Of a stretch of DNA of 64,000 nt, positions 1-64,000 are shown one piece after another. Within the stretch, counting starts at the first letter, position 1; each line of letters begins with the position of its first letter. The DNA lies in NCBI GenBank assembly GCA_027306785.1, contig DAHUZB010000018.1:62001-126000 (forward strand), written 5' to 3'. The stretch comes from Vulcanimicrobiota bacterium. Its GTDB lineage: Bacteria > Vulcanimicrobiota > Vulcanimicrobiia > Vulcanimicrobiales > Vulcanimicrobiaceae. The notes under the pieces were generated by a model that was given only the letters and a program-made list of their open reading frames with translations, made no database searches and was not told the origin of the DNA. A program made the position numbers and the translations under genes.

Positions 1-679
1 GCGCGAACGACGGATCGCCCGCGTGCACGGCGATCGCACCGCAGCAGCCCTGTTCCTTCGGCACGACGACGTTGAGGCGCGCGCGGTTGAGCATGCGAAT
101 CGAGGCCTCGTGCACGCGCGCGAACGCAACCGGCATCACGCATCCCGCATGAAGAAATGCGGTCCCGGCGGCGCCGCGCACCTCGTAGCGGCGGCCGTCG
201 GCCACGAAGAAGCGATCCGGAATCTCCGGTGCGAGCGCCGCCGCGTCGCGCAGGCCGAAGAGCGATGCGCCCAGGCGCTGCAGGCCGGTTCGCTGGGCGA
301 AGCGCAGCAGCGTGGCGGCCGCGCGCATCGCGCGCCCCGATGCGAAGAGGCGATGCAGCAGCAGGTCGCGTAGGCGGCGCTGCGCGGGCGGACGGTTCGG
401 CGCGACCGCGGTTTCGATGCGCGCGCGCATCTCTTCGACCAGCACGCCGTACTCGACACCGGAGGGGCAGACCGCTTCGCAGGCGCGGCAATCGAGGCAC
501 TGCGACATCTGTTCGACGAAGCCCGGGCTCAGCAGGTCGATCCGGCCTTGATCGACCGCGGCGATCAGGCCGATACGGCCGCGCGGTCCCGACGTTTCCG
601 TCAGGGTTTCGAGATAGGTCGGGCAGGTGGGCAGGCAGAGCCCGCACCGGACGCACGCGTTATAGACCTCCTCGATCAT
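1..679 (-). CDS. glcF: Glycolate oxidase iron-sulfur subunit (partial, C-terminus cut by window)
   Basis: The frame begins at ATG 679 and runs off the left edge after about 226 codons. The N-terminus has two ferredoxin-type [4Fe-4S] motifs, C9-C12-C15-C19 (CVRCGLCLPTCP) and C61-C64-C67-C71 (CLDCRACEAVCP). Near the window edge lies the first cysteine-rich CCG motif (GCCGAIAVHAGD), as in GlcF and LutA/GlpC-type proteins. In the family this subunit passes electrons from the FAD subunit that oxidises glycolate or another 2-hydroxyacid to the membrane quinone pool. A matching FAD subunit is encoded separately at 11149-12534 on the same strand. The start is chosen because it sits directly before the first cluster. 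The identity as an iron-sulfur CCG protein is firm; the exact substrate is inferred. Confidence 0.85.
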   Translation of the reverse strand, partial: MIEEVYNACVRCGLCLPTCPTYLETLTETSGPRGRIGLIAAVDQGRIDLLSPGFVEQMSQCLDCRACEAVCPSGVEYGVLVEEMRARIETAVAPNRPPAQRRLRDLLLHRLFASGRAMRAAATLLRFAQRTGLQRLGASLFGLRDAAALAPEIPDRFFVADGRRYEVRGAAGTAFLHAGCVMPVAFARVHEASIRMLNRARLNVVVPKEQGCCGAIAVHAGDPSFA

Positions 680-735
680 GCGGCCGAGCTTTCGCCCTGC
701 ATGAGCGGAACTTCTCCCGCTCGAATCAGAGAAGC

Positions 736-1197
736 ATGCACCCGCAGGGGGAAGTCCCCGATCTCGACCAGGTCCATGTCAACGTCGCATCGCCCGCCGG
801 CGCCTATACGGTCGGCAACGCGTCGTTCTTTCGCTATATCCTGCGCCTGGGAGAGCTCGAACTTCCGCTCGCGCGCGGCGACCGCGAAGCGCTCGATATC
901 CTCTCGGCGGTGCCGCACGCCTTCGATGCGGGCGACGAGTTGCCGACGCTCTCGGGCGCGGGGTGGCGCATCGTGCTGCCCCAGAGCGAGCTCGACTGGC
1001 CGGTGCTCGAAGCGACGCCGCAGCGACTGCGTAGCGCCTTCGAGCGCGCGCGTGCGCTGCTTTGGACGAACGCGGCTCGCGTGCGCGTGAGCGCGACCGA
1101 GATCAGCGCGATCGAGGACGAGCTCGACGCCGTTTACGGCGTGCTGATGCGCGCGGAAGCCGCCGGTTTCGCGGTCAACGTCTCGTACGTGGCGTGA
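736..1197 (+). CDS. Unknown 153-residue protein
   Basis: I do not recognise this protein. It begins at ATG 736 and its TGA overlaps the GTG start of the DNA glycosylase gene (GTGA, 4 bases), so the two are probably translated together. It looks soluble, with no signal peptide or membrane segment. The N-terminal half is rich in beta-forming and aromatic residues (ASFFRYILRL), and the C-terminal half from about residue 95 looks helical, with regular Arg/Glu spacing. Third-position G+C is as high as in the neighbours, which supports real coding. It lies divergent from glcF with only 56 bases between the two starts, so a shared promoter region is likely. No function is proposed. Confidence 0.6.
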   Translation: MHPQGEVPDLDQVHVNVASPAGAYTVGNASFFRYILRLGELELPLARGDREALDILSAVPHAFDAGDELPTLSGAGWRIVLPQSELDWPVLEATPQRLRSAFERARALLWTNAARVRVSATEISAIEDELDAVYGVLMRAEAAGFAVNVSYVA

Positions 1198-2063
1198 GCG
1201 CTGCGATCGTCGTTCCGCTGCGCGGCGCGGGCGGCGAACCGATCGATTTCGCGCGGACGATCCATTCGCACGGCTTGCCGGCGCTTGCGCCCGGGCGCAT
1301 CGACGGCAGCGCGTACGAACTGCGCGCGCGCGTCGGCGGTCGCGTGCGTACGCTGCGCTTCGAAGCCGCCGGCGACGAGCTGCGCGTGCGCGCCCTCGGA
1401 GCCGCGCTGCGCGGCGGCGAGCGCGAAGAAGCCCGCGCCATCGTGACGCGGATGTTTCGCTTGGGCGACGATCTCGCGCCGTTCTACGCGATGATCGAGA
1501 ACGACGCGTCGCTTGCGTGGGCGGCGAGCGGCGCGGGCCGCCTGCTCGCGAGCGCGAGCATTTTCGAAGACGTCATCAAGACGATCTGCACGACGAACTG
1601 CGCGTGGTCGGCGACGATCCGCATGATCGATGCGCTCGTCGACGCGGGTGAGGGAGCGTTTCCCGACGCGGAGCGACTCGCGCGCACGTCTGAGCGCTGG
1701 TACGCGGAGCGCGCCCGCATGGGTTATCGCGGCCCCTACGTGCGGGCGATCGCGCGCGACGCGGCCTCCGGGGCCCTCGATCTCGACGCGCTCGCGCCCG
1801 CGCGCGGCCTGGACGACGACGAGGTCGAGCGACGGCTGCTCGCGCTTCCGGGCGTGGGTCCGTATGCGGCCGCGCACGTGATGCAACTGCTCGGGCGCCA
1901 TCACCGCCTGGTGCTCGACTCGTGGACGCGCCCGACCTACTTGCGGATCGCGGGCAAGAAACAGGCGAAGGATTCCACGATTCGGCGGGCCTTCGCGCGG
2001 TACGGACGCTACGCGGGTCTCGCGTTCTGGCTGCGGCTCACGCGCGATTGGCCGAGCGAGTAG
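1194..2063 (+). CDS. HhH-GPD superfamily DNA glycosylase (AlkA/3-methyladenine type)
   Basis: A 289-residue protein starting at GTG 1194, which overlaps the stop of the preceding gene. The helix-hairpin-helix lies at about residues 215-228 (LPGVGPYAAAHVMQLLG) and is followed by the Gly/Pro-rich loop and the catalytic aspartate, about D242 (LVLDSWTR), the hallmark of the HhH-GPD fold. An upstream helix with FEDVIKTICTTNC matches the region where AlkA/OGG-like enzymes carry their first conserved helices. No iron-sulfur cysteine loop like that of EndoIII/MutY is seen at the C-terminus. Expected role: base-excision repair by removing alkylated or otherwise damaged bases. Specificity cannot be read from sequence. 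Confidence 0.82.
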   Translation: MSAAIVVPLRGAGGEPIDFARTIHSHGLPALAPGRIDGSAYELRARVGGRVRTLRFEAAGDELRVRALGAALRGGEREEARAIVTRMFRLGDDLAPFYAMIENDASLAWAASGAGRLLASASIFEDVIKTICTTNCAWSATIRMIDALVDAGEGAFPDAERLARTSERWYAERARMGYRGPYVRAIARDAASGALDLDALAPARGLDDDEVERRLLALPGVGPYAAAHVMQLLGRHHRLVLDSWTRPTYLRIAGKKQAKDSTIRRAFARYGRYAGLAFWLRLTRDWPSE

Positions 2064-2090
2064 CGGCTCGTAGTTTGCTCGGGTACGTTC

Positions 2091-4481
2091 GTGGGTACGT
2101 ACCCGCACGACGTGCGAAGCTCGCCCCAGCGAACCGAGCCGGGATTCGATTATCGCAAGCTAGCCGAAGCGATTCCCGCGCTCATGTGGTTGACCGACGC
2201 CGACGGCCGCGTATTGTACGCGAACCGCCGCTGGGCGGATTTTACCGGCGAAGAGATCGCATCGCTCGAACGTCATGAACTGCGCGAGCGTTTGATCCAT
2301 CCCGACGATGTCGATCGCGTGGCCCGTGCGTGGGATGGCGTTGCCGACGGGTCGGGCTGGATCGAAATCGAGTACCGGCTGCGTACGCGCGACGGCGGCT
2401 ATCGTTGGGTTCTCGCAAGCGCGGTTCCGCTGCGCGACGAGCGCGGACGCGTGCGGCAGTGGCTGGGAACGGCGATCGACGTGGACGATCAAAAGCGCGG
2501 CGGCGAGCAGATGCGCGCGATGATGGAGTCGATTCCCGAGATCGTCTTTACCTCGCATCCCCTCGCGGGCGTGGATTACTACACGAAGCGCTGGTACGAT
2601 CTCACCGGCCAAACGGAAGAAGAAGCGCTCGGCTCGGGATGGCGCGAGGCGATCCACCCGAGCGATCTGGACGGGCTCGCGGAGATCGTCGGACGGAGCA
2701 AAGCGACGGGGGTACCGTATAGCGCCGAATACCGCATCCGATGCGCGCTCGACGGCACCTACCGCTGGCACACGGTGACGGCGCGGCCGATCGTCGACGA
2801 TTGCGGCGCGATCGTGCGTTGGATCGGCGTCGCGACCGACATCGACGATCAGAAGCGCCGCGAAACCACGCTCGAAGTATTGGCGGAAGCGAGCGAACTG
2901 CTGGCGGAATCGTTCGATGTCGAACGGCGGCTGGCCGCGCTTGCGGAGGTGGTCGTTCCCGATCTCGCCGATTGGTGCGGCATCCATCTGTTGCGCGGCG
3001 ACGGAGCGCTCGAATCGGTCGCGCTCGTCCATCGCGATGCCGACCGGGTTCGTATCGCGCACGAGATTCTGCGCAGCTATCCGACGCGCGTGACCCCGCG
3101 GGTACGTGAAGCGCTCGAGAACGGGCGCACGCTCTTCATGCGCGTCGTGCCCGACGAAGCGCTGCAGCGAGCCGCGCAAGACGAGACGCACCTCGGTCTC
3201 TTGCGTGCCCTCGAGATGCGCTCGTCGATCCAGGTGCCGCTTCACACGAACGGTCAGGTCTTCGGATTCATTCACTGCGCGAACGGCGCGTCGGGCCGTA
3301 TCTACGACGAGCAGGACGTGCGCATGGTCGAGATCCTCGCCAAGCGCATCTCGATCGCGCTCGATAACGCGCGCATCTACGAACGGGAGCGGCGCGTCGC
3401 GAGCACGTTTCAGCATGCGGCGCTTCCGCGAACGCTGCCGGAGATTCCGGGCGTCAGTCTCTCCGCGGTCTACAATCCGGCGGAGAGCGAGGCGGAGATC
3501 GGCGGCGATTGGTACGACGCGTTCTTGGTCGATCCGCAGCACCTGGTCGTCTCGATCGGCGACGTCTCGGGCAAGGGGCTCGAGGCGGCGGTGCTGATGG
3601 GCACCATTCGTCAGTCCATTCGCGTCGCGGCGCTCGAGGGGCTGGATTGCGCGCGAATCATGCGCGCGACCGACAAGGCGCTGCAGCTCGAGTATCCGGG
3701 GCACGTGGTCTCGGCGCTCGTGATGCAGATCGATCTGCGCACCGGCGACTGCCGGTACGTGAACGCCGGCCACCCGCCCGCGCTCGTGCGCGCGGGCGAC
3801 GGAAGCGTATGCGAACTGCTCCACACGAATCTCCCGCTCGGGATCGTGCCCAAGCGTGCCGACGAGGTCGGATCGATCGTGCTCGACCGGGATTCGCTGC
3901 TGCTCTGCTACACCGACGGCCTGATCGAGGCCACGCGCGACGTGCTCGAAGGCGGCGCACGTCTGCGCGAAGTGCTCGCCTCCGACGCGATGCTGCACAC
4001 GCCGAATCCGGCGCGTCTGGTGCACGATACCGTGCTCGATGCGGGTGCGCGCGACGACGTGGCGATCCTCGCGATCTCTTTCGGGCGCAGCCGCCACTGG
4101 AGCTTCGATGCGCGCGATGCGTCTCGCGCGCAGGGAGCGCGCACGTCGTTCGTCCGTCATCTGCGCGAGCAGGGGACCGGGGATTCCGATTATGCGGGCG
4201 CGGAGATCATCTTCGGCGAGCTGATCGGCAACGTGGTTCGCTACTCACCGGGGCCGATCGATATCGATCTCGAGTGGAGCGAGGAGCGCCCGGTCCTGCA
4301 CGTGCTCGATCGCGGAAGAAGCTTCGCCGTGCGGACCTCGCTGCCCGAAGACGTGCTCAGCGAGAACGGGCGCGGACTCTTCATCGTGCGCACGCTCGGC
4401 GAGGATCTGAGCGTGCGTCCGCTGCCGCGGCGCGGCAATCACGTGCGCGTGCGGTTGCCGGTGCGACGCCGTCCGCGCTAG
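2091..4481 (+). CDS. PAS-PAS-GAF-SpoIIE phosphatase with C-terminal HATPase (RsbU/RsbW-like)
   Basis: A 796-residue cytosolic regulator starting at GTG 2091. Domains in order are PAS with PAC tail (about 20-135), a second PAS/PAC (about 140-262), GAF (about 265-440), SpoIIE-type PP2C phosphatase (about 441-660) and an RsbW-like ATPase (about 670-796). The phosphatase keeps its metal-binding acidic motifs GGDWYDAF, GDVSGKG and DDVAI. The ATPase keeps an N-box (FGELIGNVVRYS) and the G-boxes DRGRSF and GRGLFIV. Such proteins act in partner switching: the phosphatase dephosphorylates an STAS anti-sigma antagonist, and RsbW-like domains phosphorylate it. No STAS or sigma factor gene is next to it. 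Its stop overlaps the stop of the convergent transporter gene. Confidence 0.9.
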   Translation: MGTYPHDVRSSPQRTEPGFDYRKLAEAIPALMWLTDADGRVLYANRRWADFTGEEIASLERHELRERLIHPDDVDRVARAWDGVADGSGWIEIEYRLRTRDGGYRWVLASAVPLRDERGRVRQWLGTAIDVDDQKRGGEQMRAMMESIPEIVFTSHPLAGVDYYTKRWYDLTGQTEEEALGSGWREAIHPSDLDGLAEIVGRSKATGVPYSAEYRIRCALDGTYRWHTVTARPIVDDCGAIVRWIGVATDIDDQKRRETTLEVLAEASELLAESFDVERRLAALAEVVVPDLADWCGIHLLRGDGALESVALVHRDADRVRIAHEILRSYPTRVTPRVREALENGRTLFMRVVPDEALQRAAQDETHLGLLRALEMRSSIQVPLHTNGQVFGFIHCANGASGRIYDEQDVRMVEILAKRISIALDNARIYERERRVASTFQHAALPRTLPEIPGVSLSAVYNPAESEAEIGGDWYDAFLVDPQHLVVSIGDVSGKGLEAAVLMGTIRQSIRVAALEGLDCARIMRATDKALQLEYPGHVVSALVMQIDLRTGDCRYVNAGHPPALVRAGDGSVCELLHTNLPLGIVPKRADEVGSIVLDRDSLLLCYTDGLIEATRDVLEGGARLREVLASDAMLHTPNPARLVHDTVLDAGARDDVAILAISFGRSRHWSFDARDASRAQGARTSFVRHLREQGTGDSDYAGAEIIFGELIGNVVRYSPGPIDIDLEWSEERPVLHVLDRGRSFAVRTSLPEDVLSENGRGLFIVRTLGEDLSVRPLPRRGNHVRVRLPVRRRPR

Positions 4482-5722
4482 CGGACGAGTAGTAGCGCGG
4501 CGATGAGCGCGGGCGTGACGACCACGATCCCGAGCCGCAGAAACTGCCACGCCGTCACCTCCACGCCGTCGCGGCGAAGCGCAATGAGCCAGAGCACCGT
4601 CGCGAGCGATCCCGTTACGGAGAGGTTGGGCCCGAGGTCGACCGCGACGAGCGTCGCATGCGCAACCTGCGGCGCGACCGGCGCGGACTGCAGCGCGAAG
4701 CCGCTCGCGAGCGCGACGGGCAGGTTGTTGAAGAGGTTGCTTGCCCCGGTGACGGCGGCGCCGATCGCGAGACGGCCCGCGATCGGGCCGAGCTGTTCCG
4801 CGTGCGTCAGCAGTGCGCGCGCCGCCGGCAGCGCGCCCGCGCGATCGAGTGCCGCGACGATCGCGAAGAGCCCGGCGACGAGCGGAACGATCTGCCACGA
4901 GACGTGGCGTGCCGTGAAGCGCAGCGCCTCGGCGTCGCCGACGGCGGCGACGCCGAGGGCGAGTACGGCGAGCACGAGCGCCGCATAGCCCACGTCGATC
5001 CCCACCGCGGCGGCGGCGACGAGCCCGAGGGTCGCCGCCGCGATCGCAATGCCCGCGCGCACGTTCCGCGCGCTCAAGACCACCGCAGCATCGTCGTACC
5101 GGTAGGTCCCGGCGAGGTCGCGCCCGCGCGCAAGCCGCAGGGCGAGATAGGTGAGCACGATCGCCGCGACCGCCGCGCCACCGAACGCCGCCACCCAAGG
5201 GACGAGCTGCGGAAGGCTGCGCCCGAAGATCACCAGGTTCGCCGGGTTGGAGATCGGGAGTACGAACGAGGCGGCGTTCGCGACGAACGCGCATGCGTAG
5301 AGGTACGGCAGCGGGCGTGCATCGGTGCGTGCGAGCGCCGCATACACGGCGGGCGTGAGCACGACCGCGGTGGTGTCGTTCGAGAGCAGCGCCGTCACGA
5401 GCGTTCCGACGCCGTAGAGCAACATGAAGAGGCGCGCTCGCGAGCCGCCGCCCGCCCGTAAGAGATAGGTTGCCAGCCATTCGAACAAGCGTTCGTAGCG
5501 CGCGAGCTCGGCGAGGGCGATGATGCCGATCAAGAACGCGTAGACGTCGAGGCCGCGCGCCACGGCGCTCGCGGCCGCCGCAGCCGGGAGTAATCCGGAG
5601 AGCACGAGCGCGAGCGCGCCGCCCAGCGTCCAGACCCATTCGGGGCTGCGAAACGGGCGTACGAGCATGCCTCCGATCGCGATCAGCGAGACGACGAGAA
5701 GCAAGAGCTGGGTGAGCGTCAC
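4478..5722 (-). CDS. ArsB/NhaD-type anion or arsenite permease
   Basis: A 414-residue, strongly hydrophobic protein with about 11-12 predicted membrane segments and no large soluble domain. The motifs FVLPISNPANLVIFG and VDLGPNLSVTGSLATVLWL are typical of the ArsB family in the ion-transporter superfamily, as is TALLSNDTTAVVLTP in the first half. ArsB exports arsenite; close relatives carry other anions or exchange sodium for protons. No arsR, arsC or arsA gene is present here, so a role in arsenic resistance is only one possibility. The start is ATG 5722. The stop TAG overlaps that of the SpoIIE gene in the 4-base palindrome CTAG. Confidence 0.85.
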   Translation of the reverse strand: MTLTQLLLLVVSLIAIGGMLVRPFRSPEWVWTLGGALALVLSGLLPAAAAASAVARGLDVYAFLIGIIALAELARYERLFEWLATYLLRAGGGSRARLFMLLYGVGTLVTALLSNDTTAVVLTPAVYAALARTDARPLPYLYACAFVANAASFVLPISNPANLVIFGRSLPQLVPWVAAFGGAAVAAIVLTYLALRLARGRDLAGTYRYDDAAVVLSARNVRAGIAIAAATLGLVAAAAVGIDVGYAALVLAVLALGVAAVGDAEALRFTARHVSWQIVPLVAGLFAIVAALDRAGALPAARALLTHAEQLGPIAGRLAIGAAVTGASNLFNNLPVALASGFALQSAPVAPQVAHATLVAVDLGPNLSVTGSLATVLWLIALRRDGVEVTAWQFLRLGIVVVTPALIAALLLVR

Positions 5723-5779
5723 CGGTTGAGTGTACCCGGAGGAAGCGCGGCGACGCGAGCACCGATCCCGATCCCCACC

Positions 5780-5843
5780 CTATCCACACCGAATTTAATA
5801 TCCACAAACAATGATTTGGTGATGTGAGTCGCGCTGTGGAAAC
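5780..5843. promoter_or_regulatory. Cluster of three DnaA-box-like motifs in an AT-rich intergenic segment
   Basis: Two direct copies of TATCCACA lie within CTATCCACA (5780-5788) and ATATCCACA (5798-5806), 18 bases apart. Each differs from the DnaA box TTATCCACA at one position. A third, inverted copy reads TGTGGAAAC (5835-5843). The sequence between them is unusually AT-rich for this genome. It lies between the divergent starts of the transporter and the diguanylate cyclase. It could be a DnaA-controlled promoter, a DnaA-titrating or reactivating site, or the operator of another regulator. No dnaA or dnaN gene is nearby to suggest oriC. Confidence 0.35.
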
Positions 5844-5892
5844 TTCCCGAGAGCTGCCCGGAAAGCGGAGAAAAATGTGCTAGGTCATAGTA

Positions 5893-7167
5893 ATGACGAT
5901 GATCCATCCGCTGCCCGACGATCTGGCTCCGGAGTTGCTGCTCGACATGATCGAGCGCGCGCCGGATGCCATGTGTTTGGTCGAGCGGGCGAGCGGCGCG
6001 TCGGATTTTCGATTTCGGTACGTGAACCGCGCCTTCGAGGTGATTTACGATTGCCGCCGCGTCGAGGTCCTCGGCGCTGCGCGCGCGCCGTTTTTCCGCG
6101 CGCGCGGCGCAGCGGCCGACTTTGCGCGCATCGACGAGGGACTCGCCAAGGGCGATCCTTTTCGGATACGTCGCGGCTTCGATCGCAAAGACGGAACGCA
6201 CGTGTTCATCGAGGTCAATTTCCAGCCGCTGCCCTGCGAGGGCGGGGAGCGCTGGATGTTTATCACGCGCGATGTGACGCGCGAGAAATTGCAGCACGAC
6301 CGGATGGTGCAGCTCACGACGGCCGTCGAGCAGGGCGTCGATCCGGTGGTGATCAGCCGCCCGAGCGAGGGCAAGTGGCCGTTCGTCTACGTGAACGAGG
6401 CCTTCACGCGCGTGACGGGCTATCTGCCCGAAGAGGTCATCGGCCGGTCGTGGGATATGCTGGTGCCCGATCAGCGCGAGCGCGTGCGGCTCGTGGATAT
6501 CCGCGCGGCGCTCTTTTCGGGGCAGCAGGTGCGAACCGACTTGAAGTTCCGCACGAAGGACGGCCGCAACGGCATCTTCGAGGTGCAGATTCAGCCGATC
6601 CAGGAGCCGGCTTCGGGTGAGTTTACCTCGCTCGTGGCGATGTTTCACGATGTGACGGCGGTACGCCAACGCGAGCAGGCGCTGCAATTCGAGGCCGAGC
6701 ACGACACGCTGACCGGACTCTTCAACCGACGGTACCTGGAGCGGATGCTCGGCACCGCGATCGCGATGAGTCACGGCCGCTCCTCGCACGCGCTGCTCTT
6801 CGCCGACCTCGACGGATTCAAGGCCGTGAACGATCGGTTGGGCCACGATGCGGGCGACCGCGTGCTGATCGCGGCCGGCCGCGCGTTTGCAAACGCGCTC
6901 TTCGTGACCGACGTGCTGGCGCGGTGGGGCGGTGATGAGTTTGCGGTGCTGCTCTTCCACTGCACGCCCGAGAATGCGGTGAAGACGGCGCGGGCGATGA
7001 GCGCGGCGTTGATGGGGTGCGGCGAGCGTGAGGAAACGACCGTCAGTATCGGCGTCGTGCCGATTCGGCCCGGCGAGCACGTGGCCGAACTGATTCGCCG
7101 CGCGGACCGCGCGTGTTATCTGGCCAAGGCCGCGGGACGCGACCAAGTCTACTCCGAAGGCGCGTAG
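5893..7167 (+). CDS. PAS-PAS-GGDEF diguanylate cyclase
   Basis: A 424-residue soluble protein with PAS domains at about 17-130 and 135-260 and a GGDEF domain at about 265-424. The active site GGDEF is intact at 346-350 (ARWGGDEFAVLL), so it should make cyclic di-GMP from two GTP. The product-inhibition I-site, RxxD nine to six residues before the motif, reads FVTD: the arginine is missing, so feedback inhibition is probably weak or absent. The start ATG 5893 sits inside a small perfect inverted repeat (GTCAT-AGTA-ATGAC, 5884-5897), which might hide the start site in the mRNA. The next gene, another GGDEF protein, begins 42 bases downstream. Confidence 0.92.
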   Translation: MTMIHPLPDDLAPELLLDMIERAPDAMCLVERASGASDFRFRYVNRAFEVIYDCRRVEVLGAARAPFFRARGAAADFARIDEGLAKGDPFRIRRGFDRKDGTHVFIEVNFQPLPCEGGERWMFITRDVTREKLQHDRMVQLTTAVEQGVDPVVISRPSEGKWPFVYVNEAFTRVTGYLPEEVIGRSWDMLVPDQRERVRLVDIRAALFSGQQVRTDLKFRTKDGRNGIFEVQIQPIQEPASGEFTSLVAMFHDVTAVRQREQALQFEAEHDTLTGLFNRRYLERMLGTAIAMSHGRSSHALLFADLDGFKAVNDRLGHDAGDRVLIAAGRAFANALFVTDVLARWGGDEFAVLLFHCTPENAVKTARAMSAALMGCGEREETTVSIGVVPIRPGEHVAELIRRADRACYLAKAAGRDQVYSEGA

Positions 7168-7209
7168 CGGAGGGAACCAATCGCCCGTTTCGTCGGTTTA
7201 ATCAACCGT

Positions 7210-9495
7210 ATGCGTCGTGAGACGACCGGTGCGCGACCGCTTGTTGCGGTCGTCGTTCTCGTGCTTGCGATCGCCGCCACGTTCGGCGTGCTCGGCGTGG
7301 GACACGCGCGCTACATCGAGCTGGGACGCAACTTCCATCTCCTGGCGCGGATGCGCCTACGTGCCTCCGTCGCGCGCATCGACGGGTATTTCAACGATGC
7401 ACGTCAGCTCGTGCGGGTGATGGCGGGCGAGCTTGCCGAGCAGCCGAATCGCGATCCGCGCACGGTCGCGTGGGTGGTGCGGCAGGTCTACCGCGCGCAT
7501 CGCGATCCCGCCGTCTTCGGTGCCGGTGCGTTTTTTGTTCCCTACGCCTTCGAAGCCAGGGTTCGCTACGTTAGCGTGTACGCGCACGGCGGGCATCGCA
7601 ACGCCTTCGAGCGCGCGGCGGCCGCGGTGGGCGGGCTCGTGACGTTGCAAAATGCATCGAACGCTCCGGGCGACGACTACACGCGTTTCTCATGGTTTCG
7701 TGACGCGCTCGCGCACCCCGACCGCGTAAACGTCGACGGTCCCTACGTCGAAGACGGACGTACGTTCATTACCGTGATGAGCGCCTTCCGGCGCGACGGA
7801 CGTGTGTTCGGCGTCGTGGCGGTCGATACGCTCTTCTCCTCGTTTCAGCACATGCTGCGTACGCGTCCGGGCGACGTCGCATGGGTCGAGAATGCCGCGA
7901 ACGGCGCGTATTACATCGGCACGGGGCCGCGCCCCAACCCGCAGGGACGCATCTCCGTCTCGCGTCTGCTGCCGGGTTTGCAAGCGCGCGTGGTGCTCTC
8001 GGCCGATGCCGCGCCGCTCGGTGCGCAGCGTCACGCGCTCGTCGCCGAGATGCTGCTGTCGCTCGCGGCGATCTGGGGAGTCGCGGTGCTGGTGGTGGTG
8101 GTCGTGCGTCAGCGACGTCTGGCGGCGCAGCGCGATGCGGCGATGCTCGTCGAACGCGAGCGCTTGGAAGCCGAGGTGCAGTTGGCGCGCCGTGTGGAGG
8201 GCGAACTGCGTCGCGTCGCGTTCACCGATGCGCTGACCGGGCTCCCCAATCGCGCGGGCTTCGTCGAACAGTTCGATCCGCGTCGAGCCGACGGCGCGCG
8301 CGCCGCGCTCTTGCTGATCGACGTCGATCGCTTCGGGCAGATCAACGAGACGTTCGGCCATGCGGCAGCCGACGAAGTGGTGCGTGAGTTGGCGGATCGC
8401 CTCGTCTTCGGGTGCGGTGAAGGGGCGAGCGTGGCGCGGCTCGGCGGCGACGAGTTTGCCGTGGTCGCGCCGATCGACGATCCGACCGCGCTCGCACGGC
8501 GCATCCTTTCGCTCTTCTTGCAGCCCGTGCGCATCTTTTCGAACACCGTGCAGGTGCGCGCCTCGATCGGAATCGCGATCCTCGAGCGCGATGCGCAGGC
8601 GCACGAAGCGCTGCACGATGCCGATATCGCGCTGCGCGCCGCGAAGGCGAACGGCCGCGCGCAGTGGGCCGTCTTCGACGACGCGATGCGCGCTCAGGCC
8701 GAACGCGAAGCCGAGCTTGAATCGGCGTTTCGCGCCGCGATCGAAGCGGGCGATGTGGTGGCGTACTATCAGCCGATCGTGGAGGTCAAGACGCGCGCGA
8801 TCGTATCGTTCGAGGCGCTCGCGCGCTGGCATCACGCCACGCGCGGGACGGTGAGCGCAGCCGAGTTCGTCGCCCTCGCCGAAGCGCGCGGACTCGTTTA
8901 CGAACTCGATGCGGCGATGCTCTTCGACGTGTTCGGTCACGTGGACGAACTCGTGCGCGCCTTTCCGCACGCGACCGTGGCGCTCAACGTCTCGGCGGCG
9001 GAGCTCGCCGTGACCGGTCTGATCGATCGCTTCGAGTCCCTGCTACACGCGCACGCCATGCCGCCCGAGCGCATTCGCCTCGAGCTCACCGAGACCGCGA
9101 TGATGACGCGCGGATCCGACGCGCGCGAGGTGCTCGAACGACTGCGGGCGATCGGCATCGGGGTCGTGCTCGACGATTTCGGCACCGGGTACTCCTCGCT
9201 CTCGTACATCGCGCACCTGCCCGTCTCGGGCCTCAAAATCGATCGCTCCTTCGTGGAGCCGCTCGGCAGCGATGCGCGCGCGGCCGAGTTGGTGGCGAGC
9301 ATCGTCGCGATCGCCCGATCGTTCGGTTTGCATACCACGGCAGAGGGCGTGGAAAACGATGCGCAGCTGCGCGAGCTCGAGCGCTTGGGCGTGGAGTACG
9401 CGCAAGGCTTCTTCTTCTCGCCCGCGCTCGACCTGGCCACGCTGATCGAGCGCTACGCCCCGGAGGCGGATGGAGGCGCGGCGAAGATCGGGTAG
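7210..9495 (+). CDS. Membrane Cache-GGDEF-EAL cyclic-di-GMP protein
   Basis: A 761-residue inner-membrane sensor. Membrane segments at about 11-31 and 281-300 flank a periplasmic domain (about 40-275) of Cache type. Inside the cell a short coiled coil leads to GGDEF (intact at 412-416) and then EAL (about 505-755). The EAL domain keeps the catalytic set: EAL 535-537, VALNVS, LTET, DDFGTGYSS, LKIDRSFV, AEGVEN and AQGFFFS. Both synthesis and breakdown of cyclic di-GMP look chemically possible, and no I-site is present before GGDEF. The stop codon TAG is followed immediately by the ATG of the Xer recombinase gene. Confidence 0.92.
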   Translation: MRRETTGARPLVAVVVLVLAIAATFGVLGVGHARYIELGRNFHLLARMRLRASVARIDGYFNDARQLVRVMAGELAEQPNRDPRTVAWVVRQVYRAHRDPAVFGAGAFFVPYAFEARVRYVSVYAHGGHRNAFERAAAAVGGLVTLQNASNAPGDDYTRFSWFRDALAHPDRVNVDGPYVEDGRTFITVMSAFRRDGRVFGVVAVDTLFSSFQHMLRTRPGDVAWVENAANGAYYIGTGPRPNPQGRISVSRLLPGLQARVVLSADAAPLGAQRHALVAEMLLSLAAIWGVAVLVVVVVRQRRLAAQRDAAMLVERERLEAEVQLARRVEGELRRVAFTDALTGLPNRAGFVEQFDPRRADGARAALLLIDVDRFGQINETFGHAAADEVVRELADRLVFGCGEGASVARLGGDEFAVVAPIDDPTALARRILSLFLQPVRIFSNTVQVRASIGIAILERDAQAHEALHDADIALRAAKANGRAQWAVFDDAMRAQAEREAELESAFRAAIEAGDVVAYYQPIVEVKTRAIVSFEALARWHHATRGTVSAAEFVALAEARGLVYELDAAMLFDVFGHVDELVRAFPHATVALNVSAAELAVTGLIDRFESLLHAHAMPPERIRLELTETAMMTRGSDAREVLERLRAIGIGVVLDDFGTGYSSLSYIAHLPVSGLKIDRSFVEPLGSDARAAELVASIVAIARSFGLHTTAEGVENDAQLRELERLGVEYAQGFFFSPALDLATLIERYAPEADGGAAKIG

Positions 9496-10425
9496 ATGAG
9501 CGGATACATCCCCGCCGACCCCACGATCGCCGAATTCGCCGCCTACCTGCGCCTGGAGCGCGGCCAATCGCCGCGCACCTCGGAGGAGTACGCGCGCGAC
9601 GTGGAGCTCTTCGGGGAGTTTCTCGAGCCCGGGCATCCCAAAACGGCGCCCTTCTTTCGACTTGGCGAGACGACGACGTCGGACGTGCGGCGATTCGTGA
9701 TGGAGCTGATGGGGCCGCGCAAGTACACGCCGGTCTCGGTGCGCCGCAAGATCGCGGCCCTGCGCTCGTACTTCGCGCTGCAGAAACGCGAGGGACGCCG
9801 CGCCGACAATCCGGCCGCCGACGTGCCGCCGCCGAAAGCGCCCAAGCGCCTACCCCACGTGATGTCGGAGCCCGAGGTCGCCAAGCTGCTGCGTACGCGG
9901 GTAGCGGGAAAGTCGGATTTCCAGCGCCTGCGCGATGCGGCGATGATGGAGCTGCTCTACGCGAGCGGCATCCGCCGCGCGGAGTTGGTCGGCTTGAACA
10001 TCAGCGACGTGGATTTGGATCGGCGCCTGATGCGCGTGATCGGCAAGGGCAACAAGCAGCGCACCGTCTTTATCAACCAAGCCGCGGCCGACGCGATTCG
10101 CGCCTATCTCGGCGTACGCCCGCGCACCCCCGACGAAGCGCTCTTTCTTTCGAAGCGCAAGACGCGTCTGTCGCATCGGCAGGCGTGGGTGATCTTCCGA
10201 CAGTTCGCCGAGCTCTCGGGGCTGACCAAACACGTCACCCCGCACGTGATGCGCCATTCCTTCGCCACCCATCTGCTCGAGAACGGCGCGGATCTCGTGA
10301 CGATCAAGGAACTGCTCGGACACGAGAGCCTTTCGACGACGCAGATCTACACCAACGTCTCGCTCGAGCATATGCGCCGCAGCTACGAAGAGGCCCATCC
10401 GCGCGACCGCACCGAAGAACGCTAG
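9496..10425 (+). CDS. xerC: Tyrosine recombinase XerC/XerD
   Basis: A 309-residue site-specific recombinase of the normal Xer length. The N-terminal SAM-like core-binding domain covers about 8-100 and the catalytic domain about 120-300. The catalytic residues are all visible: R160 (GIRRAEL), K184 (GKGNKQR), H250 and R253 (HVMRHSFATHLL), H276 (LGHESLSTTQIY) and nucleophile Y285. In the family XerC and XerD resolve chromosome dimers at dif. No dif-like site was found in the window, and only this one Xer gene is present, so whether it is C, D or a single-Xer type cannot be settled. It starts at ATG 9496, directly after the stop of the GGDEF-EAL gene. Confidence 0.9.
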   Translation: MSGYIPADPTIAEFAAYLRLERGQSPRTSEEYARDVELFGEFLEPGHPKTAPFFRLGETTTSDVRRFVMELMGPRKYTPVSVRRKIAALRSYFALQKREGRRADNPAADVPPPKAPKRLPHVMSEPEVAKLLRTRVAGKSDFQRLRDAAMMELLYASGIRRAELVGLNISDVDLDRRLMRVIGKGNKQRTVFINQAAADAIRAYLGVRPRTPDEALFLSKRKTRLSHRQAWVIFRQFAELSGLTKHVTPHVMRHSFATHLLENGADLVTIKELLGHESLSTTQIYTNVSLEHMRRSYEEAHPRDRTEER

Positions 10426-10426
10426 C

Positions 10427-11143
10427 GTGAAACGCATCGCATCCCTCCTTCTTCTTTTCGCGCTCGCCGCGTGCGGCACGAACGAGACCCGCGTGCAAAC
10501 GCAGATCGGCGCGCTCGAACCCGGCTCGACGTTGACCCTGATCGCTCCCTCGGGCGAGGTGAACGTCTATCGCCCCAAGATCGGCGACCCCGACGACCGC
10601 TATACCGTCGGCGTGAACGCCCACAACGGTGCGATGCTCGCGCCGCTGAAGGCACGCCGTGAAGGGACCGGCATCGCGGTGACGACGCCCGAGGGCGCAA
10701 GCTCGCTGCTCGTGCGCGTGCCCGATCGCGTGCAGTTCATCGTGCGCTCCACCGAAGGCGACGTAAACGTGACCGACGTCACCGGCAACGTACGCGTGAT
10801 CGGGGGCGACGGTAACGTGCGGGTGATGGTGCCGGGCATCGCGCAAGCATCGGCCGATCGCGGCAATCTGAACGTAACCTTCGGCGCGACGACGTGGCCC
10901 GGCACGCTCCGCTTTTCGACCAACCGCGGCCATATCGAAGTCTACGTCAAACAGACGGCCGCATTCCGCGTGCATCTGCACACCGACGACGGCACGCTCT
11001 TCACCGATTTCGGCCTGCGCGGTACCGCGAAAGGGAACGCCGAGACGATCGACGGCGTGGTGAACGGCGGCGGACACGCCGCGATCGACATCGAGACGAA
11101 GAAAGGTGCGATCCGCCTGCTCGCGCTCACGCCGCAGGCGTAA
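10427..11143 (+). CDS. Lipoprotein with DUF4097-like beta repeats
   Basis: A 238-residue protein starting at GTG 10427, one base after the xerC stop. It has a lipoprotein signal (charged MKR, hydrophobic stretch, LAAC lipobox with Cys16). The mature part is built of short repeated beta strands of the type GDVNVTDVTGNVRV and GDGNVRVMV. These resemble the right-handed beta structure of DUF4097/DUF4098 'putative adhesin' proteins, which are often envelope-associated. It is probably anchored to a membrane facing the periplasm. There is no enzymatic motif. It ends 5 bases before the convergent FAD oxidase gene. Confidence 0.7.
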   Translation: MKRIASLLLLFALAACGTNETRVQTQIGALEPGSTLTLIAPSGEVNVYRPKIGDPDDRYTVGVNAHNGAMLAPLKARREGTGIAVTTPEGASSLLVRVPDRVQFIVRSTEGDVNVTDVTGNVRVIGGDGNVRVMVPGIAQASADRGNLNVTFGATTWPGTLRFSTNRGHIEVYVKQTAAFRVHLHTDDGTLFTDFGLRGTAKGNAETIDGVVNGGGHAAIDIETKKGAIRLLALTPQA

Positions 11144-11148
11144 CGCGG

Positions 11149-12534
11149 TTAGATCACCGCGCCCGGATTCATGCGGCCGTCGGGATCGACGGCCGTTTTT
11201 ATTGCGCGCATCAGCGCGCGTTCGCTCTCGCTGCGGTGCGCGGGGAGTTCGTCGCGGCGGTAACGCCCGATGCCGTGCTCGGCGGTGATGCTGCCGCGAT
11301 AGCGCGCGACGATGCCGTGCACGAGCTCGTTCACCTGCGCGCTCGTCGCGGATCGGTCGGGTGGGAGCAGCACATTGAAATGGATGTTGCCGTCGCCGAC
11401 GTGTCCGAACGCGAGCACGCGCGCGCCCGGGAAGCGCGACTCGACCGCGTCGCTCGCCTCGCGTACGAAGGCGGGCACATCGGAGAGCGCGACCGCGACA
11501 TCGTGCTTGGCGCTCGGCCCTTCGCGGCGCTCGCTCTCGGTGATCGATTCGCGCCACGTCCACAGCGCGTCGCGCTGCGTCGAGCTCTCGGCCACGATCG
11601 CGTCGCCCGCGATCCCGCGTTCGAGTGCGTCCCCGAGCGCGCGTTCGAGCGCGTCGCGCAATCCGGGGAGCGAGGAGCCCGCTTCGATCAGCAGATACCA
11701 GGCGTGCTCGGGCAGCGGCCGTTCGCGCTCGGGCCGGTGCGCGAGTTGCAGCGCAAGAGTGCGTTCGGAGAAGAGTTCGCAGGCGCTCAACGTTTCGCCG
11801 AGCGCGTCTTGCAGCAGCGCGAAGAGCGCGAGCGCATCGTCGAGCGTGCGCAGCCCCGCGAGGGCGGTCGCGACGGTGCGCGGGCGCGGAAAGAGGCGCA
11901 GCACCGCGCCGGTGATGATGCCGAGCGTACCTTCGGAGCCGATGAAGAGCTGCTTCCAATCGTAGCCCGCGTTGTCTTTGCGCAGCGCGCGCAGGCCGTC
12001 GGCCACGCGTCCGTCGGGCAGCACGACTTCGAGGCCGAGCACGAGCGTGCGCATCGATCCGTACCGCAGCACCGCGGTGCCGCCCGCGTTGGTCGCGATG
12101 GCGCCGCCGATCTGTGCGCTACCTTCGGCGGCGAACGAGAGCGGAAAGAGCCGCCCCGCTTCTTCCGCCGCGCGCTGCACCTCGGCGAGCACGCAGCCGG
12201 CATCGACGGCGATCGTGAATCCGGCGGCGTCGAGCGCGCGAATCCGCCGCATGCGTTCCAGGCTCAGCACGATCGCGTCGGCGAGTCCGATCGGCGTGGC
12301 GCCCGCGGCGAGACCCGTATTGCCGCCCTGCGGTACGATCGCGACGCCCGCGCTCGCGCACGCGGCGACGACGCGCGCCACCTCGTCGGTCGAGCTCGGC
12401 CGTACGACCGCAAGCGCCGTGCCGGTGAACGCGCCGCGCCAATCGGTGAGGTAGGCCGCGATGCGCTCGGAATCGATCAGCAGTCCCGCGTCGCCGACGA
12501 TCGCGCGCAGAGCCGCGAGGACCTTCGCGTTCAC
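11149..12534 (-). CDS. glcD: FAD-linked oxidase (GlcD/D-lactate dehydrogenase type)
   Basis: A 461-residue flavoprotein. The PCMH-type FAD domain spans about 35-215, with the loop PQGGNTGLAAGA and the motif GSEGTLGIITGAVLRLFP. The FAD-oxidase C-terminal domain ends with TAEHGIGRYRRDEL. Enzymes of this family oxidise D-2-hydroxyacids such as glycolate or D-lactate. The start is taken as GTG 12534, which overlaps the panE stop (GTGA); upstream in-frame codons lie inside panE and lack family similarity. It is likely the partner of the iron-sulfur subunit encoded at 1-679, though the two genes are 10 kb apart and the pairing is inferred. Confidence 0.85.
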   Translation of the reverse strand: MNAKVLAALRAIVGDAGLLIDSERIAAYLTDWRGAFTGTALAVVRPSSTDEVARVVAACASAGVAIVPQGGNTGLAAGATPIGLADAIVLSLERMRRIRALDAAGFTIAVDAGCVLAEVQRAAEEAGRLFPLSFAAEGSAQIGGAIATNAGGTAVLRYGSMRTLVLGLEVVLPDGRVADGLRALRKDNAGYDWKQLFIGSEGTLGIITGAVLRLFPRPRTVATALAGLRTLDDALALFALLQDALGETLSACELFSERTLALQLAHRPERERPLPEHAWYLLIEAGSSLPGLRDALERALGDALERGIAGDAIVAESSTQRDALWTWRESITESERREGPSAKHDVAVALSDVPAFVREASDAVESRFPGARVLAFGHVGDGNIHFNVLLPPDRSATSAQVNELVHGIVARYRGSITAEHGIGRYRRDELPAHRSESERALMRAIKTAVDPDGRMNPGAVI

Positions 12535-13466
12535 ATGCGCGCGCGTGCGAGCAACGCTTCCTTGGCTTTGATGAGGCGCACCATCGTCTCGTTGCACGGG
12601 GTGGCGACACCGGTACGTCGCCCGAACGCGACGACCGCTCCGTTGAGATGATCGATCTCGGTCGGATGGCCCGATTCCAGATCGAACGCCATCGAGCTCT
12701 TGGAATCGGCGCCGATCTCGATCACCTGCATGACGTACTGCCACGGATTCACGAACGGCAGGCTGATCTTGAGCGCCGCGGCCACGCTCGCCGCTTCTTC
12801 GGCGAGCGATTCGGCCAAGCGCGAGGCGTTCGAATCGAGCGGGATCGCGCCCGCGTCACAATCGAGCAGCGCCGAGATCGCGTTGATCGCGGCGTTGGCG
12901 ACGAGCTTGCCCCAGAGGTGCGGTTTGATATCGTACACGACCGCGGTGCGCAGGCCCGAACGGGTGAGCAGATCGGCGATCGTGCGCGCGGTTGCGGGCG
13001 CCGCGCTCGACGATCCCAAGATCGTGTTGCCGCTCTCCGAACTGCGCACGCGCCCCGGGGCGGTAGTGAGCGACGACTCCGTGGTGATGCCGAGAATGAC
13101 CGGCACCGCGCCGCCGAGCGCCGTCTTGATCGCATCTTCGTTACCGACGCCGTTCTGCAGCGAGACGATCGGCGTGGAGGGATTCAGCTCGCCCGCGAAC
13201 GCGCGCAGCGCGCGCAGCGTATCGACCGCTTTGACGAAGAGAAAGAGCACCTGCGAGCCGTAGAGATCGCGCGCGTGCGTGGTGACGCGCACCGACCGCG
13301 GCGTTTCGTCGTTGACGGCGACGCCGCTCTGACCGATCGCGGCGATCGTGGCGGGATTGGTGTCGAGCATCGTCACGTCGCACGTCTGCGCCAGGTGATA
13401 GCCGAAGAGCGTGCCCATCGAGCCCGCCCCCACGATACCGACTTTGAGTCGTCCCTCGCTCATCAT
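12531..13466 (-). CDS. panE: 2-dehydropantoate (ketopantoate) reductase
   Basis: A 311-residue NADPH-dependent reductase of ApbA/PanE type. It has the N-terminal Rossmann motif VGIVGAGSMGTLFGYHLA, the catalytic-lysine helix (WGKLVANAAINAISALL) and a C-terminal SSMAFDLESGHPTEIDHLNG motif that binds the substrate. The reaction reduces ketopantoate to pantoate in pantothenate and CoA biosynthesis. It starts 6 bases after the mlaD stop and overlaps the FAD oxidase start by 4 bases, so it belongs to an mlaD-panE-glcD transcript. Related family members reduce other 2-oxoacids, so the pantothenate role is probable but not certain. Confidence 0.88.
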   Translation of the reverse strand: MMSEGRLKVGIVGAGSMGTLFGYHLAQTCDVTMLDTNPATIAAIGQSGVAVNDETPRSVRVTTHARDLYGSQVLFLFVKAVDTLRALRAFAGELNPSTPIVSLQNGVGNEDAIKTALGGAVPVILGITTESSLTTAPGRVRSSESGNTILGSSSAAPATARTIADLLTRSGLRTAVVYDIKPHLWGKLVANAAINAISALLDCDAGAIPLDSNASRLAESLAEEAASVAAALKISLPFVNPWQYVMQVIEIGADSKSSMAFDLESGHPTEIDHLNGAVVAFGRRTGVATPCNETMVRLIKAKEALLARARM

Positions 13467-13472
13467 ACCTCG

Positions 13473-15038
13473 TTACGGGAATTGTGCTTGGATGCCGTAG
13501 GTGAAGCGGCGCTCCTGATGGTTGAGCGCGCGTTCACCCGCGAAGAGCTTCAGTGATTTGGTCAGATTGACGTTGCCGTAGAGATCGAGCTGCGGACGGC
13601 GCGGATTGTAGAAGCGTCCGTCGATCCCGAAGAGGCCCGCATGGTACTCGCCGAGCACGCCGAGCTGCGAGTACAGGATGCCGCCGCCGAGCGTGACGTT
13701 CGGGCTCATCTTCTGCAAGAGCGCGAGGTTGGTCGTGGTGTAGTGCCCGATGTCGTTCGCGCCGACGAAGAGGCTCGTGTTGCCCTTGGGTAAGAGCACC
13801 GCGTTCAGATCGGTCTGCGGTCCGCGGTCGCTCGTATAGAGCGGATTCAGGCAGCAGGTGTGCTGCGCGGAGAGGCCGCTCATGCGCAGTTGAATCGCGA
13901 TAAGGCCGCTCGCCACGTTGGCGAGCTTGCGCTTGATGAGCAGCTCGCGCTGCTGCGGCGACGGCGTTGCGCCGCTGATCGCCGGAGCGCCCGCGGCGGG
14001 AGCCGTTCCGGGCGGTTGCGACGTACCGACGGGGTAGGGCGTGGCGTTCGCGTCGACGCCGTAGACGCTGCTCGTGCCGCCGAGCGCGCCGAGCAGCGAG
14101 TTCGCGCGCTGCATCGTGGCGTTGAGGTTCGCGACGGTGTTCTTCAGCTGCGCTTTGGTCTGCGGATCGCCGGTGAGCGATTGCAGATCGTGCGTGATAT
14201 CGGCGATGTTCTTGGTGGTTTCGGCGATGTTCTGCGTGGTCGCGAGCACGTTCGCCTTGAGGTTCGGATCGGTCGCAAGCCCCTTGAGCGAGGCCATCGA
14301 CGCGTTGAGCGCCTGCGAGGTTTGGTCGAACTGCGCGAGGATGCTCGTGATGCGCTTGGAGTTGAGCTGCGTGGTGCTGTTGAGCGTAGAGGTCATCGCG
14401 ACGATGTTGGCGCTTGCCTGTGCGAGGCTCGTCTGCAGCTCGGAGGACATCGAAGTGATCGCCGTGCGCGCGTCGCGGGTGATCGCGTTCGCGTTATCGA
14501 GCGTCTCCTGCATCGTGGCGAGCAGGCGCGGCTCGCGCGCTTGGAGATCGGAGAGCATCTCATCGAGGCGGCGGATCTCACCCTGCCCCTGCTGGAGCAG
14601 ATCGGCGATCGTGGCCGTGTTGGTGCCGTACGGCTGGTCTTCGACCGGCAGTACGCGCCGTTCGAGCATGGCGAGGCGCGGCCGCTCGCCGTTCGCGCCC
14701 TGCGGCACGATCGGGGGGACGATCAGCAGGTTGGGATCGCCGGTTAGCGGCGCCTGGATCAGGAAGCGGGAGTTGAGCGGGATATCCACGTCGCGGTTGA
14801 TCGCGAGGATCACGTCGACCGTGTTATCGGGCAGGAGCACGATCGAATCGACCGTGCCCACGGTCACCCCGCTGAAGTACACCATCGCGCCCGAATGCAG
14901 GCCCGCCGCGGACCGGAAGTGGATGCCCGTGCGGTACCCCGTGTGCCGCGTCCCAAAGTCCGTGATCACGTAGAAGACGCCGAACAGCAACAAGAGCGCC
15001 ACGAGCGCGAATGCCCCAACCTGGGCCTGCCTAGTCAT
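13473..15038 (-). CDS. mlaD: MlaD/Mce-domain lipid transport protein with long C-terminal extension
   Basis: A 521-residue periplasmic protein with one N-terminal membrane anchor (about 8-26). The MCE domain covers about 37-120 (SGAMVYFSGVTVGTVDSI). A long Gln/Asn/Thr-rich helical region follows (about 140-320), fitting the needle of Mce hexamers. A Pro/Ala linker leads to a 130-residue C-terminal part with alternating strands that ends in Phe-Pro. This substrate-binding component carries lipids between inner and outer membranes with MlaE and MlaF. Here it is cut off from mlaF by a 1.9 kb low-GC islet. A perfect 8-bp hairpin lies 28-48 bases upstream of its ATG. Confidence 0.88.
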   Translation of the reverse strand: MTRQAQVGAFALVALLLLFGVFYVITDFGTRHTGYRTGIHFRSAAGLHSGAMVYFSGVTVGTVDSIVLLPDNTVDVILAINRDVDIPLNSRFLIQAPLTGDPNLLIVPPIVPQGANGERPRLAMLERRVLPVEDQPYGTNTATIADLLQQGQGEIRRLDEMLSDLQAREPRLLATMQETLDNANAITRDARTAITSMSSELQTSLAQASANIVAMTSTLNSTTQLNSKRITSILAQFDQTSQALNASMASLKGLATDPNLKANVLATTQNIAETTKNIADITHDLQSLTGDPQTKAQLKNTVANLNATMQRANSLLGALGGTSSVYGVDANATPYPVGTSQPPGTAPAAGAPAISGATPSPQQRELLIKRKLANVASGLIAIQLRMSGLSAQHTCCLNPLYTSDRGPQTDLNAVLLPKGNTSLFVGANDIGHYTTTNLALLQKMSPNVTLGGGILYSQLGVLGEYHAGLFGIDGRFYNPRRPQLDLYGNVNLTKSLKLFAGERALNHQERRFTYGIQAQFP

Positions 15039-15065
15039 TGTCCGCTACATACTCCGAAGAGCTCC

Positions 15066-15086
15066 GCGTGCCCCGCCCGGGCACGC
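15066..15086. repeat. Perfect 8-bp stem-loop upstream of mlaD
   Basis: The arms GCGTGCCC (15066-15073) and GGGCACGC (15079-15086) flank a 5-base loop. It sits between the islet and the mlaD start and would fold in the mlaD leader. No T-run follows on the minus strand, so a simple intrinsic terminator is not supported. Confidence 0.5.
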
Positions 15087-15090
15087 TGCC

Positions 15091-15171
15091 GCATCATCAT
15101 GGGAACAGGCCTCGAGAAGGCCGGCATTCGGCAAACCACCTTCTTCGAGGCCGGCTCCCTGTTAATGATGC
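15091..15171. repeat. Imperfect long inverted repeat at the edge of the islet
   Basis: The left arm 15091-15120 and right arm 15139-15171 are about three-quarters complementary, sharing GCATCAT, GGCCTCGA and AGAAGG blocks in the same order. The repeat lies directly after the stop of the AUU-start gene and could act as a large transcription-stopping hairpin or be the end of a mobile or REP-like element. No poly-T tract follows. Confidence 0.5.
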
Positions 15172-15186
15172 CCGCGGCCGTTATTC

Positions 15187-16059
15187 CTAGTTGATCGTGA
15201 GATGGCCGTCGGGTGCCGAAAAGTTATCGGTACACCAAATCCATTGATACATGTGTTGGGTGTACGGCGTCCAATTCGTTGCGTCCCACTTTTGAAAACC
15301 TTGACGTAACGGCTGATCGCTGCCTTGCTCGCCCGTATTCGCGCCGGGTTTGAATTGGTTGAAGCGAACGTGTACGGACGACCTTGCATATTCCGTTCCG
15401 CTGCCGAACGTAAGCGGCAAGCCGATTTTCGGAATCGTGAATTTGAATTTGGTCCAATTCAAATTTCGAGCAAAACGCGCGGGGCACACAAGCCTTCCGC
15501 TCTGACCGCTTCCTTTGAAAATTGAACCGTTAAACGTCGCAAAACCGCAGACGACAGCGGCATTAATGGACACACGAAAATCCTTTGAACTCGTAGGATG
15601 TCCGTGGGCCCCGCGTTGTTCCAAGAACGCACACGGATTATTACGCCACGAACCTCCGCTGACGCTTGAAACCGGCATATCCTTCGTGAAGTTCGGAACG
15701 TCGATCTTCTCGATGTCGCTTACTATCTTTTGCCCGTTTGATAGCGAAATTACCGCCCGGTAATAGTTCGGAACCCCCGGTGCCAAGAACGTGATCGGAA
15801 TGCGCAAGCGCTTCCAACCTTTCTCGAGGCTCTGGCTCGGAGACTCGTCCGTCAGTTTATCGATCGCGGTCCCATAAAAGATTCGGGCTGTTCCGAATGT
15901 CGGGAGAGGTTTGAAAAGCCCGTCAATGATGCGCGCATCGGCAGGCTGTCCGGTCTCCCACAGGGCTATTAAGGAAAAAGAATCCGATTGTGCGTGGGCA
16001 GTGAAGGGAAACGATGCCGAAATCAGCAGCGCGCAGAGCAGCGCAAATAATTTACGAAT
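15187..16059 (-). CDS. Secreted protein of unknown function with probable AUU start codon
   Basis: A 290-residue open frame from ATT 16059 to the stop at 15187. No ATG, GTG or TTG occurs in frame between the upstream in-frame TGA and the signal peptide. The ATT has a perfect GGAGG 6 bases before it. Translated as Met, the N-terminus is a textbook signal peptide: Arg-Lys, then a hydrophobic run (LFALLCALLISA), then a cleavage site AHA|Q. The mature protein is Trp- and Tyr-rich, with several cysteines and beta-rich segments; I do not recognise it. G+C is clearly lower than in the flanking genes. It lies alone in an islet between mlaF and mlaD, which suggests horizontal gain. A less likely reading is a later internal TTG start. 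Confidence 0.65.
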   Translation of the reverse strand: MRKLFALLCALLISASFPFTAHAQSDSFSLIALWETGQPADARIIDGLFKPLPTFGTARIFYGTAIDKLTDESPSQSLEKGWKRLRIPITFLAPGVPNYYRAVISLSNGQKIVSDIEKIDVPNFTKDMPVSSVSGGSWRNNPCAFLEQRGAHGHPTSSKDFRVSINAAVVCGFATFNGSIFKGSGQSGRLVCPARFARNLNWTKFKFTIPKIGLPLTFGSGTEYARSSVHVRFNQFKPGANTGEQGSDQPLRQGFQKWDATNWTPYTQHMYQWIWCTDNFSAPDGHLTIN

Positions 16060-16328
16060 GCCACACCTCCAGGCAAGCTTGGTTATTGTGCATTCAAACC
16101 TACCCCGGATACTTCAAGTGCGTCAAGTATGACCTGTGTCAACGCTTTTGGGCGCTTCGCATCCCCGGCGCAGAGCGCCGTTAATCGGCGCATCCGAATC
16201 GCGTCGTGCACGGCGCACGTAAGCCGCCCACATTAGGGGCGGATTTACGAGCTGCGTTCGAAACGCGGTTTGTCGATTATAGCGAGCTGCGTCCGCATTC
16301 TCGCTAGCCACCCTCATGCCTACGGAAT
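16060..16328. other. Low-GC non-coding stretch with candidate minus-strand promoter elements
   Basis: No convincing gene is seen in these 269 bases. On the minus strand, upstream of the AUU-start gene, TTGACG (16121-16126) and TAGGTT (16097-16102) are spaced 18 bases apart. Further upstream is an exact TATAAT (16276-16281), with a direct repeat CGAGCTGCGT at 16248-16257 and 16283-16292. A small hairpin CGGCG-CAGAG-CGCCG lies near 16167-16181. A 64-codon frame at 16123-16317 is possible but has no supporting start signal. Confidence 0.4.
16097..16126 (-). promoter_or_regulatory. Candidate sigma70-type promoter of the secreted-protein gene
   Basis: TTGACG matches the -35 box at 5 of 6 positions; the -10 candidate TAGGTT is weak. 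The 18-base spacing is acceptable and the site lies about 40-70 bases upstream of the ATT start. It is stated as a candidate only. Confidence 0.3.
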
Positions 16329-16559
16329 TTAGAAAAGCAGATCAGATCCTAAAGGGGACGCTTTTGCGATCAGGAGCGCTTCTCCGTCGTGCGCTAATAT
16401 ATAAACACGCCGAACCGCAGCGACAACCGTCTCCATAAACGCAAGATCAACGTAGCGGCGATCATTGAAAGCAAGATCACCGGTATCGATTTGAATGTCG
16501 ACAAAGCGGTACGTCCCGATGCCTGAAACTGCAGCGACGATTTCCCTTAAATTGTTCAT
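16329..16559 (-). CDS. Small unknown protein in the islet, coupled to an upstream mini-frame
   Basis: A 76-residue frame starting at ATG 16559, about half G+C. The start overlaps the TGA of a 59-codon frame (ATGA), which in turn overlaps a 27-codon frame (TTGA). The protein alternates short hydrophobic strands with acidic turns (YRFVDIQIDTGDLAF, VYILAHDGEALLIAK) and looks like a small alpha/beta domain. No family is recognised. Either the three frames are a translationally coupled set, or they are one ancestral gene of about 160 codons broken by two frameshifts in the same direction. Coding status is uncertain. Confidence 0.4.
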   Translation of the reverse strand: MNNLREIVAAVSGIGTYRFVDIQIDTGDLAFNDRRYVDLAFMETVVAAVRRVYILAHDGEALLIAKASPLGSDLLF

Positions 16560-16735
16560 GCCGGCAAATGTATAGACTTCATGTTAAACAATAGAGCTTT
16601 GCGCTTTGAACCCGCATCAGCGGCTTCGTCGTCCACCCATCGGTCGGTCTTGCCGAATAATGTTCGCAGGTTAGCATTGTTCCAACCGTAACCGACGGCG
16701 TTTCTATCTGCGCGTATTGCAACGATAGGCGTCAA
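16556..16735 (-). CDS. 59-residue mini-frame in the islet
   Basis: This frame opens at TTG 16735 and ends at a TGA overlapping the ATG of the 76-codon frame. The translation includes IVAIRADRNAVGYGWNN and TDRWVDDEAADAG, with a protein-like composition and few Arg-rich runs, unlike random frames in this genome. The TTG overlaps the TGA of a 27-codon frame (16732-16815) in the preceding register. It is reported because of the linked overlaps, but could be decayed coding sequence. Confidence 0.3.
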   Translation of the reverse strand: MTPIVAIRADRNAVGYGWNNANLRTLFGKTDRWVDDEAADAGSKRKALLFNMKSIHLPA

Positions 16736-16815
16736 AGCGTTTTACCGTCCGCTAGGTTTGCCAGACGTAACCCATTTGCTTGGCCGCATTCATGGGTTTT
16801 CGATGAGGTTTCCAT
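16732..16815 (-). CDS. 27-residue mini-frame at the head of the islet chain
   Basis: ATG 16815 opens 27 codons ending in ANLADGKTL and a TGA that overlaps the TTG of the next frame. Read across the overlap the sequence would continue smoothly as DGKTL-TPIVAI, which is why a frameshifted single gene is the main alternative. Between this and the mlaF stop (16816-16926) nothing else is seen. Confidence 0.2.
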   Translation of the reverse strand: METSSKTHECGQANGLRLANLADGKTL

Positions 16816-16926
16816 TGAAAGAATCGGCAGCCGCCACCGAGAATGCGCTGATATCCATATCCTTCATCCTTGAATCGTTCGGACTATACGAGCGGCAACG
16901 TAGGTCATCGGTGCAGTTGTTGCGCG

Positions 16927-17682
16927 TTAGATGGGGATGGGGCCGACTTCGGAGCCTTGGAGGAACTGTTGGACGATCGGGTTGATCGAGCGTTTGATTT
17001 CGTCGACGGTACCGTACGCGATGATCGCGCCTTCGAAGAGCATCGCCACGTAGTCGGCCATCATGTAGATCGATTGCAGGTCGTGCGAGATCACCACGGC
17101 GGTGCCGTTGAGCAGCTTGCGCAGGCGCACGATCGTATCCGTGATTAAATGCGTCACGATCGGATCCAGTCCGGTCGTCGGTTCGTCGTAGAGCACGAGC
17201 TCCGGCCGCGTCACGATCGCGCGAGCGAAGCCGGCACGCTTGAGCATACCGCCCGAAAGCTCGCTCGGCATGCTGTTGAACGTATTCGCCAGGCCGACGC
17301 TCTCGAGGGCGTCTTCGACGATCTTGCGGATCTCTTCGTCGTGTAGATGGGTGTGCTCGCGCAGCGGCAGCGCGACGTTCTCGCCGACGGTCAGGCTATC
17401 CAGCAGTGCGGCGAACTGAAATGAGAGGCTGATCTTGCGACGCACCTCATTCAGATCGCTCTCGGGCATATGGCAGATATCGTGATCGCGGACGTACACG
17501 TGCCCCGCGTCGGGTTTGCGAAGGCCGTCGAGCAGGCGCAGGATCGTCGATTTCCCGGCACCGGAGAGGCCGATGATACAGGTGATCGCGCCTTCCACGA
17601 TGTCCAGATTGCAGTTGCGTAGGATCACGCGATCGCCGTAGCTCAGCGATACGTCGTCGAGGCGTGCGATGGCGCTGCGCAT
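16927..17682 (-). CDS. mlaF: Mla/Mce lipid transporter ATPase
   Basis: A 251-residue ABC ATPase. Walker A is GLSGAGKST (38-46), the signature LSGGM (142-146), Walker B with D-loop LVLYDEPTTGLD (about 162-173) and the switch histidine SHDL. The sequence between Walker A and signature (SLSFQFAALLDSLTVGENV) matches the MlaF/MkL subgroup that drives Mce-type lipid transport. The start ATG 17682 is 2 bases after the mlaE stop; in-frame codons further upstream lie inside mlaE and are not Mla-like. It powers the MlaE permease and the MlaD ring. No mlaB or mlaC gene is seen beside it. Confidence 0.92.
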   Translation of the reverse strand: MRSAIARLDDVSLSYGDRVILRNCNLDIVEGAITCIIGLSGAGKSTILRLLDGLRKPDAGHVYVRDHDICHMPESDLNEVRRKISLSFQFAALLDSLTVGENVALPLREHTHLHDEEIRKIVEDALESVGLANTFNSMPSELSGGMLKRAGFARAIVTRPELVLYDEPTTGLDPIVTHLITDTIVRLRKLLNGTAVVISHDLQSIYMMADYVAMLFEGAIIAYGTVDEIKRSINPIVQQFLQGSEVGPIPI

Positions 17683-17684
17683 CG

Positions 17685-18461
17685 TTAGTGTCCGCCGAAG
17701 AGCACGAACGAGAGCACGAAATTCGAGATGAAGATCAGGATGATCGAGGTCACGACCGCGTTGGTGGTCGATTTGCCCACGCCCGCCGCACCGCCGCGCG
17801 TCGAGAGTCCCTGATAGGCGCCGATCAGCGCGATGATGCCGGCGAAGACGAGCGACTTCAACAGACCTTTGAGGATGTCTTCGAAGCCGATGGCCTGGCG
17901 CGCCGATGAGATGAACGTGTCGTTCGAGATGTGCGCGTAGGTCTGCGCGATCCACATTCCGCCCGCGATCGAGATCACGTCGGCGAACACGGTGAGGAGC
18001 GGCAGCATCACGACGAGCGCGAGCAGACGCGGCACGACGAGAAAACGTGCGGGCTCCAAGCCCATCGAGGTGAGCGCCTCGATCTGTTCGGTGACCACCA
18101 TCGAGCCGAGTTCGGCCGCAATCGCCGATCCTACGCGTCCCGCGACGACGACCGCGGTGAGCATCGGGCCGAGTTCACGCACGCTCGCAAACGCGACCGC
18201 GCCGCCGACCAGGCTGCCGATGCCGAACTGCACGGCCTGCACCGCCGATTCGAGCGAGATCACCATGCCCGTAAAGAGCGAGGTGAGGATCACGATCACC
18301 ACCGACTGCACGCCGAGCAGGTAGCATTGACTGATCGTCTCGATGAAGCGGATGCGCAGTCGCACCAAGAACGAGGTGGACTCGCCCGCGAGCAACGTCA
18401 CGCCGCCCGCATATTCGAGCAGGTCGATCGAAGCTCGTCCCACCCGGTCGAGCATTTTCAT
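17685..18461 (-). CDS. mlaE: Mla/Mce lipid transporter permease
   Basis: A 258-residue integral membrane protein of the MlaE/YrbE family, about five to six membrane segments. Family motifs include GAVAFASVRELGPMLTAVVVAGRVGSA and EQIEALTSMGLEP, the EQ-loop-like segment that meets the ATPase. It forms the inner-membrane dimer that moves phospholipids with MlaF and MlaD. The ATG overlaps the stop of the upstream coiled-coil gene by 4 bases (ATGA), and mlaF follows after 2 bases, so the three are co-translated. Confidence 0.92.
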   Translation of the reverse strand: MKMLDRVGRASIDLLEYAGGVTLLAGESTSFLVRLRIRFIETISQCYLLGVQSVVIVILTSLFTGMVISLESAVQAVQFGIGSLVGGAVAFASVRELGPMLTAVVVAGRVGSAIAAELGSMVVTEQIEALTSMGLEPARFLVVPRLLALVVMLPLLTVFADVISIAGGMWIAQTYAHISNDTFISSARQAIGFEDILKGLLKSLVFAGIIALIGAYQGLSTRGGAAGVGKSTTNAVVTSIILIFISNFVLSFVLFGGH

Positions 18462-18793
18462 GCCGAGCCGTCTCCGAGCCGTTCGAGATCCGCGAGGATC
18501 GATTGCGTCGCCTCGATGCGCTTGACCGCCACGCCGCGCTCGGCGCTGAGGTTGAAATGCACCTGATTGATCTGTTCGAGCCGCTTATCGACGTCACGCA
18601 GATGCGCGCGCGCCTCGCGTTCGAATCCGCCGAAATACGAACGAACCGCGCTCATGTAGCGCGACCGCTCGCCTTCGGCGGCGCCCGCCCGCAGCGCTTC
18701 TTCCATTCGCGTCTGGGCCTGCTTCATCGCGCGGTCGGTGATGTGGAACGCGCCGACGCGCGCGACGAGCGCCGCGAGCGATTCGTCAGACAT
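18458..18793 (-). CDS. Small helical protein of unknown function upstream of mlaE
   Basis: A 111-residue protein beginning at ATG 18793, eight bases inside the end of rph, and ending in an ATGA overlap with mlaE. It is almost entirely helical and charged ([21 protein letters not shown], then [11 protein letters not shown]), suggesting a coiled coil, and has no membrane segment or signal peptide. No known family is recognised. Its tight coupling to mlaE suggests a possible accessory role in lipid transport in the cytoplasm, but this is inference from position only. Confidence 0.6.
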
Positions 18794-19534
18794 TGACCGC
18801 CTTGCGAATCGGAACCCCGGCCGCGGCGAGTACCGTCTCCTGCGCGGCAAAGAGCGTACGAATGCCGCCCTCGGCGAGCGCAAGCAGTCGATCGAGCTCG
18901 GCGCGGTCGAACGGTTCGGCTTCGGCGGTGCCTTGGATCTCCACGTACTTGCCCGCGTCGGTCATGAAGACGTTCATGTCGGTGTGCGCGTTCGAATCTT
19001 CGTCGTACGCGAGATCGAGCATGAGAATGCCGCGCACGATGCCGACGCTCGTCGCCGCCACCATGCCGCTGAGCGGCCAGCGGGCGCCGGAGAGTTCGGG
19101 CACCTTCGCGAGCGCGAGCGCGAGCGCCACGTACGCCCCGGTAAGCGATGCCGTACGCGTGCCGCCGTCGGCCTGTAGCACGTCGCAATCCACCCAGATC
19201 GTGCGCTCGCCGAGCTTCGCGAAATCGGTCACGGCGCGCAGCGCGCGGCCGATGATGCGCTGAATCTCGTGCGTGCGTCCGCCCACCTTGCCCTTGGCGG
19301 ATTCGCGTGCGGTGCGATCCTGCGTGGCGCGCGGCAGCATCGCGTACTCGGCGGTCACCCAGCCGGTGCCTTTGCCTTTGAGCCACTGCGGCACGCGCTC
19401 TTCCAGCGTCGCCGCGCAGAGCACGCGCGTATTGCCCACCGAGATCAGCGCGCTGCCCTCGGCGTACTTCAGGTAGCCCGGTTCGATCGTGACCGGGCGG
19501 AGTTCATCGGGCCTGCGCCCGTCGGAGCGCTGCA

Positions 19535-19535
<1 letters not shown>
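18786..19535 (-). CDS. rph: Ribonuclease PH
   Basis: A 249-residue phosphorolytic exoribonuclease that trims tRNA 3' ends. Family motifs include [13 protein letters not shown] at the N-terminus, [35 protein letters not shown] and [20 protein letters not shown]. Its length is typical. The start ATG 19535 overlaps the glmS stop by one base (TAATG) and the end overlaps the next gene by 8 bases. A longer upstream extension inside glmS is rejected because the family N-terminus fits this start exactly. Confidence 0.95.
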
Positions 19536-21376
<1,841 letters not shown>

Positions 21377-21411
21377 ACTGATGCCCTATTAACGTGGTGT
21401 TCTTTGCGTAC

Positions 21412-21427
21412 GGTCGCCCGAGCGACC
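21412..21427 (-). terminator. Short stem-loop right after the rpoZ stop
   Basis: GGTCGC and GCGACC pair around a 4-base loop directly after the rpoZ TAG. No T-run follows, so at most it is a weak terminator or RNA-stabilising hairpin between rpoZ and glmS. Confidence 0.3.
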
Positions 21428-21700
21428 CTACTTGATGCCTTCTTTGGTGCGGTGGTAGGCGATCTGTCCCTCGGCGATCTCGTCGAGCGCGATCGAGACC
21501 GGCTTGTTGGGATTGATGTCTTCTTTGTCCACGAGCGGCTCGCTCGCGAAGAACTCGCGCCGATCCGACGGCGGCAACTGCTGCACGCGAATCCAGTTGT
21601 TGAGCTGGCGCGCGCGCTTGGTAACGATGTTGACGAGGCTGAACTTCGAATCCGCGTGCTTGAGCAGCGCGTCGAGGTCGCCGAATACGGTCTTGCTCAC
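21428..21700 (-). CDS. rpoZ: RNA polymerase omega subunit
   Basis: A 90-residue protein with the omega core motif: the KFSLVNIVTKRARQLN helix matches the RpoZ 'YxLVxxxAKRARQL' pattern, and a C-terminal KPVSIALDEIAEGQI segment matches 'KPVxIALxEIxxGKI'. It helps assemble RNA polymerase beta-prime. It follows gmk by 15 bases, the usual gmk-rpoZ pairing in many bacteria, which supports both calls. Confidence 0.9.
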   Translation of the reverse strand: MSKTVFGDLDALLKHADSKFSLVNIVTKRARQLNNWIRVQQLPPSDRREFFASEPLVDKEDINPNKPVSIALDEIAEGQIAYHRTKEGIK

Positions 21701-21715
21701 CTGAAGTGTTTCCTT

Positions 21716-22336
21716 TTACGTACGTTCGATGGTGCCGATGGAATCATCGCCGAAGCGATGGATGCGGAAACGTTCCGCGTGGAGGATCGCGCCCAGATCG
21801 CGGACGGCGATCTCCGAATTGCCCTGCTCGTTGATGACGAGGTAGTCGAAGTTCCGAATGAACCGCATCTCCTCGCGTGCGATCGCGAGCCGTCGCGCGA
21901 TCTCTTCGTTCGTCTCGGTGCGCCGAGCGAGCAGCCGCTCGCGCAGGTGCGAGAAGCGATCGGGCACGAGAAAGATCAGAACCGCGTCGGGATACGATGC
22001 CTTGATCGCGAGCGCCCCGTGAACCTCGGGCTTCACGATCAGATCGTACCCGTCGGCGAGGGTTCGCTCGACGAAGTCGCGCGGCGTCCCGTACAGGTTG
22101 CCGTTATACTCCCGCCACTCGAGAAAACCGTCGCGCTCGCGCAGCGATTCGAAGGCTTCTCGCGTGAGAAAGAAGTAGTGCTCGCCTTCGTGTTCGCCGG
22201 GTCGCGGCTCGCGAGTCGTCGCGGAGACCGAGTACCGCAAGCGCGGCATCTGTCCTCGTAACGCCTCGACCAGCGTATCTTTGCCGGCCCCCGAGGGGCC
22301 GGAGACGACGAAGAGCAGCCCCGGGCCGGTGATCAA
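21716..22336 (-). CDS. gmk: Guanylate kinase
   Basis: A 206-residue kinase converting GMP to GDP with ATP. The P-loop VVSGPSGAGKDTL and the GMP-binding SATTREPRPGEHEGEHYFF segment are clear, followed by the LID region ARRTETNEEIARRL. The start is set at TTG 22336 because an AGGAG lies 5 bases upstream and the resulting length fits the family. An in-frame ATG at 22387 would add 17 Arg-rich residues and has no ribosome-binding site. The P-loop reads GKDT where most Gmk proteins have GKGT or GKST. Confidence 0.9.
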   Translation of the reverse strand: MITGPGLLFVVSGPSGAGKDTLVEALRGQMPRLRYSVSATTREPRPGEHEGEHYFFLTREAFESLRERDGFLEWREYNGNLYGTPRDFVERTLADGYDLIVKPEVHGALAIKASYPDAVLIFLVPDRFSHLRERLLARRTETNEEIARRLAIAREEMRFIRNFDYLVINEQGNSEIAVRDLGAILHAERFRIHRFGDDSIGTIERT

Positions 22337-22423
22337 ACGAACTCCTGTATACGAACGCGCGCGGCGATTGACGGACGAGCAAAGCATGAAGAGTTCCGAG
22401 CCGACGGAGAGGAAACCTCGTTT

Positions 22424-23920
22424 ATGGCGCTAGCACTTGCTTCCATTCTTGCAGAGAGCGCGCTTCGGCGCCCCGGCCGCACGGCCCTGATCTTCGGGTC
22501 CGAGCGCATCACCTATGCGCGGCTCTGGGAAGAGGCGCGCCGCTACGGGGCCATGTTCCGGCGCCACGGGGTGCAGCCGGGCGATCGTGTCGCGATCCTG
22601 CTCCCGAACGTGCCCGACTTCCCCCGCGCCTACTACGGCGCCCTCGCGATCGGCGCCGTGGTGGTGCCGGTCCACGCGCTCCTGACCGCCGAGGAGATCG
22701 CCTACGTGCTGCGCGACTCGGGCGCCAAGGTGCTCGTGGCGCACCCCCTGCTGCTCGCGGCGGGCGCTGCCGGGGCCGCGCAGGCCGGGGTGCCCTGCGT
22801 CGAAGCGGGCGTGCCGACCGACGAGCCGATCGCGCTCATGGAGCAGCGCGCGACCGAAGACGATGCGGTGATCCTCTACACGAGCGGCACCACCGGCAAA
22901 CCGAAAGGCGCGGTGCTCACCCAGAGCAACATGGTGCATAACGCCGCGGTCAGCGCCTTCGACCTCTTCTCGCTGCGCGAGGACGACGTCTTTCTCGGGG
23001 CGTTGCCGCTCTTTCACTCCTTCGGGCAGACCTGCGTGATGAACGCCGCCTTCCGCGTGGGGGGCGCCATGGTGCTGCTTCCGCGCTTCGACGGCGCGGC
23101 GGCACTCGAGCTGATGCTCGCGCACGGCGTCACGGTCTTCGCTGGCGTGCCGACGATGTACATCGCGCTACTCGACGCCGGTCGCGCCAACCCGGCGCGT
23201 CCGGCCCTGCGCCATGCCGTTTCGGGCGGCTCCTCGCTGCCGCTTGCGGTGCTCGAAGCCTTCGAGGCCGACTTCGGGACCCCGATCTACGAGGGGTACG
23301 GTCTCTCCGAGACCTCGCCGGTGGCGAGCTTCAACCAGCGCGAGTTCGGACGGCGCCCGGGGACGGTCGGCTGCGGCATCTGGGGCGTGGAGCTCGCGAT
23401 CGCGCGCCCCGAACTCGACGAGCGGATCGAGCTTCTCCCGCACGGCGAACTCGGCGAGATCGTGATTCGCGGCCACTGCGTCTTCAAAGGCTACCTGAAC
23501 AACCCGCAGGCCACGCGCGAGGCGATCGTGGACGGCTGGTTCCGCTCGGGCGATCTCGGCACCAAAGACGACGACGGCTTCATCACGATCGTCGACCGCA
23601 AGAAAGACATGATCCTGCGCGGCGGCTTCAACGTCTATCCGCGTGAGGTCGAAGAGGTGCTGATGCGCCATCCCGCGGTCAAGCAAGTCGCGGTCATCGG
23701 CGTGCCGCACGAGACGCACGGCGAAGAGATCGTGGCGGTGATCGTGCGCTCCGACGACGGCGGCGAGGCGACGACCGAGGCGATCGTCGCGTGGTCGCAA
23801 GAGCATCTCGGTCGCTACAAGTATCCGCGTCACGTGCATTTCGTCGACGCGATGCCGCTCGGCCCGAGCGGCAAAGTGCTCAAGCGCGAACTCAAACGCA
23901 CGATCGTCCCGGCCGGCTGA
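22424..23920 (+). CDS. AMP-forming acyl-CoA synthetase (FadD-like)
   Basis: A 498-residue ANL-superfamily ligase. It has the phosphate loop ILYTSGTTGKPKGAVLT, the A5 motif GYGLSETSP, the A7-A8 hinge GWFRSGDLGTKDDDGF and VDRKKDMI, and the catalytic lysine in GPSGKVLKREL. It activates a carboxylic acid with ATP and joins it to CoA; the size and motifs suit medium- or long-chain fatty acids, but the acid is not determined by sequence. A strong GGAGAGGAAA ribosome-binding site precedes ATG 22424. It is divergent from gmk, with 87 bases between the starts. Confidence 0.9.
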   Translation: MALALASILAESALRRPGRTALIFGSERITYARLWEEARRYGAMFRRHGVQPGDRVAILLPNVPDFPRAYYGALAIGAVVVPVHALLTAEEIAYVLRDSGAKVLVAHPLLLAAGAAGAAQAGVPCVEAGVPTDEPIALMEQRATEDDAVILYTSGTTGKPKGAVLTQSNMVHNAAVSAFDLFSLREDDVFLGALPLFHSFGQTCVMNAAFRVGGAMVLLPRFDGAAALELMLAHGVTVFAGVPTMYIALLDAGRANPARPALRHAVSGGSSLPLAVLEAFEADFGTPIYEGYGLSETSPVASFNQREFGRRPGTVGCGIWGVELAIARPELDERIELLPHGELGEIVIRGHCVFKGYLNNPQATREAIVDGWFRSGDLGTKDDDGFITIVDRKKDMILRGGFNVYPREVEEVLMRHPAVKQVAVIGVPHETHGEEIVAVIVRSDDGGEATTEAIVAWSQEHLGRYKYPRHVHFVDAMPLGPSGKVLKRELKRTIVPAG

Positions 23921-23927
23921 TCGCCGC

Positions 23928-25451
23928 GTGCGCACCGATGCTCTGCTGATTCGGCGGCTCGCGTTCGAGCTCGACGCGCGCTACCGCGGTGCGAAGGTGC
24001 GTGACGTGGGCATGCTCGCGGACGGACGCACCGCGATCGAACTCTGGTCGCGCGGACGCACCCTGCGCCTGGCGATCGACATCTTCGGTACGCCGCCGCT
24101 CGTAGAGATCGTCGACGACGAGCTTCCGATCGCGGTGGAACCGGGCTTTATACGCGCGGTCGGCGCGGCATTGCGCGGCACCGCGCTGCTCGGCGTGCGC
24201 GCGCGCAAGGGCGATCGGCTGCTGCGCTTCGTGTTCGGCACGCGCTCGCGCTTCGGCGTGGGCGACGAGATCGATCTCTACGTCGAATTGGTGCCGCGTT
24301 TCGGCAATGTCGTGCTCGTGAAGCGCGATACCGTCGTCGCCGCGGCCAAGGAATTCTCCCTCGCCGAGAACGGCACGCGCGCCGTGCAGGCGGGTCTGCC
24401 CTACCAACTCCCGCCGCTCGCGCCGCGCGCCGCGCTCGCACCGGCGCTCACCGATGACGAGCGCGACGGCGAGGCGCTCGTGCGCGCGCCGCTGTACGTC
24501 TATCGACGGGACGGGAGCGTGGTGCAGGCCTATCCCGCGCCGCTCGACGGCTTCGCCGATGCGGCGTGCACGCGCGAAGAGTCGCTGCTCGATCTGGTCG
24601 GCGAGGTGCGGCGCGCGCAGGTGGGCAGCGCCGCGCATCGGCGCGCCGCGCAGCGCCGTCACGCCTTCGCAAAGCGTCTCGATGAACGCGAGCGCAAAAC
24701 GCGCGCCGAACTGGCCGCGCTCGATGCGAAGCGGCGCGAAGCGGCCGCCCGCGACGTGCTGCGCGAGGAAGGCGAGGCGATCTTCGCGCGCTTGTACGAA
24801 CTCGCCGACGAGGCGGCGCGCGACGAAGCCAAGGAGCGGGCGACGGCGCTCTTCGCGCGCTATAAAAAACTCGGCACCTCGCTTCCGCATATCGAGGAAC
24901 GCGAAGGCGCGCTGCGGACCGCGCTGCACGCGATCGAGGAGTTACGCTGGGAGGTCGAACGCGCCGCCGACGGCGATCTCGACGATGTCGAGAGTGCGCT
25001 CGAGGCGCTCGAACCGCGTCCCAAGAGCGCCCGAGCGAACGCGAAGCGGCGCAAGCGCACGCCGCTCGAGGAGCGCACCGCGCACGGCTCGCGCATTCTG
25101 GTCGGGCGTTCGCCGCTCGAAAACGCCGATCTCACCTTCCATGTGGCGCGTCCGAGCGATCTCTGGTTCCACGCGCAAAACATTCCGGGCGCGCACGTGA
25201 TTCTGCAGCGTGACGATCGCAGCGCCGCGCCCGAAGCCGATATCGAGCGCGCCGCCGAACTCGCGGCGTTCTACTCGAAGGCCAAGAACGCGCCGAAGGT
25301 GCCGATCGATTTTACCGAGCGCAAATTCGTGCGCGCGCAACGCAACGCGCCGCCCGGCCTGGTGTGGTACACGCATCCGCGTACGCTCACCGTCGTGCCG
25401 CGCGGCCCTTCGACGAACTCAGCCCTTCGACCGGCTCAGGGTGACACGTAG
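23928..25451 (+). CDS. rqcH: NFACT-family protein (RqcH/Tae2-like ribosome quality control factor)
   Basis: A 507-residue protein starting at GTG 23928, seven bases after the ligase stop. NFACT-N covers about 1-240, then come HhH and coiled-coil regions (about 245-370), then the NFACT-R domain (about 390-490) with GRSPLENADLTFHVA and DLWFHAQNIPGAHVIL. RqcH binds stalled 50S-peptidyl-tRNA and adds alanine tails in bacteria. After the family's usual end (PGLVWYTHPRTLTVVP) the last 14 residues are encoded by a short palindromic repeat. The stop lies 16 bases inside the convergent EAL gene. Confidence 0.88.
   Translation: MRTDALLIRRLAFELDARYRGAKVRDVGMLADGRTAIELWSRGRTLRLAIDIFGTPPLVEIVDDELPIAVEPGFIRAVGAALRGTALLGVRARKGDRLLRFVFGTRSRFGVGDEIDLYVELVPRFGNVVLVKRDTVVAAAKEFSLAENGTRAVQAGLPYQLPPLAPRAALAPALTDDERDGEALVRAPLYVYRRDGSVVQAYPAPLDGFADAACTREESLLDLVGEVRRAQVGSAAHRRAAQRRHAFAKRLDERERKTRAELAALDAKRREAAARDVLREEGEAIFARLYELADEAARDEAKERATALFARYKKLGTSLPHIEEREGALRTALHAIEELRWEVERAADGDLDDVESALEALEPRPKSARANAKRRKRTPLEERTAHGSRILVGRSPLENADLTFHVARPSDLWFHAQNIPGAHVILQRDDRSAAPEADIERAAELAAFYSKAKNAPKVPIDFTERKFVRAQRNAPPGLVWYTHPRTLTVVPRGPSTNSALRPAQGDT
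25406..25447. repeat. REP-like palindromic repeat forming both gene ends
   Basis: Two related units begin CCCTTCGAC: unit one 25406-25422 (ending AACTCAG) and unit two 25423-25447 (ending GGCTCAGGGTGACAC). They match the widespread CCTTCGAC-n-GCTCAGGGTGAC intergenic repeat type known from many bacterial genomes. In the plus direction it encodes the extra tail of the NFACT protein; in the minus direction it supplies Val-Ser-Pro and the TGA stop of the EAL protein. Confidence 0.65.
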
Positions 25452-26476
25452 TCGGGGCGGCCGAGGAGGAAGCCTTGCACGTAGTCGACGCCGCGTTCAC
25501 GCACCCACGCGAGCTCTTCTTCTCGCTCGATGCCCTCGGCCACGATCGCGATGCCGAGATCGCGCGCGGCATCGATCAGCTTGCCGGCGAGCACCGATTT
25601 GAACGCGTCCCGATCGACGTTCTGCACGAGCGCCATGTCCAGCTTGACGAAGTCCGGCCGCAGATGATGCAGCAGCGTGAACGACGAGTATCCCGCGCCG
25701 AGATCGTCGAGCGCCACACGGAAGCCTTGCGCGCGGTAGGAATCGATGATCGTGCTCAAATGGTGCGGATCGTGGATTCGATCGCTCTCGACCACTTCGA
25801 AGACGACGCGCTCGTGCGCGATGCCGTGTTCGCGGAGCGCCTGCACGGTCGTCGCGAGACAGGTTCGCGGATCGTAGATCGCCGAGGGCAGGAAATTGAC
25901 GAAGATGTTCTCCGGAAATCCGGCGCGCGCCGCGCTCGCGATCGCGGTCTCGCGCGCCACGCGATCGAGGTACTGCGTGAGATCCTGATCGCTCGCGGCG
26001 CGAAACGCCTCGCCCGGACCGACGTAGAGCCCGTCGCGACGCACGCGCAAGAGCGCCTCGCGCGCGAACACCGCCCCGGTGCGCGCATCGAAGATCGGCT
26101 GAAAGAACGAAACGGGCGCTTCGTCGCTCAGGGTGTCGAGCAGCCAGCGACTGCGCACTTGCGAGATGACGCGACTCAATTCGCTCGCGCGCAGATAGTC
26201 GGAGACCGAGGGGGCGCCGTCGCCGTCGAGGATCAGCGCACGCGCCGCCTCGAGCTCGGCCGAGGTGAGTCCGCGTTCGATCTCGCCGAGCAGCGCTTCG
26301 AGCGCATCGTCGGCGATCGGGATCGTGAGCACCTCGCCCTCGGAGGCAAAGGCGATACCCACCGCGCGTAAGAGCGAAGCAAGTTTCATCCGGGTGTGAT
26401 CGAAGCGCACCGAGATCACGAGGCGCACGTGTGCGCGCGGCCGTCGTTCGGGCAGCCGTTCGCAAGAACAGGGCAT
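25436..26476 (-). CDS. EAL-domain cyclic-di-GMP phosphodiesterase
   Basis: A 346-residue protein with EAL domain at about 115-340. The catalytic set is present: EALLR, IFVNFLPS, FEVVES, DDLGAGYSSF (a variant of DDFGTGYSS), FVKLDMAL, AEGIER and VQGFLLGRP, so it should hydrolyse cyclic di-GMP to pGpG. The N-terminus carries a small region with a CxC pair (MPCSCERLPERRP) and a predicted alpha/beta segment that may sense a signal or bind metal. The start ATG 26476 is preferred; ATG 26539 is in frame but begins immediately at the base of a strong hairpin. The last codons lie in the palindromic repeat. Confidence 0.88.
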   Translation of the reverse strand: MPCSCERLPERRPRAHVRLVISVRFDHTRMKLASLLRAVGIAFASEGEVLTIPIADDALEALLGEIERGLTSAELEAARALILDGDGAPSVSDYLRASELSRVISQVRSRWLLDTLSDEAPVSFFQPIFDARTGAVFAREALLRVRRDGLYVGPGEAFRAASDQDLTQYLDRVARETAIASAARAGFPENIFVNFLPSAIYDPRTCLATTVQALREHGIAHERVVFEVVESDRIHDPHHLSTIIDSYRAQGFRVALDDLGAGYSSFTLLHHLRPDFVKLDMALVQNVDRDAFKSVLAGKLIDAARDLGIAIVAEGIEREEELAWVRERGVDYVQGFLLGRPDYVSP

Positions 26477-26539
26477 ACGTCGCAATACCAATTCCGCGCC
26501 CGTGCTTCCTCCCGCGAACGAGCGGGGCACACGATGCAT

Positions 26540-26572
26540 GAAGGGGGCGACTCGTTGCGAGTCGCCCCCTTC
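26540..26572 (-). terminator. Perfect 15-bp hairpin after sod
   Basis: GAAGGGGGCGACTCG (26540-26554) and CGAGTCGCCCCCTTC (26558-26572) pair perfectly around a 3-base loop. It lies 24 bases beyond the sod stop on the minus strand and separates sod from the EAL gene. No T-run follows, so it may stop transcription with help or protect the sod mRNA 3' end. Confidence 0.7.
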
Positions 26573-26596
26573 GTACGATTTCCGTAAAGACGCGCG

Positions 26597-27184
26597 TTAC
26601 TTCAGGCGCGACTCGGCGACGCTCCAATCGACGTGCGCCATGAACGACTCGATGTACTTGCCCTTCTCCGCGGGCTTGTAATCGCGCAGGAACGCATGCT
26701 CCCACAGATCCATCACGAGCACCGGCTCGCAGCCCGCGAGTTCGTTGATGTTGTGATCGCCGATCCACACGTTGACGAGACGGTTCGCGACCTTGTCGTG
26801 AAACGCGATCGCCCAACCCACGCCGCGCATGCCGCCGATCGCCGAGAAGTCTTTTTTGAAATTCTCGAGCGAACCGAACGAGGAGCCGATCAGATCGTGC
26901 AGCTTGCCGCCGCCGAGTTCTTTGGGCGACTTCGTGAGGTTGTCGAAGTAGTACTCGTGAAGGCGCATGCCGTTGAATTCCCAGCCCAACCGGCGCGCGA
27001 TCTCCGCGTAGGCGGGATCCGCACCGCTGTTCTTACCGGCCGCGCGCATCTCCGCGAGCAGATCGGTGAGCAGGTTGGTGTTCTTGACGTAGCCTTCGTA
27101 GAGACCGAAGTGAATCTGCAGCGTCTCGTCGGAGATGCCTTGCAGACCGGAAAGTTCCCACTTCTTCGGTGTATAGACGCTCAT
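26597..27184 (-). CDS. sod: Fe/Mn superoxide dismutase
   Basis: A 195-residue enzyme that turns superoxide into oxygen and hydrogen peroxide. Metal ligands are H25, H76, D159 and H163 (the latter two in DLWEHAF). The residue four before H76 is Gly72, as in Mn enzymes. The position that is Gln146 in E. coli MnSOD aligns with H144 (WIGDHNINE), the arrangement seen in archaeal-type SODs, so metal preference is unclear. There is no signal peptide, so it is cytosolic. It stands between two small gaps and is followed by a strong hairpin. Confidence 0.93.
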   Translation of the reverse strand: MSVYTPKKWELSGLQGISDETLQIHFGLYEGYVKNTNLLTDLLAEMRAAGKNSGADPAYAEIARRLGWEFNGMRLHEYYFDNLTKSPKELGGGKLHDLIGSSFGSLENFKKDFSAIGGMRGVGWAIAFHDKVANRLVNVWIGDHNINELAGCEPVLVMDLWEHAFLRDYKPAEKGKYIESFMAHVDWSVAESRLK

Positions 27185-27235
27185 GAAAGTCCTTCCATCT
27201 TCGAGGTATGACGGTAGTGCGTTATCGGGATGGGG

Positions 27236-28237
27236 TCAGTCATCCCTGCCGGGCGCGTCGGGCACGAGCACGATCTTGCCGATGTGCGCGCTCGATTCTA
27301 AGCGCGTATGCGCCTGCGCGGCCTCGGAAAAGGTGTAGATCGAATCGACCAGCGGCACGATCGGATCGCGTGCGTCGAGCAGCGGCCAGATGCGCGCGCG
27401 CAGTCCGCCCGCGATCTGCGCCTTCTCCGCATCCGTGCGGGGACGTAAGCTCGAACCGAAGATCGTGGCGCGGCGTTGCAGCAGGCGACCCAGGTCGATC
27501 TCGGCCTTGGTGCCGCCCGCGGTCGCGATGCAGGCGATGCGCCCTTCGAGCGCGAGCGCGCGCAGATCGCGCGCGATGTAGTCCCCGCCCACGATATCGA
27601 GCACGATGTCGACGCCGCGTCCGTCGGTGAGCGCAAGCACGCGCTCGACGAAATCTTCGGCGCGGTAGTCGATCGCCGCGAAGGCGCCCATTGCGAGCGT
27701 CGCTTCGCACTTCTCGCGCGTACCCGCCGTCGCGATCGCGCGCGCGCCGAGCGCACGCGCGAACATGATCGCGGTGCTGCCGATACCGCTCGTGCCGCCG
27801 TGGACGAGCACGACGTCGTCGCGTTCCAGGCGCGCGCGCACGATCAGGTTGTCGAAGACGGTGAAGGCGTTCTCCGGCAGCGTCGCGCCCTCGATGAACG
27901 ACCACGACTCGGGCAGCGGCAGCACCGCTCCGGCCGGCACCGTCACGGATTCGGCATACCCGCCGCCGTTGCAGAGCGCGACCACGCGATCGCCCGGTGC
28001 AAAGCCGCGCACGCCCGCGCCGAGCGCCGCGATCGTGCCCGCGACCTCCAGCCCCAGATGCGGCGAGGCGCCGGGCGGCGGCGGATAGAGTCCCTTGCGT
28101 TGCAGGGTGTCGGCGCGCGAGACGCCCGCGGCCTCCACCTCGATCGCCACCTCGCCGGGGCGCGGCTCGGGCGCGGCTGCGCTCGCGACATGAAGAACCT
28201 CGGGCGTGCCCGGCCGATCGAATGCGACGTAGTTCAC
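27236..28237 (-). CDS. NAD(P)H:quinone oxidoreductase, medium-chain dehydrogenase type
   Basis: A 333-residue zinc-free MDR protein of the QOR/PIG3 kind. The GroES-like N-terminus has VSRADTLQRKGLYPPPPGA and LGLEVAGTI. The Rossmann domain carries VLVHGGTSGIGSTAIMFA and a later VDIVLDIVGGDY. No catalytic zinc cysteines are present. It probably reduces quinones or other enones with NADPH. It is the last gene of the long minus-strand chain, starting 7 bases after queA. Confidence 0.88.
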   Translation of the reverse strand: MNYVAFDRPGTPEVLHVASAAAPEPRPGEVAIEVEAAGVSRADTLQRKGLYPPPPGASPHLGLEVAGTIAALGAGVRGFAPGDRVVALCNGGGYAESVTVPAGAVLPLPESWSFIEGATLPENAFTVFDNLIVRARLERDDVVLVHGGTSGIGSTAIMFARALGARAIATAGTREKCEATLAMGAFAAIDYRAEDFVERVLALTDGRGVDIVLDIVGGDYIARDLRALALEGRIACIATAGGTKAEIDLGRLLQRRATIFGSSLRPRTDAEKAQIAGGLRARIWPLLDARDPIVPLVDSIYTFSEAAQAHTRLESSAHIGKIVLVPDAPGRDD

Positions 28238-28244
28238 GTTGTCC

Positions 28245-29342
28245 TTAGTACCCGCGTTCCGGCGCGCGCGTCACGAACATCGCGTCGCCGAAGGAAAAGA
28301 ACCGGTAGCGACGCTCGACTGCTTCGCGGTAGGCGGCGAGCACGCGCTCGCGGCCGGCGAAGGTGCTCACGAGCACGAGCAGCGTCGATTGCGGCAGATG
28401 AAAGTTCGTGATCATCGCGTCGACGACGCGAAAGCGAAAACCCGGACGAATGAAGAGCGCGGTGCTCCCCTCGCCCGCGACGATCGCCCCATGTTCGGCG
28501 GCGCAGCCTTCGAGCGTACGCACCACGGTGGTCCCGGCCGCCACCACGCGCCGCCCCTCCGCGCGCGCGCGCGCGATCGCGCTCGCGGTTTCGTCGGGAA
28601 TGGCATAGGTTTCGGCGTGCATGCGATGCTCGTCCAAACGTTGCGCGGTCATGGGACGAAACGTGCCGAGCCCGACATCGAGCGTGACGTAGTGCACCTC
28701 GACGCCGCGCGCGCGCACGCGGGCGAGCACCTCGTCGGTGAAGTGCAGCGACGCGGTCGGCGCCGCGACGCTCCCCGGCACCCGTGCAAAGACGGTCTGA
28801 TAGCGTGCTTGCGCTTCCTGCGAATCGTTGTGGATGTAGGGCGGGAGCGGCAGCGTGCCCGCCGACGCGAGAAATGCTTCGAACGGCACCTGCAGCTCGA
28901 ATCGCACCTCGCGCAGCCCGTCGTCGAGCGCGCGCACGATCTCGCCTTCGCCGAGCGCGCCGAAGGCGATGCGCGCGCCGGGCTGCAGGCGCCGCGCGGG
29001 CTTGGCAAGCGCGGTCCATACCGTTGCGGAGGCATCGTAGCGCGCGGCATCGGCCGGGTGCAGCAAGAGCAGCTCGACGCCGCCGCCGCTCGGCACGCGC
29101 GTGCCGTGCAGGCGTGCCGCGATCACGCGCGTGTCGTTGAGCACGAGCACGTCGCCTTCGCGCAGGAATTCGGGAAGCTCGCGAAAGACGCGGTGTTCGG
29201 TTCGTTCGCCGTCGAGCACGAAGAGACGGCTGCCGTCGCGTTCGGGAGCCGGGGCTTGCGCGATGAGGTCGTCGGGAAGGTCGAAGCGATACGCCGACGC
29301 GTCGTCCGCGTCAGGCGTGGCCGGAGAGTCGTTGGTGTTCAA
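28245..29342 (-). CDS. queA: S-adenosylmethionine:tRNA ribosyltransferase-isomerase
   Basis: A 365-residue enzyme of queuosine synthesis that transfers and isomerises ribose from SAM onto preQ1 in tRNA. Family motifs include YRFDLPDDLIAQAP, GDVLVLNDTRVIAARLHGTR, TASLHFTDEVL, VTLDVGLGTFRPM and NFHLPQSTLLVLVS. The first 18 residues before YRFDLP are extra for the family and overlap the PilZ gene end by 32 bases. The partner tgt is not in the window. The gene is in the carA-to-qor chain. Confidence 0.95.
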   Translation of the reverse strand: MNTNDSPATPDADDASAYRFDLPDDLIAQAPAPERDGSRLFVLDGERTEHRVFRELPEFLREGDVLVLNDTRVIAARLHGTRVPSGGGVELLLLHPADAARYDASATVWTALAKPARRLQPGARIAFGALGEGEIVRALDDGLREVRFELQVPFEAFLASAGTLPLPPYIHNDSQEAQARYQTVFARVPGSVAAPTASLHFTDEVLARVRARGVEVHYVTLDVGLGTFRPMTAQRLDEHRMHAETYAIPDETASAIARARAEGRRVVAAGTTVVRTLEGCAAEHGAIVAGEGSTALFIRPGFRFRVVDAMITNFHLPQSTLLVLVSTFAGRERVLAAYREAVERRYRFFSFGDAMFVTRAPERGY

Positions 29343-29688
29343 GTTCGAGAAAGTTGACGAGGCGTTTGCGGTCGTCTTCGGAGGCTTCGACGATCAGCAC
29401 GCCCACTTGGAACGTCTCGCCCTGGAAGGCCCGAATCCATCGTACTTGACCGCGCAGGCGCAGAAACGGGTTGCGCTTCATCGTGATCGTGTACTTGGTT
29501 CCGACGGGTAAGTATTGATCGACGATGATGCGCATGCCGGTCGGCGAGATGTCGGCGACGGCGCCGCGGATCAGCATCGACGCGAGCGGATCTTCGATGA
29601 CGACGTCGATGAATTTGCGCAGACGCAGCGCGAAGCGTTTATCGCTCGCGTCATCACCCGTGCTCTGCGGTTTGCGCTGGTCAGTCAT
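29311..29688 (-). CDS. PilZ-domain protein, probable cyclic-di-GMP receptor
   Basis: A 125-residue protein with both halves of the c-di-GMP-binding signature: R18xxxR22 (RFALR) and D46xSxxG51 (DISPTG) on a small beta barrel. It has no membrane segment and no other domain, so it likely works by binding a partner protein. It overlaps the spoIID stop by 8 bases and queA by 32 bases. Its neighbours (SpoIID, penicillin-binding protein, kinase) hint at control of envelope processes, but this is inference. Confidence 0.85.
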   Translation of the reverse strand: MTDQRKPQSTGDDASDKRFALRLRKFIDVVIEDPLASMLIRGAVADISPTGMRIIVDQYLPVGTKYTITMKRNPFLRLRGQVRWIRAFQGETFQVGVLIVEASEDDRKRLVNFLELEHQRLSGHA

Positions 29689-30673
29689 GCCCGATGGTCG
29701 TACCCGGAAAATAGAAGGCGAGGATCTGCGCGGGCGTCGCTCCGGTGAGGGCCATGCCGCGCGCTCCCCACTGGCAGAGTCCGACGCCGTGTCCCAAACC
29801 TCCGCCTTGCAGGCGCACGTTCGCTGCGTCGAGCGGATCGATGCTCGCGATGAGCACGCTCGGCACGGTACGCGGACCGACCCGCAGACGGAACGACGAG
29901 CCGCCGACGAACGCGGAGCCGCGCTCGCAGCGCAGTTCGATCGTCTTGGCGCGGCCGCTCCGGTCTTTCATGCCGATCGCGACCGTTTGCAGCGCGCCGT
30001 ACGGCGCGATCTCCGTCGCGAAGTGCGCCGCGATCTCGGCGAGCGCGAGCGTTCGTTCCCAGCGGTAATTCGGAGAGGCCGTGCAGTACGGGCAGGCCAC
30101 GCCGCCGAGGTACGGAATCGGCGCGCCGCCCCAGGCGTCGCTCGACGATTCGGTGTGGCCGCCGCAGCACGACGAGTAGACGATCTGCGCGAACGCCTCG
30201 CCGTAGCGTAGCGCCGCCCCCGCCGTGGCGTCGACCGCCGCGCGGCCGGCGGGCGATTCGCCGCTGCGGCCCGTGTAGACCTGATCGACCTCGGAGGGCA
30301 CGACGTCGTAATCGCGGCGCGGGTCGCTGCGCCGTAACACGTAGGTGCGCGCGCAGATCGCCTGCGCCGCGAGCGCCGCCTGCGGCCACGCGGGCGACAT
30401 CTCGCGCGGCACGACGCTGTACAGATACTCCTCGAGCGAGACGTCGTTCACGATCCGGCCGCCCGGCGTGCGGGTGAAGGTGCCGCGATAGGCGCGCCCC
30501 GCAAAGGTGAAGCCGCCGCCCGGTACCGGCTGCGCGTCACCCCGGCCGAGCAGTACGCGCAGCGACTGCGTCGGCGCGTTCATCGCCGGGTCGAACTCGT
30601 CGTCGGCGCGTACCCGCCGCGGCGCGACGGCGCACGCAGCCGCGGTCGCGGCGAGAAAGGCGGCGCGGCGCAT
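29681..30673 (-). CDS. SpoIID/LytB-domain protein
   Basis: A 330-residue exported protein. The N-terminus (RRAAFLAATAAACAVAP) resembles a signal peptide. The SpoIID domain covers about 60-325 with LEEYLYSVVPREMSPAWP, AALAAQAICARTYVLRR, SSCCGGHTESSSDAWGG and the C-terminal GHGVGLCQWGARGMA. SpoIID is a lytic transglycosylase that cuts denuded peptidoglycan glycans. Non-sporulating bacteria also carry such proteins for wall remodelling. Its start overlaps the ruvB stop by one base (TGATG). Confidence 0.88.
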   Translation of the reverse strand: MRRAAFLAATAAACAVAPRRVRADDEFDPAMNAPTQSLRVLLGRGDAQPVPGGGFTFAGRAYRGTFTRTPGGRIVNDVSLEEYLYSVVPREMSPAWPQAALAAQAICARTYVLRRSDPRRDYDVVPSEVDQVYTGRSGESPAGRAAVDATAGAALRYGEAFAQIVYSSCCGGHTESSSDAWGGAPIPYLGGVACPYCTASPNYRWERTLALAEIAAHFATEIAPYGALQTVAIGMKDRSGRAKTIELRCERGSAFVGGSSFRLRVGPRTVPSVLIASIDPLDAANVRLQGGGLGHGVGLCQWGARGMALTGATPAQILAFYFPGTTIGHD

Positions 30674-31752
30674 CAGAGCAGCCGCTCCTGGCGGGCGCCT
30701 GCCGTCCCGCCGCCGTCGATGGCCAGATGGCGATAGGCTTCGGGCGTCGCTTTGCGTCCGCTCGCCGTGCGCACCACGAAGCCCGCTTTGAGCAAATACG
30801 GTTCCACGACATCTTCCAACGTCTCGGCGTCCTCGGTCAGCGTCGCGGCGATCGCGGCGATGCCGACGGGTCCGCCGCCGTACTGCTCGATCACGGTGCG
30901 TAGGAAGGCGCGATCGAGGCGGTCGAGCCCGAGTTCGTCGACGCCCTCGCGTGCGAGCGCTTCGGCCGCGACCTCGGCGGTGATGTGCCCCGCCGCGCGT
31001 ACCTCGGCGAAGTCGCGCACGCGGCGCAGCAGGCGGTTCGCGATGCGCGGCGTGCCGCGGCTACGGCGCGCGATCGTGCGCGCACCGTCGGCATCGGTCG
31101 GTACGCCGAGCACGCTCGCCGAGCGCGTCACGATGCGTTCGAGTTCGTCGACGTCGTAGTAATCGAGATGGTGCACGATGCCGAATCGTTCGCGCAGCGG
31201 CGCGGTCAGCATACCCGCGCGCGTGGTGGCGCCGACGAGCGTGAAGCGCTTGAGCGGGAGTTTGATCGTCTTCGCGTAGGCGCCGCGATCGACGACGAAA
31301 TCGATTTGGAAATCCTCCATCGCCGGATAGAGAAACTCTTCGACCACGCGTCCGAGCCGATGGATCTCGTCGATGAAGAGCACGTCGCCCTCTTCGAGCG
31401 AGGTCAGGATGCCGACGAGATCTTTCGGCTTTTCGAGCGTCGGGCCGCTGGTGGGGCGAAAGTTCGCACCGAGTTCGCGCGCGATCAACCCCGCAAGCGT
31501 GGTCTTGCCGAGTCCGGGCGGACCGTAGAACAGCACGTGATCGAGCGACTCTTCACGTCGCCGCGCCGCGTCGATCGCGATGCGCAGGTTCTCCACCACG
31601 CGTTCCTGACCGACGTAATCGGCGAAGGTGCGCGGGCGCAGGCTCGCGCCGTAGACCTCGTCCTCGAGCGTGTCTTCGGGACTCACCACGCGCTCGGGGA
31701 GATCGCCCGCGTCTTCGGGGCCGAGCAGTCGTTTGCGCGGCGTCTCGCTCAT
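30673..31752 (-). CDS. ruvB: Holliday junction helicase RuvB
   Basis: A 359-residue AAA+ motor that moves Holliday junctions with RuvA. It has Walker [13 protein letters not shown], Walker [11 protein letters not shown], sensor 1 LVGATTRAG, the arginine finger region LRERFGIV, and the C-terminal winged helix [16 protein letters not shown]. The ATG overlaps the ruvA stop by 4 bases (ATGA). Open frame continuing upstream of this start lies within ruvA and has no RuvB similarity. Confidence 0.97.
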
Positions 31753-32372
31753 GCGCGCTTCTCCGCTTTGCGGCGGTAGATCTCGGCGAGCAGCGTCTCC
31801 GCGTCGCGGATCGCGGTGGCGGATTCGAGCGTCTCGCGGATCATCGCCTCGGCCTCGGGGCGCTTGTATTCGAGCTGCAGCAGCACCGCAAGCGCTTCGT
31901 CGGCGAAGTCCGGCATCGCCTGCTCGGCGGCGGGCCGCGCGTCCTGAATCAGCAAGAACTTCGCGACTTTGCCTTGCAGCTTGGCGACGATATCGCGCGC
32001 CTTCTGCTGCCCGATGCCGGGGAGCGTCTTCAAGTAGGCGTGGTCGCCGCGATCGATGGCGCTTGCGATCGCCGACATCGGCTGCGAGAACGCGCGCGCG
32101 GCCGAGCGCGGTCCGATCGAGGCGACGCTGCAGAGCGATTCGAAGAACTCGCGCTCGATCGCGTTGGTGAATCCGTAGTAGGTGAAGCGCCCGCTGTTGC
32201 CGTCGATGTTCAACACCGCGTGGATCTCGAGCGTGAGCGGCTCGCCGGGCACGTGCGTGACCTTTTCGGCGACGCACGGCGGCAGCACCACCTCGTAGCC
32301 GAGGCCGTGCACGTCGACCACCACGTGCTCCGCCGCCCGCTCGACGAGCGCGCCGCTAATACGCGAGAACAC
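31749..32372 (-). CDS. ruvA: Holliday junction DNA-binding protein RuvA
   Basis: A 207-residue junction-binding protein starting at GTG 32372. The N-terminal OB-fold domain includes GLGYEVVLP, the middle part has tandem HhH motifs ([18 protein letters not shown] and [19 protein letters not shown]), and the C-terminal RuvB-binding domain is at about 160-205. It overlaps the ruvC stop by 17 bases, keeping the ruvC-ruvA-ruvB order common in bacteria. Confidence 0.95.
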
Positions 32373-32871
32373 GATCGGTCATGTTCGAGAAGGCGAGCGC
32401 GATCGCGAGCGCGTCGGAGACGTCGTTCGGTTTGGGCGCGGTACGAAGGTTGAGCAGGCGCGTGACCATCGAATTGACCTGTTCTTTGCGCGCCGCGCCG
32501 GAACCCGTGAGCGCGCGCTTCACGTGTGCGTGTCCGAGCGTCCGCACCGGAACGCCCGCCTGCGCGCTCGCAAGACACATCACGCCGCGCGCGTGACCCA
32601 TGAGGATCGCGGTCATCGGATTCTTGTAGGTCGTGTAGAGTTCTTCGATCACCACGATATCGGGGCGCGTCTGCGCGAGCACCTCGCTGATGCCGCGGTG
32701 CAGTTCGTGCAGACGATCTTCCAGCGCGCGATCGGTGCGCGGGCTCACGATGCCCGCCTCGATCAACCGCACCCCGCGCGCGGTGCGTTCGATGGCTCCG
32801 TAGCCGGTGACGCGCAGCGCGGGATCGATGCCGAGGATGCGCGCCGGAGCGCTCGCCTCAGTGCTGGACAC
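32356..32871 (-). CDS. ruvC: Holliday junction resolvase RuvC
   Basis: A 171-residue endonuclease starting at GTG 32871, which lies 14 bases inside the kinase gene. Acidic catalytic residues appear in the usual places: ILGIDPALRVTGYG, VVIEELY and PNDVSDALAIAL. The motif VKRALTGSGAARKEQV is also typical. It cuts junctions made by recombination after RuvAB branch migration. Confidence 0.95.
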   Translation of the reverse strand: MSSTEASAPARILGIDPALRVTGYGAIERTARGVRLIEAGIVSPRTDRALEDRLHELHRGISEVLAQTRPDIVVIEELYTTYKNPMTAILMGHARGVMCLASAQAGVPVRTLGHAHVKRALTGSGAARKEQVNSMVTRLLNLRTAPKPNDVSDALAIALAFSNMTDRVLAY

Positions 32872-34930
32872 CGTTGATGATGATCGTCACGCTCGATCCC
32901 GGATCGAGCGTCGTACCCGCCGATGGCGACGTGCGCACCACCTTGCCGTCGGCCCCCTCGCTCGTCGTGTAGGTCAGTCGATCGACGCGGTAGCCGTACT
33001 GCAGGAGCGTGGACTGCGCTTCGGCGAGCGACATGCCTTCGGTGTCGGGCACCTCGCCCGAGACCGAGAGCGTGATCGTCACGGTCGAACCCGCCGGAAT
33101 CTTGCTGCCCGCCGGCGGATCCTGCGCGACGATCAGCCCGTTCTGCTCCGTCTGCGTGACGAACTTCACCGCCGCGGTGAGGCCCGCGCCGTTGAGCTGC
33201 GAGACCGCGTCGCCGTACTTCATGTTGAGCACGTTCGGTGCGCTCACGGCCGAAGCGTCGGGCGGCGCGCCGGTCGAGACGATCAGATGGATCGTCGTGG
33301 TACGGTCGATCGCATCGCCGGGATTGACGTCCTGCGAGGCTACGACGTCGTTCGCAACGCCCGGATACGCGGCGCGTTGCGATGCATCGACGACGAGGTT
33401 GCTGCGTTTGGCGAGCGCGAGCGCGTCGCTGACGTTCATGCCGACGAAGTTCGGTGCCGAGATCTGCTGCGGACCCTTGGAGAGCACGAGCGTGATCGTG
33501 CTGCCCTTGCGAACCTTCGCACCGGGCTTCGGACGCTGATCGATCACGCTGTCCTTCGCGGCGTTGTCGTAGCGCGAAACGGTCTTCACCGAGAAGCCGT
33601 CACCGGCGAGCGTGCGTCGCGCGTCGTCGGCGTTATAGCCGCGCACGTCGCGCAGGCCGACGAGCGGCAAGCCGTTGCTCACCACGAGCTCGACGAGCGA
33701 GTTCTTGGCAACCTCGGTGCCCGCGGCCGGATTCTGCCGGATCACGTGATCGGCCGGCACGGTATCGCTCGAGGTCTTGATAAAGCGCGCCACGAGTCCT
33801 GCATTCACGACCGCCGCCTGCGCTTGCGTGTCGGTCATGCCGGTGTAGTCGGCGACCGCCACGTTCGCGCCGAGCTGCGGGAGCGAGAGCGGACGTCCGA
33901 AGAGCACGTATCCGAGTCCGGTCGCGACGATCGCGAGCACGATCAACGTGGCGATGATGCCGCCGCTGATGCGCGAACGGCGCTCTTCTTCTTCGCTGAT
34001 CGAGGTGAAGTGACGATCCGGCATCGGCGAGCGGCGCGGCGGCGGCGCGGTGCGAAAGGCCTGCGTCGGGGCGTCGTTTGCGATCGCGTAGGCGGCGACG
34101 CTCGGACGCTCGCGCGCCTCGCGCAGCGCCGATGCAACCTCGCTTGCGGAGCGGAAACGATTTTGCGGCTGCTTCTGCAGCAGCTTGTTCACGATCGCCG
34201 CGAGCGCGGGCGAGACGCCGAGCGCCTGCGTATCGAGCGTCGGAACCGGATCGCCGATGTGTTTGAGCGCGACGGTGACGGGCGATTCCCCGGTGAAGGG
34301 CAACTCGCCGGTGAGCATCTGGTAGAGCACGACGCCGACGCTGTAGAGATCGCTCGACTCGTGCAGATCGTGCCCTTGCGCCTGCTCGGGCGAGATGTAG
34401 TACACGCTGCCCATCACGAGGCCCGGCTTGGTGAGCGCCATCGTCTGTTGCGAGACCGCGCGGGCGATCCCGAAATCGGAGAGCTTGACGACGTCATCCT
34501 TGGTGACCAGGATATTCGCCGGTTTGATGTCGCGATGCAGCAGCCCCGAACGGTGCGCGTAGGCGAGGCCGTTGCAGATCTGCGCGGCGTAGTCGATCGC
34601 GACCGGTTCGGGCAGCTTGCCGTCGGCGGCGATGATCTCGGCGAGCGAGGGCCCGTCGACGAGCTCCATTACGATGTAATAGGTATCGCCTTCGCGCCCG
34701 ACGTCGTAGGTATTCACGATGTTCGGATGCGAGAGACGCGCCGCGGATTCGGCCTCTTGATAGAAACGCCGCACGAACTCTTCGTCGGCGGCGTACTGCG
34801 GGCGCAGCACCTTGATGGCGACGCGGCGCCGCAGCACCGTATCGGTGCCGCAGTACACGGTCGCCATGCCGCCCTCGCCGAGTTTGCGATCGAGACGGTA
34901 GCGGTTATTGAAGGTTTCTTGCTCGATCAC
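32858..34930 (-). CDS. PASTA-domain Ser/Thr protein kinase (PknB/Stk type)
   Basis: A 690-residue membrane kinase. The N-terminal kinase domain (about 10-270) has the glycine loop LGEGGMATVY, K40 in VAIKVL, HRDIKPANIL, DFGIA and SPEQ. A Pro/Arg-rich juxtamembrane stretch precedes one membrane helix (about 318-340). Outside are about five PASTA repeats ending with the motif ...GSSVTIIING. PASTA domains bind peptidoglycan fragments or beta-lactams and tie growth signals to wall synthesis. The gene follows pbpA by 12 bases, as in the actinobacterial pbpA-pknB arrangement. Confidence 0.95.
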   Translation of the reverse strand: MIEQETFNNRYRLDRKLGEGGMATVYCGTDTVLRRRVAIKVLRPQYAADEEFVRRFYQEAESAARLSHPNIVNTYDVGREGDTYYIVMELVDGPSLAEIIAADGKLPEPVAIDYAAQICNGLAYAHRSGLLHRDIKPANILVTKDDVVKLSDFGIARAVSQQTMALTKPGLVMGSVYYISPEQAQGHDLHESSDLYSVGVVLYQMLTGELPFTGESPVTVALKHIGDPVPTLDTQALGVSPALAAIVNKLLQKQPQNRFRSASEVASALREARERPSVAAYAIANDAPTQAFRTAPPPRRSPMPDRHFTSISEEEERRSRISGGIIATLIVLAIVATGLGYVLFGRPLSLPQLGANVAVADYTGMTDTQAQAAVVNAGLVARFIKTSSDTVPADHVIRQNPAAGTEVAKNSLVELVVSNGLPLVGLRDVRGYNADDARRTLAGDGFSVKTVSRYDNAAKDSVIDQRPKPGAKVRKGSTITLVLSKGPQQISAPNFVGMNVSDALALAKRSNLVVDASQRAAYPGVANDVVASQDVNPGDAIDRTTTIHLIVSTGAPPDASAVSAPNVLNMKYGDAVSQLNGAGLTAAVKFVTQTEQNGLIVAQDPPAGSKIPAGSTVTITLSVSGEVPDTEGMSLAEAQSTLLQYGYRVDRLTYTTSEGADGKVVRTSPSAGTTLDPGSSVTIIINGVQH

Positions 34931-34942
34931 GCTAGCTTGCTA

Positions 34943-36349
34943 TCAATCCTTGACGACGCTCAATGCGGTACGAAGTACGTCGCGCGCGATCGGTGCCGCG
35001 ACCGTGCCGCCGTACCCGGCATTCTCCACGACCACCGCGACGACGACGCGCGGATGATCGGCCGGAGCAAAACAGACGAACCACGCATGCGCGGCTCCAT
35101 GCGGGTTGGTCGCGGTACCGGTCTTTCCGGCGACGGCGACGCCCGGGATCTGTGCTGCGGTGCCCGTGCCGCGCTGCACCACGGCGAGCATCATCTTCTT
35201 CACGTCGGCCGCGGTGTCCGCCGATATCGGGGAAGCAAGCGACCCGGTCGGGGTGACGCTCGCCGGGACGCCGCCCCGCACGATCTGCCGCACGATGTAG
35301 GGGCGCGGCATCGTGCCGCCGTTCGCGACCGTCGCGGCGATCAGCGCCATCTGCAACGGCGACATCAGCAGCGCTCCCTGGCCGAATCCCATCTGCGCGA
35401 GCTCGCCCGGGACGATCGAGTCCTGCGGGGGAAAGCGTCCGCTCGCGGCCGGGAGCTGGAAGTCGAGCGGCGCCCCGATGCCCCACTTCGCGAGATAGGC
35501 GTAGAAGGTGGCGGTGCCCATCGCAAGCGTGATGTGCGCGAAATCGACGTTGCTCGAAAGCGCGAAGGCGCCGGTGATATCTTGATTGCCGGTCGCTTCG
35601 CCTTCGTTGTCGTGCAGCGTGAAATTGCCGATGCGCACGTAGCCCGGATCCTGAAAACGCGTGTGCATGGTCACGGTTCCGCTTTCGAGCGCCGATCCCG
35701 CGGTGAAGATTTTGAAGGTCGATCCGGGCGGATAGAGGCCGTCGGTCGCGCGGTCGATCAGCGGGCTTTGCGGGTCGCTCTGCAGCTTCGGAAATTCGCG
35801 ATCGAAGGCGTTTGGATCGAAGCTCGGCACGCTCGCGATCGCGAGCACGGCGCCGGTGCGCGGATCGAGCGCGACGCCCGCCGCGCGCGCGTGGCGCGCG
35901 AGTTCGGTATACAGGGTGCGTTGAATCGCGGGCACGATCGTCGTTACGACGTCGGCACCCGCGGCATCGGAGCGCTTTCCGCGGAGCGCCGCGACGATCT
36001 CATCGAGCTGCGCGAGAGGATCGCCGGTCGTGTCGGGCGGCGTCAGCGCGCGGTCGTAGGCATCTTCGATCCCGCTCTCGCCGTAGCGCGTGCTCACGTA
36101 GCCGACGGTCTGCGCAAGCGAGGGGCCGAGCGGATACTCGCGTACGCCGTCGACCGTCTGCGCGAGCACCGTGCCGTCGGATGCGAGGATGCGACCGCGC
36201 CGTGCGTCGAGCAGCGCGTGGCGCGGATTGTACGGCTTCGCGGCGATCGACGGGCCGGCTACGAGCATCACCCACGTCTGCCGTCCCGCGAGGATCAGGA
36301 AGAGCAGCGCGAAGAGCGTGCCGAGCCGCGAGATCGCGCGATTGGTCAC
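34943..36349 (-). CDS. pbpA: Penicillin-binding protein (PbpA/FtsI-type transpeptidase)
   Basis: A 468-residue class B transpeptidase with one N-terminal membrane helix (about 9-29). The active-site motifs are S210-T-F-K213 (PPGSTFKIFTA), S265-S-N267 (SSNVDF) and K409-T-G411 (AGKTGTA). The N-terminal dimerisation region is short, as in actinobacterial PbpA that sits beside rodA and pknB. No rodA gene is present here. It cross-links peptidoglycan in the periplasm and is probably regulated by the kinase encoded next to it. Confidence 0.93.
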   Translation of the reverse strand: MTNRAISRLGTLFALLFLILAGRQTWVMLVAGPSIAAKPYNPRHALLDARRGRILASDGTVLAQTVDGVREYPLGPSLAQTVGYVSTRYGESGIEDAYDRALTPPDTTGDPLAQLDEIVAALRGKRSDAAGADVVTTIVPAIQRTLYTELARHARAAGVALDPRTGAVLAIASVPSFDPNAFDREFPKLQSDPQSPLIDRATDGLYPPGSTFKIFTAGSALESGTVTMHTRFQDPGYVRIGNFTLHDNEGEATGNQDITGAFALSSNVDFAHITLAMGTATFYAYLAKWGIGAPLDFQLPAASGRFPPQDSIVPGELAQMGFGQGALLMSPLQMALIAATVANGGTMPRPYIVRQIVRGGVPASVTPTGSLASPISADTAADVKKMMLAVVQRGTGTAAQIPGVAVAGKTGTATNPHGAAHAWFVCFAPADHPRVVVAVVVENAGYGGTVAAPIARDVLRTALSVVKD

Positions 36350-37110
36350 GAGCGCTCGCGCAGCACCGTGAACCCGTCGCCGGAACGCACCGCCATATGC
36401 GGTCGCTCCGCCTCGGCCTCGAGCAGGAGGTTGATCATGCGTTCCGCGAGCCCCTCATCGATCGCGCTCGTCGCGAAGACCACCTCGACCTCGAGATCGC
36501 CGAGCACTTCCGGCGCCACGTACGCGCAACTCGGAAGCGTCGCGAAGTGATGCGGTTCGTAGACGCCGTTGCGCCACGGCCCGCGCTTCCCGAACACTTG
36601 CGTGTGGTAATCCCAGGCGCAGAGCTGCTTCTCTTTCCAGACGAACTCATCGCGCACGCAGAGACGGCGACAGGCGGCGCACTGCACGATCGGGGCGCCG
36701 GGATGCGCGAGGGCGTCCGCGATCTCTTCGGGCACGTCCTCGATGTTGAGCACGCCTTCGTCGGTGAGCGTCTCGGGCAGATCGGCGTGCCACTGCACGC
36801 GTGCGAGCAGTTCGATATCGCGCATCGGCGCGACGAACGCGCGCTCGTCCTCGGGCGGGAACGTACGATCCACCCAATCGGGCAGATTGGCGATCGCGAT
36901 GCCGACGTTTTGCCAGGTGTCGCCGATCACCACGCCGACCGGCGTCCACGCGAGCGGCACGAGCCGTGCCGTCACCACGCCGCCCTCGCTGCGAAAGCTG
37001 TTGATGAAGCCGAGCGTGCTGCCGCTGCCGCCGAGCACGAAGACGCGCGGCGCGTCGCCGAGTTCGAGCAGACGCTCGCTCTTGTCCGTCGGTTTACGCC
37101 CGTGCACCAT
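36346..37110 (-). CDS. Unknown 254-residue protein with Cys-rich segment
   Basis: No family is recognised. The protein is soluble with a central Cys cluster, CAACRRLCVRDEF, followed 14 residues later by another Cys in QLCAWDYH, which could bind zinc. The N-terminal half contains RVFVLGGSGSTLGFINSF and a DTWQNVGIAIANLPDW segment. The start ATG 37110 lies 17 bases inside the end of carB, and the end overlaps pbpA by 4 bases. Upstream in-frame codons lie inside carB and are Arg-rich, so the shorter start is preferred. Confidence 0.65.
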   Translation of the reverse strand: MVHGRKPTDKSERLLELGDAPRVFVLGGSGSTLGFINSFRSEGGVVTARLVPLAWTPVGVVIGDTWQNVGIAIANLPDWVDRTFPPEDERAFVAPMRDIELLARVQWHADLPETLTDEGVLNIEDVPEEIADALAHPGAPIVQCAACRRLCVRDEFVWKEKQLCAWDYHTQVFGKRGPWRNGVYEPHHFATLPSCAYVAPEVLGDLEVEVVFATSAIDEGLAERMINLLLEAEAERPHMAVRSGDGFTVLRERS

Positions 37111-40100
37111 TGCGATACTCCTGAAGACTGCGCGGCGGCCCGGGCACCGTTTCGAGTGCGGTGACCAGCGCCTTCGCGGTGTCGAGCGAGGTAAGGCACG
37201 CGATGCCGCTCTCGACCGCGGCGCGGCGAATGCGGTAGTTATCGGAGATCTCGCGCGGGCCTTTGGCATCGTTGATCACGAGATCGACCTTGCGCGCGTG
37301 GATCACGTCGAGCACGTGCGGAGAACCCGCGGCGATCTTGTTGATCGCTTCGCACGGAATGCCCGCCGCTTCGAGCGCGGCGCGCGTGCCCGGCGTCGCG
37401 ACGAGCGTGTGGCCGAGATCGGCGTAGCGCCGCAGCACCGGCATCGCTTCGTGCTTCTCTTCGTCGGCGATCGAGACCAGGATGCGTCCGCCGCTGCCCG
37501 GCAGGCGCACGCCCGCGCCGATGAATCCCTTGCGCAGCGCGCCCGCGAAGCTCTCGTCGATGCCGAGCACCTCGCCCGTCGACTTCATCTCCGGGCCGAG
37601 AATCGTCTCCACGCCGCGCATCTTCGAGAACGAGAAGACGGGCACTTTCACCACGACGTAGGGCGTGCGCGGAATCAAGCCGGTGCCGTACTCCATGTCG
37701 CGCAGCTTTTCGCCGAGCGCGATGCGTGTGGCGGCGGCGACCATATTCACGCCGGTCGCCTTTTGAATGATCGGCACGGTACGGCTCGCGCGCGGATTGG
37801 CTTCGATGATGTAGAGCGCGCCGTCGTGGATCACGAATTGAATGTTGATGAGACCGCGGATGCGCAGCTCCTGCGCGATCGCGGTCGTCACCTCGACGAT
37901 GCGCCGCGTCATCTCCTCGCTCACCGTTTGCGTGGGATAGACGCTGATCGAGTCGCCGGAGTGGATGCCCGCGCGTTCGACGTGCTCGAAGATGCCGGGA
38001 ATCAGGATGTCGTCGCCGTCGAAGACCGCGTCGACCTCGACTTCGAGCCCCTTGAGGTACTTATCGACGAGCAGCGGAGCCCCGGGGAGAATCGGCGGCG
38101 CCGACTCCGCGTACGACGCGAGCTGACCTTCGTTGTAGATGATCTCCATCGCGCGCCCGCCGAGCACGAAGCTCGGCCGTACGAGCACGGGGAAGCCGAG
38201 CTCGCGCGCGAAGACGCGCGCCTCGCGGAAACTCGTCGCCGCCTTGCCTTCGGGACGCGCCACACCCAAGCGCTGCAGAGCCGCTTCGAACTGCGCGCGG
38301 TCTTCGGCCATGTCGAGGCTCGCGCGATCGCTGCCGATGATGCGCACGCCGCGTTCGCTCAGTTCGCTTGCGAGATTGATCGCGGTCTGTCCGCCGAAGG
38401 CGAGCATCACGCCCTTGGCGTTCGTCGCACGATAGGTTGCTTCGACCTCGTCGGCGCCCGGCGGCTCGAAGACGAGCGCGTCGGAGATGTCGAAATCGGT
38501 CGAGACGGTTTCCGGGTTGTTGTTGATGACGACCGGCGATGCGCCCGCGGCCTTCAGCGCCCAAGCCGCATGCACGCAGCTGTAGTCGAACTCGATGCCT
38601 TGACCGATGCGGATCGGACCGCTGCCGACCACGATCACCGCGTCGCTCGGGGTCGGGCGCATCTCGTTCATCTCGCCGTGCGAGAGATAGTAGTACGGCG
38701 ATTTCGCCGGAAATTCGGCCGCCGCCGTGTCGACCATGCGGAACGACGGATCGCCCGGCTCGATCGCCCGGCGTGCCGCGCGCGGATCGCCGCTCGTCTC
38801 GGCCGCGACGATCTCGGCGAGTTCGTGCAGCCAAAACCGATCGATCGTGCTGCTCGCGTGAATGCGTTCGATCGCGGCGTCGCGTCCGGCGGGGCCGGCA
38901 CGGCGCAGCATCTCCGCGATCGCGAAGAGCCGCTCGTGCGTCGGGCGCGCGACGATCGCGTCGAGCTCGGCGTCGCTCCACTCCAGGTATTCACCGCCGG
39001 TCAGCATCTCGCGTTTGAGATCGAGTCCGCGCACCGTCTTCATGAACGCGCTCTTGAAGGTTCGCCCGATACCCATCGCCTCACCGGTCGACTTCATCTG
39101 CGTGCCCAACTGCGTGTCGGCGAGCGGGAACTTGTCGAACGGCCAGCGCGGGAACTTGACGACGACGTAGTCGAGCGTGGGTTCGTAGGCGGCCTTGGTG
39201 ACCCCGGTCACGGGATTGGGAATCTGATCGAGCGTCTGTCCGAGCGCGATGCGCGTGGAGATCTTGGCGATCGGATAGCCGGTCGCTTTGGATGCGAGCG
39301 CCGAACTGCGCGAGACGCGCGGGTTGACTTCGATGATCGCGTACTCGCTCTTGGTCGGATGCAGCGCGAACTGGATGTTGCACCCGCCCTGCACGTTGAG
39401 CGCGCGGATCACGTTGATCGACGAGGTGCGCAGCATCTGGTATTCGCGGTCGGAGAGCGTCTGCGACGGTGCGACGACGACGGAATCGCCGGTATGCACG
39501 CCGACCGGATCGATGTTCTCCATGTTGCAGACGATGATGCAGTTGTCCGCACCGTCGCGCAGCACTTCGTACTCGATCTCTTTCCAGCCGAGCAGCGAGG
39601 TTTCGAGCAGCGCCTGATGGATCAGCGAGGCGTTGAGCCCGGCGTCCAGACGCTCGCGCAGTTCTTCTTCGTCGTAGACGACGCCGCCGCCGGTCCCGCC
39701 GAGCGTGTAGGCGGGACGCACGACGAGCGGATAGCCCACGCGTGCCGCGAAGGCGAGCCCCTGCTCGACCTCGGTGACGATCTCGGATTCGGCAACGGGC
39801 TCGCCGATCTCGAGCATCTTGGCCTTGAAGCGCTCGCGGTCTTCCGCTAACTGAATCGTGTCGACGGGCGTGCCGAGCAGCTCGACGCCGTAGCGTTCGA
39901 GGACGCCCGCTTCGAAGAGTTCGACGGCGAGGTTGAGGCCGGTTTGGCCCCCGAGCGTCGGGAGCAGGGCGTCGGGCCGCTCGCGCGCGATGATCGCCTC
40001 CACCGACGGGACCGTGAGCGGCTCGAGGTAGACCGCATCGGCCACCTCGGGGTCGGTCATGATCGTCGCGGGATTGGAGTTGACGAGGACGACGCGGTGG

Positions 40101-40210
40101 CCTTCCTCACGGAGCGCGCGGCACGCTTGAACGCCCGCGTAATCGAATTCGGCGGCTTGACCGATAATGATCGGTCCCGAGCCGATGACCATGATGTTAC
40201 GGCGGGGCAT
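37094..40210 (-). CDS. carB: Carbamoyl-phosphate synthase large subunit
   Basis: A 1038-residue enzyme with two tandem ATP-grasp synthetase units (roughly 1-540 and 541-920) and a C-terminal MGS-like allosteric domain (about 920-1038). Motifs include VIGSGPIIIGQAAEFDYAG at the start of unit one, its counterpart VVGSGPIRIGQGIEFDYSC in unit two, and EVNPRVSRSSAL. With CarA it makes carbamoyl phosphate for pyrimidines and arginine. It is separated from carA by six other genes in the same chain. Confidence 0.97.
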   Translation of the reverse strand: MPRRNIMVIGSGPIIIGQAAEFDYAGVQACRALREEGHRVVLVNSNPATIMTDPEVADAVYLEPLTVPSVEAIIARERPDALLPTLGGQTGLNLAVELFEAGVLERYGVELLGTPVDTIQLAEDRERFKAKMLEIGEPVAESEIVTEVEQGLAFAARVGYPLVVRPAYTLGGTGGGVVYDEEELRERLDAGLNASLIHQALLETSLLGWKEIEYEVLRDGADNCIIVCNMENIDPVGVHTGDSVVVAPSQTLSDREYQMLRTSSINVIRALNVQGGCNIQFALHPTKSEYAIIEVNPRVSRSSALASKATGYPIAKISTRIALGQTLDQIPNPVTGVTKAAYEPTLDYVVVKFPRWPFDKFPLADTQLGTQMKSTGEAMGIGRTFKSAFMKTVRGLDLKREMLTGGEYLEWSDAELDAIVARPTHERLFAIAEMLRRAGPAGRDAAIERIHASSTIDRFWLHELAEIVAAETSGDPRAARRAIEPGDPSFRMVDTAAAEFPAKSPYYYLSHGEMNEMRPTPSDAVIVVGSGPIRIGQGIEFDYSCVHAAWALKAAGASPVVINNNPETVSTDFDISDALVFEPPGADEVEATYRATNAKGVMLAFGGQTAINLASELSERGVRIIGSDRASLDMAEDRAQFEAALQRLGVARPEGKAATSFREARVFARELGFPVLVRPSFVLGGRAMEIIYNEGQLASYAESAPPILPGAPLLVDKYLKGLEVEVDAVFDGDDILIPGIFEHVERAGIHSGDSISVYPTQTVSEEMTRRIVEVTTAIAQELRIRGLINIQFVIHDGALYIIEANPRASRTVPIIQKATGVNMVAAATRIALGEKLRDMEYGTGLIPRTPYVVVKVPVFSFSKMRGVETILGPEMKSTGEVLGIDESFAGALRKGFIGAGVRLPGSGGRILVSIADEEKHEAMPVLRRYADLGHTLVATPGTRAALEAAGIPCEAINKIAAGSPHVLDVIHARKVDLVINDAKGPREISDNYRIRRAAVESGIACLTSLDTAKALVTALETVPGPPRSLQEYRNGARA

Positions 40211-40225
40211 GCTGAGGGTGGGGGA

Positions 40226-40894
40226 TTAGCGCGACGGTCGCCCTAGTCCTGGACGAGAAAGGTCGCTCGTCACACCGTGGTCGAGCCGGTAGCGGCGCTC
40301 GAGCGCGGGAATGACCGCGGCGTACGCATGCAGCAGCTCGTCCTCGGCGGCGACCACGTCGCCGAATTGATACGCTTCGTCGGCCAGCAGGGGGAAGCGG
40401 TTCGCGTCGGTATCGGTCTCGATCGTCGTGATAAGTCGGTCGTAGTAGGTGCGCAGGTCGCGCTGCTCTTCGTAGACCGATGCAAGCGCGATCCGCTCGC
40501 CCGACGGCATGACCGCGAGCGAGCGATCGGACTCGGCGACCGTCCAGGCCACATCCTCGAGGTTTAGCGCGCCGAGTCCATGCGGCGCGATCGTGCCGAA
40601 GAACGTCGTGAAACGATCGAAGCTCATCCGCTCTCCGTGGGCACGCAGGAGCGTGACCTCGCGGTCGATCGCCGCGGCCTCGCGTTCGTGCTGTCGCGCG
40701 ACGCGTGCGAGGACGCTGCGATTGGCCTGCATCTCGCGCACGATGTTCGCGACGTTTGCGCGCAGGGAGTGTTCTTCGCGCAAGCGCGCCTGCCAATTGT
40801 TGACCGCGAGCGCGAGCAGAATCGCGACCACGATGGAGAGCATCTCGACGATTACGTCGCCGAGTTCGATGCGAATCCGCGGAGGCTTGATCAC
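40226..40894 (-). CDS. Membrane-anchored protein of unknown function
   Basis: A 222-residue protein starting at GTG 40894 (GTGA overlap with the pdxH stop). One membrane helix (about 12-32, IVVAILLALAVNNW) is followed by a mainly helical, charged soluble part. The layout, a short basic N-terminus, one helix ending in Asn-Asn-Trp, then a long helix, resembles DUF6090-like small membrane proteins. No enzymatic motif is visible. It precedes carB by 15 bases. Confidence 0.6.
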   Translation of the reverse strand: MIKPPRIRIELGDVIVEMLSIVVAILLALAVNNWQARLREEHSLRANVANIVREMQANRSVLARVARQHEREAAAIDREVTLLRAHGERMSFDRFTTFFGTIAPHGLGALNLEDVAWTVAESDRSLAVMPSGERIALASVYEEQRDLRTYYDRLITTIETDTDANRFPLLADEAYQFGDVVAAEDELLHAYAAVIPALERRYRLDHGVTSDLSRPGLGRPSR

Positions 40895-41529
40895 GGTTGC
40901 AGGCGCGCGATGCTCCAGCGACGCCCGTCGCGCTCGTAGGCGAGCCGGTCGTGCAGTCGGTTCGGCTGCCCTTGCCAAAATTCGAGGTAGGTCGGGGCGA
41001 TCAGATAGCCGCCCCACGAATGCGGACGCGGCACGTCGTCGCCCTCGAAACGCTCCTCGAAGTGCGCCATGCGTTCGGCGAGCGTCGCGCGATCCTCGAT
41101 CCGCTCGCTCTGCTCCGACGCCCATGCACCGAGTTGATGGCCGCGCGGGCGCGAGGCGAAGTACGCATCGGATTCATCCTCGGAGAGCGGCGCGGCGGTA
41201 CCTTCCACGCGTACCTGCCGATGCAGCGCGGGCCAATAGAACGCGACCGCGACGCGCGGATGCGCCTCGATCGCGTGCGCCTTGCGGCTGAAGTACGAGG
41301 TGTAGAAGGTCAACCCGCGGCCGTCGAGCCCGCGCAGCAGAACCATGCGCGAGGAGACGCGACCCTCGCGGTCGACCGTCGAGAGACACATCGCATTGGG
41401 TTCGCGGATCTCTTGCACCGCATAGGCCTCGTCGAGCCAGCGTTGCAGCTGTTCGATCGGATCGGCGGCAACCTCACCTTCGAGCAGCGGGGCCGATGCG
41501 TAGGTGTCGCGGCTGGAGTGGATGTTCAT
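40891..41529 (-). CDS. pdxH: Pyridoxamine 5'-phosphate oxidase
   Basis: A 212-residue FMN enzyme making pyridoxal 5'-phosphate. Family motifs are NAMCLSTVDREGRVSSRMVLLRG, FYTSYFSRKAHAI, HRQVRVEGTA, ASEQSE and the C-terminal WQGQPNRLHDRLAY with WSIARLQP. Length and ending are canonical. The ATG 41529 overlaps the VWA gene stop by 4 bases. Confidence 0.95.
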   Translation of the reverse strand: MNIHSSRDTYASAPLLEGEVAADPIEQLQRWLDEAYAVQEIREPNAMCLSTVDREGRVSSRMVLLRGLDGRGLTFYTSYFSRKAHAIEAHPRVAVAFYWPALHRQVRVEGTAAPLSEDESDAYFASRPRGHQLGAWASEQSERIEDRATLAERMAHFEERFEGDDVPRPHSWGGYLIAPTYLEFWQGQPNRLHDRLAYERDGRRWSIARLQP

Positions 41530-42440
41530 GGATATCTCCCGGGGGCGAGGCCGGCGAGCAGCGTCATCGCGAGAAGCGCCGCGCCGAGTACGAAGAAGCC
41601 GGTCGCCGCGGCGACCGGGCGGCGCGCACAAGAGGTTACGCGGCCGAGACGCGCGAGCGCGTCGCGCAGTTGCCCGGCGTCTTCGACGCGGGCGTAGGCG
41701 CCGCCGCTCGCCTGAGCGTACGCGCGCAGCGCGCCTTCGTCGATCGTCGCCTGCGCGCCGCCGATGATGTCGCCGTTGCGGGTACCGAGGCCGATCGTGT
41801 AGATCGGCACGTGCTCGGCGCCGAGCGCGGCGGCGACCTCTTGCGGATCGCTCCCGGCGTTGTTCACGCCGTCGGTGATCAGCACGACGACCCGATGTCC
41901 GGTCGCGGGCAGCTCTTGGCCCGCGAGCTCGAGCGCGTCGCCGATGGCGGTCGCGCCGTTCGGCGCGGGGAGCCGTGCGAGCGCGCGGCGTACCGCGGCG
42001 TGATCCGCGCTCAACGGCTGCACGAGTTCGGCGCCGTTCGCGAACGCGATGATACCGATGCGCGTGCCGGGCGCGGATTCGTCGATGAAGGCGGCCGCCG
42101 CACGCTGCGCCGCCTGCGCGCGCGTCGGCGCGACGTCGCTCGAGGCCATCGAGCCCGAGGTATCGATGCAGATGAACACCGAGCCGTCGCGCACGGGAAC
42201 CGGGATCGAGAGATGCGGTCCGCCGAGCGCGATCGCGCAGCAGGCGATTCCCGCCACCCACGCGACGCGCAGGGCATCGACGATCCGGGTGCGCGGCTGC
42301 ACCGCGCGCGCGAGAAACTCGAGATTCGAATAGCGTTGCGCTTGCGCGTCGCGCGCGCGCTCCGCGCGCCGATACGCGATCGCGAAGAGGATCGTCGCGA
42401 GTATGCCGAGCGCGAGCAGCCACGGACGATCGAAGCTCAT
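41526..42440 (-). CDS. VWA-domain membrane protein (BatA-like)
   Basis: A 304-residue protein with an N-terminal membrane helix, a second at about 60-78, a von Willebrand factor A domain (about 90-260) and a C-terminal membrane helix. The MIDAS site is intact (CIDTSGSMAS, later LITDGVNNAG). BatA-like proteins work with a MoxR ATPase and DUF58 protein, whose genes are directly upstream. The role in this group is usually linked to envelope stress or protein maturation, but is not well defined. Confidence 0.88.
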   Translation of the reverse strand: MSFDRPWLLALGILATILFAIAYRRAERARDAQAQRYSNLEFLARAVQPRTRIVDALRVAWVAGIACCAIALGGPHLSIPVPVRDGSVFICIDTSGSMASSDVAPTRAQAAQRAAAAFIDESAPGTRIGIIAFANGAELVQPLSADHAAVRRALARLPAPNGATAIGDALELAGQELPATGHRVVVLITDGVNNAGSDPQEVAAALGAEHVPIYTIGLGTRNGDIIGGAQATIDEGALRAYAQASGGAYARVEDAGQLRDALARLGRVTSCARRPVAAATGFFVLGAALLAMTLLAGLAPGRYP

Positions 42441-43228
42441 CGCGCCGCCCGTTCGAGCGCGTGCAGTCCGAACGCCTGCGCGAGCGCGTCGCGTCCGCTC
42501 GTCTCGGTGAGGATCCCGGTCCGCCAGCCGCAGCGCTCCAAGCGCGCGTGCAGCGCCGTCTCGCGTTCGCGTACGGCGCGCGCGAACGCGGCGCGCTCGC
42601 GTCGTCCGATGAACGCGCGCAGTTCGCCGCCCTCCGCGCCGCGCAATCGGACGATCCCCGCGAGCGGGAGGCCGTCGTACCACGGATCGCGCGCGACGAG
42701 CGCGGTGCAATCGTAACGACGCGCGAGCGCCACGAGCAGATCGTCGTCGCCCTCGCCGAGTTCGTACCAGTCGCTTGCGACGAGAAGCGCGCTCCCCCGC
42801 GCGAGCGCCGCGAGAGCGGTACGCAAGGCTCGCTGCAGATCGAAGGCTTCGTCGAACGGCTGCAGCGGCGCGGCGATGCGGTCGGCCGCGACGCGGAGCA
42901 CGCGATCTCCGCTGCGCGCCGCGGCGAACCACGCGTCGACCGCCTCGCGCGCCGCGTCCGCGAGGGTGCGTTCGCGTCCGACCCGCAGCGAGGCCGAGGT
43001 ATCCAGAATCGCGGCCAGCGTCAGCGCGACGTCTTCCAGGACGACGCGCGTTTGCAGTTCGCCCGCGCGCGCGGTTGCCGCCCAATCGATGCGGCGCACG
43101 TCGTCGCCGGGCACGTAGGCGCGCAGCTCGACGAATTCGTAGCCGTCACCGCGGTACACGGTCGGCGATCCGGCGCCGAATCGGCGCGGGCGACGGCGGC
43201 CGCGCAGCAGCGCGTCGCGCAGCGTCAT
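42437..43228 (-). CDS. DUF58 protein of the MoxR-VWA cluster
   Basis: A 263-residue protein with the DUF58 signature YVPGDDVRRIDWAATAR and an upstream RGDGYEFVELRAY. A divergent VWA-like fold follows, containing AILDTSASLRVG (MIDAS-like). It overlaps both neighbours by 4 bases. In the family these proteins are substrates or partners of MoxR ATPases. Confidence 0.88.
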   Translation of the reverse strand: MTLRDALLRGRRRPRRFGAGSPTVYRGDGYEFVELRAYVPGDDVRRIDWAATARAGELQTRVVLEDVALTLAAILDTSASLRVGRERTLADAAREAVDAWFAAARSGDRVLRVAADRIAAPLQPFDEAFDLQRALRTALAALARGSALLVASDWYELGEGDDDLLVALARRYDCTALVARDPWYDGLPLAGIVRLRGAEGGELRAFIGRRERAAFARAVRERETALHARLERCGWRTGILTETSGRDALAQAFGLHALERAAR

Positions 43229-44151
43229 GGCGTGGGAACGGCTGCGATCAGTCGCTCGATCAGCGCGGCCGTCCCGATGCCCTCGGTCGCCACGCGGAAG
43301 TTGAAGCCGATGCGATGGCGCAGCGCGAGCGGTGCGACCGCGCGCACGTCGTCGGGAACGACGTAGTCGCGTCCCGCGAGCAACGCTTTGCCGCGCGCCA
43401 GATGCGCGATCGCGAGCGTCGCGCGCGGGCTCGCGCCGTGGTCGATGTAGGTCGTCTCACGCTCGCGCGTCACCGCGACGAGCTCGACGATGTAGTGTTT
43501 GAGCTTCGGCTCGACGTGCACGGCGTGCGTCTCTTCGCGCCAGGCGAGCACGTCATCCAAGGTTGCGACCGCGGTCGCGGGCTGCGTCTCGTGCACGGCA
43601 AAGCGTTCGAGGATCTCGAGCTCTTCTTCTCGCGTCGGATAGCCGACGTCTACTTTCAACAGAAAGCGATCCATCTGCGCGATCGGCAGCGCGTAGGTGC
43701 CTTCGGAATCGAGCGGATTCATCGTCGCCATCACGAGGAACGGATCGGGCAGCCGGTGCGTCTGCGGTCCGATCGTCACCTGGCGTTCCTGCATCGCCTC
43801 GAGCAGCGCGGACTGCACTTTGGCGGGTGCGCGGTTGATCTCGTCGGCGAGGACGACGTTTGCGAAGATCGGCCCGCGCACGGTCGAGAACGCGCGCTCG
43901 TGCTGATCGAAGATCCGCGTGCCCACGATGTCGCTCGGAAGCAGATCGGGCGTGAACTGGATGCGCTTGAACTCACCGCCGAGCGCCGCGGCGAGCGCGC
44001 GGCAGGCGAGCGTCTTCGCGAGGCCGGGCGGTCCTTCGAGGAGCACGTGACCGTTTGCGAGCAGGCCGAGCACGAGCGCCTCGACGGTGCCGGATTGGCC
44101 CACGATCGTGCGCCCCATCGCGTCGATGAGCGTTTGCGGTCGCACGCTCAT
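43225..44151 (-). CDS. MoxR-family AAA+ ATPase
   Basis: A 308-residue ATPase with Walker A LEGPPGLAKTL, Walker B VVLADEINRAPAKVQSALLEAM, sensor 1 MATMNPL and the arginine-rich C-terminal lid. MoxR proteins act as chaperone-like ATPases for VWA-domain clients, here encoded just downstream. Start and stop overlap the neighbouring genes by 4 bases each. Confidence 0.93.
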   Translation of the reverse strand: MSVRPQTLIDAMGRTIVGQSGTVEALVLGLLANGHVLLEGPPGLAKTLACRALAAALGGEFKRIQFTPDLLPSDIVGTRIFDQHERAFSTVRGPIFANVVLADEINRAPAKVQSALLEAMQERQVTIGPQTHRLPDPFLVMATMNPLDSEGTYALPIAQMDRFLLKVDVGYPTREEELEILERFAVHETQPATAVATLDDVLAWREETHAVHVEPKLKHYIVELVAVTRERETTYIDHGASPRATLAIAHLARGKALLAGRDYVVPDDVRAVAPLALRHRIGFNFRVATEGIGTAALIERLIAAVPTP

Positions 44152-45026
44152 GCGGTCATACGCTCCAACTGCGCGAGCGCGTCGCGCACCGCCGCGTCGA
44201 GATCGGCGTCGTGCGTGAACGACGCGCGTTCGAGCGCGCGCAGCAGCGCGCGCATCGGCTCGTCGTCGTGAATCGTTCGCAGCACATCATCCAACGTTTC
44301 GGCGTCGCTCGCGCCGACCATGCGCCGCACGAAGCTCCGCACGCGCAGCGCCGCGCCGCGACCGGGCTCGGCGCGCAGGGTCGCGAGCGCGTCGCGCAGG
44401 TCGTCGGCGCGCGAGCGCGGCGGCGGCGGCGGCGCGGGGGGCTCCGGCGGCGGCGGCGGAAGCGGAAGCGGACGTGCGGGCGCGCGGCGCGCGAGCAGCA
44501 TCACGACCGCGCCGAGCGCGCCGAGCGAGAGCAGCAACGCGAAGAGCGCGACGAGGGTGCGCGCGATGCCGACGGCGATCGAGCCCGCCTGCGATGCGAA
44601 ACCGGGTCCGGCAACCTGCAGCGTCAGCGGGGCGGACGAATAGCGCATCGGCTTCCCGGTGCGCGCGTCGATCGCATCGAGCGTAACGGGCGCGATCGCG
44701 ATCGTACCGGAGTGGTGGGCGACGACCGTGATCGTCTCGCGATAGGTCGTTCCGCTCGCATCGCGCACGGTGGCGGATTGATCGCCGAGGATCTCCACCT
44801 CCGCGAGAATCGGCAGATCGACGTTCTCGAGCCGCGCGATACGCTCGCGCACGTGCGCGGTGACGATCAGGTGAAAGGGAACTTCGATATGCGGCGTCGC
44901 GGTGTCGGCCGCGAGGCTGAGCTGCGTTACCGTCAGCCGCTGCAGCGTCTCCGCTCGCGCGCCCGCCGCGATGCCGAGCAGCGCGGCGAAGGCGAGCGCG
45001 AGCGCTACCGCACCGCGTCGAGCCAT
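44148..45026 (-). CDS. BatD-like membrane protein with Pro-rich linker
   Basis: A 292-residue exported protein. Signal peptide at about 1-25 (ending ARAE), an Ig-like periplasmic region (about 28-150), a membrane helix (about 158-182), a proline-rich linker and a cytosolic helical tail. This layout fits BatD/oxygen-tolerance-type proteins found with MoxR, DUF58 and VWA genes. Overlaps carA by 22 bases and moxR by 4. Confidence 0.75.
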   Translation of the reverse strand: MARRGAVALALAFAALLGIAAGARAETLQRLTVTQLSLAADTATPHIEVPFHLIVTAHVRERIARLENVDLPILAEVEILGDQSATVRDASGTTYRETITVVAHHSGTIAIAPVTLDAIDARTGKPMRYSSAPLTLQVAGPGFASQAGSIAVGIARTLVALFALLLSLGALGAVVMLLARRAPARPLPLPPPPPEPPAPPPPPRSRADDLRDALATLRAEPGRGAALRVRSFVRRMVGASDAETLDDVLRTIHDDEPMRALLRALERASFTHDADLDAAVRDALAQLERMTA

Positions 45027-46081
45027 TCGGCGAAGAGGCGGCGCGCGTCGAAGGGACCGGGCGACGCTTCGGGATGGAACTGCACCGCCGCAATCGGCAG
45101 CGTGCGATGGCGGAAGCCTTCGTTCGTGCCGTCGTTCAGGTTGGTCATCGTCGGTTCGAGATCGGCGGGCAGCGAGCGCGTGTCGACGGCGTAGCCGTGA
45201 TTGTGGGCGGTGACGAGCACCTCGTCGTTGACGAGATCCTTCACCGGCTGATTGCCGCCGCGGTGACCGTAGGGAAGTTTATACGTCTTCGCGCCGCAGG
45301 CGAGCGCCAGGAGCTGATGCCCGAGACAGATGCCGAAGAGCGGCTTGCGGCCGAGCAGCGCGCGCAGCGTCTCAATCGTTTCGGGCAGGTCGGTCGGATC
45401 GCCGGGACCGGGTGAAATGAAGATCGCGTCGGGATCGTCGGCGAGCAACGCGTCGGCGCTCGTATCGTACGGAACGACGGTCACCTCGCTGCCGAGCGCG
45501 GTGAGCTCGCGCAGGATCGCCCGTTTGACGCCGCAGTCGACGAGCGTGATCCGCTTGCCGCCCTGCGCGCCTTCGACGTGACGCTCGCGCGCCGCGACGC
45601 TCGGCACGAGATCCTTGGTGCTTGCGGTGCGCACGAAGGCGGCGAGCTCGCGCTCGGCGCGTTCGAGCGCTTCTTCTCCGACCGCGAGCGCCGCCCAGAT
45701 GGTACCGTGTTCGCGTAGCGCGATCGTGATCGCGCGCGTGTCGGCCCCGACGAGCGTCGGAATCCGCTGTGCGTCGAGCCACGACGGCAGATCGGTCTTG
45801 GCGAGATGATGCGAGGGATGGTGCGCGATCTCTTTGATCACCGCACCCGCGACGCACGCGCGCGGGTATTGCGCCGCTTCACCCGAGATGCCGTAATTTC
45901 CGATCATCGGATAGGTGAAGGTGAGAATCTGCCCCGCGTACGACGGATCGGTCAGCGCCTCTTCGTAGCCGGTCATTCCGGTGTAAAAGACGGCTTCTCC
46001 GAAGGCGATTCCGCGGTGGCTGAGTCCGGTTCCCTCGAAGCGGGAACCGTCGGCGAGAAAGAGCGCTGCAGGCGTGGTCAT
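45005..46081 (-). CDS. carA: Carbamoyl-phosphate synthase small subunit
   Basis: A 358-residue glutamine amidotransferase subunit. The class I catalytic site is GICLGHQLLALACG and the His-Glu pair lies in VQFHPEASPGP; the CPSase N-terminal domain has GYEEALTDPSYAGQI. It supplies ammonia to CarB. The start is ATG 46081, the first Met fitting the family; an ATG at 46120 would add 13 residues and lies close to the divergent marC promoter region. It heads the 17-gene minus-strand chain. Confidence 0.95.
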   Translation of the reverse strand: MTTPAALFLADGSRFEGTGLSHRGIAFGEAVFYTGMTGYEEALTDPSYAGQILTFTYPMIGNYGISGEAAQYPRACVAGAVIKEIAHHPSHHLAKTDLPSWLDAQRIPTLVGADTRAITIALREHGTIWAALAVGEEALERAERELAAFVRTASTKDLVPSVAARERHVEGAQGGKRITLVDCGVKRAILRELTALGSEVTVVPYDTSADALLADDPDAIFISPGPGDPTDLPETIETLRALLGRKPLFGICLGHQLLALACGAKTYKLPYGHRGGNQPVKDLVNDEVLVTAHNHGYAVDTRSLPADLEPTMTNLNDGTNEGFRHRTLPIAAVQFHPEASPGPFDARRLFAEWLDAVR

Positions 46082-46140
46082 CCTGAAGGCTCCTCGGTTA
46101 GGCGGAGGGGTCGCGCGCACCTGGAAGTAACGCGCACTTC

Positions 46141-46767
46141 ATGGACTGGCACTTCGGCGCGACCGCGTTCGCCACGGCGATCACGATCATCGATCCCATC
46201 GGTATGATTCCGCTCACCGTGACGACCACGGGCAACTGCACGCCCCCTCGCCGCGCCCGCGTGGTCGACCAGGCGATCCTGGTTGCGGCGGGCGTGATGC
46301 TCGCGATGGGCATCGTCGGCCCCGCGCTGCTCGGCTACTTAGGTATCACGCTGCCCGCCTTCGGTATCGCGGGCGGCATCCTGCTCTTCCTCATCGCGAT
46401 CGACATGCTCTTCGCGCGCCCGACCGGCGCGCGCGCGACGAGCGACGAGGAGCGCGACGCGGGCGAGAACCCGGCCGTCTTTCCGCTCGCCATTCCGATG
46501 ATCGCCGGACCCGGCACGCTCGCGACCGTGATGCTGCTCGTCAATCTCGCGCACGGCGACGCGGTGAAGTACGCGATGGTCGCGGGGGCGTATGCGGCGG
46601 CGCTCGCGATCACCTGGCTCTTCATGCGCGGCGCGGCGCGCTACATGCATCGCATCGGGACGACCGGCATCCACGTCGTCACGCGCGTGCTCGGCATCAT
46701 CCTCGCGGCGCTCGCGGTGCAGTTCGTGATCAACGGCATCCTGCAGACGCCGCTCGTGCACCGCTAG
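46141..46767 (+). CDS. marC: MarC-family integral membrane protein
   Basis: A 208-residue protein with about six membrane helices. It has the family patterns TIIDPIGMIPLTV, FGIAGGILLFLIAIDML and AVFPLAIPMIAGPGTLATVMLL. The function of the family (MarC/SnatA) is unsettled; some members move amino acids. Its start is 59 bases from the divergent carA start, and its TAG overlaps the pyrC stop in CTAG. Confidence 0.88.
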   Translation: MDWHFGATAFATAITIIDPIGMIPLTVTTTGNCTPPRRARVVDQAILVAAGVMLAMGIVGPALLGYLGITLPAFGIAGGILLFLIAIDMLFARPTGARATSDEERDAGENPAVFPLAIPMIAGPGTLATVMLLVNLAHGDAVKYAMVAGAYAAALAITWLFMRGAARYMHRIGTTGIHVVTRVLGIILAALAVQFVINGILQTPLVHR

Positions 46768-48041
46768 GACGGCGTGCGCTCGTCGTCGCGATAGCGCATC
46801 TCGCCGTCGACGATCGTCGCGACGACGCGCCGCGCGAAGGTCATTCCGGCAAAGGGCGTCGTCGTGCCTTTCGAGGCGAAGCGCGCGGGATCGACACGCC
46901 ACGGGCGCTCCGCGAAGATCGTGACGTCGGCGGGCGATCCGACGCGCAGCGTACCGCCCGCGACGCCGAGGATGCGCGCGGGCGCGGTGGAGAGCAGATC
47001 GACGAAGCGCAGCAGCGGCAGATCGGGCAGTGCGTGCGCGTATGCGCCGAGCGCGACTTCGAGCCCGGTGAACCCGACCGCCGCGTGCAGCAGGTCGCCG
47101 GATTTCTCGGCCTGCGTGTGCTGCGCGTGGTCGGTCGCGAAGGCATCGATCACGCCGTCGCGCACCGCGTCGCGTAGCGCGCGCGCGTCGTCGGCCTCGC
47201 GTAGCGGCGGGTTCACCTTGCCCGCGGCGCCCGCGGTACGAATCGTTTCGTCGGTGAGCAGCAGGTGATGCGGCGTTACCTCGCAGGTCGCGGCGCCGCC
47301 GTGCGCGCGCGCGTGCTGCAGCGCTTCGAGCGCGCCGTGCGTCGAGAGATGCGCGATGTGCCAGCGTTTGCCGGTCTCGGCGCCGATCAGCAGATCGCGG
47401 GCGACGATCACGTCCTCGGCGACGGCCGGACTGCCCGGCAGCCCGAGGGCGCGCGAGACCGCGCCTTCGTGCATCACCGCGTTGCCCTTGAGATGCTCGT
47501 CCTCGGCGTGCGAGATAAAGACGCCGTCGACCGCGAGCGCGTCGATCGCCGCATCGCGCAATACGCGCGCATTCATCACGGTATTACCGTCGTCGGAGAA
47601 GGCCACCGCGCCCGCGCGTGCAAGCGCGGCGAAGTCGACCGGTGCTTCGCCCTTGCGCCCGCGCGTGATCGCGCCGACCGGATAGACGCGGCAGCGCGCG
47701 TCGCGCGCGACGAGCTGCGCGAGCGTCGCGAGCACCGCGGGATCGTCGAGCGCGGGATTCGTATTCGGCATGCAGGCGACCGCCGTGAAGCCGCCGCGCA
47801 GCGCCGCACGCGTGCCGGTCGCGATCGTTTCCTTCTCGGGAAAGCCCGGCTCGCGTAGATGCACGTGCATGTCGATGAAGCCGGGCGCGACGATCGTGCC
47901 GCTTGCATCGAAGGTCGCTTCGCCCGCGTGCGGCTGCAGGTGTTCGCCGATCTCGACCACGAGACCGCGATCGAGCCGAAGATCGCGAACGGCGTCGAGC
48001 GGCTGCGAGGGATCGACCAGCCGACCGTTGCGGATCAGCAC
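46764..48041 (-). CDS. pyrC: Dihydroorotase
   Basis: A 425-residue class I dihydroorotase, an amidohydrolase that forms dihydroorotate. Metal ligands include HxH in IDMHVHLREPG, the later His residues in FISHAEDEH and HIAHLSTHGAL, and the catalytic Asp in FATDHAQHT. It starts one base after pyrB, completing the first three steps of UMP synthesis together with CarAB and PyrB. Confidence 0.93.
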   Translation of the reverse strand: MLIRNGRLVDPSQPLDAVRDLRLDRGLVVEIGEHLQPHAGEATFDASGTIVAPGFIDMHVHLREPGFPEKETIATGTRAALRGGFTAVACMPNTNPALDDPAVLATLAQLVARDARCRVYPVGAITRGRKGEAPVDFAALARAGAVAFSDDGNTVMNARVLRDAAIDALAVDGVFISHAEDEHLKGNAVMHEGAVSRALGLPGSPAVAEDVIVARDLLIGAETGKRWHIAHLSTHGALEALQHARAHGGAATCEVTPHHLLLTDETIRTAGAAGKVNPPLREADDARALRDAVRDGVIDAFATDHAQHTQAEKSGDLLHAAVGFTGLEVALGAYAHALPDLPLLRFVDLLSTAPARILGVAGGTLRVGSPADVTIFAERPWRVDPARFASKGTTTPFAGMTFARRVVATIVDGEMRYRDDERTPS

Positions 48042-48042
48042 G

Positions 48043-48963
48043 TCAGCGCGCGTTCGGCGAGGCTTCGCCGTTGACCAGAAAGTCCAGGATCGACATGCGT
48101 ACGTAGACGCCGTTGCGCACCTGCTTCGCGTAGCGCCAGCCCGCGAATTCGAGCACGCTATCGTCGAGCTCCATGCCCCGGTTGTAGGGACCCGGATGCA
48201 TCACGATCGCGCGTTCATGGAGGCGGGCCAAACGCGCCCCGTTGAGTTGATAGCGCGCCGTGTACTCGGCGTCGCTCATCGGCATCGCGGCGAAGCGTTC
48301 GCGCTGGATGCGAAGCAGCACGATCGCATCGGCTTCGCCGAGTACCGCATCGAGTTCGCGCGCGATCGTGACGCCCGGCTGCGCGTACTCCGAGGGCAAA
48401 AAGAACTCGGGGCCGACGAGCACCACGTTCGCCCCGAGCCGGTGCAGCCCGGCGATCGTGGAATGCGCGACGCGCGAATGGAGGATATCGCCCACGATCG
48501 CGATCGTACGACCGTCGAGCGCGCCGAACTCCTCGCGCAGCGTGAAGAGATCGAGCAGCGCTTGGGTCGGATGCGCGTGCGCGCCGTCACCCGCGTTGAC
48601 GACGTGGCCGTCGAACGCTTGCGCCACGCGCTGCACGTAGCCCGCCTCGGGGTGACGCACGACGAGCAGCCGCACGCCCATCGCCGCGAGCGTGAGCACG
48701 GTGTCTTCGATCGTCTCGCCTTTGGTCGCGAGGCTCATATCGCCCGGTGCCAGATTCACCACGTGCGCGCCCAGGCGTAGCTCGGCGAAATTGAACGACG
48801 TGAACGTGCGGGTGCTCTGTTCGAAGAACAGGTTGACCGTCGCGACGCCGCGCAGCAGCGGCGCGGGTTCGGTATCTTCGAAATCGGCGGCGCGATCGAG
48901 GACGTAGTTCAGTTCGCCGCCCGAGAGATCGCCGAGATCGATGAGGCTACGGCGTGCCCGCAT
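48043..48963 (-). CDS. pyrB: Aspartate carbamoyltransferase catalytic subunit
   Basis: A 306-residue enzyme with the carbamoyl-phosphate motif FFEQSTRTFTSFNFAE, the aspartate-binding GDGAHAHPTQALLDLF and a C-terminal HPGPYNRGMEL. No pyrI regulatory gene is present. It overlaps pyrR by 17 bases and precedes pyrC by one base. Confidence 0.95.
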   Translation of the reverse strand: MRARRSLIDLGDLSGGELNYVLDRAADFEDTEPAPLLRGVATVNLFFEQSTRTFTSFNFAELRLGAHVVNLAPGDMSLATKGETIEDTVLTLAAMGVRLLVVRHPEAGYVQRVAQAFDGHVVNAGDGAHAHPTQALLDLFTLREEFGALDGRTIAIVGDILHSRVAHSTIAGLHRLGANVVLVGPEFFLPSEYAQPGVTIARELDAVLGEADAIVLLRIQRERFAAMPMSDAEYTARYQLNGARLARLHERAIVMHPGPYNRGMELDDSVLEFAGWRYAKQVRNGVYVRMSILDFLVNGEASPNAR

Positions 48964-49489
48964 GGATCACCACCGCGTCGCTCGCCGCCTGCTGCGCCGC
49001 GAGCGAGACCTTGACGCGTTCGCGTCGGCTGGTCGGAATCACGCGCCCGACGAAGTCCGCCTGCACCGGCAGCTCGCGCAGTCCGCGATCGATCAGGACG
49101 CAGAGCCGGATCGCGGCGGGACGTCCGAGATCGGTCACCGCATCGAGCGCCGCGCGAATCGTGCGTCCGGTGAAGAGCACGTCGTCGACGATGACGACCA
49201 TGCGGTCGTTGATGTCGACCGGAATCTGCGATTCGGGCATCTCGTGCATCACGCGATCGTCGCGATAGAGATTGATGTTGAGGAAACCGAGCGCGGGCGC
49301 TTTGCCGCTGATGCGTGCGATCTCCGCGGCGAGGCGCTGCGCGAGCGCTTCGCCGCCGCGGCGAATGCCGATGAGCACGACGCCGTTTTGCGCATCCTCG
49401 GGCTCGAGGATCTGATGCGCGAGACGCGCGATCGCCCGTCCGATCTCCGCGCTCTCGATGAGCACGCGTCCCTCTTGCGCCGTGGTCAT
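48947..49489 (-). CDS. pyrR: PyrR: pyrimidine operon regulator / uracil phosphoribosyltransferase
   Basis: A 180-residue type I PRTase with the PRPP loop VVIVDDVLFTGRTIRAALD and the PyrR-like LIGIRRGGEALAQRLA and ELPVQADFVGRVIPTS segments. PyrR binds UMP and, in many bacteria, pyr mRNA leaders. Here the gene overlaps valS by 4 bases, so no leader RNA exists between valS and pyrR; regulation, if any, must act elsewhere. Confidence 0.93.
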   Translation of the reverse strand: MTTAQEGRVLIESAEIGRAIARLAHQILEPEDAQNGVVLIGIRRGGEALAQRLAAEIARISGKAPALGFLNINLYRDDRVMHEMPESQIPVDINDRMVVIVDDVLFTGRTIRAALDAVTDLGRPAAIRLCVLIDRGLRELPVQADFVGRVIPTSRRERVKVSLAAQQAASDAVVIHAGTP

Positions 49490-52107
49490 GCCGATTCTCC
49501 CATCGCGGCGAGCGCCGCTTCGACGTTCTGCAACTCCGCTCGATAGGCATCGAGCTTGTCGCGCTCTTTCGCAACGACCTCGGGCGCGGCCTTGGCCGTG
49601 AACTGCGCGTTGCCGAGCTTCTTCTCGCCGCGCTCCACCTCGCCGCGCAGGCGGACGAGCTCCTTGCGGTAGCGCTCGAGCAAGAGCCCCTTCGGTGCGC
49701 GCCCTTCGACCGCCGCGAGTGCGTCATCGAGCGATGCGCCGCGTTCGGCGCTGCGTTCGATCTCGCCGTAGGTGTAGAGGGCGAGCAGCGACGCGACGGC
49801 GTCGGGCACGTTGTGCGGGACCTCGAGGGTGAGCGGCGCTTTCGGCGCGAGCCCCATCTCCGAGCGTAGGTTGCGAATGCGCTCGATCGCGCGCTGCAGC
49901 GCATCGAAGCGTTCCGCCGCCGCGCGATCGACGGGAACCTCGAATGGGTCGGGCCAGGTCGCCGTCATGATCGTCACGCCGTCGTGCGGGAGCGCGAGCC
50001 ACACCTCTTCGGTGATGAACGGCGCGATCGGATGGAGCAGACGCATCGCGTTGTTCCACACGAACGAGAGCACGGCGGCGCGCGTCGCGCGGTTTTCCGG
50101 TGCCTTCGTCGCTTCGAGATACCAATCGCAGAACTCGTACCACACGAATCGCCAGATCGTCTCGGCGGCGTTGCCGAAATCGAAGGCGTCGAGCAGGCGG
50201 CTCATCTCCTCGATGGTGTCGTGCAGGCGGGTGAGGATCCAGGCATCGGCGAGCGTGAGTTCGTGCGCCTTCGGCAGCGTCATCGCGCGCGGCAGGCCCT
50301 CGGGTAGCGAGAGCAGATAACGCGTTGCGTTCCAGATCTTGTTGTTGAAGTTGCGCGCTTCTTCGCAGCGCGACTCCTGGAAGCGAATCTCCTGACCTTC
50401 CAAGCGCATCTGACGCAGGATGCCCATGCGGAACGCATCGGCGCCGTAGCGTTCGACGAGCTCCATCGGATCGATCGCGTTGCCGAGCGATTTCGACATC
50501 TTGCGCCCCTGCGAATCGAAGACGAGCGGCGAGATGAAGACGGTCGGAAACGGCACCTTGCCGACGAAGTGCAGGCCGAGCATCACCATGCGCGCGACCC
50601 ACAGGAAGATGATCTCCCAGCCCGTGATGAGGACTTGCGAGGGGTACCAGCAGTCGAGTTCGGGCGTCTGCTCGGGCCAGCCGAGAATCGAAAACGGCCA
50701 GAGCCCCGAGGAGAACCAGGTATCGAGCGTATCGGGATCGCGGGTCAGCTCGGTCGTTCCGAAGCGGCGCTGCGCGATCTCGCGCGCCTCTTCTTCGGTC
50801 TCGGCGACCACCACCTCGCCCGCGGCCGTGTACCAGACCGGCAGCTGGTGCCCCCACCAGAGCTGACGCGAGATGTTCCAGTCGCGAATGTTCTCTAGCC
50901 ACTGCTCGTAGGTGCGACCATAGCGTTCGGGCACGAAGCGCAGGCGGCCGTCGCGATAGGCCGCCAGCGCCGGCTCCGCGAGCGGCTTCATCTTTACGAA
51001 CCATTGCAGCGAGAGCAGCGGCTCGATCACGTCGCCGGAACGCTCGCTGATCGAGACCGCGTGCCGATACGGCTCTTCCTTCACGAGATGCCCGCTCGCG
51101 CGCAGATCCGCCACGATGCGCGCACGCGCGTCGTAGCGATCCAGTCCGGCATACGGCCCGACTTCGATCTCGGCGTCGCTGATGCGCGCCTGCAGATCCA
51201 TGATGCTCGGCATCGGCAGTTCGTGGCGCAGACCGATCTCGTAGTCGGTCGGATCGTGCGCGGGCGTCACCTTCACGGCGCCGGTTCCGAAGGATGATTC
51301 GACCGACGCATCCGCGACGATCGGAATCTCGCGCATCGTGAGCGGCATGCAGACGAGCTTGCCGATCAGATCCGCGTAGCGCTCGTCCTCCGGATGCACC
51401 GCGATCGCCACGTCGCCGAGCATCGTCTCGGGGCGCGTGGTCGCGACGGTGATTTCGTAGGAGCCGTCCTTTGCCGGATAGCGGACGTGCCAGAGGTGCG
51501 CGTCGCGCTCGACGTGATCGACCTCGGCGTCGGAGACGGTCGTTCGGCCCTTCGGGTCCCAGTTGACGAGGCGCTTGCCGCGATAGATCAGGCCCTCACG
51601 GTAGAGCTCGACGAAGACCTTGCGCACGGCGGCCGAGAGCCCGTCGTCCATCGTGAAGCGTGCGCGGTCCCAGTCCGGGCCGAAGCCGAGCGTGCGGAAC
51701 TGCTGATTGATCGTGCCGCCGTAGGTGCGCGACCACTCCCACGCGCGTTCGATGAAGCCGTCGCGACCGAGCGAATCACGCGCGATCCCTTCCTTCGCGA
51801 GCTCGCGCACGAGCACAGCCTCGGTCGCGATCGCGGCGTGATCGAGGCCGGGCAGCCAGTCGGCATTGTCGCCCTGCATCCGATGGTAGCGCGTCAGCAC
51901 GTCCATCGGCGTGTAGGTGGAGCCGTGGCCGAGGTGCGCGCGCCCGGTGACATTGGGCGGGGGCATCGCGATGATGAACGGCGGGCGCGCCGGATCGGGC
52001 TCTTCGTGAAAGAATCCGCTCGATTCCCAAAACGCGTAGAGCCGCGGTTCGACGGCTTTGGGATCGTAGGTCTTCGGAAGGTCGGTCGAGATCTCGGGAG
52101 AGTCCAT
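49486..52107 (-). CDS. valS: Valyl-tRNA synthetase
   Basis: An 873-residue class I synthetase. It has the HIGH-type motif PPPNVTGRAHLGHGSTYT, the editing domain with TTRPETMLGDVAIAVHP, the KMSKS loop (GRKMSKSLGNAIDP) and a C-terminal coiled-coil tail (about 810-873) as usual for ValS. The gene heads the valS-pyrR-pyrB-pyrC chain and starts 44 bases after the small receiver gene. Confidence 0.96.
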   Translation of the reverse strand: MDSPEISTDLPKTYDPKAVEPRLYAFWESSGFFHEEPDPARPPFIIAMPPPNVTGRAHLGHGSTYTPMDVLTRYHRMQGDNADWLPGLDHAAIATEAVLVRELAKEGIARDSLGRDGFIERAWEWSRTYGGTINQQFRTLGFGPDWDRARFTMDDGLSAAVRKVFVELYREGLIYRGKRLVNWDPKGRTTVSDAEVDHVERDAHLWHVRYPAKDGSYEITVATTRPETMLGDVAIAVHPEDERYADLIGKLVCMPLTMREIPIVADASVESSFGTGAVKVTPAHDPTDYEIGLRHELPMPSIMDLQARISDAEIEVGPYAGLDRYDARARIVADLRASGHLVKEEPYRHAVSISERSGDVIEPLLSLQWFVKMKPLAEPALAAYRDGRLRFVPERYGRTYEQWLENIRDWNISRQLWWGHQLPVWYTAAGEVVVAETEEEAREIAQRRFGTTELTRDPDTLDTWFSSGLWPFSILGWPEQTPELDCWYPSQVLITGWEIIFLWVARMVMLGLHFVGKVPFPTVFISPLVFDSQGRKMSKSLGNAIDPMELVERYGADAFRMGILRQMRLEGQEIRFQESRCEEARNFNNKIWNATRYLLSLPEGLPRAMTLPKAHELTLADAWILTRLHDTIEEMSRLLDAFDFGNAAETIWRFVWYEFCDWYLEATKAPENRATRAAVLSFVWNNAMRLLHPIAPFITEEVWLALPHDGVTIMTATWPDPFEVPVDRAAAERFDALQRAIERIRNLRSEMGLAPKAPLTLEVPHNVPDAVASLLALYTYGEIERSAERGASLDDALAAVEGRAPKGLLLERYRKELVRLRGEVERGEKKLGNAQFTAKAAPEVVAKERDKLDAYRAELQNVEAALAAMGESA

Positions 52108-52151
52108 GCGAGCACAAGGGATTCAAGCCGGTGCGCGCACGGCCCTAGCTC

Positions 52152-52541
52152 CTACTCATGTCGGCGGCTGCGCCGCCGAACCGCCTCGCGCAGGCCTTGG
52201 ACGATCGCGCGTCGGTCGGCCGACTTTTCGAGCACCGTGTCGGCGCCCGCGACGCAGAACGCGCGTACCACCGCATCCGATGCGCCCGAGGAGTAGACGT
52301 ACACGTTCGCTTTGGGCGCCAGAGCCCGCGCGAGCCGCACCGCATCCAAGGGATCCTCTAAGTAATCGGTATCGAGAAAGATCACATCGGGCTGATCGTC
52401 GAGCAGGCGGCGCGGATCGATCGTCGCGCCGACGTAGTCGACGAAGAGCCCGGCCTCCGAGAACACGTCCACCAGCGCCGCGACGAAGAGATGCTGCGGC
52501 TCGATGAGATGGACAACGGTGCGGCCGGTCGCGTCGAGCAT
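52152..52541 (-). CDS. Stand-alone receiver-like protein
   Basis: A 129-residue protein with a CheY-like pattern: the phosphoacceptor-site segment DVIFLDTDYLEDP, a Ser in VYVYSSG where Thr/Ser is expected, and Lys in VLEKSADRR. The first acidic pair is reduced to a single Glu (HLIEPQHLF). No output domain follows. It begins 16 bases after the Wzc-like kinase gene, so a role in polysaccharide control is likely but unproven. Confidence 0.72.
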   Translation of the reverse strand: MLDATGRTVVHLIEPQHLFVAALVDVFSEAGLFVDYVGATIDPRRLLDDQPDVIFLDTDYLEDPLDAVRLARALAPKANVYVYSSGASDAVVRAFCVAGADTVLEKSADRRAIVQGLREAVRRRSRRHE

Positions 52542-52557
52542 CTCGCCCGCGCGCCGC

Positions 52558-54732
52558 TCAGCGGCCCGTCGCGACGATCGGTGCCTCGTCCGAGACGAGG
52601 CGAGGCACGTCGCTTCCGTACGGGGTGTAGTCCGCGCGTCGCGGCTCGATGCGGTTGATCACGAATCCCAGCAGGTTGCGCACGCCCAGGCGTGCCAAGC
52701 GTGTCATCGCCCCGGTCGCCTCGCGCAGGTCGGTCGTCCCCTGCGAGAGCACGAGGATCGCACCGGTGACGCGCCGCGCGAGGATCGCCGAATCGACGTT
52801 GCCGACCAGCGCCGCGCCGTCGAAGACGATCGTGCGGTAGCGTTCGTACAGTCGCTCCAAGAGCGCATCGAAGTGCGTGGATTCCAGGAGCTTGATCGGA
52901 TTCGGCGTCACGGTGCCGCTGGTGAGCACGTGCAGCCCGCTGCGCTCGTCGGACTGCACCGCCTGCTCGAACGAGAACGCGCCGATCAGCACGTCGGAGA
53001 GGCCGCGTAGGTTCTCCAGGTGCAGCTTCGCGTGCAGCGACGGGCGCCGTAAATCCGCGTCGACGAGCAGCACGCCGCCTTCGAGCTCCTGGAGTGCAAG
53101 CGCGATGTTGAGCGCCACCGTCGATTTTCCGTCGCCTTGCGACGGGCTGATCACCGCGAGCGAGCGTAGCGGCTCGTCGGTTGCGTACTTCATGTTGGTG
53201 ACCAGTTGCAGAAACGATTCGAGCGCAAGCTCCTTGACCCACGGGACGATCGGCTCGCCGTTGCGCAGGGCGATGAGCGGAATCGCGCCCAGCTGCGGCA
53301 GCGCGAGCTCTTCTTCAACTTCGCGTTCGTCGGTAATGCTGCCGTCCACGTATTCGAGGAGCAACGCGCCCGTGATGCCGAGGATCGCGCCGATCACGAT
53401 CGCGATCGCGAGGTTGAGGGTGAGGCTCGGTCGGACCGCCGCGTCGTGCGGCGATGCGGCCTGCACGATCGTCACGTCGGAGAGCGCGGTCTCCGACGCC
53501 ACCTGCGCGTTGACGTACTTTTGCTGAAGCGCGCCGTAGACGTCTTGCGCCGTCTTGGCATCGCGCTGGAGATCGGCCAGCTGCGCGGTCTGGGCGGGCA
53601 GCGCGGCGAGTTGCGGTTCGAGCGCCTTGCGTTGCCGCTGAAGTTCGGCGATCTGTGCGGCGTCGGCGGCGATCGTGGCGCGATAGTTCGCAGCCTGCTG
53701 CGCGAGTTGCTGGTAGACGGGATTGGGCACCTCGCTCTCGCCCGAGACGACCGTCTGCGCCTGCTTGGCGATCGCGTCACGCAGTTGCTGCCGCTGCGTT
53801 TTGAGCGCGATGACGGCGGGATAGCGGTCGGTATACTGCTGCTGCGCCTGCTGCAGCTGCACCTCGACTTGCGTGAGCTGCGTCTGCAGTTGCGCGACGA
53901 CCGGATTCTGCGACACCGTCGTGGTGCCGGTGATCGTCGCGGGTGTACCGCCGATCTGCGAGCTTGCCGAGGCCAACTGCGCCTGCGCCTGCGCGCGATC
54001 GGCTTGCAACTGCCCGATCTTGCTTTCGAGCGCGGTCATGCTGCCGATCGTCGCTTGCGTTTGGGCGTCGATATTCGCGATGCGATGCTGTGCCTCGAAT
54101 GCGGCGAGCGCGCTCTGCGCTTGCGTCATGCGCGCCTTCGCAAGCGGCATCTGCTGCGCGAGCGAGGCGAGCGCCGCGTTTGCTTGACTCGAGACCAGGT
54201 CGCGCTGGCGTGCCACGACCGCCGCGCCGAAGGCGTTCGCGATGGCGGCGGAGGTCTGCGGATCCTTCCACGTCACGGAGACGCTGAGGATGTTCGTGTT
54301 GGTGATCGGGGTGACGACGACGTGCGAGAGCAACTCGCGCGGGCTCACCCCGAGGTGCAAGTCGTCGACGACGCGGCGCATCACCGGCGTCTCGCGAAAG
54401 AGCTCGGCGTAGGTCTCCGACGATTGCATGTCGCTTGCGATGATGAGCGCGTTGAGCACCGGCAATTGCGCGTCGGCATTCGCGGAGGATCCTGCGGCAT
54501 TGCCGTTTCCCGCGATCACCTTGATCGTCGTGGTGTAGCTCTTGGGCCAGACGATGGTGCCGATCGTCATCAGCGCGACGAACCCGAGAAAGATCTGCAC
54601 GATCGTCGCGCGGCGTCGAATCAGGCGCCGCAGCAGCGTTTGCAGTTCGCGTCGTCCCGCCGTGCCGGACGCGGCGGATGCGTCGACGCCGCCGGGGAGC
54701 GGGGTGGGCGCGGCACCGGGAAATGCGTACAC
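52558..54732 (-). CDS. wzc: Polysaccharide copolymerase and tyrosine autokinase (Wzc/ExoP type)
   Basis: A 724-residue inner-membrane protein. The Wzz domain (about 30-430) lies between membrane helices near 42-62 and 435-455 and contains a long Gln/Ala-rich coiled coil. The BY-kinase domain (about 500-700) has Walker A SPSQGDGKSTVALNI, Walker A' VLLVDADLRRP and a Walker B-like TIVFDGAALVG. Two Tyr near the C-terminus (DYTPYG) could be phosphorylation sites. It controls chain length and export with the Wza-like protein. Confidence 0.92.
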   Translation of the reverse strand: MYAFPGAAPTPLPGGVDASAASGTAGRRELQTLLRRLIRRRATIVQIFLGFVALMTIGTIVWPKSYTTTIKVIAGNGNAAGSSANADAQLPVLNALIIASDMQSSETYAELFRETPVMRRVVDDLHLGVSPRELLSHVVVTPITNTNILSVSVTWKDPQTSAAIANAFGAAVVARQRDLVSSQANAALASLAQQMPLAKARMTQAQSALAAFEAQHRIANIDAQTQATIGSMTALESKIGQLQADRAQAQAQLASASSQIGGTPATITGTTTVSQNPVVAQLQTQLTQVEVQLQQAQQQYTDRYPAVIALKTQRQQLRDAIAKQAQTVVSGESEVPNPVYQQLAQQAANYRATIAADAAQIAELQRQRKALEPQLAALPAQTAQLADLQRDAKTAQDVYGALQQKYVNAQVASETALSDVTIVQAASPHDAAVRPSLTLNLAIAIVIGAILGITGALLLEYVDGSITDEREVEEELALPQLGAIPLIALRNGEPIVPWVKELALESFLQLVTNMKYATDEPLRSLAVISPSQGDGKSTVALNIALALQELEGGVLLVDADLRRPSLHAKLHLENLRGLSDVLIGAFSFEQAVQSDERSGLHVLTSGTVTPNPIKLLESTHFDALLERLYERYRTIVFDGAALVGNVDSAILARRVTGAILVLSQGTTDLREATGAMTRLARLGVRNLLGFVINRIEPRRADYTPYGSDVPRLVSDEAPIVATGR

Positions 54733-54743
54733 GCTGCGATCTC

Positions 54744-55613
54744 CTACGGAATGAAGAGACGGCCGAGCAGGTAGAGCAAGGGCGAGTCGAAGTTCATCTT
54801 CGCGCGCGCCTGCGGAACGTACACGACATCTCCCTTATGCAGGGTGATGTCGGCCGCTTCGTCGTTGTGTTCGAGCGCCTGATAGAGATTGACGGTGTAC
54901 TCGTGCGTCTTGCCGTCGGCGCTCGTGCGCATCACGCGGATGCGATTGAGATCGGCGTTCGAGGATGCGCTGTTTCCCGCTTTGGCGATCGCCATCGAGA
55001 GTCGGTCGCCCTCCGCCACCGCGATATCGCCCGGATGGTCGACGGCGCCGGTGACGACGACGTTGATCATCACGGGTCCCGGCACGTAGACGACCGATCC
55101 CTCGGAGAGCGGCGCATCGAGTGCGACATCGCCGCGATGCAGCAGCTCCTCGAGTGAGACGGTTCGCACGTCGCCCTGCGCGTCGGAGATCCGCGCGACC
55201 GGTAGATCGCCGTTCACGTCGGCGATACCGCCCGCCGCCGCGATCGCGTCGGTCAAGCGCGCACCCGAACGCAGTTCGTACTTGCCGGGAGTCTTCACGT
55301 TGCCGAGCACGAGCACGGAGGGCGTTCCCAATTTCGCGATCTCGATCGTCACGAGCGGCGTTCGTACGTAGCGCTCGAGCCGCGTGCGCAGGAGCGCGGT
55401 CGCGGCGATCACGCTCAGTCCGCCGACGCGCAGTCCGCCCACGAGCGGATAGTCGATCGTGCCGTCGGGGAGCACCGTGACGGTTTGCGAGAGCGTCTGC
55501 TGTCCGTACACCTGCACGTTGAGCTGATCGCCGGGATGGATCGTCGCGGTCGGTGCCGCGGCGGTCTGTGCGGCGAGCGCGAGCGCGAGCACGAGGCCGG
55601 AGGTGGTCTGCAT
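54744..55613 (-). CDS. Polysaccharide export protein (Wza-like, SLBB domains)
   Basis: A 289-residue exported protein with a signal peptide ending near AQTAAAP, an N-terminal poly-export domain (HPGDQLNVQVYGQ, DGTIDYPLVGG) and two SLBB domains (VLVLGNVKTPGKYEL and VVVTGAVDHPGDI). It is shorter than E. coli Wza and lacks an obvious lipobox. Probable outer-membrane or periplasmic channel for exopolysaccharide; the wzc-like gene follows after 11 bases. Confidence 0.9.
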   Translation of the reverse strand: MQTTSGLVLALALAAQTAAAPTATIHPGDQLNVQVYGQQTLSQTVTVLPDGTIDYPLVGGLRVGGLSVIAATALLRTRLERYVRTPLVTIEIAKLGTPSVLVLGNVKTPGKYELRSGARLTDAIAAAGGIADVNGDLPVARISDAQGDVRTVSLEELLHRGDVALDAPLSEGSVVYVPGPVMINVVVTGAVDHPGDIAVAEGDRLSMAIAKAGNSASSNADLNRIRVMRTSADGKTHEYTVNLYQALEHNDEAADITLHKGDVVYVPQARAKMNFDSPLLYLLGRLFIP

Positions 55614-55684
55614 ATCACTATCCTACGGTCGCGGGGCGGCGGCGCCGTGACCCAGGCGGCTCAATCTGTCGGCGTCCGAACATC

Positions 55685-56500
55685 CTACGGGGTCGGTGTC
55701 CCGGTACAGGCGCCGAGCGCCGGACACGGCGTGGGCACGCTCGGGTTTGCGCCCGCCGCGCTCTCACTGCGAACGGCGTCGAGGTCGGCGCGAATCGTGG
55801 CATTCGGCGTTGCGGATGCATCGGGGTTCCATTGCGGGATCGCGGGAAAGAGGCTCGCGCCGCTCGTCTGTCCCTGCGTCACGTCGGCCAGCAGACGCGT
55901 CTCGGCCGCGCTCAGCGCGCTCCCCGCGCGCAGATGCCGTGCCCACGCATCGATCGCGTTGAAGTTCCAGAGATCGAACGACTCGTCGCCCGGTGCGTTG
56001 CTCGATTCGTAAAAGATGTACAGCGAGGCCGCGGTGCTTGCCGCATCCGGGATGTTGGCGGCACCGTCGTTCGGCGCATCCGAAAGATTCAGATTGTGCG
56101 CGGGAACCGCACCGAGAAATTCCATCGTCCAGAACTGCGCGTGATTCGGCGCGAATCCGATCACCAGATAATTGCGACCGGGCACGGTGGTGTAGGTCGG
56201 GTCCGGCGAGGCGGGGATCGCGGTCGCCGTCGCGCCGATCGTGTAGGCACCGGCGCCGTCGGTGGTCGTGAGACCGGCTTGCTGCGTGCAACCGCAGGTA
56301 AAGACGACCGGCGCGTTCGCAAGCGGCACGCCGTCGCTCATGACCCCGGTCATCGCGTAGGCCGGAGGCGTCGCGACCGAGCCGCCGCCGCCGCTCGGCG
56401 GGAGGCTCGCGCCGCCGCCACCGCCGCCGCCTCCACACGCGGCGAGCAGTGCCGCAGCGAGAATGGTACCGAAGAGCGCGAGTCGAGCGGAATATCTCAT
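55685..56500 (-). CDS. Lipoprotein with poly-Gly linker, unknown function
   Basis: A 271-residue predicted lipoprotein: signal peptide with LLAAC lipobox (Cys22), then eight glycines and a Gly/Ser/Pro tether, then a domain containing GVPLANAPVVFTCGC, which looks like a carboxypeptidase-regulatory or Ig-like fold, and a helical C-terminal half. It is transcribed toward the export genes with a 71-base gap. It is probably surface-exposed. No enzymatic motif is visible. Confidence 0.72.
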   Translation of the reverse strand: MRYSARLALFGTILAAALLAACGGGGGGGGASLPPSGGGGSVATPPAYAMTGVMSDGVPLANAPVVFTCGCTQQAGLTTTDGAGAYTIGATATAIPASPDPTYTTVPGRNYLVIGFAPNHAQFWTMEFLGAVPAHNLNLSDAPNDGAANIPDAASTAASLYIFYESSNAPGDESFDLWNFNAIDAWARHLRAGSALSAAETRLLADVTQGQTSGASLFPAIPQWNPDASATPNATIRADLDAVRSESAAGANPSVPTPCPALGACTGTPTP

Positions 56501-56610
56501 GATCTCGGAGCCTACACGTCGCTCCCTCGGTTCGCATCGGCGAAATGACCACCGCGCGGCGGGAAATGCAGGACAGTCAAGCGAGCCGCGGCCTCTGGTA
56601 CCTCTAAAGC

Positions 56611-58431
56611 ATGCCCCGCAGACGCGCCGTGGTGGTCGGATTCAGCTATTACGGTCACGCCCTCGCTCGGCTGATGAACGCGCACGCGACGTCGTGGTCT
56701 ATGCGGTACTTCGACGGTTCGCGGATCGGCACGCTCGCCTCGATCGCCGCGGCGCGGGACGCCGACGCCATCGTGAGTTTCGGCGGACCGGGGCCGAACG
56801 CGGCGCTTGCGGCCGCGGCGCGGCGACGCGGGATTCCGGTGGTCGTGATATGGGCCGGCTCCGATGTCCAGCGCGCCGCGCGCGAGCCGCAGATGCTCGA
56901 GCTGATCAAGTGTCTCTCGTACACGCACCTGGCGGACGGTCCGTGGCTCGTCGACGAGCTTCGCGCGCTCGGCCTCGAGGCGCGCTACGTGCCGGTGACC
57001 GCGGTCGAGCCTTGCACGCTCGCCCCGCTGCCCGACGAGTTCTCCGTCTTTACCTATCTGCCCGAACCGCGCCGCGCGTTCTACGGCGAGCGCACCGTCT
57101 ACGCGATCGCGCGCGGCCTACCGAACGTGCGCTTCGACGTGATCGGTCGCGGAGCGCCGAATCCCGGCGCTCCGAGCAACGTGCGCTTTCTCGGCTACGT
57201 CAAGGAGATGGGCGCATGTATCGATGCGCATACGGCGCTGCTGCGCATGCCCGAGCACGACGGCAAGTCGATGCTCGTGCTCGAGACGCTCGCGCGCGCT
57301 CGCCACGTGTTGTGGAGCTATCCGTTCACCGCGGCGACGCGCGTGCGCACCGCGACCGAGGCGATCGCGACGCTCGCCGACCTGCGCGATCTCCACGCGC
57401 GCGGTGACCTCGAGCTCAATCGCGCGGGCACCGTGGTCGCCGCGGCGTTCGAGCCCGCGCGTCTCGCGCTGCGGTTTGCACGCGAGCTCGATACCGCGGT
57501 GGAACGCCGCGAAACACGCGCGGAGCGCGGCGCGACGGTGGCGATCTCGGGTCTCAACCTCTTCTCCGCGCAGGTTATGCGTTTGGCCCGGGAGCGCAGC
57601 GATCGTTGGGACGTGGTGCCGATGCGAACCTCCGCGCGGCTCGAGGTGCTGGCATCGATGCTGGAACTCCGACGCGCCGACGTCTGGTACTCGATCGGCG
57701 CGCCGATCGGAAGCCGCTGGCTCTATCGCTTCGCGCGATTGCTTCGCAAGCCGCACGTGATGCACTGGGTCGGCTCCGATCTCGAACGGCTCTGCGGCGA
57801 CCGCGCGCTGCAGCGCTACTGCCGCGGCCGCGGCATCGTGAATCTGGCCGAGGTCGACTGGACCGCGCGCCGACTCCACGCGCTCGGCATCGATGCGCAG
57901 ATCGCTCCGCTGCCCGTCGCGCACGTTCCGACCGAGCTGCCCTCGATGCCGAGCGAGTTCACCGTGTTGTTCTACGTACCGACCGCGCGCGGCGCATTCT
58001 ACGGCCGTGCCGAGTACGAGCGTCTGATTCGCGCCTTCGCGCATCGCGCGGTGCGCTTTCTCGTCGTCGGCGGCGGCGAGCTCTACGTGCCGCCCGGCGC
58101 GCGTGTGGAGCGGCTCGGATGGTGCGACGATCTCGATCCCGTCTACGCTCGCACGAGCGTGCTCGTGCGCCTGACGCGCGGCGACGGCCTCTCGATCATG
58201 GTGCTCGAAGCGTTGATGCGCGGACGCTACGTGCTGTGGACGCAGTCCTTTCCGTTCGCGCAGCAGACGCGAAGCTATCGCGAAGCGGCCGAGGATCTCG
58301 AGCGCTTGCTTGAGCTGCACGAACGCGGTGCGCTCGCGCTGCGTACCGATGCCGCGCGCGCGACGGCCGCCGCGTTCGAACCGACGCGGGCGCTCGAACG
58401 CATCGTCGATGCGTGGGAGCGCGCGCGATGA
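56611..58431 (+). CDS. Fused double glycosyltransferase (two tandem GT-B-like copies)
   Basis: A 606-residue protein made of two homologous halves offset by about 305 residues. Matching pairs are WAGSD (81-85) and WVGSD (386-390); PDEFSVFTYL with AFYG (141-159) and PSEFTVLFYV with AFYG (447-465); DGKSMLVLE (217-225) and DGLSIMVLE (525-533). Both copies keep the conserved acidic and glycine positions, so both may be active. Each looks like a GT-B glycosyltransferase. It opens the plus-strand part of the exopolysaccharide locus and overlaps the next gene by 4 bases. Confidence 0.8.
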   Translation: MPRRRAVVVGFSYYGHALARLMNAHATSWSMRYFDGSRIGTLASIAAARDADAIVSFGGPGPNAALAAAARRRGIPVVVIWAGSDVQRAAREPQMLELIKCLSYTHLADGPWLVDELRALGLEARYVPVTAVEPCTLAPLPDEFSVFTYLPEPRRAFYGERTVYAIARGLPNVRFDVIGRGAPNPGAPSNVRFLGYVKEMGACIDAHTALLRMPEHDGKSMLVLETLARARHVLWSYPFTAATRVRTATEAIATLADLRDLHARGDLELNRAGTVVAAAFEPARLALRFARELDTAVERRETRAERGATVAISGLNLFSAQVMRLARERSDRWDVVPMRTSARLEVLASMLELRRADVWYSIGAPIGSRWLYRFARLLRKPHVMHWVGSDLERLCGDRALQRYCRGRGIVNLAEVDWTARRLHALGIDAQIAPLPVAHVPTELPSMPSEFTVLFYVPTARGAFYGRAEYERLIRAFAHRAVRFLVVGGGELYVPPGARVERLGWCDDLDPVYARTSVLVRLTRGDGLSIMVLEALMRGRYVLWTQSFPFAQQTRSYREAAEDLERLLELHERGALALRTDAARATAAAFEPTRALERIVDAWERAR

Positions 58432-59402
58432 TCGAGATGCTTACGGTCGAGCGATGGCTGCGGTACGATGCGCGGCATCCGGCGCCGACGTTCTTCGCGC
58501 GCCCGGCCTGGGCGCTCGCGCTCGCGGAGAGCGTAGCGGGGCTCGAAGCCCTGCCGATCGCGCTTGAGGTGCAGGGCGTTCGCTGCATCGTCCCCGCCAT
58601 GCGATCGGCCGCGCATCTCGGGCAGCGCGATGTGATCGCATCGCCGCTCGGCGCGTACGGTTGCGTGCTGCTCGAGAGCGGCGGAGCGGCGGCTCCGCTT
58701 CTCGCGCGCGCGGCGATCGAGCGGATCGGGCGCGCCGTCGATGCGCTGCGCTTCATCACCTATCCGCTCGCTCCGCAGCCGCAGCCGATCGGGGCGTCCG
58801 TCGAGCATCGCACGACCGCCGCCATCGATTGTCGCGACGGGTTCGATGCGGTGCTCGCGCGCATGCGCGGCGTCACGCGCCGGATGGCGGGTCAATCCGA
58901 ACGCCGCGGTGTGATCTGCGAGCGCGCGGAGCCCGGCTATGCAAGCGTGGATCGTTACTACACGCTCTACGCGGCCGCGGCGCAGACGTGGGGCTACACG
59001 CGACCGCCGATCGCGCGCGCCGTCTTCGATGCGCTCGCGCGACGGGCGGGACCCGATGCCGAACTCTGGTTCGCCCGTGCCGACGGACGCGACGCGGCGG
59101 GTGCGCTCGTGCTCTACGGCGCGTCGGAGCTCTTCGTGTGGACGACCGCGATGGATCGCGCGGCGGCACCGCTGCGCCCGACCAATGCGCTGCATCTCGC
59201 GCTACTGCGCCACGCGTGCGCGCGCACTATTCCTTGGTACAATCTCGGCGCGAGCGCGGGGCTCCCCGGCGTCGCGCGCTTCAAACGCGATCTCGGCGCG
59301 CGCGAGTTCGCCTATGCGGAGTACGTGCTGCGCTCGCCGGTCTTCGCGCTCTACGAACGTGCGAGTCGCGGCCTTCGCGCGCTCGTGCGGGGAGGTGGAT
59401 AG
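58428..59402 (+). CDS. FemAB/GNAT-like acyltransferase
   Basis: A 324-residue protein of the GNAT/FemAB-like type often found in polysaccharide clusters. The C-terminal part contains WGYTRPPIARAVFDALARR, AGALVLYGASELFVWTTAMD and a late NLGASAGLPGVARFKRDLGA motif, the typical ending of this group. It probably transfers an acyl or aminoacyl group to a sugar or lipid carrier. ATG 58428 overlaps the previous TGA (ATGA). Confidence 0.72.
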   Translation: MIEMLTVERWLRYDARHPAPTFFARPAWALALAESVAGLEALPIALEVQGVRCIVPAMRSAAHLGQRDVIASPLGAYGCVLLESGGAAAPLLARAAIERIGRAVDALRFITYPLAPQPQPIGASVEHRTTAAIDCRDGFDAVLARMRGVTRRMAGQSERRGVICERAEPGYASVDRYYTLYAAAAQTWGYTRPPIARAVFDALARRAGPDAELWFARADGRDAAGALVLYGASELFVWTTAMDRAAAPLRPTNALHLALLRHACARTIPWYNLGASAGLPGVARFKRDLGAREFAYAEYVLRSPVFALYERASRGLRALVRGGG

Positions 59403-60374
59403 ATGCGTCCCGGTTTACCGCTCGAACTGCTCGGTGATCTCGCCGCCGCCGCCGTCGGCGCGGTGCTCGCATCGCTCCTCGTTTCGCGCAGCGATGCGCT
59501 GCTGGTGCTCGTCACGATCGCGACGGTGGCGATCCTGCTCGGACGCTATCGCCGCGATTACAGCCGAACGCCGCGCGATGAGGTCGCCGCGGCGCTCGCG
59601 GTCGCCGCCTGTGCCGCGTTGCCCGCGGCGCTGCTGCTCGCGGCAGCGGGCGAGCCGCCGTGGGCCGCGATCATCGTTGCGCCCGTCTGGGCGCTGCTCG
59701 CGGGCGCCGCCGCCGCAACGACCTTTGCGCGTCGTCGGGTCTGCCCGCTCGATGAACTCATCGCAGGCGCGGGCTATCCGCGCCGAAAGCGCACCGCCGC
59801 GTTCACCGAAGGGATCGTGCGCAGCATCGATCTGGTCGTCGCATCCGTACTGTTGGTGCTGCTCGCGCCGCTGCTGCTGCTCATCGCGCTCTTGATTTGG
59901 CGCGAAGACGGCGGCGCGCCGCTCTTCGCGCAGGAGCGGGTGGGACGGGACGATCGTCCGTTCGTGATGTGGAAGTTCCGTACCATGCGCGCGGACGCGG
60001 ACGACGCATGGGCGCGTCCCGGCGATCGGCGAATCACGCGCATCGGCGCGATGCTGCGCCGCAGCAGCCTGGACGAACTGCCGCAACTCGTCAACGTGCT
60101 GCGCGGCGAGATGTCGCTCGTGGGGCCGCGCCCCGAGATGCGCGAGTACGCGTTGCGCTTCGCGCGCGAGCGCAGCGAGTATCCGTACCGGCACCTCGTG
60201 CGTCCCGGTATCACCGGCTGGGCGCAGCTCCAACTGCCGCGAAACCTGCGCCCCGACGACATGCCGCGCGTGCTCGGCTGCGATCTCTACTACGTGCGCA
60301 ACGAGAGCGTGCTGCTCTATGCGTTCTGCATGGCGAAGACGCTCCTGGACGTCGCGCGCCACGACGCGGTGTAA
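59403..60374 (+). CDS. Undecaprenyl-phosphate sugar-1-phosphate transferase (initiating)
   Basis: A 323-residue membrane enzyme. About four N-terminal helices are followed by a short loop, the transferase-anchoring helix (VVASVLLVLLAPLLLLIALL) and the conserved cytosolic domain with FVMWKFRTMRADADD, SSLDELPQLVNVLRGEMSLVGPRPE and RPGITGWAQLQ. It lacks the CoA-binding-like domain of WcaJ/WbaP, so it is a reduced form. It puts the first sugar phosphate on undecaprenyl phosphate. It starts directly at the previous stop (TAG then ATG). Confidence 0.92.
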   Translation: MRPGLPLELLGDLAAAAVGAVLASLLVSRSDALLVLVTIATVAILLGRYRRDYSRTPRDEVAAALAVAACAALPAALLLAAAGEPPWAAIIVAPVWALLAGAAAATTFARRRVCPLDELIAGAGYPRRKRTAAFTEGIVRSIDLVVASVLLVLLAPLLLLIALLIWREDGGAPLFAQERVGRDDRPFVMWKFRTMRADADDAWARPGDRRITRIGAMLRRSSLDELPQLVNVLRGEMSLVGPRPEMREYALRFARERSEYPYRHLVRPGITGWAQLQLPRNLRPDDMPRVLGCDLYYVRNESVLLYAFCMAKTLLDVARHDAV

Positions 60375-60380
60375 GGCACG

Positions 60381-61700
60381 ATGAGCGCGCCGCTGCGCGA
60401 TCGGCTCGTCGCCGACGGCGCGTATACGTTCGCCGTGCGCATCGCGAACATGCTGCTGGCGGCGTCGGTTGGCATTCTGACCGCGCGGATGCTGGGCCCC
60501 GCCGGACGCGGCATCTACGCGCTGCCGATGATCGACGCGGCGTTCGTGACGGCCGCCTTCGCCGGTCTGACGTCGGCGACATCGCACTTTTTGCTCGCCC
60601 GTGCGGCGGGCGCCGCGATCGTGCGCGCGGTCTCGGGCGCGGCGACGATCTTTCTCGTGCTCGGCGCCGTCGCCGCGGTCGCGATCGCGCGGGTGACCGG
60701 ACACCCGGACTCCGCGCTCGCCGCGGTGCTCGCGCTGCCCGGCTCGGCGGCGCTCCTCACCGCGTACGGTTACGCCGTCGGCACCGAACGCGTGCGTTTG
60801 AACGCGCTCTTCGCGCTTGCGTCGAGCGCGCTGCTGCTGCTCGCGCTCGCGGCCGGATTTCTCCTGGCCTCGCGCGCGCCGTCGACGGCGATCGCGGCAT
60901 GGGTTATCGCGGGCGATCTGCTCGGTGCGCTGCTCTGGCTCTGGATGCTGCGCGACGCGCGTCGGCTGCCGCCGGGGCGCGTCGATACGCGCGCGTTCGT
61001 CGGCTATGCGGCGCGAACCGGCGCCGTCTCGATGGTCTCGCTGCTGAATTACCGCGCCGATGTCTACATCGTCGCGGCGCTGCTCTCGCCCGCCATGCTC
61101 GGGCTCTACACGCTCGCGGTGACGGCGGCGGAGATGACCCTCGCGGCGACGCAGGTGACGGCGATCGTTGCGTCGCCGCATATCGGCAAACTCGACGTCG
61201 CGGCCTCCGCGCGCCTGACCGCGCAGACCGTGCGGCACAACGTCATCATCGCCGCGTGCTCGTGCATCGCGCTCGCCTTGATCGCGCCGATCGCGGTGCG
61301 CGTGCTGTACGGTGAGGCCTTCGCTGCGATGGTGCCGGCGTTGCGCGTGCTGCTCGTCGGCGTCTTCGCGCTCTCGCTCGGATCGCCGATGTCCAGCTTC
61401 TTCACCCTGCGCCTCGGTCGGCCCGAAGTCTCGCTCACCATCGCCTCGCTCTCGGCGGCGCTCTGCATCGGCGTGAGCCTCGCGCTCGTGCCGCGCCTCG
61501 GTCTGCCGGGGGCCGCGATCGGTTCGACGAGCGGCTACCTCGTCGCGCAGGCCGCGGCGATCGTCTATTTCAGCCGAACGAGCGGCCTCGCGATGCGTTG
61601 CGTGATGCCGACGCGCGCGGATCTGCGCGTCTACGCCGATGCCGCACGCGCGATCGTGCGTCGCGCGCGGGCCGCGGGGACACTCGAATCATCGCGGTAG
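60381..61700 (+). CDS. Wzx-type polysaccharide flippase
   Basis: A 439-residue integral membrane protein with about 12-14 helices and the MOP/PST-family pattern near the N-terminus (GILTARMLGPAGRGIYALPM). It also has LLNYRADVYIVAALLSP and GEAFAAMVPALRVLL, both usual in flippases. It moves lipid-linked repeat units across the inner membrane. It follows the transferase by 6 bases. Confidence 0.88.
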   Translation: MSAPLRDRLVADGAYTFAVRIANMLLAASVGILTARMLGPAGRGIYALPMIDAAFVTAAFAGLTSATSHFLLARAAGAAIVRAVSGAATIFLVLGAVAAVAIARVTGHPDSALAAVLALPGSAALLTAYGYAVGTERVRLNALFALASSALLLLALAAGFLLASRAPSTAIAAWVIAGDLLGALLWLWMLRDARRLPPGRVDTRAFVGYAARTGAVSMVSLLNYRADVYIVAALLSPAMLGLYTLAVTAAEMTLAATQVTAIVASPHIGKLDVAASARLTAQTVRHNVIIAACSCIALALIAPIAVRVLYGEAFAAMVPALRVLLVGVFALSLGSPMSSFFTLRLGRPEVSLTIASLSAALCIGVSLALVPRLGLPGAAIGSTSGYLVAQAAAIVYFSRTSGLAMRCVMPTRADLRVYADAARAIVRRARAAGTLESSR

Positions 61701-61705
61701 GGCCG

Positions 61706-63130
61706 ATGCGAACTCCCGCAAACGTTCCCCGCGCGGCTATGATGCGCACGATGACGACGATCGGCAGCATCGCGCGGACGCCGCGCGCCCGCACCGCGAC
61801 GGTGCTCGCGTTCGTCGCACTCCTTGCGATTGCGGCGGCGTACGGTGCGATCGTGCTGGCGGGCACGAAGACGGGCGCCGCGCTTGCGTTCCTCTGCGTC
61901 GCGGGTCCCATCCTCGGCTACCTCGCGATCCTGCGCCCGTTCCTCGTTCCGTTCGGCCTCTACATCGCGCTCGTGCCCTTCGATAATCTGCTCGCGCTCT
62001 CGCCCGCCGGTACGCTCACGCGGCTGCTCGCCGCCGCGTCCGGTGCGGTCTTCGCCTTGTGGCTGCTGCGCACGCGGCGCTTCGTCGTGCCGGATCGCTC
62101 GCTGCTGCTCTGGGGCGCGCTCGTGCTCTGGATCGTCGCGTCGTTCGCGTGGGCGCTCGATCCCGCCGAAGGGACGGCGCCCGCGGCGAGCTTCGCGCAA
62201 CTGGTCGCGCTCTACGCGGTCGTCTCGTTCATGCCGATCGACGCGGAGCGCCTGCGGCTCTTGCTGCGGCTTACGATCGCGGCGGGCGTCGCGAGCGCCG
62301 CCTACGGGGCGTGGGTCTTCGGACACGGCGCGGATATCGCCGGCGGCGGACGCCTCTTTCTCGCTAACGCCGCGAACCTCTCGGCGGCGACGAACTTTAT
62401 CGATCCCAACCAGTATGCGGCGGCGCTGCTGCTCCCGCTCGCGCTCGCGCTCGGTGCGATTCTTCAGGCCCGCGGAGCCGCGGCGCGCGCGGCGTATGCG
62501 GCGTCGCTTGCCGTCATCGGGTACGGCATCGCGATCAGCGGCTCGCGCGGTGCGCTCCTCGCGGTGGGCGCGATGCTCGCGTACGTCCTGCTGCGCTCGC
62601 GTCGACGCCTGATCGTCGTCGCGCTCGGCGTGGGCGGCGTGGCGCTCGCACTCGCGCTCGAACCGTCGGGCCTTGCGCGGTTTTCGAATGCCGCCTCAAC
62701 CGGCGGCGCCGGACGTTCGGATATCTGGTCGGTCGGCGCGCTCGCCCTGCGCGATCGGTGGCTTGCGGGCGCAGGCTTCGGCAATTTTCCGACCGCGTTC
62801 GATCACGCGTTTCTGCGCGTCTCGCAGGCCTATTACACCGGCTGGCACCGCGCGCCGCACGATATTCTGCTCGGCTGGGCGGTCGAGCTCGGCGCGATCG
62901 GCGCGCTTTTGCTGCTCGCCGCATGGGTCGCGCAGGTTCGTCAGCTTCGCGGCATCGCGCGTGACTCGCGTCTCTATCCGACGCGCGTCGCGCTCGAGGC
63001 GAGCCTGATCGCGCTCTTCGTCGCGAGCATCTTCCTCGACACGATGACGCAGAAGTATCTGTGGCTCGCGTTCATGCTCGTCGCCTTGACCCGCACCGCT
63101 GCGCTCGCCGCGCCGGAGAATCACCGATGA
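61706..63130 (+). CDS. O-antigen polymerase/ligase (Wzy/WaaL-like)
   Basis: A 474-residue membrane protein with about 11-12 helices and the Wzy_C motif (ISGSRGALLAVGAMLAYVLL), followed by a periplasmic loop with GRSDIW and WHRAPHDILLGW. It polymerises or ligates polysaccharide repeat units. The start is uncertain: ATG 61706 has a weak TAGGG ahead, while ATG 61739 or 61751 are alternatives. It overlaps the aminotransferase start by 4 bases (ATGA). Confidence 0.85.
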   Translation: MRTPANVPRAAMMRTMTTIGSIARTPRARTATVLAFVALLAIAAAYGAIVLAGTKTGAALAFLCVAGPILGYLAILRPFLVPFGLYIALVPFDNLLALSPAGTLTRLLAAASGAVFALWLLRTRRFVVPDRSLLLWGALVLWIVASFAWALDPAEGTAPAASFAQLVALYAVVSFMPIDAERLRLLLRLTIAAGVASAAYGAWVFGHGADIAGGGRLFLANAANLSAATNFIDPNQYAAALLLPLALALGAILQARGAAARAAYAASLAVIGYGIAISGSRGALLAVGAMLAYVLLRSRRRLIVVALGVGGVALALALEPSGLARFSNAASTGGAGRSDIWSVGALALRDRWLAGAGFGNFPTAFDHAFLRVSQAYYTGWHRAPHDILLGWAVELGAIGALLLLAAWVAQVRQLRGIARDSRLYPTRVALEASLIALFVASIFLDTMTQKYLWLAFMLVALTRTAALAAPENHR

Positions 63131-64000
63131 GAACGACCTTTCTTCCCTATTGCCGCCCCACGCTCGACGACGACGAGATCGCGTCGGTCGTCGCGACGCT
63201 GCGTGCCGGATGGCTCACGAGCGGACCCGCCGTCGCGGAGTTCGAGCAGGCATTCGCGCGCGCGGCCGAGGTTCCGCATGCAATCGCGCTCAACAGCTGC
63301 ACCGCCGCATTGCATGTGGCGCTGCGCGCAATGGGGGTCGGTCCGGGCGACGACGTGGTGATGCCCTCACTCACCTTCGTGGCGGGCGCGCAGTGCGTGC
63401 TCGAACTCGGCGCGCGCCCGGTTTTCGCCGATATCGACCCGCGCACGTTCAGCGTGAGCGCGCGTACGATCGAGGCGGCGCTGACCGAACGCACGCGCGT
63501 CGTGATCGCGATGCCCTATGCGGGGAGGCCGCTCGATATCGACGCGGTGGTATCGCTCGCGCACGCGCGCGGAATCCGCGTGCTCGAGGACGCGGCGCAT
63601 GCGGTCGGCACGCTCGATCGCGGACGATGGGCCGGCGCGCGCGCGGATGCGGCGGCATACAGCTTTTATGCGACCAAGAATCTGAGCACGGGCGAAGGCG
63701 GGATGCTCGTGACCCACGATGCCGTGCTCGCCGAGCGCGCGCGCGTGCTCGCGCTACACGGTATGGATCGCGACGCCTGGAAGCGCTACAGCGCGACCGG
63801 ATCGTGGCGCTACGACGTGCGGGAGCCAGGCTTCAAGTACAACCTGGCCGATCCGCTCGCGGCGCTCGGGCTCGCGGGGCTGGAACGTCTGGATGCGCGT
63901 CAAACGCGCCGCGCCGAGATCGCGTGCATCTACACCGAACGCATCGCCGCGCTGCCCGGACTCCAAGCTCAAGCAGAGGTCGATCGTGATGACGATCGGA
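63127..64000 (+). CDS. DegT/DnrJ/EryC1 sugar aminotransferase (partial, C-terminus cut)
   Basis: The first 291 residues of a PLP-dependent sugar aminotransferase. Signatures are RAGWLTSGPAVAEFEQAFA, ALNSCTAALHVAL, PSLTFVAGA, RVLEDAAHAVGT and the PLP-lysine motif SFYATKNLSTGEGGML. It adds an amino group to a keto-sugar nucleotide for the polysaccharide. The frame runs off the right end of the window. Confidence 0.92.
   Translation, partial: MRTTFLPYCRPTLDDDEIASVVATLRAGWLTSGPAVAEFEQAFARAAEVPHAIALNSCTAALHVALRAMGVGPGDDVVMPSLTFVAGAQCVLELGARPVFADIDPRTFSVSARTIEAALTERTRVVIAMPYAGRPLDIDAVVSLAHARGIRVLEDAAHAVGTLDRGRWAGARADAAAYSFYATKNLSTGEGGMLVTHDAVLAERARVLALHGMDRDAWKRYSATGSWRYDVREPGFKYNLADPLAALGLAGLERLDARQTRRAEIACIYTERIAALPGLQAQAEVDRDDDR

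What the first reader, a model, noticed from the sequence alone, without database searches (positions are those of the whole stretch)
15045..16926. Low-GC islet inserted inside the mla lipid-transport operon
mlaE and mlaF are coupled on the minus strand, and mlaD follows only after a 1.9 kb segment with visibly lower G+C, stop-rich spacers and no gene I recognise. In most genomes mlaD follows mlaF directly. The segment holds one secreted protein, three mini-frames, a long inverted repeat at its mlaD end and several promoter-like motifs. This looks like a gained islet or the remains of a mobile element. It may separate mlaD expression from mlaEF.
Basis: partly seen in the sequence, partly recalled or inferred. 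Interest (0 to 1): 0.62.

Follow-up and report, generated by a model that had tools for sequence, protein, structure and literature searches.

The report
Toxin-immunity relic inside mla operon
Between two genes of a lipid-transport operon, this uncultured bacterium has gained a 1.9 kb foreign insert holding the broken remains of a gene that probably protected against rival bacteria's toxins, plus one secreted protein with no known relatives; a sister species carries a different toxin-antitoxin pair at the same spot, so the junction is variable, but such inserts are a known kind of thing.

Summary
The islet is real. 15045-16926 has 53% G+C against 68±2% elsewhere, and DNA identity to a congener (82-86%) stops within 20 bp of both operon genes. 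In 27 relatives from other genera the mlaF-mlaD spacer is -7 to 119 bp; in two congeners it is 176 and 1137 bp. The 1137-bp spacer holds unrelated DNA, a TacA-type antitoxin and a GNAT protein. Three congeners thus have three contents at one junction.

The mini-frames at 16330-16815 are pieces of one broken gene. It is 72% identical in DNA to an intact immunity-like gene elsewhere in the same genome, which directly follows an Ntox37 polymorphic-toxin fragment. In the window copy the toxin/immunity ATGA overlap survives, but a 1-nt frameshift, a ~108-bp deletion and further indels break the gene. The rest is a 290-codon secreted orphan without relatives in 148 genomes of the phylum, and a strong, single-copy hairpin before mlaD. 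A transposon origin and a separate mlaD promoter are not supported. New member of a known kind: a decaying, acquired interbacterial-conflict islet.

The parts
15057..16930 (.). Inserted, low-G+C islet between mlaF and mlaD
   Evidence: DNA alignment to congener G001 stops at 15056 and resumes at 16931; G+C 0.532
16330..16815 (-). Immunity pseudogene: start ATG near 16793, stop after 13 codons by a 1-nt deletion, ~108-bp internal deletion, further indels, intact last 76 codons (16329-16559)
   Evidence: 72% DNA identity to the intact gene at C2:135625-136224; dN/dS 0.22/0.93 over the last 75 codons
16791..16820 (-). Last codons of a lost toxin gene, overlapping the immunity start in ATGA
   Evidence: BLASTN block matching L002 2084-1960, which spans the end of the Ntox37 fragment; short, so inferred
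15187..16059 (-). Secreted orphan protein, 290 aa, signal peptide, apparent ATT start with GGAGG six bases upstream
   Evidence: open run longer than in any of 1000 shuffles
15088..15170 (-). Long hairpin just downstream of the secreted gene and 50 bp before mlaD, no T-run; single copy in genome
15065..15085 (-). Second short hairpin (8-bp stem) between the long one and mlaD
13473..15038 (-). mlaD, long type with C-terminal barrel
   Evidence: PF02470; AlphaFold model
16927..17682 (-). mlaF
   Evidence: PF00005
17685..18461 (-). mlaE
   Evidence: PF02405

Best explanation
A horizontally gained islet in a variable spacer between mlaF and mlaD. It carries what is left of a polymorphic-toxin cassette: the last codons of a toxin, probably Ntox37-like, and its immunity gene, now a pseudogene. 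It also holds a secreted orphan gene of foreign composition, which may or may not have arrived in the same event. All genes lie in the operon's direction, so mlaD is most likely still reached by read-through from mlaE/mlaF, perhaps reduced by the hairpins at 15065-15170. Shown: insertion, foreign composition, the broken homologue of a gene that sits behind a toxin fragment, different content in congeners. Inferred: that this gene is an immunity gene, Ntox37 as the partner of this copy, the route of gain, present expression of mlaD. The role of the secreted protein is not established; the best guess is an exported accessory protein of the same kind of cargo.
For: Spacer lengths in 29 relatives. 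Sharp loss of DNA identity at both operon genes. Composition. 72% DNA match to C2:135668-135990, where the intact gene begins in an ATGA overlap with an Ntox37 fragment (PF15535, E 4.2e-6). A second such cassette lies beside it. Ntox37 at the tip of an Rhs-like protein in another family member. A different conflict module at the same junction in congener G001.
Against: The Ntox37 fragment scores 27.7 bits against a cut-off of 27.8. The immunity proteins match no curated family, so 'immunity' rests on position. No full-length toxin or Rhs core was found in the assembly. The secreted gene has no link to toxin systems other than place and composition.
Confidence: 0.75

Rival explanations
1. Remains of a transposon or MITE: the inverted repeat is the element's palindrome or end, and the small frames are decayed transposon genes.
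For: Palindrome inside the inserted DNA. The related C2 array ends in what I read as an IS3-like transposase fragment at a contig end.
Against: No second copy of the palindrome in the genome or the family beyond chance-level matches. No transposase homology in the islet. No terminal repeats or target duplication flanking it. The frames have another identity.
Confidence: 0.08
2. The islet is regulatory: it uncouples mlaD from mlaEF by a hairpin and its own promoter, kept by selection.
For: Strong hairpins 50 bp before mlaD.
Against: No consensus promoter faces mlaD. No T-run after the hairpin. Unlike content in each congener. A pseudogene makes up a quarter of it.
Confidence: 0.08
3. The secreted orphan is a new, lineage-specific Mla partner (a periplasmic lipid carrier in place of MlaC), and that is why it sits before mlaD.
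For: It has a signal peptide, is co-oriented and directly precedes mlaD.
Against: Absent from both congeners and all other relatives searched. Foreign composition. Apparent ATT start. The single-sequence fold is uninformative (pLDDT 34).
Confidence: 0.05

Closest known systems
Acquired orphan-immunity islets, e.g. SAIDI-1 of Salmonella Typhi (PMC7400221)
   Same: A+T-rich gained islet beside a core gene, with immunity genes for interbacterial toxins that the host lacks; related islets decay into pseudogenes and differ between relatives
   Different: Here one immunity gene only, already broken, inside an operon, together with an orphan secreted gene
Ntox37 polymorphic toxin cassettes (PF15535; Zhang et al. 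2012, PMC3482391)
   Same: Immunity-like gene directly after the toxin's 3' end; a relative in the family has the domain at the end of an Rhs-like protein
   Different: Immunity protein matches no curated family, whereas Imm32 is listed with Ntox37; in the window only the last toxin codons remain
TacA-TacT type RHH-GNAT toxin-antitoxin modules (PF08681)
   Same: Found at the same mlaF-mlaD junction in congener G001 (L003:8906-9787)
   Different: Unrelated in sequence to the window's islet; shows only that the junction takes up cargo

Membership tests
Horizontally gained islet | Absent from relatives at a conserved junction | tested here: met
   29 relatives
Horizontally gained islet | Atypical composition | tested here: met
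   G+C 0.532 against 0.679; third-position G+C 0.59 against 0.82-0.89
Transposon or MITE remnant | Transposase or multi-copy palindrome | tested here: not met
Polymorphic-toxin immunity gene | Lies directly 3' of a toxin domain | tested here: met
   Met for the intact homologues on C2; in the window only the last toxin codons remain
Polymorphic-toxin immunity gene | Matches a curated immunity family | tested here: not met
   No Pfam or NCBIfam match
Polymorphic-toxin immunity gene | Neutralises the partner toxin | not testable with these tools
   Bench test needed
Ntox37 | Domain over the curated cut-off | tested here: inconclusive
   C2 fragment 27.7 bits (cut-off 27.8), E 4.2e-6, positions 25-76 of 78; no domain left in the window
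Intrinsic terminator | G+C-rich hairpin followed by a T-run | tested here: not met
   Hairpin at 15088-15170 has no T-run and was not listed by the scan

The most novel reading that the evidence does not exclude
The mlaF-mlaD junction in this genus is a recurrent landing site for conflict modules (toxin immunity here, an RHH-GNAT pair in G001), which are placed in the direction of a core envelope operon and so share its transcription, and the secreted orphan is an unrecognised exported effector or immunity protein of such a module.
Probability: 0.12. Interest if true: 0.5.

Novelty: new member of a known kind. Interest (0 to 1): 0.3.

Why it matters
It shows conflict genes coming and going inside a core envelope operon of an uncultured phylum, catches an immunity gene soon after breakage, and points to a probable immunity family outside the curated ones, paired with an Ntox37-like toxin. 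It does not change how the Mla system is understood.

Tried and rejected
Mobile-element remnant: no transposase, no second palindrome copy, no target duplication. Structured RNA for the palindrome: no Rfam match at gathering score; one weak match, IhtA at E 0.49 with 21 of 76 bits, which I read as chance. A promoter for mlaD: no consensus motif faces it. Folding the secreted orphan from one sequence: pLDDT 34, no use. A weak hit to the orphan in G080 (E 0.006) covers 53 residues and lies antisense to a long open frame; rejected. Phage, plasmid and viral-contig searches with the orphan, and a plasmid search with the immunity protein, found nothing. A tRNA call at 12764-12848 has no full anticodon and lies inside a gene; ignored. 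No Rhs core in the own genome.

Full report
Setting. The window lies in a 3.14 Mb genome of 35 contigs (G000:C11). Its nearest named relatives are metagenome bins of the Eremiobacterota type. The operon runs on the minus strand as mlaE (17685-18461), mlaF (16927-17682), then mlaD (13473-15038), with Pfam support for each.

The stretch 15045-16926 has G+C 0.532, while stretches of the same length outside it average 0.679 with sd 0.020 and none falls below 0.630; all nine 200-base bins below 0.56 in the 64 kb window are in the islet. The long inverted repeat at 15088-15170 folds far better than shuffles (z -4.1 as DNA, z -5.9 as RNA for 15040-15190). The promoter-like motifs are not above chance and both are on the other strand.

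It is an insertion. I measured the mlaF-mlaD spacer in 29 relatives. In 27, from other genera and other families of the class, it is -7 to 119 bp. In the two congeners it is 176 bp (G002) and 1137 bp (G001); here it is 1888 bp. Against G001 the flanks align at 82-86% DNA identity, and the alignment stops at 15056 and resumes at 16931, that is, 18 bp before mlaD and at the mlaF stop. The spacer of G001 has no DNA similarity to this one and encodes a TacA1 antitoxin (PF08681, E 2.8e-15) and a GNAT protein (PF00583, E 3e-4). So three congeners have three different contents at one junction. Whether this is a true hotspot or two independent events cannot be told from three genomes.

The broken gene. 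The region 16357-16668 matches a second place in the same genome, C2:135668-135990, at 72%. There an intact 200-aa gene begins in an ATGA overlap with the end of an Ntox37 toxin fragment (PF15535, E 4.2e-6, 27.7 bits against a cut-off of 27.8). A second, 37%-identical gene lies beside it in the same arrangement. I read these as immunity genes by position; they match no curated immunity family, and Zhang et al. 2012 list Imm32 with Ntox37 (PMC3482391). The window copy keeps the ATGA overlap and the first 13 codons, then has a 1-nt deletion with a stop, lacks about 108 bp, and has more indels; the last 76 codons stay open at 59-64% protein identity. Over those codons dN is 0.22 and dS 0.93, so most of the divergence seems to have preceded the breakage. 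Among 117 genomes of the class only this genome has relatives of it. Ntox37 occurs in one other, at the end of an Rhs-like protein (the Rhs reading is mine, from the sequence).

The secreted gene. The open frame 15187-16059 gives 290 residues with a clear signal peptide. The open run exceeds that of every one of 1000 shuffles of the islet (largest 254 codons). No ATG, GTG or TTG lies in frame before the signal peptide; the best start is ATT with GGAGG six bases upstream. ATT starts are rare (infC is the textbook case, from memory), so a mutated start or an assembly error is possible. It has no relative in Pfam, NCBIfam, PADLOC, PDB, phages, plasmids, viral contigs or 148 other genomes of the phylum. 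Its third-position G+C is 0.59, against 0.82-0.89 for the mla genes and 0.51-0.53 for the C2 immunity genes. It is foreign by composition, but nothing ties it to the toxin cassette except place.

How it most likely works now. The recognisable cargo is dead. All parts are co-oriented with the operon, so read-through to mlaD is the simplest reading. The hairpins may lower it or mark the 3' end of the secreted gene's message, but they lack a T-run, so I do not call them a terminator. This step is inference.

Verdict. The finding is a new member of a known kind: a decaying, acquired interbacterial-conflict islet, comparable in outline with the immunity islet described in Salmonella Typhi (PMC7400221).

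Noticed in passing
window 13473-15038: MlaD is the long type: N-terminal helix, MCE domain, long helical region and a C-terminal domain that AlphaFold models as ten antiparallel strands (380-520, pLDDT about 85-93 over most of it), like the transenvelope MlaD of Veillonella parvula (PMC10665443). Conserved across 20 relatives, most ending in an aromatic residue.
   Followed up: partly
L114:8682-12607 (G000:C2 contig end): Two Ntox37-fragment/immunity cassettes stand in tandem behind a DEAD-box helicase gene, and 310 bp of the helicase 3' end is repeated between them at 96.5% identity: a possible sign of cassettes accreting at a gene's 3' end.
   Followed up: partly
L003:8906-9787 (G001): TacA1-type antitoxin and GNAT pair between mlaF and mlaD in a congener.
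   Followed up: partly
window 16057-16059: Apparent ATT start codon behind a good ribosome-binding site for the secreted orphan; unexplained (mutation, assembly error or real rare start).
   Followed up: no
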